Below, in pieces: positions 1 through 31,652 of a DNA stretch of 31,652 nucleotides (its first letter is position 1; the number at the start of each line of letters is the position of its first letter). The translations under genes were made by a program, and so were the position numbers. The notes under the pieces were generated by a model. It searched no databases. It saw only the letters and a list, made by a program, of their open reading frames with translations, and was not told the DNA's origin. This DNA comes from a virus: positions 1-31,652 of IMG/VR virus record IMGVR_UViG_3300012920_006008; one strand, given 5' to 3'.

Positions 1-242
1 ATACTGCTGTTGTACTGTTTAAATCTAGGATCATCGGGATTAACAGCATTAGCATAATATCTCCAATGTATATCCTTATCTTTTGGATCATTGACTTTAC
101 CATAGCAGGCTAACTCAGCTATTTCATATTTTTCTGTTTTGTGTAATCTACTTAATATTTCTTTAGTATAAGTACCAAAACCTGAACTGAGAAAACTAGC
201 CTCAGATACCATTAAAATTTTTAATTTATTTGATGATGACAT
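1..242 (-). CDS. Glycosyltransferase, GT-B-like, N-terminal part (runs off left edge)
   Basis: About 80 residues are visible from an ATG at 242-240; the frame stays open to position 1, so the gene continues outside the window. The N-terminus reads MSSSNKLKILMVSEASFLSS and then GFGTYTKEILSRL. A basic start followed by a hydrophobic beta strand and a Gly-rich turn before a helix is the usual opening of GT-B (GT4-like) glycosyltransferases, whose first Rossmann domain binds the acceptor. It lies 64 bases downstream of ssb, behind a hairpin, so it is probably outside the ssb transcript. No strong Shine-Dalgarno sequence is seen before the ATG. The catalytic donor-binding half is not in view, so the family call rests on the N-terminus only. 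Confidence 0.55.
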   Translation of the reverse strand, partial: MSSSNKLKILMVSEASFLSSGFGTYTKEILSRLHKTEKYEIAELACYGKVNDPKDKDIHWRYYANAVNPDDPRFKQYNSS

Positions 243-264
243 AATTTACTTTTGTATAGAGAAT

Positions 265-285
265 GGGGGTACGCTTTGTACCCCC
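265..285 (-). terminator. GC-rich hairpin downstream of ssb
   Basis: GGGGGTAC (265-272) and GTACCCCC (278-285) form a perfect 8-bp stem with a 5-base loop, the most GC-rich short element in an otherwise AT-rich region. On the minus strand it lies about 20 bases past the ssb stop and is followed by ATTCTCTATAC, which is T-rich but not a clean U-run. It could be a factor-independent terminator for ssb or an RNA 3'-end stabiliser. Confidence 0.45.
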
Positions 286-299
286 TATTGTGAATCCCT

Positions 300-326
300 A
301 AGAAGCTTAAAATGCTACAGCTTCTT
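300..326 (-). terminator. Second hairpin overlapping the ssb stop codon
   Basis: AAGAAGCT (300-307) and AGCTTCTT (319-326) are perfect 8-bp inverted arms around an 11-base loop that contains the last sense codons and part of the stop of ssb. On the minus strand its 3' arm is T-rich. Together with the GC-rich stem at 265-285 it makes a tandem pair of hairpins at the end of the ssb transcript. Its role is inferred from position only. Confidence 0.35.
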
Positions 327-672
327 GTTCCTTCTTGTGACGAGAAAGCTTTGTAATCTTTGAAAAGTTATTTACCCTAACCTTTAAAGAGTTATGCTTT
401 ACGCCATCCTTTTCCCAAGAATCATTCCTTAATGATCCTTCTACCATTACTAGATCACCCTTCTTAAAGGATTCACCAATAATTTCAGCACCAGTATCCC
501 ACGCCTCGCATGGAACAAAAGTGGTAATCTTATCTCTTTCACCATTTGCCTTTGTGTATTCCCTAGACACAGCAATAGTAAAATTAACCACAGAAGTCTT
601 CTTGCCGTTAGTATTAACAGCACGAACTTCTGGATCACGAGCAAGATTTCCGCGTAGAATATTAATATTCAT
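307..672 (-). CDS. ssb: Single-stranded DNA-binding protein
   Basis: A 121-aa OB-fold SSB that coats single-stranded DNA at the fork. The family pattern is clear: MNINILRGNLARDPEVR at the start, VVNFTIAVSREY, a TTFVPCEAWDTGAEII stretch, and KKGDLVMVEGSLRNDSW for the later strands. It is shorter than cellular SSBs (about 170-180 aa) because it has almost no disordered linker. The tail is EQEAVAF: an acidic-to-hydrophobic end with a terminal Phe, a degenerate version of the bacterial DDDIPF tip that recruits partners. The ATG is well supported by AGGAG 6 bases upstream. It has its own near-consensus promoter (712-740) and is followed by two hairpins, so it is probably transcribed alone and strongly, as expected for a protein needed in many copies. 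Confidence 0.92.
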   Translation of the reverse strand: MNINILRGNLARDPEVRAVNTNGKKTSVVNFTIAVSREYTKANGERDKITTFVPCEAWDTGAEIIGESFKKGDLVMVEGSLRNDSWEKDGVKHNSLKVRVNNFSKITKLSRHKKEQEAVAF

Positions 673-711
673 ATAAAACTCCTAGTCTTTCTAAAAACCA
701 AACGATAACAT

Positions 712-740
712 ATAATACATCATCCACACAATGATGTCAA
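712..740 (-). promoter_or_regulatory. Sigma70-type promoter for ssb
   Basis: On the minus strand TTGACA (740-735) is separated by exactly 17 bases from TATTAT (717-712). The -35 is a perfect match and the -10 matches TATAAT at 5 of 6. Predicted start of transcription is near 705, about 33 bases before the ssb ATG. The TGA stop of the upstream polymerase gene (739-737) lies inside the -35 box. The spacer end and -10, ATGATGTATTATA, match the promoter at 22695-22723 closely. Confidence 0.78.
718..736. repeat. Inverted repeat in the spacer of the ssb promoter
   Basis: CATCAT (718-723) and ATGATG (731-736) are perfect 6-bp arms around a 7-base centre. The dyad fills the whole spacer between the -35 and -10 boxes of the ssb promoter, a common place for a repressor or activator site. 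No protein is known to bind it; an operator is an inference. Confidence 0.4.
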
Positions 741-2350
741 GTTTTGGGTATAAATGCCTTTTCTACAATAAAAGAGTCTCCTGAACGATTCTTTTTACCT
801 TTCACAATTATAATATTGTTGTCAAATAAAACATTTCTGTATTTATTATAAGCCTCTGGAAAAAATATTACACTGTCAATGATCCCATAGCTGTCGCTTA
901 AAGAAACAAAAGCCATCTCTGATCCAGGATTTTTGCCAGATTTAGTTTTGGTAACACTAACACTGGTTACTTCACCACAAACGATCAGTTCATTTAATAA
1001 AGTATTCTTAAACTCTTTACAGTTGCAATTAGTCATACTTACATCGTACATATCTACTTTAGAGCAGGTTATGCTACATCCTAATATTTCATCTTCTGAA
1101 TCAGATATCCACTCTGCACTATCTTCTAAAGAATATGGAGGTTTTTCTAAAGAGTCAATTAGACCTCCAATAATTTTCTTTCTTCTAGAAATTAGCTTAT
1201 GTTCATGTAAAAGTTTATATAGACATTCATACAAATTTTTACACTTGTCTAGATGTTGTATCACAAAAGACGCTTCTTTTTTAGTTAATTCATTTATAAG
1301 ACTATACTCAAACAGCATAGATGTTCTAGTCTTTTTTAAGAAATCTAATCCACCACTTTTTATTAAAGCCTTAGCAGCTGTAGAATTTATATTATTAATT
1401 ACATGAAACAACATGGAACACCAATCTAAACTATTAATGTCTAGATTATTTTCCTCTACAGTGTTTACTAATTTTTTATATACGGATTTACCAAAGCCCT
1501 TAATATCTGTAAGACCAAAATAAATTTTCTTATTTTTCATGATAAAGAATTGATTTAAATTCCTGATATCAGGTACAGCAACATTAATGTCCATTTCATT
1601 CGCATTCTGCACTAATGCTTTGATCTCTGCTTTAGGATCGATTTTATCTTTAGCAAATCTTAGATAAGAAGCAAAAAAGATTTTAGGAAAATGAGCTTTA
1701 GTATAAGCAGAAAGATACGCATTCATTGCATAGCTGACCGCATGACTTTTATTAAAACTATATCTTTGGCTTTTTTCAATCCATCCAAATATTTCTTCTG
1801 CTTCATCATTGGCTACAATTTTTAATTTTTTAGCACCCTTGATAAACTTCTTTTTAAGTTTTGCCATTTCTTCGGGTTTCTTTTTACCAATAGCTTTTCT
1901 TAAATTGTCAGCTTCTTGCAGATTAAAACCAGCAATATTTTTAGCAATACGCATAGCTTGTTCTTGATAGATCATTTCTCCATACGTAGTTTTTAAACAA
2001 TCTTCTAAAGCAGGATGGTAGTAGTCTACTGATTCATCACCATTCTTTTTGTCTATATAGTGATTGCTAACACTTTTACCATCACGAACAGCTTCAAGGC
2101 ATCCCGGCCTAAGAATGGATATAAGTGCAGAAAGTTGTTCTATGTTTTCTGGTTTTAGTTTTTTAGACATAGATTTACCAAGTCTAGATTCTAATTGAAA
2201 ACAACCTTTTGTGTTGCCTTCAGAAATCAATTCCCAAGTTTTAGGACATTCCAAATTTATAGGACTATGAATAGGATCAAATTGAATTTTTAAATTCTCT
2301 TCATCCAAAACATCAAAAGAACAACCACAAGAATACTGATATTTTTTCAT
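737..2350 (-). CDS. dnaE: DNA polymerase III alpha subunit, C-terminal half (fingers, HhH, OB)
   Basis: A 537-aa protein equivalent to the second part of bacterial DnaE. GCFQLESR (49-56) matches the start of the fingers domain, LRKAIGKKKPEEMAK (150-164) and FNKSHAVSYA (199-208) are fingers motifs that contact the incoming nucleotide, FGLTDIKGFGKSVYKKLV (278-295) is the helix-hairpin-helix, and residues 456-537 form the OB fold. It has no palm, so no catalytic aspartates: these are in the gene at 3222-5096. Compared with cellular DnaE it lacks the C-terminal tau-binding domain, and no canonical QxxLF clamp motif is seen where E. coli has one. The first ~30 residues carry a Cys-Gly-Cys (8-10) not found in cellular DnaE. 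TAATG overlap with the exonuclease gene. The split leaves no conserved block missing, so both halves probably associate. Confidence 0.9.
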   Translation of the reverse strand: MKKYQYSCGCSFDVLDEENLKIQFDPIHSPINLECPKTWELISEGNTKGCFQLESRLGKSMSKKLKPENIEQLSALISILRPGCLEAVRDGKSVSNHYIDKKNGDESVDYYHPALEDCLKTTYGEMIYQEQAMRIAKNIAGFNLQEADNLRKAIGKKKPEEMAKLKKKFIKGAKKLKIVANDEAEEIFGWIEKSQRYSFNKSHAVSYAMNAYLSAYTKAHFPKIFFASYLRFAKDKIDPKAEIKALVQNANEMDINVAVPDIRNLNQFFIMKNKKIYFGLTDIKGFGKSVYKKLVNTVEENNLDINSLDWCSMLFHVINNINSTAAKALIKSGGLDFLKKTRTSMLFEYSLINELTKKEASFVIQHLDKCKNLYECLYKLLHEHKLISRRKKIIGGLIDSLEKPPYSLEDSAEWISDSEDEILGCSITCSKVDMYDVSMTNCNCKEFKNTLLNELIVCGEVTSVSVTKTKSGKNPGSEMAFVSLSDSYGIIDSVIFFPEAYNKYRNVLFDNNIIIVKGKKNRSGDSFIVEKAFIPKT

Positions 2351-3036
2351 TACTTAAACGAGTCCTTAAATTTAATATTAGCAGCCAATTTTCTATGTAA
2401 CTTCATAAATCTTACCATAATTTCCGCTGTGTCTCTAATATCTTTTACGGCATCATGAGCACCGTCTTTAGAGATACCAAAGTAATCTCTCAAAGAATCT
2501 AGTGTATAACTTTTTAATTCACTGTTCTGTTCAAACCAATAAAATACCAAATTCATTACATCTATTACATCTCTAGGATAAAATATATCTGTTTTACCTT
2601 CTTTGGTTACATTATCATATTTAACACTTAGCCTATCTATAATAGGTAGGTCAAATCTATATATGTTATATCCAGCAGCAATTGGTGCAGAGAACTTACT
2701 TTTTCTAGATGCTCTAGAATGATATTTAGAGAGATATTCTACAAACATTTTCCACGAGTGTTCCTGCGATGGATTGTTTCGCCACCTTTCCATAATATCT
2801 GCCTTAGAACAACCAGCGACCTTTGCATGAAAGTCTACTACATCTGTAGTATATTCAAAGTCAGGATCTTTAGCCAATGTCTCTGGTTTAAATTGTATAT
2901 TAAATTCAGAATTAGGAACAACCTCCAGCTTAATAGGATCCACAATAACAGAAGCCAGTTGTACTGGACTACAAGTATTTGGATCAACACCATCTGTTTC
3001 AAAATCAAAAACACAAATTTTATTATAATTAATCAT
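2350..3036 (-). CDS. dnaQ: DnaQ-like 3'-5' exonuclease (DEDDh)
   Basis: A 228-aa RNase-T/DnaQ-fold exonuclease, probably the proofreader of the adjacent polymerase. Motif I is FDFETDG with D11 and E13, motif II is GYNIYRFDLP with D129, and motif III is AHDAVKDIRDTAEIM with H194 and D199 (His-x4-Asp), so all DEDDh residues are present. It lies between the two polymerase halves: its start overlaps the end of the 63-aa gene by 8 bases and its TAA overlaps the ATG of the C-terminal polymerase half (TAATG). The order polymerase-N, small gene, exonuclease, polymerase-C suggests co-translation and assembly. Function in proofreading is inferred from this context; the exonuclease fold itself is clear. 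Confidence 0.9.
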   Translation of the reverse strand: MINYNKICVFDFETDGVDPNTCSPVQLASVIVDPIKLEVVPNSEFNIQFKPETLAKDPDFEYTTDVVDFHAKVAGCSKADIMERWRNNPSQEHSWKMFVEYLSKYHSRASRKSKFSAPIAAGYNIYRFDLPIIDRLSVKYDNVTKEGKTDIFYPRDVIDVMNLVFYWFEQNSELKSYTLDSLRDYFGISKDGAHDAVKDIRDTAEIMVRFMKLHRKLAANIKFKDSFK

Positions 3037-3220
3037 TTTTTTGTACCGTTATATCTTCGATAGGTTTGACCATAATTTTGTGATTAGTCTTAATATTTTG
3101 AGAATTTAACACTTTGCAACAACTAACTCTTTCGTCTGGGATTTTTTTAAGAACTCCCTCATTTAGATTGTTATCTATAGTAAATATAGTTCCCACTGAA
3201 ACTTCATGAAATTTTGGCAT
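3029..3220 (-). CDS. Small protein of unknown function, between polymerase halves
   Basis: A 63-aa protein not recognised as a known family. It is beta-rich by eye (FHEVSVGTIFTID, then KIMVKPIEDITVQK), with an adjacent Cys pair (residues about 34-35), and may be a small barrel. The ATG starts one base after the stop of the polymerase N-terminal gene and has GGAGAG a few bases upstream, inside that gene, which argues it is a real translated gene. Its end overlaps the exonuclease start by 8 bases. Lodged between polymerase-N and exonuclease, it is a candidate replisome accessory protein, but nothing in the sequence shows what it does. Confidence 0.65.
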   Translation of the reverse strand: MPKFHEVSVGTIFTIDNNLNEGVLKKIPDERVSCCKVLNSQNIKTNHKIMVKPIEDITVQKND

Positions 3221-3221
3221 T

Positions 3222-5096
3222 TTACTCTCCCTGTTTTAGTAAGTTTTGTATAGTCATAATTTTATCTAACATAGCCACACCAAGAATATCAAACTTAATA
3301 ATTCCAATAGATTCTAAGTCTTGCATCTCCATACCTGCTATCATTTGTTTATTTTTAGAATCATAGACCATAGGACACACTTGACTCAATGGCTCAGAAC
3401 TAATTGCGATCCCTGCTGCATGTTTTGATTGATTAGACTTAACACCCTCTAATCTTATAGCCTGTTCAAAACGTTTGGCAAGTGGACCTTGTAATTGTCC
3501 TTTTTTATCTATAGAACACCATTCTTTAATTTTATCTGAATTATTTTCTAATGTCCATCTGATAATCGAAGATTCTCCAGTAGTATCTTTCATTGTCTGT
3601 AAAGAATCAGCGATCTTAGCTTCATCAGGAATATTTTTAGTAATTTTATTCATCTCGTCAAACGATATGTTTCCATATACACGCAGTACATCCTTCAATG
3701 CACCCCGACCTTTAATAGTATTAAAAGTAATCATTTGAGAAACTTTATTTTCTCCATAGGTGTCTTTGATATATTGTATAATATCTTCACGTTTATTAAT
3801 AGGTACATCTACATCAATATCTGGCATCGAGACATGCTCTGCTGTATTACGTCCAGCATTATAGAATCTATCAAACATTAGGTTGTATTTTATAGGATCA
3901 ATGTTAGTGATACCAATTAAATAAGACACAAGACAACCAGCAGCACTACCTCTGCCAGGACCCGGTAGCCAGCTATTGTCACGAACATGATTCACGATGT
4001 CTTGCACAATTAGAAAGTAGCTAGAAAGGTCAGCGCCTTGTAGTACATCAAGTTCATATTTAATTCTATCTACATAAACGCCATGTTCAGACTCTGGTAT
4101 TTGTTTAGCTATTTTAGCTTTCCATCCATCTCTACATAATTGTCTTAAATACTCAGCGTCATCATAACCTTCAGGGCATGGAAATGGTGGCAGATTAGGT
4201 TTACTTAGAATATCGTATTCTTCACACATAGAATCTACCAAGTTAGTATTATCTATTTCTTCTTCGGTGTGCAGTTCTCTAATTTCTTCTTGTGATAAAA
4301 TATGAAAATTATCTGATGTAAAAAAACAACCCATAGGCACAGATTCATCTACGCTGAGTTTACGATTAATTTCTGGAAATGTAGTCTTAATATTATTACA
4401 CAATAATACTCTTTGATCTACAGCATCGCTTTTTCTACAATAGTGTGCATCTGGCGTACAAATAGTTTTTGTGTCTGTGAGATGAGCAAGCTCTCTGATA
4501 CAGTCTGTGAGGTGTGATTGAATTTCTAGATTTTCTTTGTCCATCAATTGTGATTCTAAAAAGAAATTTTCTTTACCAAAAATGTCTTTGTATTGATTAA
4601 TACAGTTTTTCCCTACTTTTTTCCAATCGGAAATAATAGTATCATTATCTACAAGTTTGTCAGCAAGAGTAGAACCTAAATGACCGCAGATACCTATCAT
4701 GTTTCCATCTATCATTTCACCTAGCTTTTTAAGATCTAATCTAGGTTTAAAGTAATAGTGTTCTGGCTTATTAGATTCTGAAACTACACGGACTAGATTT
4801 TTCCAACCCTCATAGTTTTTAGCTAGAACTAGAAAATGAGTAAGTGATCTATTTTCTTTTTCTTTAACAGTAGCATCACCATCAGATATGTATAACTCAC
4901 AACCCAATATGGGTTTAATGCCCTTTTTCTTCATAGCTGTATAGAATTTAATAGCCCCAGCTATATTACCATGATCAGTTAGGGCACAAGACTTTACTTC
5001 TATTTCTTCGCAGCGATCAGCAATTTGTTCTGGTTTGGATAACCCATCCAATAAACTGTACATACTGTGTACATGCAAAGGTATATATTTTTTCAT
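3222..5096 (-). CDS. dnaE: DNA polymerase III alpha subunit, N-terminal half (PHP, palm, thumb)
   Basis: A 624-aa protein matching the first half of DnaE. Residues 1 to about 270 are the PHP domain, with likely metal ligands H8, H10, D17, H42, E67, H87, H139, D216 and H218 all present. LPGPGRGSAAGCLVSYLIG (378-396) and MPDIDVDVP (424-432) are palm motifs with catalytic D426 and D428. SKHAAGIAIS (557-566) follows, and KFDILG carries the third catalytic aspartate, D603. The protein ends 21 residues later, in the loop that in E. coli joins palm to fingers; the fingers are encoded at 737-2350. Neither end of the break shows intein motifs. The next gene starts one base after the stop. The Shine-Dalgarno is weak (GGAATTT). 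Confidence 0.93.
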   Translation of the reverse strand: MKKYIPLHVHSMYSLLDGLSKPEQIADRCEEIEVKSCALTDHGNIAGAIKFYTAMKKKGIKPILGCELYISDGDATVKEKENRSLTHFLVLAKNYEGWKNLVRVVSESNKPEHYYFKPRLDLKKLGEMIDGNMIGICGHLGSTLADKLVDNDTIISDWKKVGKNCINQYKDIFGKENFFLESQLMDKENLEIQSHLTDCIRELAHLTDTKTICTPDAHYCRKSDAVDQRVLLCNNIKTTFPEINRKLSVDESVPMGCFFTSDNFHILSQEEIRELHTEEEIDNTNLVDSMCEEYDILSKPNLPPFPCPEGYDDAEYLRQLCRDGWKAKIAKQIPESEHGVYVDRIKYELDVLQGADLSSYFLIVQDIVNHVRDNSWLPGPGRGSAAGCLVSYLIGITNIDPIKYNLMFDRFYNAGRNTAEHVSMPDIDVDVPINKREDIIQYIKDTYGENKVSQMITFNTIKGRGALKDVLRVYGNISFDEMNKITKNIPDEAKIADSLQTMKDTTGESSIIRWTLENNSDKIKEWCSIDKKGQLQGPLAKRFEQAIRLEGVKSNQSKHAAGIAISSEPLSQVCPMVYDSKNKQMIAGMEMQDLESIGIIKFDILGVAMLDKIMTIQNLLKQGE

Positions 5097-5113
5097 ATTT
5101 TAAATTCCAAAAG

Positions 5114-6112
5114 TTATTCTGCACTTCCCGGAGCCTTGTAGTGTCCTATATTATAACCGGGAGCTTGATACTGGTCAATCACATTATCCATACCTTTTAT
5201 GCTTATATCATGTTTTATTTGTTCACATATAGTCATATTCTCGCCCATATTAGTTAATTGATCTTCTCTATATTCTACTATCGGTAAATGCTCTGAACCT
5301 TCATAAGTATTTTTGCCAAAATGACATAGCTTAGTGCATTTCCAGCTTTTATTAAGTTTTGGGTTTTGACTGTTTTTAATATCTTCAAATTTCTTTTTGA
5401 GCATCATCTCTACTTGAAATATATTAGCTTCAGTGAAATTTACAGAAAACATACCTCCATCATTAATAAAGTCAATAGACACCATTATATTATCGATGTC
5501 TGGATATAATTTTTTGATAGCATAATAATATAACATAAGCTGAGGATCGTTATGTAATTTACTTAATGTTTTTTCTTGACCTGTTGCCCAATCTAAACGT
5601 CTACCAGTTTTCCAATCAATAACTTCATAAGTATTGTCATTAACTTTAGTAATTAAATCTATCGTACCTTTAATAGATAGTTGACCCTCTAAGTGTCCTT
5701 CTTTAGTATCATAGCTATATTTAGCCCAAGGCTTATCAATTGTAATATCAAAATGTTGTTCAGGTTCTACGATCTCTCTGTTTCGAGGATCGAACATACC
5801 ATTACCATATTCTATAGCTTTGTAAACCCATTTGTCACAATCCTTAAAGTCTCTGTCTGTCCATTTGTGATGAGTAAATTGAGATGTATAATAGTGATAT
5901 ACTTGTTCATTAATTGTATTAAGATTATAGTTCGTAATATCAACAGGACCTATAATATCATCTTCAAAATATCTATTGTTGTTTTGCTGGTTTAGTTTAA
6001 TAAATGCTAATATCTCCAACACCTTATGAACAATAGTACCCTTATCTGCTTTTTTATTAGAGGGTGATCTTTGACCTAAATTGTATTCTATAAAATATTG
6101 CATAGGACACAT
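5114..6112 (-). CDS. RecB/Cas4-like PD-(D/E)XK nuclease
   Basis: A 332-aa nuclease of the PD-(D/E)XK RecB-type family, probably trimming DNA ends in replication or recombination. Visible are GTIVHKVLE with H29, KGTIDLI with D152, the catalytic EVIDWKTGRR with D166 and K168, and the following DPQLMLYYYAI helix (Q191 and tyrosines). Cysteines C2, C259, C263 and C296 resemble the one-plus-three arrangement of iron-sulphur nucleases such as AddB and Cas4, though the last spacing is unusually long. The coordinates use the first ATG (6112), but this starts only one residue before the CPMQYF motif, which in relatives is preceded by ~15 more residues; the frame is open upstream and encodes YIRSSSYGTHS. 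Translation may begin at ATT 6157-6155, 8 bases after an AAAGGA. Confidence 0.83.
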   Translation of the reverse strand: MCPMQYFIEYNLGQRSPSNKKADKGTIVHKVLEILAFIKLNQQNNNRYFEDDIIGPVDITNYNLNTINEQVYHYYTSQFTHHKWTDRDFKDCDKWVYKAIEYGNGMFDPRNREIVEPEQHFDITIDKPWAKYSYDTKEGHLEGQLSIKGTIDLITKVNDNTYEVIDWKTGRRLDWATGQEKTLSKLHNDPQLMLYYYAIKKLYPDIDNIMVSIDFINDGGMFSVNFTEANIFQVEMMLKKKFEDIKNSQNPKLNKSWKCTKLCHFGKNTYEGSEHLPIVEYREDQLTNMGENMTICEQIKHDISIKGMDNVIDQYQAPGYNIGHYKAPGSAE

Positions 6113-6150
6113 AGAATGTGTTCCATATGAGCTACTTCTGATATATGTGA

Positions 6151-6741
6151 CTATAATGGTAATATTCCTTTATCTATTAGAAAGTCATGAATAATTTCGT
6201 TTTGCTTTCCAATAGTTAAGTCACCATTATTAATGACTAAATCAAAATTCAATGCGTCGTATTGACTAGCATCTAAAGCTGCCTCACTTGCATGTTCTGA
6301 ATTGTACGGATTTCTATTAAGTTTGATAACCAAACCACCAGCATTTTGAATAGCATCAACTTCGTTGGGAAATCTACAGTCTGCTATTACCGCTAGATCA
6401 GGTTTTTCTAAATTAATCTTTTTAATAGTGGCTCCAGCCCAAACGTCATGCTGTATTTTTCTAAACACATCAGTTCCTACATATTGCATAACTTCTCTGG
6501 CTGTCATCTTCTTATCTGTGTCAGGCCAATAACAATCTACCAATTCATTTTTAGAATCATCGTTACCATAACACTGATGATAAGTTAGTCCAAATATATT
6601 CATACATACATCTTTTTTTAAAGGATCAGCAAAATTATATATTTTACCTACTCCTAATCCACGATTTTCAAAAATGTTTTTAACAAATTCCGCAGATGTA
6701 GTTTTACCTGATTGTTTTCTACCAGCAAAAGCTATAATCAT
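6151..6741 (-). CDS. Deoxynucleoside monophosphate kinase (T4 gp1-like)
   Basis: A 196-aa P-loop kinase that phosphorylates dNMPs to dNDPs, supplying precursors from degraded host DNA or from dCMP-deaminase products. The Walker A is GRKQSGKTT (7-15). The family-specific blocks are MQYVGTDVFRKI (85-96) with the following VWA, and IADCRFPNEVDAI (119-131). Length is close to the usual phage enzyme (about 200-240 aa). The start overlaps the primase stop as ATGA. The gene's last codons contain AAAGGA, which could be the Shine-Dalgarno for the upstream-extended nuclease that follows. Together with RNR and dCMP deaminase it forms the nucleotide-supply set of this phage. Confidence 0.9.
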   Translation of the reverse strand: MIIAFAGRKQSGKTTSAEFVKNIFENRGLGVGKIYNFADPLKKDVCMNIFGLTYHQCYGNDDSKNELVDCYWPDTDKKMTAREVMQYVGTDVFRKIQHDVWAGATIKKINLEKPDLAVIADCRFPNEVDAIQNAGGLVIKLNRNPYNSEHASEAALDASQYDALNFDLVINNGDLTIGKQNEIIHDFLIDKGILPL

Positions 6742-7892
6742 ATAACACCTTTTATATATTCTTTAATTTGACTGTTTATTTCATCGGAGTCCATTTCCGC
6801 TACATCAGCCTTAGATATTTCTGGTACAAATATTCTGTAAGTATTTTGACATTTTTCTTTAATTTGTAATGCAGCTTTTCTTCCTGCATCATCATTGTCA
6901 GTCAATACTATTATAGTCATAGCTCCAGAAGAGTCTAACATAATCTTTTGTCTATCACTAAGTGCAGACCCAAAAATACCAACACTATTATGTATACCGT
7001 TTTCTTCCAACTTCCATACATTTCCAGGACTTTCTACTAAAATTACTATGCCTGTTTCTTGTATATGTTTTTGAGCAAACCAATAATTGTATAGAGAATT
7101 TTGACTTTTAAAATTAGCACTATGTTTCCATTTAGAATACAGATATTTCCTACGGTCTTCTGGACAATCTTTATCAGGACTATGGAAAGTACCGCACTTA
7201 TCACATTTATCAAATACGCTTCTACCTGTACAACCAATCATGTAATTATAATCTATATCATAGATAGGAACCACAACCCTATTGAACATCTCTCTATTAG
7301 GATTATCACACAATCCAACATCATACTTATCTAATATTTCTTTAGTAAAATTGCGATCAATATAATATTGAGATGGTATTTTTAGTAGTGGACGTATTTT
7401 GTCTCTAGTTAGACAATTCTCTGTACTTACTTTGCTAGTATTTTTTACATGATTAATAATATTTGTGAATTTGCTTTTATTTCTAGCTACTTTAGATACC
7501 TTAATATCATTTAGATCTTTCTTTAAAAAAGAAGTAATAAAGTCTATAGTCTCTTTAAAACTTGCAGTCTTATCACCTTCCTGAGCCCACTGATATTTTC
7601 TATTGGATAGCAGCCCTCTAACAAAACCTATAATAGATCCTTTAAAACATTTTTCGCATCCTTGGGTTCTACATTTCCAATTGCCTCTATAGTTGTCTCC
7701 TTGCACATATAGATTTAATGCGCCCTCATTATCACCTTCGTGAATAGGACAAGCCATGCTTATCATTTTACCATGATCTTTATATTCTAAATCAAAGTGA
7801 TCAAACAGTTCTTCTATATTATCACAAAGTTCGTCACAGACTACTTTTAATTTAGCCTGATCATTCAAACGGGATTTCTTGGTCATTAGCAT
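6738..7892 (-). CDS. dnaG: DnaG-like DNA primase (CHC2 zinc finger + Toprim)
   Basis: A 384-aa primase that makes RNA primers for the lagging strand. The N-terminal CHC2-type zinc finger has C48, H51, C74 and C79 (a further Cys at 82). The Toprim domain has ILVESPGN with E287 and IVLTDNDDAGR with D332 and D334, the metal-binding core. Between them a second Cys cluster, C230-x2-C233-x9-C243, sits in the basic catalytic region. It is shorter than bacterial DnaG (about 580-600 aa) and has no C-terminal helicase-binding domain. The chosen ATG has GAGG 6 bases upstream; the gene overlaps the end of the helicase gene by 32 bases, consistent with a helicase-primase pair. Confidence 0.9.
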   Translation of the reverse strand: MLMTKKSRLNDQAKLKVVCDELCDNIEELFDHFDLEYKDHGKMISMACPIHEGDNEGALNLYVQGDNYRGNWKCRTQGCEKCFKGSIIGFVRGLLSNRKYQWAQEGDKTASFKETIDFITSFLKKDLNDIKVSKVARNKSKFTNIINHVKNTSKVSTENCLTRDKIRPLLKIPSQYYIDRNFTKEILDKYDVGLCDNPNREMFNRVVVPIYDIDYNYMIGCTGRSVFDKCDKCGTFHSPDKDCPEDRRKYLYSKWKHSANFKSQNSLYNYWFAQKHIQETGIVILVESPGNVWKLEENGIHNSVGIFGSALSDRQKIMLDSSGAMTIIVLTDNDDAGRKAALQIKEKCQNTYRIFVPEISKADVAEMDSDEINSQIKEYIKGVI

Positions 7893-9324
7893 TTTCGTCC
7901 TCTACAACAAAGCCATCATCTTTATTATTACTATTATTCATTAATTCCAATTTAGTTTTACCTTCGGTAATTTTAGCACACCACCCCTTCATATGACAAT
8001 TTACATAATCGTTGTCATCAAGACCTCCACCGTGTCTGCTAATCAAAGGAACTAATTTACGATTACCGTTATCTGGCCCATCTTCAGCAATCTCTTCCGG
8101 TGTTTTACGTTTAAAAATACTGAAATTACTACATAGCCAAATAATTCTATCACTACCACTAGCTGTATCTGTAGTTTCTTTTGTTATGCCATCCCTATTT
8201 AGCTGGATAAATGCAACAATAGGAACTTTGTATTTAGTTGCAAAATTGTGCAGCTGAGTCATCATGAAACCAAGCACCTGATATTCTTTCATATCTTGAC
8301 TCATACCTTGGGTATCCATGAGTTTTAAATAATCATAAAATATCACACAGTCTTTTGCTGTACCATCTTCATTTAGCCCTACTTCTTTTAGTAGCCATCT
8401 ACGCATAATAGATAATTGATCTTCAAAAGATTTACCTGCAATAGATTTATAATAAAGATTAGTCTTTTTGAGTGATTCTACAGCCTCGCTAACTTTTATA
8501 GATTTTGTAGGTATATCAGCAAACTTCCCAGTTTCAATATGGTTGATTTCAATTTCTGTCATCATAGCCAATATTCTGTTAATATGATCTTCCTTAGTCA
8601 TCTCTGTATCCATATTTAATACAGGAATTTGTAGCTTATTAGCAATATGAAAACCCATATTATCAGACAATAACGTTTTGCCTGTTTTAGGTCTAGCCGC
8701 AATTACATTAACCGTACTACGTCTTAATCCACCACCAATAGCTTGATCATATACTGGGAAACCTGTGGGAATACCAACTTGATCTACTTTGTTATTAATT
8801 AGATCGTCTAAATACTCATCTAGTTCATCGCCTATAGACACAGGATTATTATCTACGTCATTAAGCAGGTTTGTGAAATCAAAGATAGTATCTTCTGCAA
8901 GACTTAGAATAGAGCCTATAGATTCATTACCTGTAACATCTAATATTTTATCTTGTGCTTCTCCTAATTGATCTCTTAGTAATCTAGCTATTTCTAGTTT
9001 TCTAACTTTGGCTGCAAACTTTCTTACATTTTCTAAATTTACAGGAAAATCAAGAATAGCTTTAAGATGTTGTGCCTCATCTTTTTTATCAAAGGCATGT
9101 GACAGTCCTATCTCTTGAGCCGATGAAAATATGGAGGCCACATCTATATTAATAGACTGTTCTTTATCAAATATATTTTTAATACATTGATATATAGTCT
9201 TATTACTATCTACAGTAAAAGAAGTGTCTTGTATGATGTCTGCTATATCAAGATATGCATCTTCTCCATACTTGCAGACACCAGCCAAAACTGCTCTTTC
9301 AGCAGCTGTATCACACAAAATCAT
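7861..9324 (-). CDS. dnaB: Replicative DNA helicase, DnaB-like
   Basis: A 487-aa hexameric fork helicase with both DnaB domains. The N-terminal helical domain starts at TAAERAVLAGVCKYG and ends near residue 150. The RecA-like domain has GGGLRRSTVNVIAARPKTGK with Walker A at 210-217, the catalytic DTEM with E241, Walker B FYDYL (329-333), and AFIQLNRDG (371-379) with the sensor Gln. RIIWLCSNF and LISRHGGG (428-434) cover the later motifs, including the candidate arginine finger R430. The C-terminus is an acidic, Asn-rich tail ending DQEIPFE, similar to the tip of bacterial SSB. The stop region overlaps the primase start by 32 bases, and the start shares one base with the preceding zinc-ribbon gene (TAATG). 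Confidence 0.93.
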   Translation of the reverse strand: MILCDTAAERAVLAGVCKYGEDAYLDIADIIQDTSFTVDSNKTIYQCIKNIFDKEQSINIDVASIFSSAQEIGLSHAFDKKDEAQHLKAILDFPVNLENVRKFAAKVRKLEIARLLRDQLGEAQDKILDVTGNESIGSILSLAEDTIFDFTNLLNDVDNNPVSIGDELDEYLDDLINNKVDQVGIPTGFPVYDQAIGGGLRRSTVNVIAARPKTGKTLLSDNMGFHIANKLQIPVLNMDTEMTKEDHINRILAMMTEIEINHIETGKFADIPTKSIKVSEAVESLKKTNLYYKSIAGKSFEDQLSIMRRWLLKEVGLNEDGTAKDCVIFYDYLKLMDTQGMSQDMKEYQVLGFMMTQLHNFATKYKVPIVAFIQLNRDGITKETTDTASGSDRIIWLCSNFSIFKRKTPEEIAEDGPDNGNRKLVPLISRHGGGLDDNDYVNCHMKGWCAKITEGKTKLELMNNSNNKDDGFVVEDENANDQEIPFE

Positions 9325-9689
9325 TACCCAGCACTCCTAGCACAATTATTACATTTATATCTATCTACGCTATCACTAAGTAACGAGGGATTTACCTTCT
9401 CTTTTTTGCCGCAAACTCTACACGTTACTGATACAGGATCAAAATGTCTTACTCTTGGAGTAGGATCATACTTTTTAAGTTTCTTATCAATTTCAATATC
9501 TTCTTTGTGAAGATTCTTTTCCATCATAGATTCAAATTTATTTTCAGTTTGTCTAGGTCTTCTATCTCTAGTTTTAATAGGACTAGATTTTGATATTGGT
9601 TCTTCTTCAGTAGTATCGTCTTCTGGGAGCATTTGCTTTAGCATAGCTATCATTTGTTTGATTTGATTAGGAGACATTGAATCATCCAT
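9324..9689 (-). CDS. Small zinc-ribbon protein of unknown function
   Basis: A 121-aa protein, not assigned to a family. The N-terminal third is a Met-rich helix (IKQMIAMLKQMLPEDD) followed by an acidic then a basic low-complexity linker. The C-terminus is a treble-clef or zinc-ribbon finger: TCRVCGKKEKV with C90 and C93, and YKCNNCARSAG with C113 and C116. Its stop overlaps the DnaB start (TAATG) and its own start overlaps the preceding gene by 8 bases. A helical peptide plus zinc ribbon just upstream of the helicase fits an adaptor or loader, but this is only context. Confidence 0.7.
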   Translation of the reverse strand: MDDSMSPNQIKQMIAMLKQMLPEDDTTEEEPISKSSPIKTRDRRPRQTENKFESMMEKNLHKEDIEIDKKLKKYDPTPRVRHFDPVSVTCRVCGKKEKVNPSLLSDSVDRYKCNNCARSAG

Positions 9690-10170
9690 TACGTAACCCC
9701 TTTGATCGTTGAATAGAAATTAAAATATCTGATAAATTTTTTAGAGATGTTGCTAAGTAAGTTAGTCTGTCCATACGTTGTCGTGCATATTTCTTTATCC
9801 TACTTAATTTGTGTGCTCTTTCATTGTGTTTAATTGCTTGTGAAGATTTTTCTAAATAACCATACCCATTATAATTATTAATATCATCAGCGATAACGTC
9901 TTTGATAGTTTCTTCAGCCCAATTAACTCTAGCAAGTTCTCTATTTAGGGTTCTCTGTACATGGAAGCTAAACTGTGCTAGTCTATAGGCTATTTGCCCA
10001 CAGTCTTCTGGTGTAGTTTTTTCTAATACATCTCTGCTCATTGTTAAATATTTTTGTAGTTCAGCTTCTGGTAAAACCTCTTCCATATATGTAGGCATAC
10101 CAATACGATTCTCATACTCATCTAAGAGTTTATCCCAGGTTTCTAATTCTTCTTTAGTAGTTTTATTCAT
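9682..10170 (-). CDS. Helical protein of unknown function
   Basis: A 162-aa protein that I do not recognise. It appears nearly all alpha-helical, with heptad-like leucines in the C-terminal half (KLSRIKKYARQRMDRLTYLA) that could form a coiled coil, and no metal-binding or nucleotide-binding motif. It overlaps both neighbours by 8 bases, between the Vsr-like nuclease and the zinc-ribbon gene upstream of the helicase, so it is clearly part of the replication operon. A structural or loader role is possible but unsupported. Confidence 0.65.
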   Translation of the reverse strand: MNKTTKEELETWDKLLDEYENRIGMPTYMEEVLPEAELQKYLTMSRDVLEKTTPEDCGQIAYRLAQFSFHVQRTLNRELARVNWAEETIKDVIADDINNYNGYGYLEKSSQAIKHNERAHKLSRIKKYARQRMDRLTYLATSLKNLSDILISIQRSKGLRNG

Positions 10171-10570
10171 TAGTAATTCTTTTCTTCCAATCTTCTATTT
10201 TTTCATTATATGGCAACTCAATATAATCTATGCCATTAATAGCACACCATTCTTTTTTTGCTTGATCTCGTTTCTTATGTTTTACAAAACCTATCATGTC
10301 TTTATGGTAGAATCTAGTAAATTTATAATGTTGTTCACCATGTACTTCTATACATTTTTTATTTAAGGGCAAATAAAAATCTAATATTAAACGCTCAGTT
10401 CTACGCAAAGGAATAGTAACTTCTTCTAATATCTGCAATGTAGGAAAACATTCTTTTATTAATTCTCTAGCCTGCAAATGAAAACTAGATTTATTATCAT
10501 AAGAAGCATGAGCAATACCACCCGTTAACTTCCAATGATGATAGTTTCCATCTAGGTCTTTGACTTGCAT
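10163..10570 (-). CDS. Vsr-like/PD-(D/E)XK-fold endonuclease
   Basis: A 135-aa protein with the core of the Vsr-like nuclease fold: ERLILDFYLP with D64, then KCIEVHGEQHYKF with E75, H77, Q80 and H81, then a basic helix KKRDQAKKEWCAINGIDYIE that ends in the last core strand. The D...ExHGxxH pattern is the catalytic centre of very-short-patch-repair and DUF559-type endonucleases. The N-terminal 30 residues contain several His and aromatic residues. It overlaps RecA by 19 bases, which suggests recombination or repair rather than a mobile homing enzyme, but substrate cannot be read from the sequence. Confidence 0.72.
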   Translation of the reverse strand: MQVKDLDGNYHHWKLTGGIAHASYDNKSSFHLQARELIKECFPTLQILEEVTIPLRRTERLILDFYLPLNKKCIEVHGEQHYKFTRFYHKDMIGFVKHKKRDQAKKEWCAINGIDYIELPYNEKIEDWKKRITNE

Positions 10571-11583
10571 GATATACCCATAGTTTCTCTAAGTTCATCC
10601 ATTAGTTTATCATAAACTTTTGGATTGTCAAATACATACTGTCTGAGTTTTTCTGTACCTTGGAATTTAGGCTTATCTTTGATAGATGTCAGTGTATACC
10701 AAGCTCCTCCCTTAGCTATAATACCAAAGTCTACACAAAGAGTCACTAACTCCATAGCTTTATCTACGCCAATACCATATCTAATATAGCTTTTAATATT
10801 GCCTCCCGGTGGACCTAAAGCAGAGCAGAGTACTGTCCAATCTACTTCTTGACCAATTTGTGGGCCGTCAGCACCACTGTGCCAAGCCTTAAACATTTTT
10901 GCTCTTAATTTAACATCTGTTTGATATGCTATAGCTTGTCCACTTTTTTCTTTCCATTCTACATTCCCGTACCCAGGATTACCCATAAGATGAGTAATAC
11001 CAATAACAATGTTTTTATTAACCGGAATAACATTTGCAACCTTTCTACAAAATTTAGCTAATAATTTAGCACCGTCTGCTCTTTGCATTTTATCCATGTC
11101 GGATGTAATTTCGGCTGCTGTACATAGTGCCGAATAAGAATCTATAATTAAAATAGATCCAGGCTCTTCATTGATTATTCTCTCTGCAATTTGTAGATAT
11201 TCTTCAGCATGTAAAATCTTGCCTTGTTGAGAACCGATAACATTAAATCGTTCTAAATCTAATCCTGGAATACCTTCTAAATCTCTTTTCTTTAATCTGC
11301 CTTCAATATTTAAATAGTAGACTTGTCTGGGATTTTTTAAAGATCCTTGATATTCAGGTGATTGTGCGGTGGCAGCGAAGTCTAAAGACGTTGTAGTTTT
11401 GCCACATTTAGGCTGTCCAGTAAAAACAATAAAACTACCTTCTGGTATACCTCCATTTAAAACAATGTCCAAAGCAGGACTTACGGGTACTACTACTGAT
11501 TCTCTGTCTACAATAGATGTTGCAGATAGCAGGATTTCATCACCGAATTTTTTCTTTACGTCTTCTTTTAAAGATGCTGCCAT
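10552..11583 (-). CDS. recA: RecA-like recombinase
   Basis: A 343-aa strand-exchange ATPase. Walker A is GQPKCGKT (56-63), the catalytic Glu is E94 in NIEG, and Walker B is ILIIDSYSAL (144-153). IGITHLMGNPGYGNVEWKEK (194-213) covers the loop before and including the DNA-binding L2 region, followed by SGQAIAYQTDVKLRA. It is close to cellular RecA in length (about 350 aa) but diverges strongly, like phage RecA/UvsX types. The C-terminal part (KFQGTEKLRQYVFDN) resembles the RecA C-terminal domain. TAATG overlap with the gene before it. Expected to drive recombination-dependent replication and repair with the adjacent nucleases. Confidence 0.9.
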   Translation of the reverse strand: MAASLKEDVKKKFGDEILLSATSIVDRESVVVPVSPALDIVLNGGIPEGSFIVFTGQPKCGKTTTSLDFAATAQSPEYQGSLKNPRQVYYLNIEGRLKKRDLEGIPGLDLERFNVIGSQQGKILHAEEYLQIAERIINEEPGSILIIDSYSALCTAAEITSDMDKMQRADGAKLLAKFCRKVANVIPVNKNIVIGITHLMGNPGYGNVEWKEKSGQAIAYQTDVKLRAKMFKAWHSGADGPQIGQEVDWTVLCSALGPPGGNIKSYIRYGIGVDKAMELVTLCVDFGIIAKGGAWYTLTSIKDKPKFQGTEKLRQYVFDNPKVYDKLMDELRETMGISCKSKT

Positions 11584-12011
11584 TATTCTAGATCCTTGAG
11601 TTTAGAAATTATTCCTCTTTTAGTTTTACTTTTAGTATACTTTACTTTTTCTTTTCTGTCAACTTGTTTTGTAAAAGTCTCATTCAGAGCCTCTAGTTTC
11701 TTTTCTTCCTGTTCTATGATAGCAATAAGGTGAGGTGCTCGCAAAGAGTAAATCGTCTTACCTTTCACTGTTAGTAGAGCATTGACTATTGCTTTATCAG
11801 GATATGTCTTAAGCAATTTATTAGCACTGCCTATTTGACTCCTAAAGTATTTTTCCCACTCTGGAGATACCCAAAACCTATAATGTAGATCTTTTTTATC
11901 TCTAGCTGCTTTTCTTTCACATACTAATTCTGTGATATATTGAGCATCAGAAACAGATTTACCGTTAGAATATTTAGAGATATACTTATTATTATTAGTT
12001 TTTCTTGCCAT
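11583..12011 (-). CDS. Unknown protein upstream of recA
   Basis: A 142-aa protein of no recognised family. The middle is a well-structured stretch (LHYRFWVSPEWEKYFRSQIG, then NALLTVKGKTIYSLRAPHLI), flanked by Lys-rich ends. It looks like a small alpha/beta nucleic-acid-associated protein by charge, but no motif decides this. The stop TAA overlaps the recA ATG, and the start overlaps the preceding gene by 17 bases, so it is translated with recA. It could be a recombination mediator; that is speculation from position. Confidence 0.65.
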   Translation of the reverse strand: MARKTNNNKYISKYSNGKSVSDAQYITELVCERKAARDKKDLHYRFWVSPEWEKYFRSQIGSANKLLKTYPDKAIVNALLTVKGKTIYSLRAPHLIAIIEQEEKKLEALNETFTKQVDRKEKVKYTKSKTKRGIISKLKDLE

Positions 12012-12390
12012 CTGTATTAATTTTTATCGCAATATCTTCTGTTTCTTTGTCCAGCTTTACTAAGAATTCATCAATACTTTTTTTATAATCTGTGCCAGAA
12101 GGCACTGGTATGTGATAATGACTTTCTCCAATATTATTTATTTCTATCAATTGATTTTGGTCATTAGTGGCAGATATTTCAGCAGTTAAGGTTATCAGTA
12201 TTTCTCTCTGATAGTCTGTGACATGTTTTAATTCCTGAAAAGTATCCTTAAAAATATTAGGATCTTCACATCTCTTAGCCATTGCTTCTATGTTAGCTTT
12301 GCGATAATCCTCAAAATCTTGTTCCATTTTAAGAGTAGCTTTTTCTAATACAGCTTTCTCTTCATCTGTCAAATTATTATTATCAGTCAT
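11995..12390 (-). CDS. Unknown acidic protein
   Basis: A 131-aa protein, unrecognised. It starts with an acidic helix (LTDEEKAVLEKATLKMEQDF) and carries further helical segments, then a short beta part (NNIGESHYHIPVPSGTDY). The overall charge is negative, unlike the Lys-rich protein that follows, with which it overlaps by 17 bases. No catalytic motif seen. Confidence 0.6.
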   Translation of the reverse strand: MTDNNNLTDEEKAVLEKATLKMEQDFEDYRKANIEAMAKRCEDPNIFKDTFQELKHVTDYQREILITLTAEISATNDQNQLIEINNIGESHYHIPVPSGTDYKKSIDEFLVKLDKETEDIAIKINTDGKKN

Positions 12391-12393
12391 GAC

Positions 12394-12729
12394 TTATCCT
12401 AAAGGTCTAAAAATATTTTCATTATTAACCTTTTTAAGGTCTACATATTTCTTACTATCCTGTTCCATTTGTTCTGATGCAGCTTTGGTCATGACAGAAA
12501 CTTTGTGAGTGCCTGCTTGACTTTCTGTAATCATTAGATTTTTAGAACTTGGATCTTTAGAAACTACGGAAGATGCTGTCTTAATTTTGTCTTTACTTTG
12601 AACTTCTTTTACGATTCTTTTAATTTGTCCATCAGTTAGATCTAATTCGTTAGAAATCTTAGAAACATCCCAACCCTGACTGTGCAACCATAAGGCTGCA
12701 TATTTCTGCGTCCTATTAGTTCTAGGCAT
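12394..12729 (-). CDS. Helix-turn-helix protein, possibly regulatory
   Basis: A 111-aa protein whose first 45 residues form a helix-turn-helix: QKYAALWLHSQGWDVSKISN then ELDLTDGQIKRIVKEVQ, the pattern of a resolvase/sigma-region-4-type HTH. The rest is Ser- and Lys-rich and likely unstructured (KTASSVVSKDPSSKN), with a basic-acidic C-terminus. It may bind DNA, as a transcription regulator or as a replication accessory protein. Its stop lies 3 bases before the next start, and its ATG overlaps the preceding stop (TAATG). It is the only HTH protein seen in the window and so is one candidate for acting on the dyads at the promoters. Confidence 0.6.
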   Translation of the reverse strand: MPRTNRTQKYAALWLHSQGWDVSKISNELDLTDGQIKRIVKEVQSKDKIKTASSVVSKDPSSKNLMITESQAGTHKVSVMTKAASEQMEQDSKKYVDLKKVNNENIFRPLG

Positions 12730-13121
12730 TACTCTGCCTCCCTTTCTGCATTAAATAAATAGGCTAAATTCTTGCTGCATAAAAACTGAACATATAAGTC
12801 AAAAGTCTTTGGATTAACAGTTTTAAATTTATCGTTTGATTTACAAATATTGTCTAGTAATGTACTCTTTTTTTCTTCTCCATAAATAGACATTGGATTA
12901 TATAGCTTGCCATCTGTGGCAGTTCTAATAGATAATCTATAAGTTCCGTCTTTTCTCTGTATCCTTTTAGCATAGACGCTATCATCTTCTTTATGTCTAC
13001 GAGGAGAGTCCTGTAGAGTAAACTCTTCGTTACCAACGATAGTAAAAAATTCTTGTTGTAATAAATCTTCTTTTACATCAGACTGATCTTTGTAAATATT
13101 ATTAGGTTGAAATAAAGCCAT
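12729..13121 (-). CDS. Unknown protein
   Basis: A 130-aa protein, not recognised. Beta-rich middle (EFFTIVGNEEFTLQDSPRRH, then GTYRLSIRTATDGKLYNPM) followed by a helical C-terminus (PKTFDLYVQFLCSKNLAYLF). The RKDGTYRLSIRT run looks like a two-stranded turn. It lies in a run of small genes between the zinc-ribbon protein and RecA, with its stop overlapping the HTH gene start. No motif points to a function. Confidence 0.6.
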   Translation of the reverse strand: MALFQPNNIYKDQSDVKEDLLQQEFFTIVGNEEFTLQDSPRRHKEDDSVYAKRIQRKDGTYRLSIRTATDGKLYNPMSIYGEEKKSTLLDNICKSNDKFKTVNPKTFDLYVQFLCSKNLAYLFNAEREAE

Positions 13122-13122
13122 A

Positions 13123-13479
13123 TCATGTCCATTTAGGTTTGTATTTAGGTTTTGCCATTCGTGACATACCTTTAGGTAATTCTTTTGTCAATTCATCTTT
13201 AAGTTTATCATCTTGATATTTTGTATGCTTTTTATGTAATGCCATTTTATGGTCTTCACTCATCTGATCTCTATTTCTATTAGCTAAATCACCAAGTGTT
13301 TTTAATTCACTGTCTGATTTTTTAACAGAACTATTGATAGTGAGCATGTCTTCCATATAGTATCTCTGACAGGTAGATCTGCAATTTTGACATTTGATCT
13401 TTTCTTGATAGTCTCTTATAGTAAAAAACTTCTCGAAAGATTTATTGCACTTATTACAGAAATACGTATAATTAGGCAT
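13123..13479 (-). CDS. FmdB-type zinc-ribbon protein
   Basis: A 118-aa protein starting at an ATG that overlaps the HNH gene's TAA (TAATG). I chose this start rather than one 33 bases upstream because FmdB-type proteins begin MPxYxYxC, as here (MPNYTYFCNKCNKSFEKFF). The ribbon has C8, C11, C30 and C33 (CxxC...IKCQNC). The rest is a charged helical tail (HKMALHKKHTKYQDDKL) ending in a basic, Pro-rich stretch. FmdB-like proteins are annotated as regulatory but their role is unproved; in phages they are common small genes. Confidence 0.7.
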   Translation of the reverse strand: MPNYTYFCNKCNKSFEKFFTIRDYQEKIKCQNCRSTCQRYYMEDMLTINSSVKKSDSELKTLGDLANRNRDQMSEDHKMALHKKHTKYQDDKLKDELTKELPKGMSRMAKPKYKPKWT

Positions 13480-14054
13480 TATGTTATTAAATCTCCGACA
13501 TACAATTTCCATTCATTAGGAATATCTGATCTTATAGTAAGCAGCTGATGATTTACATGCAAGTACTTTTTTGTTTTGTGTGGAATATATGGTTGATTTT
13601 TGAGCTTCATCCCTGATTGTTGTACGGTTTTATTGCCTTTTTTAGCATTGCATTTATAGCAAGCAGTTACTATATTCGTCCAACTGGTTGCAGATTTTCT
13701 ACAATGAGGCCATTTAGATTTTGGTATTACATGATCATATGTTAGCTGACTAATTGGAAATTTATCCCCACAATATTGACAGATATAATCATCTCTAATA
13801 AAAAGATTCCTACGAGAAAACACTACAGGTTGACCTATTAGTTTAAAATATTTAGTAGTTCTAACCACAGCAGGTATCCTACAGTGTCCTTTTGCACCAA
13901 TTACCTTGTCGTCTTTGTAGTGATCTATAATTTCTATACCAGAATATAAAGAATGAGTATATCTAAATGACCAAATCATAGCTTTTCTCCAACCGATTAT
14001 ACCGATTGGAGAATAGTCAGCATTTAAAACTAAACAATCTTCATGATTTATCAT
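13479..14054 (-). CDS. HNH endonuclease
   Basis: A 191-aa HNH nuclease. The beta-beta-alpha metal site is CQYCGDKFPISQLTYDHVIP with C92, C95, D107 and H108, then NIVTACYKCNAKKGNKT with N127, C132, C135 and N136. The two CxxC pairs make the zinc knuckle that frames the site. The N-terminus (LNADYSPIGIIGWRKAMIW) and RIPAVVRTTKYFK are typical of stand-alone HNH proteins found in cyanobacteria and phages rather than group I intron enzymes. It overlaps PhoH by ATGA and the zinc-ribbon gene by one base. It is fully integrated in the operon, so a role in DNA processing is as likely as homing. Confidence 0.85.
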   Translation of the reverse strand: MINHEDCLVLNADYSPIGIIGWRKAMIWSFRYTHSLYSGIEIIDHYKDDKVIGAKGHCRIPAVVRTTKYFKLIGQPVVFSRRNLFIRDDYICQYCGDKFPISQLTYDHVIPKSKWPHCRKSATSWTNIVTACYKCNAKKGNKTVQQSGMKLKNQPYIPHKTKKYLHVNHQLLTIRSDIPNEWKLYVGDLIT

Positions 14055-14767
14055 AATCTATGAACAATATCAGCTATAATGGGATTACGAACAATATCTG
14101 ATGTTTCTAGTTTAGAAAAGCCTACGCCATCTACACCTTGTAATCTTTCAATAATAGATTGTAAACCACCTTGTCTCGGACTTTGTAAGTCAGATTGATC
14201 TAAGTCACCAGTTAAAACCATTTTGCTGTCTATACCAATTCTTGTAAGCAACATCTTTAATTGATCGTACGAAGCGTTCTGGCACTCATCAGCAATGATA
14301 AATGATTCATGGAAACTTCTACCTCTCATTAAACCTAGAGGTACTATCTCAATTTGTCTAAGAGATTTTAATTTCTTAAAATGATGCATTTGTAAGAAAT
14401 AGTCTATCTCATCAAATAATGGGAGTAAATATGGATGTAGTTTATCTTCTGCTGAACCAGGTAAAAAGCCTAATTTCTCACCAGCTTCTACAATAGGTCT
14501 AGTGATAACAATTTTTTTAACTTGTTCATCTAATAGATATTCTAATGCCATACCTACAGCAATATGTGTTTTACCGCTACCGGGTACTCCTTGACAAAAA
14601 GAAATAGTATTTTCAGCAACCGTTCTAATATAATCTCTTTGATTTAAACTTCTAGGCTTTAACCTATTTTTAAATCCAATTGTTATATCTTCTGGTTTTT
14701 CAATACTTTGTTTATCTCCCTGTATATGTATAGTACCCTTGTTTGAGTTCTTTTTTCGTTTTCTCAA
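14051..14767 (-). CDS. phoH: PhoH-like ATPase
   Basis: A 238-aa PhoH-family P-loop ATPase, a very common gene in marine phages, related to RNA helicase-like ATPases; its phage role is unknown. Walker A is GVPGSGKT (60-67), Walker B is FIIADECQN (156-164), and LTGDLDQSDL (185-194) is the family sensor motif. The start is a TTG (14767-14765), preceded at 7 bases by GAGG, and no in-frame ATG comes close; the short N-terminal basic tail (RKRKKNSNKG) precedes the domain. The gap to the RNR stop is 24 bases. Ends with an ATGA overlap into the HNH gene. Confidence 0.9.
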   Translation of the reverse strand: MRKRKKNSNKGTIHIQGDKQSIEKPEDITIGFKNRLKPRSLNQRDYIRTVAENTISFCQGVPGSGKTHIAVGMALEYLLDEQVKKIVITRPIVEAGEKLGFLPGSAEDKLHPYLLPLFDEIDYFLQMHHFKKLKSLRQIEIVPLGLMRGRSFHESFIIADECQNASYDQLKMLLTRIGIDSKMVLTGDLDQSDLQSPRQGGLQSIIERLQGVDGVGFSKLETSDIVRNPIIADIVHRL

Positions 14768-14791
14768 AATTTTACCTCGCTAGGACAAAGA

Positions 14792-16987
14792 TTAAATCAG
14801 ACAGGCGCCACCGGCACAACTAATTTCCTCTATTCCTACGGTATTGTCCTCAGTTTCTAGTAGTTGTGTATAATCAACTTTTGTAAAGCTCTCATAAAGA
14901 TCTTTATATCTTTTCCAATTATATACATCTTTCATGCAATAGGTGACACGCTTAAAGTCTCCATCAAAATACTTATTAGCAAATCTGTGCATTTTTAATG
15001 CAAATAATTTCTTATCCTCGGAGTCTTGTTCTCCTTCTTGTTTAAGGGTAATATAATCACATGCTGCCCATAGATTGTTTTCAAAAGCATTTAAGCCTAA
15101 TTCAATAAGGCCAGAACACCATAATGCTGCATCACCGTACTCTTTAACAATTTCTCTACTTGTGTAGACCGTTGTGAAAGGAGCCTGTGGATAGTCTTTA
15201 TCTCCACTTTGTGGTATAAGGCTAATCCCAGCAAAGAATTTTCTATTGTTATAAATAAACTTAGTTACAGCTTCCCATTCGTCAGGTTGTACAGTAACTG
15301 TGTTACTAACATTGTGACTTAAAAAGTCTTGAGTACATAGAGATCTGTTTTTCCCAGAGTGAACCCAGTTTTTTTGAGCGTCTTTTACGACACCTAACAT
15401 TTCTACAGCAGGTAGTTGATTCTTTAATTTAGAACCATCTGGAACTTCTATAGGAAACTTAACAACCTCATCAGTATCATTAGCTGACCAGGATGATTTT
15501 TCACATGCCTGTGGGTTATAGCTTTTAAAATATTGATATGGAGGCTCTAAAATATTTGCTTGAACATGTCTAATATATCTTTTTGCATGATGTGGATGTA
15601 TACCAGAACTAGTACCCAACATGCTACTACTAGTACCTTCAGGCTTTAAGCATGTAACTCTTGCTGCCTGATTAATGTTTATTTTTTTAGCAAGTTCTTT
15701 GTTGGTATCTACGGCAATTTTAGCACCTTTTTTTAGTACTTTTTCTGTTAATACTAATTCATGCTTTTCCATAATCCCAGTTAATGAGACACCCAGCAAA
15801 GCTTCTCTGTCAAAAATAGCCTTGCTGATGTCTCCTAAATAATCTAGTTCAGTAAAACCAGCTTGCAAAGTACCAATAACCGCAGCAGCCTTGCACCTTT
15901 CATAAAAATCTTCTTCATCCACCACCGACGAACAATTAATAGTGGAAAGATTACAGCCTTGCCAACCAGATTTACCTGTTTTTTCATCTACAGGCCACAT
16001 ACCTACCTCAACACAAGGATTGAATGTCATTTCTGTAGAATCACTCCAGATAAAACCTGGCTCTCCAAATTGTTTTACAGACTCCATAAGAGTAGCAAAT
16101 TGTTCATATGTTGTATCATCTTTTAAAAGCAGTGCAGAGTTATTGCTTCTGGCTCTTTGTGGATTATCCACATACCAATTCCCTGTTTTAGCTTTAGCCA
16201 TTTCATCATCATCTGCACTAAATAATGCTAACGACGCACTTCTGCGAACACCACCAGATAATACAGCATCGCTTGAGTGCATAATAATATCATAAGCATC
16301 AATTGGTCTGAGCTTCTTCTGTTTTTTTGCAAGACATGCCTCCAACAACTCTCTAATTTTTTCTAACCCATTTTGTAAAGGCTCAAAGCCAGGAGCTTTG
16401 CCCACACCTGAAGATAGTTGAGCACCTTTTTCTCTAATATTAGAGTAGTCAAAAACAATATATTCATCTTTGTATTGTTTAAATCTATCTTCGGAAGGCT
16501 TAGTAAAGTAAGAACTGAGCAATACACCTAAAGCATCAGCCCAGCCTTCAATACTGTCCTCTATTACATATTTACACCCTTTTTTAGGTTTTGTTTTTTG
16601 AGATAGTGTTGGTAGTTTTGAAACATGGTGTTTCTGAACACTGAAACCTGTGCCACTACCGCACAACAATAGCCAAAAACATTCTTGGAAAAATCTCAAA
16701 CGGTCACAGTAAGAACTTGTGCAATTGTATATCTTTGCATGACGCTTTAGAATAGGTTCTCCACCGAATTGTAAAGCTCTTTGACTGCCTAGTACCTTCT
16801 TTTTAAACATTAGATCATAGGCCCAATCAATCTCTTCTGATACCTCTAGATCGGCATATCTAGTATGCATCATACTTTTAACTCTATCTACAGCCTCTCT
16901 CCATGTTTCTCTACGATTTTCGCTTTCAATCCAGCGAGCATACTTGCTAACAAAAGTATAGTTCTGTAATTCATTTAATGCCGACAT
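14792..16987 (-). CDS. nrdJ: Ribonucleotide reductase, class II, adenosylcobalamin-dependent
   Basis: A 731-aa monomeric class II reductase (ribonucleoside-triphosphate reductase type), making dNTPs from NTPs with coenzyme B12. Active-site residues: C89 in YNCTSSY, C325 and E327 in NPCVEVG (thiyl radical and acid), and C345 in GWQGCNLSTIN. The C-terminal SCAGGACLI has C724 and C729, the swinging dithiol pair. Length fits the Lactobacillus-type enzyme (739 aa). The ATG has AAGGAG 5 bases upstream. It is the first gene after a 157-base gap that contains a probable promoter. No B12 riboswitch is seen in that gap. No thioredoxin or glutaredoxin gene is in the window, so the host must supply electrons, and the B12 supply is also taken from the host. 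Confidence 0.95.
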   Translation of the reverse strand: MSALNELQNYTFVSKYARWIESENRRETWREAVDRVKSMMHTRYADLEVSEEIDWAYDLMFKKKVLGSQRALQFGGEPILKRHAKIYNCTSSYCDRLRFFQECFWLLLCGSGTGFSVQKHHVSKLPTLSQKTKPKKGCKYVIEDSIEGWADALGVLLSSYFTKPSEDRFKQYKDEYIVFDYSNIREKGAQLSSGVGKAPGFEPLQNGLEKIRELLEACLAKKQKKLRPIDAYDIIMHSSDAVLSGGVRRSASLALFSADDDEMAKAKTGNWYVDNPQRARSNNSALLLKDDTTYEQFATLMESVKQFGEPGFIWSDSTEMTFNPCVEVGMWPVDEKTGKSGWQGCNLSTINCSSVVDEEDFYERCKAAAVIGTLQAGFTELDYLGDISKAIFDREALLGVSLTGIMEKHELVLTEKVLKKGAKIAVDTNKELAKKININQAARVTCLKPEGTSSSMLGTSSGIHPHHAKRYIRHVQANILEPPYQYFKSYNPQACEKSSWSANDTDEVVKFPIEVPDGSKLKNQLPAVEMLGVVKDAQKNWVHSGKNRSLCTQDFLSHNVSNTVTVQPDEWEAVTKFIYNNRKFFAGISLIPQSGDKDYPQAPFTTVYTSREIVKEYGDAALWCSGLIELGLNAFENNLWAACDYITLKQEGEQDSEDKKLFALKMHRFANKYFDGDFKRVTYCMKDVYNWKRYKDLYESFTKVDYTQLLETEDNTVGIEEISCAGGACLI

Positions 16988-17050
16988 ACTAACTCCTTAA
17001 ATAATATCTTTGTAAGACAGCCCGATTTGAAAGATTGATTTGTTCATAGA

Positions 17051-17064
17051 TATGATAAATCATA
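17051..17064. repeat. Palindrome over the -10 of the nrdJ promoter
   Basis: TATGAT-AA-ATCATA is a perfect dyad with 6-bp arms that covers the predicted -10 box of the promoter before nrdJ. Similar short dyads sit on the other two promoters of this window, at different places relative to the -10. A regulator site is possible; in AT-rich DNA such a palindrome can also arise by chance. Confidence 0.35.
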
Positions 17065-17079
17065 GGTTAGAGGAATCAA
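17052..17079 (-). promoter_or_regulatory. Probable promoter before nrdJ, in a 157-base gap
   Basis: Minus strand TTGATT (17079-17074), 16-base spacer, TATCAT (17057-17052). The spacer end and -10, ATGATTTATCATA, resemble the conserved ATGATR-TAYTATA of the other two promoters. It would start transcription near 17045, about 58 bases before the nrdJ ATG, in the only real gap (16988-17144) inside the region. The rest of the gap shows no tRNA, riboswitch or convincing gene. Confidence 0.5.
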
Positions 17080-17144
17080 GGGCCATAAATAAAATAATGT
17101 TGTACTAATAATTACACCAACGCATTCACACATTAAAAGTGTTT

Positions 17145-17609
17145 TTAAAAATCTAAATTTTGAATCCAAGAAAAATTTGGTGTACAGCGAACGATTTCTA
17201 TTTTCGTTTCTGACACAAACAGGTCAAATCTTTTTTTTGCATTTTCATCGAATAATTTGGTTCCATGACTATCCATCATAACCACTTTTGTGATGCCATG
17301 TTGCCATAATGCCATAATACAGTCATTGCAACACTGTCCTGTAACATATGCTATACCATTTTCTGGTCTAGTCAGACAATTAGCTAAAGCATTACGTTCT
17401 GCATGAATCATCCAATGATATTTTTCTGGTCTAGATTTTGGAAATTTGCTATCATCGACACCTCTAGGAAAACCATTGTATCCTGTAGATAGTATATGAT
17501 TATCTCTATCTGTAATAACACAGCCGTGCTGTGTGTGTATATCATGACTTCTTTGAGAAACTATTTTTGCGACACTCATAAAGTAAGTAGTCCAATCGAT
17601 TCTATCCAT
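17145..17609 (-). CDS. dCMP deaminase
   Basis: A 154-aa zinc-dependent deaminase that converts dCMP to dUMP for thymidylate synthesis. Zinc site: HAERNAL with H69 and E71, and QCCNDC with C94 and C97; the residue before the first zinc Cys, usually Pro, is Cys here. STGYNGFPRGVDD (41-53) is the substrate-binding block of the dCMP deaminase (ComEB-like) family. Length is as usual. Its ATG directly abuts the stop of the GT-B gene, so it seems to be the last gene of the sugar transcript, separated from nrdJ by the 157-base gap, although its function belongs with nucleotide supply. Confidence 0.9.
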   Translation of the reverse strand: MDRIDWTTYFMSVAKIVSQRSHDIHTQHGCVITDRDNHILSTGYNGFPRGVDDSKFPKSRPEKYHWMIHAERNALANCLTRPENGIAYVTGQCCNDCIMALWQHGITKVVMMDSHGTKLFDENAKKRFDLFVSETKIEIVRCTPNFSWIQNLDF

Positions 17610-18959
17610 TTAAATTCTTTCTACAATTCTAGGTTTACTATAGTGATTTGTAATATATTTTTTGTTTCTGTTTGTTTTGTTCTTTGTCTTATCCAACGAC
17701 AAACCCTTAAACTCATTACATATATCATCCATATCTTTAGACTTAAGAACAATATATGATTCTAATTGATTCAAGTCATGCTCAGTGTGTATGTTATCTT
17801 CTACAACTATAATTTTTTTATTAAGAAATAGTGCTTCTAAAACTACTATAGGACATGGGTCACTCAAGCTCGTTAGCATAAAATAATCTAATTGATTCAT
17901 ATACTTATAAGGATTATCTGTTTGCTTTATCCAGAAAAAATTGCTTGGAATATTTACATCAATCAAGCTTAAATCTTCACCACCAATCCATACGAAATTA
18001 TATTGTGGGTTTTCACTAGCCAATTTTATCAAAAGTGTAGGATTTTTTCTTAATATTAGATTACCGCACATTCCTATAAGGGGTTTTTGTGAATTACCTG
18101 CGATCAAATTGCAAGGCTCATTAGCATTAAGTTCGATTGTTTTTTGTTTTTTATTAGATATAAATGGTGGACAGATTTCTAAATTTTCTAATGTAGGATG
18201 ATTATCTGCAAATTCATTTTTAATTTTTTTAGATACTAAATACATAGGAATTTTAAAACTATTAATTAGATCAATATGTTTTAAGAGTTTAGTAGAATCT
18301 TGATATGTTTCATGTAGATGTATAATAGTTTGAGTTGCCCAACTACTAAAATGATTTAGGTTAGTTGAGTGAAGATTGATAGAATTAGAATAAATTAATT
18401 TAGGTTGTGTAATCAGAAATATCTTTCGTAAAGTATTTACATCATTATAATGATAAAGTTTTTTTGCATGAGTCGGTAAGACACTATTAGGAAATGCTTC
18501 AACTATATATATGTTATCGTAATCATTGTTGCATAAATAGTCATAAAGATCATATAAATAAATAGGTGCTCCTGTTAAAGATATATCATGATTAATCAGT
18601 AGTATATTACCAACTGGAAAAGGGACTGTATAATGTCTAGCTTCCTTTTGCCCATGTTTTAAAAAGTGCATACAAGCTTGTTTATCATCCATAGATTTTA
18701 AGTCTGGATTTAACATTCTGTATATACTAGGATCAAAATCATCGGGTAAATCATCAAGTAAATTAGAAATGTCAACTAGCATTTTTTTATAAGGTAGTTG
18801 CAATTCATAAGTAGAATACTGCCTATTTTCTTTATGACCATATTTTAGCCAGTGTTCAACAGCAGCTATCTTATTACCCTCCATATGTTTTAAATCAGGA
18901 TTAACAGATACATAGTATTGCCAATCAAAATTTTTAGGCAATCTTACATCGTTGCTCAC
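17610..18959 (-). CDS. GT-B glycosyltransferase with two N-terminal NPDL modules
   Basis: A 449-aa protein with three parts. Residues 11-48 and 75-110 are a tandem repeat: FDWQYYVSVNPDLKHMEG and FDPSIYRMLNPDLKSMDD, each followed by a helix, H, GxKE-R-Y. This module (D-x3-Y-x4-NPDL...H-x2-YG-x2-E-x-R-x-Y) occurs at the ends of secreted or glycosyltransferase proteins and is probably a binding domain. Residues about 117-270 are the acceptor Rossmann domain, and 293-400 the donor domain: LIGMCGNLILRKNPTLL, then FVWIGGED, and SDPCPIVVLEALFLNKKIIV with the GT4-like acidic E375. The start is GTG in a GTGA overlap with the preceding gene. Confidence 0.8.
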   Translation of the reverse strand: MSNDVRLPKNFDWQYYVSVNPDLKHMEGNKIAAVEHWLKYGHKENRQYSTYELQLPYKKMLVDISNLLDDLPDDFDPSIYRMLNPDLKSMDDKQACMHFLKHGQKEARHYTVPFPVGNILLINHDISLTGAPIYLYDLYDYLCNNDYDNIYIVEAFPNSVLPTHAKKLYHYNDVNTLRKIFLITQPKLIYSNSINLHSTNLNHFSSWATQTIIHLHETYQDSTKLLKHIDLINSFKIPMYLVSKKIKNEFADNHPTLENLEICPPFISNKKQKTIELNANEPCNLIAGNSQKPLIGMCGNLILRKNPTLLIKLASENPQYNFVWIGGEDLSLIDVNIPSNFFWIKQTDNPYKYMNQLDYFMLTSLSDPCPIVVLEALFLNKKIIVVEDNIHTEHDLNQLESYIVLKSKDMDDICNEFKGLSLDKTKNKTNRNKKYITNHYSKPRIVERI

Positions 18960-19801
18960 AATATAACGCTACCTGTACGCATGAAAGGAAATTTTTGAAA
19001 CATATTTTGTAAAGAAGCATGATCTAATCTATCATATTGGTGACCCATATAAGAGACTTCATCATTAACATTTACAATATATCCTTGCTTATTTACTTTT
19101 GCAGTATTGATCTCAGGCTTTACTGCATAACCCATAGTATTAACTAGATTATCTTTATTAGTAAGCACCTTAGTAGTAAGTCCAATATTGTCTGTATAAT
19201 ACATATAGTTCAACATAGTCTGATCTGAATATATTGTTCTTTTTTCATGAGGATTTAAATAATCTAATGCTTGTCTAATATATTTATAGTAATTTTTTAA
19301 GAAATCTATTGCTTTGTCTTTCTTTACGATAATAGTACCACAACAAATTATAGACTCTTGTCCATAGTTTATGTCCGGATATAAATCTTTTTTAATTTTC
19401 TCCATGTTAGGTCCATTAAAACCACATCGGTCAAATATTTGATCTTCAGCAAAAAGATAGATATCTGCATCCCCTAGCGGATATAAATTAATATTTTTCT
19501 GAAATATAAGATCTCTATAATCTGTAAATAATATATACTCACCATTAATATCTGTTTGTTCCAAAAAATCTTGGAACATTTTAAAGCGATAATTCTGTAT
19601 ATGAATATCGATAGTTTTTGGAATATATGATTCTATATCAAAAAAATTACCTTTTAATCCAGCAGTCTCAGGTCTATCTCTACGATTTGTAAATATATAC
19701 GTATCACCTTGATAGCCAGTGCCATAAAGACTACACACAAAATTTCTATGTATATAATACTTATAATTTGTACCAACAGCCATTATAGAGATATTATTCA
19801 T
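18956..19801 (-). CDS. Glycosyltransferase-like protein (GT-A, DxxD)
   Basis: A 281-aa protein with a GT-A-type layout: a first strand MNNISIMAVGTNYKYY, a block with KMFQDFLEQTD, and the likely metal/donor motif ILFTDYRDLIF (D94 and D97). Later DQTMLNYMYY resembles the D-Q-x3-N motif seen in nucleotide-sugar-binding GT families, and YMGHQYDRLDH contains a C-terminal His. The sugar is unknown. It overlaps its neighbours by 4 and 8 bases. Donor could come from the adjacent RmlB- and GalE-like products. Confidence 0.65.
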   Translation of the reverse strand: MNNISIMAVGTNYKYYIHRNFVCSLYGTGYQGDTYIFTNRRDRPETAGLKGNFFDIESYIPKTIDIHIQNYRFKMFQDFLEQTDINGEYILFTDYRDLIFQKNINLYPLGDADIYLFAEDQIFDRCGFNGPNMEKIKKDLYPDINYGQESIICCGTIIVKKDKAIDFLKNYYKYIRQALDYLNPHEKRTIYSDQTMLNYMYYTDNIGLTTKVLTNKDNLVNTMGYAVKPEINTAKVNKQGYIVNVNDEVSYMGHQYDRLDHASLQNMFQKFPFMRTGSVIL

Positions 19802-20657
19802 TTACCAACTCCTCTAATTCCTCAGATTTAACCACCGGTATTGCCATCCCATTCATAATATGGTAATGGCAAAGTCCTCCAACATTTTGGTATAACATAT
19901 TTTTGTGACTGCCATCATGTATTTCATATTTAGAAATAATATCAACTATAGCTTCCGTATCTTCCTGATTAAGTAAATGTTGTGTCTTAAAATTATTTGC
20001 TTCAACTGTTCTCTTTAGCATACCTTCGCAATCACATCCCTCTATAGCTGCCCAAGGAGTTATTGTAGGATCATTTTTCTTTTTGTCTTCATATTGCTGT
20101 TTTAATGATTGTGTTTCTGTAGACGAAGGATGCCAAACCTTAACCTTATTTCTCATAATGTAATAGTTGGTCTGTGGATAAAAATATGTCTTATCCATTA
20201 CGGCATTTATTAAATTTTGTTCCGTACCATATAATTCTACTGCTGTATATCCTATATTATTGATATAGAAGAAATCGCATGTCTCATCTATGTCAACGTG
20301 CATGATAGTATAATCTGCTAATACATCACCAGAAAGTTTGAATACATATTCATAATCTTTGTTTGCACAATATTCAAAAATCTTACGATCAAGATCAAAA
20401 ATACCGAATGTATGACCTAAGTTAGGTTCAGTATATAATAAAGTTATTTTTGTTTTAAAATATGGAGCAAGTTCGGAGATCAGTTGTTCACACCAAGGCT
20501 TATCTCCATTAGCGCTAATAATTAATTCATCAAATTTGCTTAACCAGGGTTCATTATGTTTGACATATTCTACAAATTTAAGTACGTGACTTTGATTTTC
20601 AAAAGTGCCTATAATAGAGGGTACTATTTTATCTGATAAGTCTTTAATTTTAGTCAT
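19794..20657 (-). CDS. Glycosyltransferase-like protein (GT-A type)
   Basis: A 287-aa protein with a GT-2-like N-terminal region: PSIIGTFENQSHVLKFVEYV, then DELIISANGDKPW, and LLYTEPNLGHTFGIFDLDRK, in the position where GT2 enzymes carry the nucleotide contact. YEYVFKLSGDVLADY (residues 103-116) is the candidate metal-binding motif, with SGD in place of DxD. The C-terminal part is unassigned. Preceded by a Shine-Dalgarno (AGGTG), 10 bases after the GalE-like gene. I am confident of a nucleotide-sugar enzyme fold, less of activity. Confidence 0.65.
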   Translation of the reverse strand: MTKIKDLSDKIVPSIIGTFENQSHVLKFVEYVKHNEPWLSKFDELIISANGDKPWCEQLISELAPYFKTKITLLYTEPNLGHTFGIFDLDRKIFEYCANKDYEYVFKLSGDVLADYTIMHVDIDETCDFFYINNIGYTAVELYGTEQNLINAVMDKTYFYPQTNYYIMRNKVKVWHPSSTETQSLKQQYEDKKKNDPTITPWAAIEGCDCEGMLKRTVEANNFKTQHLLNQEDTEAIVDIISKYEIHDGSHKNMLYQNVGGLCHYHIMNGMAIPVVKSEELEELVNE

Positions 20658-20667
20658 TTTTCACCTG

Positions 20668-21657
20668 TTATATTTTCCAGTAATTATAAATGTTTTTATC
20701 TAATTCATAGGAGGGCCATACAAATCTGTCCTTACTAGGCTGCTCTTTTGCCCATTTCCACATGTCTTTTAATCCATCTAATAAAGATGTTGTATGATTA
20801 AAACCAAGGATATCTATGGACTTCTGATATGTTGCATAGGCGTACTTTGCTTCATGTCTGGCTTCTAAATATTCTTTACTGCCATTATCTAAAATAGACA
20901 ATAATGTATTGCATGCTTCATTAATAGAATATTCGTGTATACCCCCTAAGTTAATAATTTGTTTAGATGCCAAAGGTTCTGTGGCAGATTTTAATAAGGG
21001 TATAATACTATCGTCAATATAACTAAAAGCTCTTTTCTGTTCACCATCACCAAAAATAGTCATAGGTAAATCATTAAGATATTGATACATCCATATACCT
21101 AAAACATTTCTATATTTATCCCAAATGTTTTGTTTTCTACCATATACATTATGAGGACGAATAATACACCAATCTAGATTGTGTTGTTTACCAGCAATCT
21201 GTATATCCATCTCACAGGCATACTTTGCTACTCCGTAGGGATCAATAGGTTGAGGTCTCATAGATTCATCAAAAGGAACTTGACTATCTCCATAAACAGC
21301 CATACTTGATGTAAATATCAATCTCTTCACATCATACTTAATACAATTATTAATTATGTTAGCTGTTGACTTTAAATTATTGTCATAGTTAAAACATCTG
21401 ATGAAAGGACTCAGACCTTCAGCAGCATAGGCAGCTAGATGGAAAACATAGTCTGGTTTAATTTGATTAAACACATCTGACAGTTCATCAGAGTTTAAAT
21501 TCATATGATAAAATTGAGTGTTAGGATGTATATTCTCTGCATACCCTCCGCTTAGATCATCAATACCATATACTTCATGACTAGTATTATTGAGTATATA
21601 GTCAGCTAGATTTGAACCTATAAGACCAGCATTGCCTGTAATTAAATACTTAGACAT
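20668..21657 (-). CDS. NAD-dependent sugar-nucleotide epimerase (GalE-like SDR)
   Basis: A 329-aa extended short-chain dehydrogenase. GNAGLIGS (8-15) is the NAD-binding turn, SSMAVYG contains the catalytic Ser (117 or 118), and YGVAK gives Y141 and K145. NYDNNLKSTANIINNC and RPHNVYGRKQN are typical of UDP-glucose/UDP-GalNAc 4-epimerases. It would interconvert UDP-hexoses to make donors for the glycosyltransferases around it. GGAG lies 7 bases before the ATG; it overlaps the RmlB-like gene by 8 bases. Substrate specificity cannot be fixed by eye. Confidence 0.85.
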   Translation of the reverse strand: MSKYLITGNAGLIGSNLADYILNNTSHEVYGIDDLSGGYAENIHPNTQFYHMNLNSDELSDVFNQIKPDYVFHLAAYAAEGLSPFIRCFNYDNNLKSTANIINNCIKYDVKRLIFTSSMAVYGDSQVPFDESMRPQPIDPYGVAKYACEMDIQIAGKQHNLDWCIIRPHNVYGRKQNIWDKYRNVLGIWMYQYLNDLPMTIFGDGEQKRAFSYIDDSIIPLLKSATEPLASKQIINLGGIHEYSINEACNTLLSILDNGSKEYLEARHEAKYAYATYQKSIDILGFNHTTSLLDGLKDMWKWAKEQPSKDRFVWPSYELDKNIYNYWKI

Positions 21658-22663
21658 TTATTGTCTCCTTGTAATGCTCATTATCTATTATCCAATCAAT
21701 TGTAGTTTGTAAAGATGTTTCAAAATCTACAGGCTGTTGCCATCCCATGTCCTTTAGCTTAGATCCGTCTAAACCGTACCTTCGATCATGTCCCGGTCTT
21801 GCTTTATGACAATCTACGTATTGTAGTCTAGGCTTTCTATTCATTAGTTCACCTATTTTTTTAACTATCTCGTCGTTATACATTTCTGTATCGCCTACTA
21901 CATTATAGTGACCACCTGGCTCTCCGTGATTTAGCAAAAATAAGGTAGCGTTGGCTGCATTACGAGCATGAATCCAATGTCTTTGTCCAACTCCTATAAC
22001 TTTTCCTGAGTCGTCTAATTCAGCATGTATAGTTATGACCTGATCATGATATATTTTATCTATAGCTTTAGGTACTAATTTTTCTTTATGTTGTCTAGCA
22101 CCATATAAATTCATTGTATATGTTGTAATTATAGGTAGGTTGTACGTATTCGCATATGCTATACCAGCAGCACCTTGGCCAGCTTTACTAGCACTATAAG
22201 GATTGCTTGGCCTCCATCTCTCATCTTCTTTATAATTATGGCTACCAGCAGCAGGACCAAATACTTCATCGGTAAGGTAATTTACAAACAGTGCATTAGG
22301 ATTAGTTCTCCTGTACCATTCTAATAAATTTACTGTACCCATTACATTATCTTCAAAAAATTGTTTTGGATAAAGTATACTACGATCTACATGACTATTA
22401 GCAGCAATGTGAACAATATGATCAACCTCACCTATCGCATCAGTAACATGTTCATTAAGATCAAATTTTAAATCATGATATATAATTTTTACTCTATCAG
22501 GATATTTTTGTACATGCAAGCTGTTGGTAATGTTTTCTATATTACCTACATAATTTAATCTACATAAACATTTAATGTTCCAATTAGTATTTACTAATAC
22601 TTCTTCCACAAAATGTGAACCAAAGAAGCCTGCTGCTCCTGTTACTAATATATTTTTAGCCAT
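21650..22663 (-). CDS. dTDP-glucose 4,6-dehydratase-like (RmlB-type SDR)
   Basis: A 337-aa extended SDR. TGAAGFFGS (8-16) is the NAD-binding loop, NYLTDEVFGP carries the dehydratase triad T131, D132, E133, and YSASK gives Y156 and K160. ARPGHDRRYGLDGSKLK matches the RmlB substrate-binding C-terminal region. Makes a 4-keto-6-deoxy-sugar nucleotide, the first step to rhamnose-type or 6-deoxy sugars; the later RmlC/RmlD-type steps are not seen. It is the first gene after the 22.7-kb promoter and has GGAG 7 bases before the ATG. Which nucleotide-sugar is used is not known. Confidence 0.85.
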   Translation of the reverse strand: MAKNILVTGAAGFFGSHFVEEVLVNTNWNIKCLCRLNYVGNIENITNSLHVQKYPDRVKIIYHDLKFDLNEHVTDAIGEVDHIVHIAANSHVDRSILYPKQFFEDNVMGTVNLLEWYRRTNPNALFVNYLTDEVFGPAAGSHNYKEDERWRPSNPYSASKAGQGAAGIAYANTYNLPIITTYTMNLYGARQHKEKLVPKAIDKIYHDQVITIHAELDDSGKVIGVGQRHWIHARNAANATLFLLNHGEPGGHYNVVGDTEMYNDEIVKKIGELMNRKPRLQYVDCHKARPGHDRRYGLDGSKLKDMGWQQPVDFETSLQTTIDWIIDNEHYKETINV

Positions 22664-22689
22664 GTCATATCTCCATATTGTACCCGTAC

Positions 22690-22701
22690 ATACTATAGTA
22701 T
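22690..22701. repeat. Palindrome over the -10 of the sugar-operon promoter
   Basis: ATACTATAGTAT is a perfect 12-bp palindrome covering the -10 box of the promoter at 22695-22723. It is one of three dyads found on the three promoters, each at a different position and with different sequence. Confidence 0.35.
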
Positions 22702-22723
22702 ATCATTTGTAGCAGGATGTCAA
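22695..22723 (-). promoter_or_regulatory. Sigma70-type promoter before the RmlB/GalE-like operon
   Basis: Minus strand TTGACA (22723-22718), 17-base spacer, TACTAT (22700-22695). Expected start of transcription is near 22688, about 25 bases upstream of the RmlB-like ATG. The TGA stop of the upstream glycosyltransferase (22722-22720) is inside the -35 box, just as for ssb. Spacer end and -10 (ATGATATACTATA) align with the ssb promoter at the same distance from the -35. Confidence 0.7.
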
Positions 22724-23529
22724 CTATAATTAACGCCTCTTACGATACTAGTATCTTGAGGTTTGTGAGAATTACTGGGTCTAGATATACAAGGCTGGAA
22801 TCCCCATTTAGCATTAAATATTTGACTAGATACATTTTCACTGTCGAAAAAATCCTTAGATTCTTTGGAATTTTTTGTTGCAATGCTACCGAAATGGTAA
22901 AAGTTAATACCTCTTGTTCTGTAAAATTCTAATCCTAACAATTCTAATCTTAGAAAAAAGTCCCAATCACATACAAAAGGTGACGGATATAGTAGATCAA
23001 AACCTCCACTTATCATAAATTTTTTCTTAGACATATAAAATGGAAATATTTCACCATCTTCGGTTAATGTTTCTTTTCTATAGGATGGTTCTTGTTCTAA
23101 AAATTCTGTATATTTAAAATTGTCAGGATCTCCAAAATCACATACCTCGAAATTAAAAATGCCAGGTCCGTGTCGTTCTATTTGATTAGGACTAATAACA
23201 TGATTTTCATTAGATAATTTAGACAATACTATATCCCAAGCTTTTGGAAAAACATTATCATCATTAATTACTAGAACATATTCATTTAGAGCAGTATAGA
23301 CTCCGACATTTATTGAATAAGGCATGTTGCGATTTTGAGGATTAATTAAAAACTTAACATGTTCATGTTCTTTATATTTTTCAAAGAGTTTTTCATACAG
23401 GTTAGGAAACCCATCTATAACACATAACAATTCATTTTCATTGTTGCTAGTGTCTAAAAAAGACTGAATAACAATTTCTAAACACTTAGGGTTTTTGTAT
23501 GATGGTACTATGCAAGATATATTATTCAT
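22720..23529 (-). CDS. Glycosyltransferase family 2-like
   Basis: A 269-aa GT-A enzyme. The start ISCIVPSYKNPKCLEIVIQS is the GT2 opening, MPYSINVGVYTALNEYVLVI the strand before the metal site, and NDDNVFPKAWD (89-99) holds the DxD-type acid residues. FVCDWDFFLRLELLGL is the late GT2 motif with the catalytic-base region (D-x-D-x2-R). AAGGAGG lies 14 bases before the ATG, further than usual, so the exact start is a little uncertain. The stop is buried in the next promoter's -35 box, so this gene appears to end its own transcript. Confidence 0.85.
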   Translation of the reverse strand: MNNISCIVPSYKNPKCLEIVIQSFLDTSNNENELLCVIDGFPNLYEKLFEKYKEHEHVKFLINPQNRNMPYSINVGVYTALNEYVLVINDDNVFPKAWDIVLSKLSNENHVISPNQIERHGPGIFNFEVCDFGDPDNFKYTEFLEQEPSYRKETLTEDGEIFPFYMSKKKFMISGGFDLLYPSPFVCDWDFFLRLELLGLEFYRTRGINFYHFGSIATKNSKESKDFFDSENVSSQIFNAKWGFQPCISRPSNSHKPQDTSIVRGVNYS

Positions 23530-23548
23530 ATTATTTGTAATGTCCTCC

Positions 23549-24130
23549 TTATAGCTTTCTAAGATCTATGACTACTATTAAATCATCCATTCTTCCTCTT
23601 GAGTGTCTCAAGTCTACACAATAACTATATGGCTTATATTTAGTTGGTACGGCATCTAAAATCTGAGCCCCATTCTGAGGAGTAGTAATATCTTCGGTAA
23701 TATATACGCCATTGTCAGATAATAATTTTGCAGACTTGCGAATTAAATCAGTTTGCATTTCTACCTTATGGCTACCATCTTCTATAATAAGATCAAATTT
23801 ATAGTTCTTAGAATCTATCCAATCCAAAAAATCTTGCTCCATAGCATCACCAACATAAAAATCATCAAACAAATGTTCCCAAGTATCGTTAGAAGGAATA
23901 TGTCCAGAGACAATACCTTTGGTGGTATCTGCACCTACGATATGTTCTCCAATATTATTATCTTTTAAAAACTTAGCAAAACCACATGATGCAGTTCCTA
24001 TCTCTAATATTCTTTTAGGTTTTGTCATTAAGTAGTAAGGATATATTAAATGATAATTATGTCCTGGGTATTGAGGAGCATTACTTCTAAATTTATCTGT
24101 GTGGTCAAATGTAGATTCATAATTAAACAT
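23549..24130 (-). CDS. SAM-dependent methyltransferase (CmcI/MycE-like)
   Basis: A 193-aa Rossmann methyltransferase. SAM-binding motif ILEIGTASCGFAKFL (41-55), acidic D68 at the end of the second strand (VGADTTKG), FYVGDAMEQDF and FDLIIEDGSHK (112-122), and TEDITTPQNG. The EDGSH plus downstream acidic pair fits the metal-assisted CmcI/MycE class that methylates sugar or macrolide hydroxyls. In a glycosyltransferase run, O-methylation of a sugar is the simplest role. AAGGA lies 9 bases before the ATG; the start overlaps the preceding gene by 8 bases. Confidence 0.8.
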   Translation of the reverse strand: MFNYESTFDHTDKFRSNAPQYPGHNYHLIYPYYLMTKPKRILEIGTASCGFAKFLKDNNIGEHIVGADTTKGIVSGHIPSNDTWEHLFDDFYVGDAMEQDFLDWIDSKNYKFDLIIEDGSHKVEMQTDLIRKSAKLLSDNGVYITEDITTPQNGAQILDAVPTKYKPYSYCVDLRHSRGRMDDLIVVIDLRKL

Positions 24131-24827
24131 TGCTAATATCCTTCCAGTTGATAATAGGTGCTAGCCATTCTACTTCTCCATGAGTAGAGTAAGATGGCAA
24201 AGGCGAAACTAAAAATCTAGAATTATTTCTGATTTCTAAAAACATTTGGAAATCATGAGGATGTTCACCACTTGTCCATTTCCTCATTATAGGTTCATCT
24301 ATTTTTAAATCTGCAACTCTAGATGCAAAAGTCATAGTAGTAGAATTTGTTATCTTCCAGTGACATGAGTGTGTTTTATAAACTCTAGTATTTTCAGCAT
24401 TACCTGCACAAAAGTTGTTGCCTCCTAATGATGGGTCTAAATATTTATCAGGATGATCGTACAATGTCAGATAAGGAAATCCTAAAGTTAATCCTTCCAT
24501 TATAATATCGGGGCTATTAGGACAATGCAAGTAATCATTTTCTACAAAATAAATTACTTCACTATCTGGCTGTAATAATGCTTGATCTAAAGTTAAGTTA
24601 AAAGTAGCAGCACCATTACCTTTACTGGTTTTAGTTATATTAGATTCTTTAATATATTTACAAATCATACTATAGGTTTCATCACATACATTATCTGCTG
24701 TGATATAAATATCTTCAGTATGTTCAGCAAAAATTTTAGTAAAATTTCTTAAACAATTTTCATTATTTATGTAATCAGGCTTATTCTTTTTATATCCAGC
24801 ATCACTAATTCTATAATATATTTTCAT
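24123..24827 (-). CDS. Glycosyltransferase-like protein (GT-A)
   Basis: A 234-aa protein. The opening MKIYYRISDAGYKKNKPDYI is a typical phage GT start, followed by DIYITADNVCD, and SEVIYFVENDYLHCP (89-103) with END at the metal-binding position. The end has SYSTHGEVEWLAPIINW, where His could be catalytic. Overlaps the preceding gene as ATGA and the methyltransferase by 8 bases. It is shorter than average GT2 enzymes. The acceptor is not known. Confidence 0.7.
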   Translation of the reverse strand: MKIYYRISDAGYKKNKPDYINNENCLRNFTKIFAEHTEDIYITADNVCDETYSMICKYIKESNITKTSKGNGAATFNLTLDQALLQPDSEVIYFVENDYLHCPNSPDIIMEGLTLGFPYLTLYDHPDKYLDPSLGGNNFCAGNAENTRVYKTHSCHWKITNSTTMTFASRVADLKIDEPIMRKWTSGEHPHDFQMFLEIRNNSRFLVSPLPSYSTHGEVEWLAPIINWKDISNV

Positions 24828-25771
24828 GCTATTGTCTCTAGTACATATTGAGCTAAATGTTTTGTTGTTAAATTATTTTTAGTAAATTCTAAAACTTCTT
24901 CTTTCATTTCTATTATATTATCATCATTACCAAACTGGGCTGTAGCCCAACACTTATTCATCAAATCAGGATCTAAGGTTGTGAGCGTATGCGGGAATCT
25001 ATTTTCGAAATTAAAAAACAAAGGAATACAACCATTAGCCATAATTTCATAATGCCTCATGCAATCCCATCCAGCTTTCTGCATGGTAATTCCGAAATCA
25101 CTATTATAATAGTTATCGTAATATTCTTGTTCGTCAGTAAACTGATAAGTACTAGTACTATAGGGTATGGGTGTTGCTATTTTTTGCAGGTGTCTGATTG
25201 GATTAATTTTATCTCTAATTTTAGACTCAGGTATTGCAAAACTTATGGGCTTTAAATTAGGATATTTTTCTAAATGTTCTGGTCTAAGTTCTCGCTTAAA
25301 ATAATTAGGAAATTGAGTAGATAGTTCTAAATATTTTTCATTATATTGATGTATAAGAGTCATATTAGGATGACGCTCATCATTTAATCCGTCTTCTCCG
25401 TCTATAAGGATAATTTTATTATGATCATATATATCCATTAATGTTTTTAAGCCGCTTTGAGTTCTACAGATACTACCATATATGATATAGTCATAATAAT
25501 GATCTTGAATTTTTTGATCGATATTATTTCTATCTCTATCCTTGGGATCATCATCTATAGTAAAGCAAGATGAGAATCCGTGTCCATATATTTTTTTAGG
25601 ATCTACATGAGATTTAAGAGGTTTGAATAGATGAGTTATAGGAAAAGGTTCTATAATTTCTACATCTGGTAGATTATAAAGCCCATGAAACAGAACATCT
25701 GACATATAATCATTGTAAAAACCATAAATCTCAACAGAATCTTTAGGATTTACTATGTATAATATTTTCAT
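24824..25771 (-). CDS. Glycosyltransferase-like protein (GT-B/exostosin-like C-terminus)
   Basis: About 315 aa from an ATG at 25771 (MKILYIVNPKDSVEIYGFYN). I prefer this start to a TTG ten codons upstream, because a strand plus Gly/Tyr turn right after MKIL fits the fold. KAGWDCMRHYEIMANGCIPL (232-251) is the donor-side motif seen in GT-B and exostosin-like transferases (G-x-D-x2-R-x-YE-x4-G-x-IP), and ILIDGEDGLND marks the first domain end. The Shine-Dalgarno is weak. It overlaps the start of the next gene by ATGA and the end of the preceding one by 29 bases. Confidence 0.65.
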   Translation of the reverse strand: MKILYIVNPKDSVEIYGFYNDYMSDVLFHGLYNLPDVEIIEPFPITHLFKPLKSHVDPKKIYGHGFSSCFTIDDDPKDRDRNNIDQKIQDHYYDYIIYGSICRTQSGLKTLMDIYDHNKIILIDGEDGLNDERHPNMTLIHQYNEKYLELSTQFPNYFKRELRPEHLEKYPNLKPISFAIPESKIRDKINPIRHLQKIATPIPYSTSTYQFTDEQEYYDNYYNSDFGITMQKAGWDCMRHYEIMANGCIPLFFNFENRFPHTLTTLDPDLMNKCWATAQFGNDDNIIEMKEEVLEFTKNNLTTKHLAQYVLETIA

Positions 25772-26384
25772 ATAGTTCGTTCTGTTTTCTTTGTCTATCA
25801 ATACCTTTGTTATGTATTATAGCAAATCTTGGGTCTGCTGGCAACCCTGCTCCGTCTAAGTATCCTGTCAACTGTTCATGCACATCCCCTTGCCACTTAA
25901 TATTACCATTATTTTTAAAAATTCTAGGCTGATAGTCTGGCCAATTAATCCAGCCATTAGAATTTATATTCCAATTATATTTTTTTACATCCTCATCCGT
26001 ATAATCTCTTACCTTATTTACTCTAGGAACAAAGTAAAGATCATGACTACTTTCTGCTATTATTTGTTTCCAATGTTTAATTGTGTCTGTAGCAGCAAAC
26101 TCATCGGCATCAAAATTAATAATAAAATCTTTAGTTGCTAAACCGTTTAAATAATTCTTTAGCTCCGCAAATCTATCTTGAAAATGATAGTTTTTATATA
26201 CATCTACATGATTGCATAAATGTTTAATATGCTTAAAATTATCTGTTTGTTTTTCTTCTTCATTTCTATATGTGTGAACAATTACTATTTCGTCTTTATT
26301 AGTTTTAGAAAGCTCTAACAAAGATAAAAGTTGTTTTAATTCTTCTAATTCGTTGTAAACAGATATCGTGTAAGAAATGTCCAT
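25743..26384 (-). CDS. Glycosyltransferase family 2-like (WaaE-type)
   Basis: A 213-aa GT-A enzyme. MDISYTISVYNELEELKQLL is a GT2 start with YNE, FAELKNYLNGLATKDFIINF leads into DADE (92-95), the metal-binding site of WaaE/KdtX-like LPS-core glycosyltransferases, and WPDYQPRIFKNNGNIKWQGD is the later substrate block with VHEQL. It is shorter than cellular WaaE. AAGGA lies 5 bases before the ATG. First gene after the giant protein, only 21 bases away, so it is likely transcribed with it. Confidence 0.8.
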   Translation of the reverse strand: MDISYTISVYNELEELKQLLSLLELSKTNKDEIVIVHTYRNEEEKQTDNFKHIKHLCNHVDVYKNYHFQDRFAELKNYLNGLATKDFIINFDADEFAATDTIKHWKQIIAESSHDLYFVPRVNKVRDYTDEDVKKYNWNINSNGWINWPDYQPRIFKNNGNIKWQGDVHEQLTGYLDGAGLPADPRFAIIHNKGIDRQRKQNELYENIIHSKS

Positions 26385-26405
26385 TTTAAATTCCTTTATT
26401 TATAG

Positions 26406-29400
26406 TTAAAAAAAGTTGGCTTGATCCTTTACTAGTATGTAAGGTAAAGATAAATTATTTGTATTAAATACATCAATACCTAAGAAGTGGTGCAATATAT
26501 ATGGATAAATTATTTGATTAAAAATGTAACCATTAAATGAGTCAGGTACAACTGTATTCAATTCTTGATCTATCGCTATTCCTTCTACAAGATACGTTTT
26601 ATTTCTTAACTGACCCTCCTGTAGATACGTATGATCCGAATTGTACCACACTCTAATACCAAATTCTTCCCTAAATTTAGGAGATTTATGAATATTAAAC
26701 GGAGTATTAGTAATAGAATCAGGATCAGGGTTTTGAGCAGGATTGCATTGTGATGGATCACTTGTAAATATGAAGACTCCTTCAAAATCTTCAAAATCAG
26801 TTAATGTGTCATCTAATGTGTCGAATAGTAACTCTGCATCAGAATCCGCACTAGTATCAACCATGATGTAAACAGTACCATAATAGTATGGTACTCCATT
26901 CCTAAATCCTGCAAGTGTATCACCAGTATAACTAATTGCCGGTATACTTGATGCATTAGTAAATCCCATAGGATATGCACTAGGAACACCTCTAAGTTGA
27001 TAAACCTTAATTTTCTTATGTAATCTTAACTTACTTGACAAATGTCTTTTTACTGATCTATTATTTACACGATATCCTTGATTTATTGTTACACTATTAA
27101 CTTCTGCTAAACAATCGTATGGCTGATGACTAAAATCTATATCGTCAGTAGGACTATCCGGAACGACAAACCGTGTCAATATAGGTTCTTCTCTTGCGTG
27201 ATGACTAATTTCTATTGGTTCATCTAAAATTAGGAATGAACCATAATCTACAAAGAAACTATTTTCAGGAATTTCTTGTGAGTTTACACCTCCTATATTA
27301 CCCATAGATAAATCAAAGCCATCATCAAATTGTGTTTTTAATAAAACTTCAGGAACCACATCACCATTATTCAAGGTGATCGTTCTGGTATTATACAATG
27401 ATATTAAAGAACCTATGCCATCAGTAATGTTACCATATAGCTTTTTAGTCTCGATTATTCCATTGTTAGTATTACCTCCAAAATAATTTACTAATTCTGA
27501 TGCTACGATTTTTCCACCATTTTCATTAATACTATTTGTAAGACCTACTGTTTGAGCTTGAATAAATCCTTTTATAAGTGTTTGATCAGTAAAAGGTATA
27601 AACGAAGGCATAGTAAGAATATTATTGCCATTAACAGAATTAATTAAATTAACTGTACCATGATAATGGAATCCGGTATTTAAATTACCTCCTTCGCTTC
27701 CAATAATTGTACCATAATTTTTTGAATTTTGCAGTCGTACGTTAGCAGTAACAGTCGTGTGTATTGTAGAACGATTAATAGTATTATTACGTAAATCTAA
27801 GCTAGGTGTTGTAATAAGTTCTCCTTCGACTGTAGTACTAACTGCTGCACCCTTATCATTATTAGATCCTAGTAGTGTACAATCATCGGCTATGATATGT
27901 TTTGCTTTATTAATAGTATTTTTAATGAAGCATTTATTAAAAGTTAAAAATGTATCCCCTACAGGATCTTCAATTACACAATCTTCTACATTACTATCTA
28001 TAATATGCATTGATATATTGGGCTGTATTTCACAATCTTTCATTCCAACACTTGTATAGTGACCATTTTGGATATCAGCAGACAGTATATCGAATTTTTC
28101 TTTTATTTTACATACACTACCAGTAAATACGTCAGTCTGGTTGTATATGCTGAACGCTTCACATGTAGTATCTCCCAACCTATTTAGTTCTGTATCAGTA
28201 ACACCAGATATAGGATTGTAGGTTGTGGCGTAATTTTTGGAGCCAATATCTTCATTATTTTTGTCAAAAAAAGTTTCAGTAATTGAGGTAAGACCTACGT
28301 TTGGGTATGATCTACCATTTCTTTCATTAATAAAATTAACATTAAACAACCTGTTTCTTTCTTGAGAACCTATTGGTAATTCACCACCAAAAAATGTGCA
28401 GTCTGTCATTTGACCTCTGTTTTCAACCTGCATGTCACAAACATTAAAACTAGTATTAGTAGCAGCAATATTAAGAATATCAAAATTTATTCTAACAAAA
28501 CTAGAACTCTCCAAGGTAACATTTGTACAATCGACTTTTCCTTGGTCTGGCTGTTCTCTGCTTGGGGGTAATCCTGCTTGTACCTTTGTTCCATTAAAAC
28601 TAGTTTTACCGTTTACATCTAAACCCCGATTAACAATATCAAGATTTAAATTCAACAAACCAATTCCCTTCACATTGTCCATTGTGACCGACAATGTATT
28701 TAAAGGTGTTATACTAATTGGAGTTCCGTCATCTGCGAAAGCGTCTATAGCAGCAGGCATCTCTCGTACTAAAATTAATGGAGTATCACTAAAATTCGTG
28801 TCTTCTATGTTTACAGTATGAGTTTGTGGTTCTTTAAATGTTAAATCTAAACCTTTTTCCAACAATAATTCATATGATCGTTCAAAGGATCTTGTACTCG
28901 TAAGACCGCGATCAATTAAATTTGTAGTACCATTTTCTAAAGATATATCACCTGATCCGGTGCCTTCTACAGAAAACCAACCACTAATTGTAGCATTAGA
29001 TATCAGTCCATTATTATGAATTGAATCTAGCATTGTAACATTATTAATATTAGACTCTGTATTGATACTTCTAATTAGGTCCACTTGATTTTCACTAGAG
29101 AGCCAATTTCCCTTAGTGTTACAATTAACCAGTTGAACTTTCTTTATTTTTGAACCAGACAGAAAGTCTACATCATTAAAAGATGTATGGAATGCATTTA
29201 ATTCACCAATAGTATAGCTACCGTTTTCAACTACAGTAGGTGATACCCCTGCATCTGAAATCGCAAATGAAGTTGCTGATGAAGTTTCACCAATACCAAT
29301 CATATTATCGAAAGCATCTTTATCAGGTAACAAATTCATGGTCTCACATCGTATTGTCCCGTTTATTTTACTCTCTGCTCTAGCATTTATAGTACCCGCA

Positions 29401-31652
29401 GTTATAGATGCAAAGTTTTGTATCCTACAACTTATTGTATTGGCGGTTATAACAGAACGATTATCTAAAAAGTCTTGAGAATCAGACTTCTCACTTCCCG
29501 GAAGACCGCTAATTGTACCGGCATTTACTGCTCCAAAATTTTCAAACATCTCATCAAATGTAAGATCTGAACAATTAATTGTACCTCCATTTCGTAATCT
29601 ATGCAGTTCCATAGGTCCAGTATTTATAGAACCTCTATTATGCAAGCAGTCTATGGTAATTGATTTAGCTAGTACATTTTGTGATTCAAGAGTACCGTCA
29701 AAAAGCATTCCATGATCAGGTGTGTTTGGATTATCTATAATTAATGAATTAGCAAAATAATCTCCTCTATGTTTACTAATCCCATCAGTAGTGCTTATAG
29801 TAAAAGTAGGTGCTGTAAGAATAATACTACTATTACTGTTTGATTTTAATGCACCAACACCAAAACTACCCCCTATACTTTCTTGATGTAATGTAATCTC
29901 ACTATTAGCACCAGCAAGTAATATTGTATTAGTTAGTTGTTCTATATCCGCTTTAGCTCCTGTGCTAGTTAAGGCTCTAGTGATAGGATTATTTTCGTCA
30001 GGAGTTGTGCTAGCAATTGTTACACCATCATCGCCAAGATTATGTCCTCCTTCACGAGTGTATTCACCTATAAGATCAATTCCATTATCCGCTACTGTCA
30101 CAGGAACAGTAATTGCGTTACCCTCTATGTCAAGAGCCGTTAGTTCTAGTTGTACTATTTGACCAGGAATAGCTTGATCTGCTAGATTTCCACTAATAGG
30201 AATAGTCTCGCCAATATCACTACTTAGTCCATTAGAATCTAAAGCAAGAAATTTAATTTTTGGAGGATCTTGATCTTCCGTCGTAATACCAAAAGAAATT
30301 GTTGGTTGTTCATCTTGATATGGATATACTCCTGAACAAACTAATTCACTATCGTTTAAGAAAACATTACTGTTATCTACACAAAGACTTTTAACATTAA
30401 CGCTACATTTTTTATCAAATATGTTTTTAGCTGAATACAACATCGTAGAATTGTTACATTCTATTGTACTATCTAAAAAAGTATTGTCTACGAAACCGTG
30501 ATAAGCATCTATTGATGTTTGACTAGCAGGATCTGCTAATCCTCTTTTTTCTAACATATCAGCCGCTATAGGTACCGGTCTTCTGTTAATTAAAGCTGCT
30601 GGTGTGCGTCTTCTTCCAGCCAAAGTAGTTAAATTAACATATCTTATTCCGTCATAATATGTGAGTTTATCTACTTCTAAATCGTCAATAATGTTTGGAT
30701 CTTCAGTACTGCTTAAATTTATACTGTTAAAACTTTGAGCAAAGGGATACACTCCGTACAGACTATTAACAGCTCCTACAAAATGACCAGGATTAGTATT
30801 TTTATCATTATCGCTATATGAATTGATGCAGCCTATTTGCCAATATCTAAAATTACCAGCATTATCCTTAAGAGTGTCACTATATTCATACAATGGAGTT
30901 CCACAAGAAGGTCTACCTAATCTTTTAAGAGCTGCAGTACTATCAGTAGAATCATAGTCTCTGTGCCATGACCATATTTCTAAAGTTTCAGCACTATCGT
31001 ATGTTTTTCCGTCATGTCCTATTGTCGGTTGTATCGACCTATTTGCAGATCGCATGATAGGATATCTTAATTTATTAACTTGTCCTCCAGGAAATTCTAC
31101 TCCTATTAATCTCCCTGGTCTGTCAACATCATGAAACACTGATTTTATCGGCGTGGTAAGATTATCAGGGTCTAAATTCCAATATCCTCTAGATTCATCA
31201 ACAGCTAAACCCGAAGTCGAACAAACAATATTGCAGTCTGCAAATTTATTATTAACAAAGCGAGTTTGAGGAGAAATTATTGAACATCCAGATACGCTAG
31301 AGTGTTCTATAGTAATACATGGACTTTCTAATTTAGTATTTTGAATAGCATAAGGATAATTTAATGATACAAAAGAAGGCAATTCATCATCAAAGTTTGT
31401 TCCTTCCATAGCAAAAAACTTGGCTCTGGTAATTACCAGCCATTGTGAAGCATTTATTATATTTGATCCAATACCATCCAAAATAGTATGAGTATCTAAA
31501 TGTACTATCGGAGCATTGATAGTAGCTACAATTTGAGCGCGTTCTATGTGTACTAATTGATTAGATTCTAATAATGAGTTATATAGTGCTGAATTTTCTA
31601 CATGCACAGACTGATTGCCTATAACTTTAGCTCTACAGACACACGAATTTAA
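26406..31652 (-). CDS. Giant repetitive structural protein, probable tail fibre/adhesin (5' end missing)
   Basis: At least 1748 residues; the frame is open to the right edge (15 codons before a GTG at 31607 are sense), so the true start is beyond the window. The protein is rich in Asn, Ser, Thr, Ile and Asp, with long runs of short beta strands. Recurring units such as ITAGTINA, VNAGTISG and GTINCSD, and N-rich turns, suggest a right-handed beta-helix or similar fibre. A stretch around EDQDPPKIKFLALDSNGLSS to VTVADNGIDLIGEYTREGG looks like a bacterial Ig-like domain. No catalytic motif is seen. The C-terminus is compact and aromatic (RVWYNSDHTYLQEGQLRNKT to LVKDQANFF) and could be a tip. Adjacent glycosyltransferases may decorate it. 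Function is inferred from composition and size. Confidence 0.65.
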   Translation of the reverse strand, partial: LNSCVCRAKVIGNQSVHVENSALYNSLLESNQLVHIERAQIVATINAPIVHLDTHTILDGIGSNIINASQWLVITRAKFFAMEGTNFDDELPSFVSLNYPYAIQNTKLESPCITIEHSSVSGCSIISPQTRFVNNKFADCNIVCSTSGLAVDESRGYWNLDPDNLTTPIKSVFHDVDRPGRLIGVEFPGGQVNKLRYPIMRSANRSIQPTIGHDGKTYDSAETLEIWSWHRDYDSTDSTAALKRLGRPSCGTPLYEYSDTLKDNAGNFRYWQIGCINSYSDNDKNTNPGHFVGAVNSLYGVYPFAQSFNSINLSSTEDPNIIDDLEVDKLTYYDGIRYVNLTTLAGRRRTPAALINRRPVPIAADMLEKRGLADPASQTSIDAYHGFVDNTFLDSTIECNNSTMLYSAKNIFDKKCSVNVKSLCVDNSNVFLNDSELVCSGVYPYQDEQPTISFGITTEDQDPPKIKFLALDSNGLSSDIGETIPISGNLADQAIPGQIVQLELTALDIEGNAITVPVTVADNGIDLIGEYTREGGHNLGDDGVTIASTTPDENNPITRALTSTGAKADIEQLTNTILLAGANSEITLHQESIGGSFGVGALKSNSNSSIILTAPTFTISTTDGISKHRGDYFANSLIIDNPNTPDHGMLFDGTLESQNVLAKSITIDCLHNRGSINTGPMELHRLRNGGTINCSDLTFDEMFENFGAVNAGTISGLPGSEKSDSQDFLDNRSVITANTISCRIQNFASITAGTINARAESKINGTIRCETMNLLPDKDAFDNMIGIGETSSATSFAISDAGVSPTVVENGSYTIGELNAFHTSFNDVDFLSGSKIKKVQLVNCNTKGNWLSSENQVDLIRSINTESNINNVTMLDSIHNNGLISNATISGWFSVEGTGSGDISLENGTTNLIDRGLTSTRSFERSYELLLEKGLDLTFKEPQTHTVNIEDTNFSDTPLILVREMPAAIDAFADDGTPISITPLNTLSVTMDNVKGIGLLNLNLDIVNRGLDVNGKTSFNGTKVQAGLPPSREQPDQGKVDCTNVTLESSSFVRINFDILNIAATNTSFNVCDMQVENRGQMTDCTFFGGELPIGSQERNRLFNVNFINERNGRSYPNVGLTSITETFFDKNNEDIGSKNYATTYNPISGVTDTELNRLGDTTCEAFSIYNQTDVFTGSVCKIKEKFDILSADIQNGHYTSVGMKDCEIQPNISMHIIDSNVEDCVIEDPVGDTFLTFNKCFIKNTINKAKHIIADDCTLLGSNNDKGAAVSTTVEGELITTPSLDLRNNTINRSTIHTTVTANVRLQNSKNYGTIIGSEGGNLNTGFHYHGTVNLINSVNGNNILTMPSFIPFTDQTLIKGFIQAQTVGLTNSINENGGKIVASELVNYFGGNTNNGIIETKKLYGNITDGIGSLISLYNTRTITLNNGDVVPEVLLKTQFDDGFDLSMGNIGGVNSQEIPENSFFVDYGSFLILDEPIEISHHAREEPILTRFVVPDSPTDDIDFSHQPYDCLAEVNSVTINQGYRVNNRSVKRHLSSKLRLHKKIKVYQLRGVPSAYPMGFTNASSIPAISYTGDTLAGFRNGVPYYYGTVYIMVDTSADSDAELLFDTLDDTLTDFEDFEGVFIFTSDPSQCNPAQNPDPDSITNTPFNIHKSPKFREEFGIRVWYNSDHTYLQEGQLRNKTYLVEGIAIDQELNTVVPDSFNGYIFNQIIYPYILHHFLGIDVFNTNNLSLPYILVKDQANFF

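Follow-up and report, generated by a model that had tools for sequence, protein, structure and literature searches.

Gene organization of the locus

The window analyzed here is the whole 31,652-nucleotide stretch of IMG/VR virus record IMGVR_UViG_3300012920_006008. Its replication genes include the two parts of a DnaE-type DNA polymerase III (Pol III) alpha subunit, here called the N-half and the C-half, which flank a small protein gene and a gene for a DEDDh exonuclease (Table 1). The small ORF starts after a 1-base gap from the N-half and overlaps the exonuclease ORF by 8 bases, and the exonuclease and C-half ORFs overlap by 1 base. The four ORFs are thus overlapping or 1 base apart, as had been claimed in the original prediction, all on the minus strand and at the positions given there.

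Table 1. Genes of the split polymerase locus and of the surrounding replication operon in the window
Feature	Position	Strand	Description
DnaE N-half	3222..5096	-	624 aa; PHP domain and palm/thumb
Small protein gene	3029..3220	-	63 aa; predicted SH3/Tudor-like small beta barrel
DEDDh 3'-5' exonuclease	2350..3036	-	228 aa; Pfam RNase_T
DnaE C-half	737..2350	-	537 aa; CGCxF...C stretch, fingers with FNKSH, HhH, OB
PD-(D/E)XK nuclease	5114..6112	-	Conserved neighbor upstream of the N-half
Single-strand DNA-binding protein (SSB)	307..672	-	Conserved neighbor downstream of the C-half
dNMP kinase, primase (Toprim), DnaB-type helicase	6151..9324	-	Remainder of the conserved replication operon

Domains of the two halves and position of the break

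Pfam assigns to the N-half a PHP domain and a complete DNA_pol3_alpha domain (profile positions 1 to 260 of 260). Its catalytic Asp residues, D426, D428, and D603, do not vary among 101 N-halves, and D603 was correctly named as the third of them, 21 residues from the N-half end. The C-half enters the DNA_pol3_finger profile at position 23 and continues through HHH_6 and OB (Pfam). When both chains are placed on TIGR00594, the NCBIfam alpha-subunit model, the N-half covers columns 1 to 573 and the C-half columns 583 to 1022; only 9 model columns are missing. Over the two chains, the domain set of a DnaE-type polymerase is complete (PHP, Pol3 core with PDIDxD and the third Asp, fingers with FNKSH, HhH, and OB), but it is carried on separate ORFs, in the window as in all 263 exonuclease-bearing relatives, and not on one polypeptide. 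Since PHP is uninterrupted and OB lies at the end of the C-half, the architecture is not that of PolC (Pfam).

Numbered as in Thermus aquaticus, the alignment of the N-half ends at residue 636 and the C-half resumes at 646; in Escherichia coli numbering, the C-half resumes at 587. The palm of the E. coli structure ends near residue 560, which would place the break just inside the fingers, in the loop after their first helix. The break had been expected at the palm/fingers boundary. It does fall in a loop near that boundary, but slightly past the border, within the first part of the finger domain.

The C-half structure is predicted with a mean pLDDT of 90.6, and its fold matches DnaE structures. 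The chain begins with about 28 extra residues bearing an invariant CGCxF...C motif, which is absent from the one-piece sister polymerase described below; Cys8, Cys10, and Cys35 are invariant among relatives, and the CGCxF stretch is predicted to form a small beta structure (pLDDT of ~85). At its other end, the C-half stops 14 residues past the OB match, with no C-terminal (tau-binding) domain recognizable by Pfam; a similar ending soon after OB is also present in some bacterial DnaE proteins.

The PHP metal site of the window N-half is complete, with all nine residues present (H8, H10, D17, H42, E67, H87, H139, D216, and H218), and it agrees at every position with the HHDHEH[C/H]DH pattern that we used to recognize an active, proofreading PHP (PMC12926913). 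The same nine-of-nine site occurs in 88 of 95 relatives, while the remaining 7 apparently belong to a class in which a stop codon interrupts the N-half start, so that the true start was not read. The phage thus seems to have two sites that could proofread, one in PHP and the other in the exonuclease.

A conserved lineage of split polymerases

Both halves and the exonuclease were found together at 263 IMG/VR loci with 144 distinct N-halves; the loci were collected in scans with several queries, and some are overlapping stretches of one contig. In every one of them, the order is N-half, (small ORF), exonuclease, and C-half, with the halves in different ORFs, and none of the 263 contains a one-piece polymerase. 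The proposed search for this order among viral relatives was therefore positive, and the claim that an exonuclease of the proofreader type lies between the polymerase halves is upheld. Halves joined in one frame, also looked for, were not seen in any relative of the group, and a sequencing or assembly error as the cause of the split is ruled out by 263 loci with the same break and order. Among the matches listed, nearly every locus long enough to include the flanks retains the PD-(D/E)XK gene upstream and the SSB gene downstream.

Where the exonuclease stop and the C-half start can both be placed, they overlap in ~85% of the loci. In a few relatives, 1 to 3.6 kb of unrelated genes separate the exonuclease from the C-half, indicating that tight co-translation is not essential. 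For the co-translation originally proposed, the overlapping start and stop codons are the only support. Production of a polyprotein through frameshifting at the overlaps was judged unlikely, because the junctions range from overlap to gap.

Each of 12 long contigs (138 to 233 kb) has a single Pol III alpha and a single RNase_T-type exonuclease, in both cases at the split locus; a full-length DnaE elsewhere in the phage, the other finding that had been named as adverse, is thus not seen there. No family A or B polymerase was detected in these contigs, which may be incomplete, and none of them has a Pfam match to a beta clamp. No canonical clamp-binding motif was recognized by eye. The missing clamp and clamp-binding motif, which bear on processivity, were counted against the replicase explanation. 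One relative sits in a contig binned as Flavobacteriales, a weak hint as to the host.

The exonuclease and the small protein

The DEDDh residues of the exonuclease (D11, E13, D129, H194, and D199) are invariant in 90 of 90 sequences, and its C-terminal tail is conserved and KFKxSF-like. The residues are shared with DnaQ/epsilon, whose C-terminal part binds PHP and the clamp; the relation to any DnaQ/epsilon is distant, which we counted against the proofreader reading. Homologues in the phage collection are confined to six Bacteroides phages (~27% identity), and in DAC19, the one of the six examined, the relative adjoins a terminase gene and has no polymerase beside it.

From its position and conservation, we infer that the exonuclease is the proofreader of the split polymerase. 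It is also conceivable that the halves form a polymerase proofread by the PHP site, while the exonuclease serves recombination, repair, or breakdown of host DNA. Such a division of labor would accord with the intact PHP metal site of most members, with the nearest solved relatives of the exonuclease, which at low scores are the PolC exonuclease and other DEDD nucleases (ExoI and entries under the name exodeoxyribonuclease III), and with the lack of a demonstrated clamp- or alpha-binding motif. We nevertheless regard it as unlikely, since the exonuclease keeps an invariable position between the halves in 263 loci, is absent from the one-piece sister, and is the sole RNase_T-type enzyme in the 12 long contigs.

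The 63-aa protein is predicted to fold into a small SH3/Tudor-like barrel (pLDDT of 90); a fold search with this model returned no match below an E value of 0.1. A similar small ORF occupies the same position in most relatives, and 12 of 55 orthologues match phrog_2183, a phage family of unknown function. Judging from its position and conservation, the barrel may be a minor accessory or a passenger.

Origin of the split

In a maximum-likelihood tree, the split group stands beside the one-piece polymerase L243, which is from the same contig as L340, with bootstrap/SH-aLRT values of 100/99, although the branches are long and these values overstate the certainty of its exact position. The one-piece DnaE loci L340 and L341 share the operon order helicase, primase, dNMP kinase, PD-(D/E)XK nuclease, DnaE, and SSB, and no RNase_T exonuclease was found in their contigs (47.9 and 131.7 kb). 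Since the one-piece sister lacks the exonuclease and every exonuclease locus is split, the split and the exonuclease appear together. The simplest history would be that, in an operon that already existed, DnaE was divided between its palm and finger regions and that the exonuclease and small gene came into the gap.

Rossellomorea phage phiT1 has a split polymerase of its own, and a profile scan identified one close relative of it, L184; neither groups next to the window lineage in the tree. A common origin with the phiT1 break was rejected, a single clade of all split polymerases being excluded by the AU test (p = 0.003). A search of viral contigs with the phiT1 N-half as the query, using its own patterns, gave no match.

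In relatives, homing endonucleases and inteins are frequent at the split locus. L114 and L117 have an HNH-type endonuclease between the N-half and the small gene, and the N-half of L137 contains a two-part intein whose parts flank a putative endonuclease (the endonucleases of L114 and L137 were recognized from sequence pattern, not by Pfam). Contiguous inteins interrupt the L035 C-half and the L156 nuclease gene. Splitting of genes by elements of the homing endonuclease type has precedent in T4-type phages (PMC2988022). An endonuclease at the break is absent from the window and, among the relatives examined, was seen just in L114, L117, and duplicate loci. A group I intron or other RNA element was sought at the window and in seven relatives with insertions, with no Rfam match, a search that can miss diverged introns.

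Comparison with known systems

Replicative polymerases made from two genes have been described before. The 43A and 43B halves of the split family B polymerase of Aeromonas phage 25 co-purify and yield an active polymerase (PMC2988022). As in the window, 43A and 43B of Aeromonas phages 25 and 44RR are adjacent genes whose products are not spliced, but the polymerase is of family B rather than C, and an endonuclease gene or an untranslated spacer, rather than a small protein and an exonuclease, separates them. The arrangement of two adjacent ORFs without a splicing element is the trait of T4-type genes in pieces (43A/43B, nrdA of Aeh1, and gp39/gp60), for which a homing endonuclease at the break is the likely cause; the window break has none.

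Closer in position is phiT1 (gp20/gp19/gp18; PV767480), in which the DnaE break lies in the same loop, a 49-aa gene separates the pieces, and these are annotated as two "DNA polymerase III subunit alpha" genes. It differs from the window in sequence (~33% identity), in a genome without the exonuclease, and in having no CGC stretch. The Microbacterium cluster EF phages (AnnaSerena gp56/57) also have a two-gene Pol III alpha, noted as unusual (PMC7302621). There the break falls between PHP and the polymerase domain, and the Gordonia phages Terapin and LilyPad are annotated likewise; unlike the window, these polymerases have no palm/fingers break and no exonuclease between the genes.

Cyanobacterial DnaE is also encoded by two genes, and its pieces are joined by protein trans-splicing. 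Its break lies at FNKSH and carries intein halves, whereas FNKSH of the window is intact (C-half residues 199 to 203) and no intein is found at the break. NF005616, which we take to be the cyanobacterial DnaE C-piece, begins to match at C-half residue 198; the cyanobacterial split is indeed elsewhere, as had been predicted, ~170 residues downstream of the phage break.

An exonuclease is inserted inside PHP in PolC and is fused to the PHP N terminus in Bacteroidetes DnaE1 (PMC3919608). The window resembles both in tying an exonuclease to a family C polymerase and differs in that the exonuclease is a separate gene between polymerase genes. The original prediction allowed that the split might already be known in phages. 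This holds for two-gene DnaE, which is annotated, but not for the exonuclease, whose Bacteroides phage relatives include no adjacent polymerase in the one examined. A description of the split lineage or of the exonuclease-between order was not found in the open-access literature searched. A two-gene phage Pol III alpha and an active split family B polymerase are already known; what appears to be new is the lineage with the exonuclease between the halves.

A proposed model of a two-chain replicase

The observed gene structure, its conservation, the intact active sites, the one-piece state of the sister, and the finding of no other polymerase argue that the locus probably encodes the phage's own replicase core, made of two chains that pair non-covalently and served by the exonuclease as proofreader. 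The two-chain polymerase originally predicted is supported by the complete domain set and by the invariant catalytic residues; non-covalent assembly, the proofreading role, and co-translation are what we infer.

In this model, one operon would give rise to two polypeptides that fold on their own and associate non-covalently, meeting at a position which other DnaE enzymes span with a short loop, just after the first helix beyond the palm. The three catalytic Asp residues and the PHP domain would come from the N-half, and HhH, OB, and the fingers, which bind the dNTP, from the C-half. The DEDDh exonuclease would act in trans as the proofreading subunit, like DnaQ/epsilon, and the intact PHP site may provide a second proofreading activity. 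The split would have arisen in this operon together with the gain of the exonuclease; the sister group still has the operon in its one-piece form. One could further imagine that the exonuclease, perhaps with the small barrel, binds where the polymerase is divided and keeps the palm chain attached to the finger chain, with CGCxF as the docking surface, such that assembly depends on the proofreader and the core is obligately multichain; we consider this extension speculative and unlikely.

Many phages rely on host replication enzymes, and the absence of a detected clamp or other polymerase family could mean that the split gene is a decayed polymerase in a phage that uses the host replicase, but this is very improbable given that the catalytic residues are all invariant across aligned relatives, within a full replication operon. 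Joining of the halves after translation, by an unrecognized split intein or other ligation, might be entertained because inteins are common in the group (the two-part one in the L137 N-half and the contiguous one in the L035 C-half), yet it is extremely improbable: neither end of the break is intein-like, as had been noted from the start, no window protein matches an intein in Pfam or NCBIfam, an intein at the break is ruled out by the same Pfam library that detects those of the relatives elsewhere, and the new N terminus of the C-half is the conserved CGCxF stretch.

If the two-chain replicase is real, a family C replicase core tolerates a permanent cut between the palm, which performs the chemistry, and the fingers, which hold the nucleotide, and this split has become fixed over a large, diverse group of uncultured water-borne phages. 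With the one-piece sister in the same operon, the before-state is at hand, and the assembly, fidelity, and evolution of split replicases would become directly testable; two-part Pol III constructs could also be divided at this naturally occurring break. A further lesson for annotation would be that a phage gene labeled "DNA polymerase III alpha" but of half length is not necessarily a fragment.

An interrupted PHP start in relatives

At 33 loci (19 distinct sequences), the N-half start is interrupted within the PHP metal motif. A stop codon directly follows ...PLHVHS. Coding picks up again with a delay of 8 to 11 nt relative to the normal gene, and the remainder can lie in each of the three frames. 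In the peptide upstream of the stop, the P, L, and H codons vary synonymously while the amino acids are constant, indicating that this peptide is still selected as protein. A skip of 5 to 8 nt, from the Ser codon (TCT or TCC) to TCT, TCA, ACT, GCT, or GCC, restores the exact normal protein in every case. The interruption is scattered over the tree, where well-supported branches require that it changed at least 7 times. Of the 33 loci, 8 have a match to the L137 HNH-type endonuclease upstream.

The bypass of T4 gene 60 likewise involves a stop codon beside the take-off codon and a link to a homing endonuclease (PMC5009743). In the stop after the Ser codon and in the association of some loci with an endonuclease, the interrupted PHP start resembles a ribosome-bypass site. 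The downstream part may instead be restarted independently at ATG, GTG, or TTG, but no single start codon is common to all interrupted loci. The N-half of the window itself begins with the normal, uninterrupted sequence.

A candidate bypass site in the polymerase gene of relatives

In 33 relatives (19 distinct sequences), the N-half gene of the split DnaE carries a stop codon directly after the ...PLHVHS of its PHP domain. Past this stop codon, the N-half reading frame restarts 8 to 11 nt beyond its normal position, with all three frames represented, and the N-half protein could be restored by a hop of 5 to 8 nt from a TCY triplet to a TCT, TCA, ACT or GCY triplet. From its sequence, we consider the insert a candidate for a short ribosome-bypass site. 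In 8 of the loci, an HNH-type endonuclease match lies upstream of the insert, an arrangement that resembles T4 mobA/gene 60 in placing the candidate site downstream of such a match.

Inteins and inserted genes

The N-half has a second break, between PGPGRG and S, in five loci, and in L137, the one of these whose sequence was inspected, the interrupting element resembles an intein in two parts, which are separated by a putative endonuclease ORF of 283 aa. Other interruptions of the locus are listed in the table. The exonuclease and C-half genes are separated by 1 to 3.6 kb of unrelated genes in L039, L045, L068, L136, L139 and L142; these spacer genes include one for a membrane protein and, in L039 and L045, ThyX-like and prepilin-like genes as well.

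The C-half has gained an invariant CGCxF...C stretch, which is possibly a metal-binding element, its own Cys residues numbering only three. Homing/HNH endonuclease genes are also present in the replication region of the window.

Features of the window and of compared loci (L-numbers, mostly IMG/VR relatives with the same split DnaE)
Feature	Locus and coordinates	Position or match
PHP-start stop codon	L024, L026, L047, L050, L069, L094-L098, L100, L134, L137, L147, L240, L248, L281, L298, L310, L312, L316	start of N-half gene
Second N-half break	L137:2071-5131; L119, L138, L298, L304	
Contiguous intein in DnaE C-half	L035:8726-11092	after RPG; HNH_2 match
LAGLIDADG intein in PD-(D/E)XK nuclease	L156:1302-3242	
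HNH-type endonuclease gene	L114:2130-2813; L117	exactly between N-half and small gene
CGCxF...C stretch	window 737-2350	C-half residues 1-35
Homing/HNH endonuclease genes	window 10163-10570, 13479-14054	

The DnaE proteins of Bacillus phages Jayan (L169) and PS1 (L168) are very similar; that of PS1 is in one piece, whereas that of Jayan has an interruption, accompanied by a 76-aa ORF, near residue 410. Judged by sequence comparison, the Jayan interruption is a recent break.
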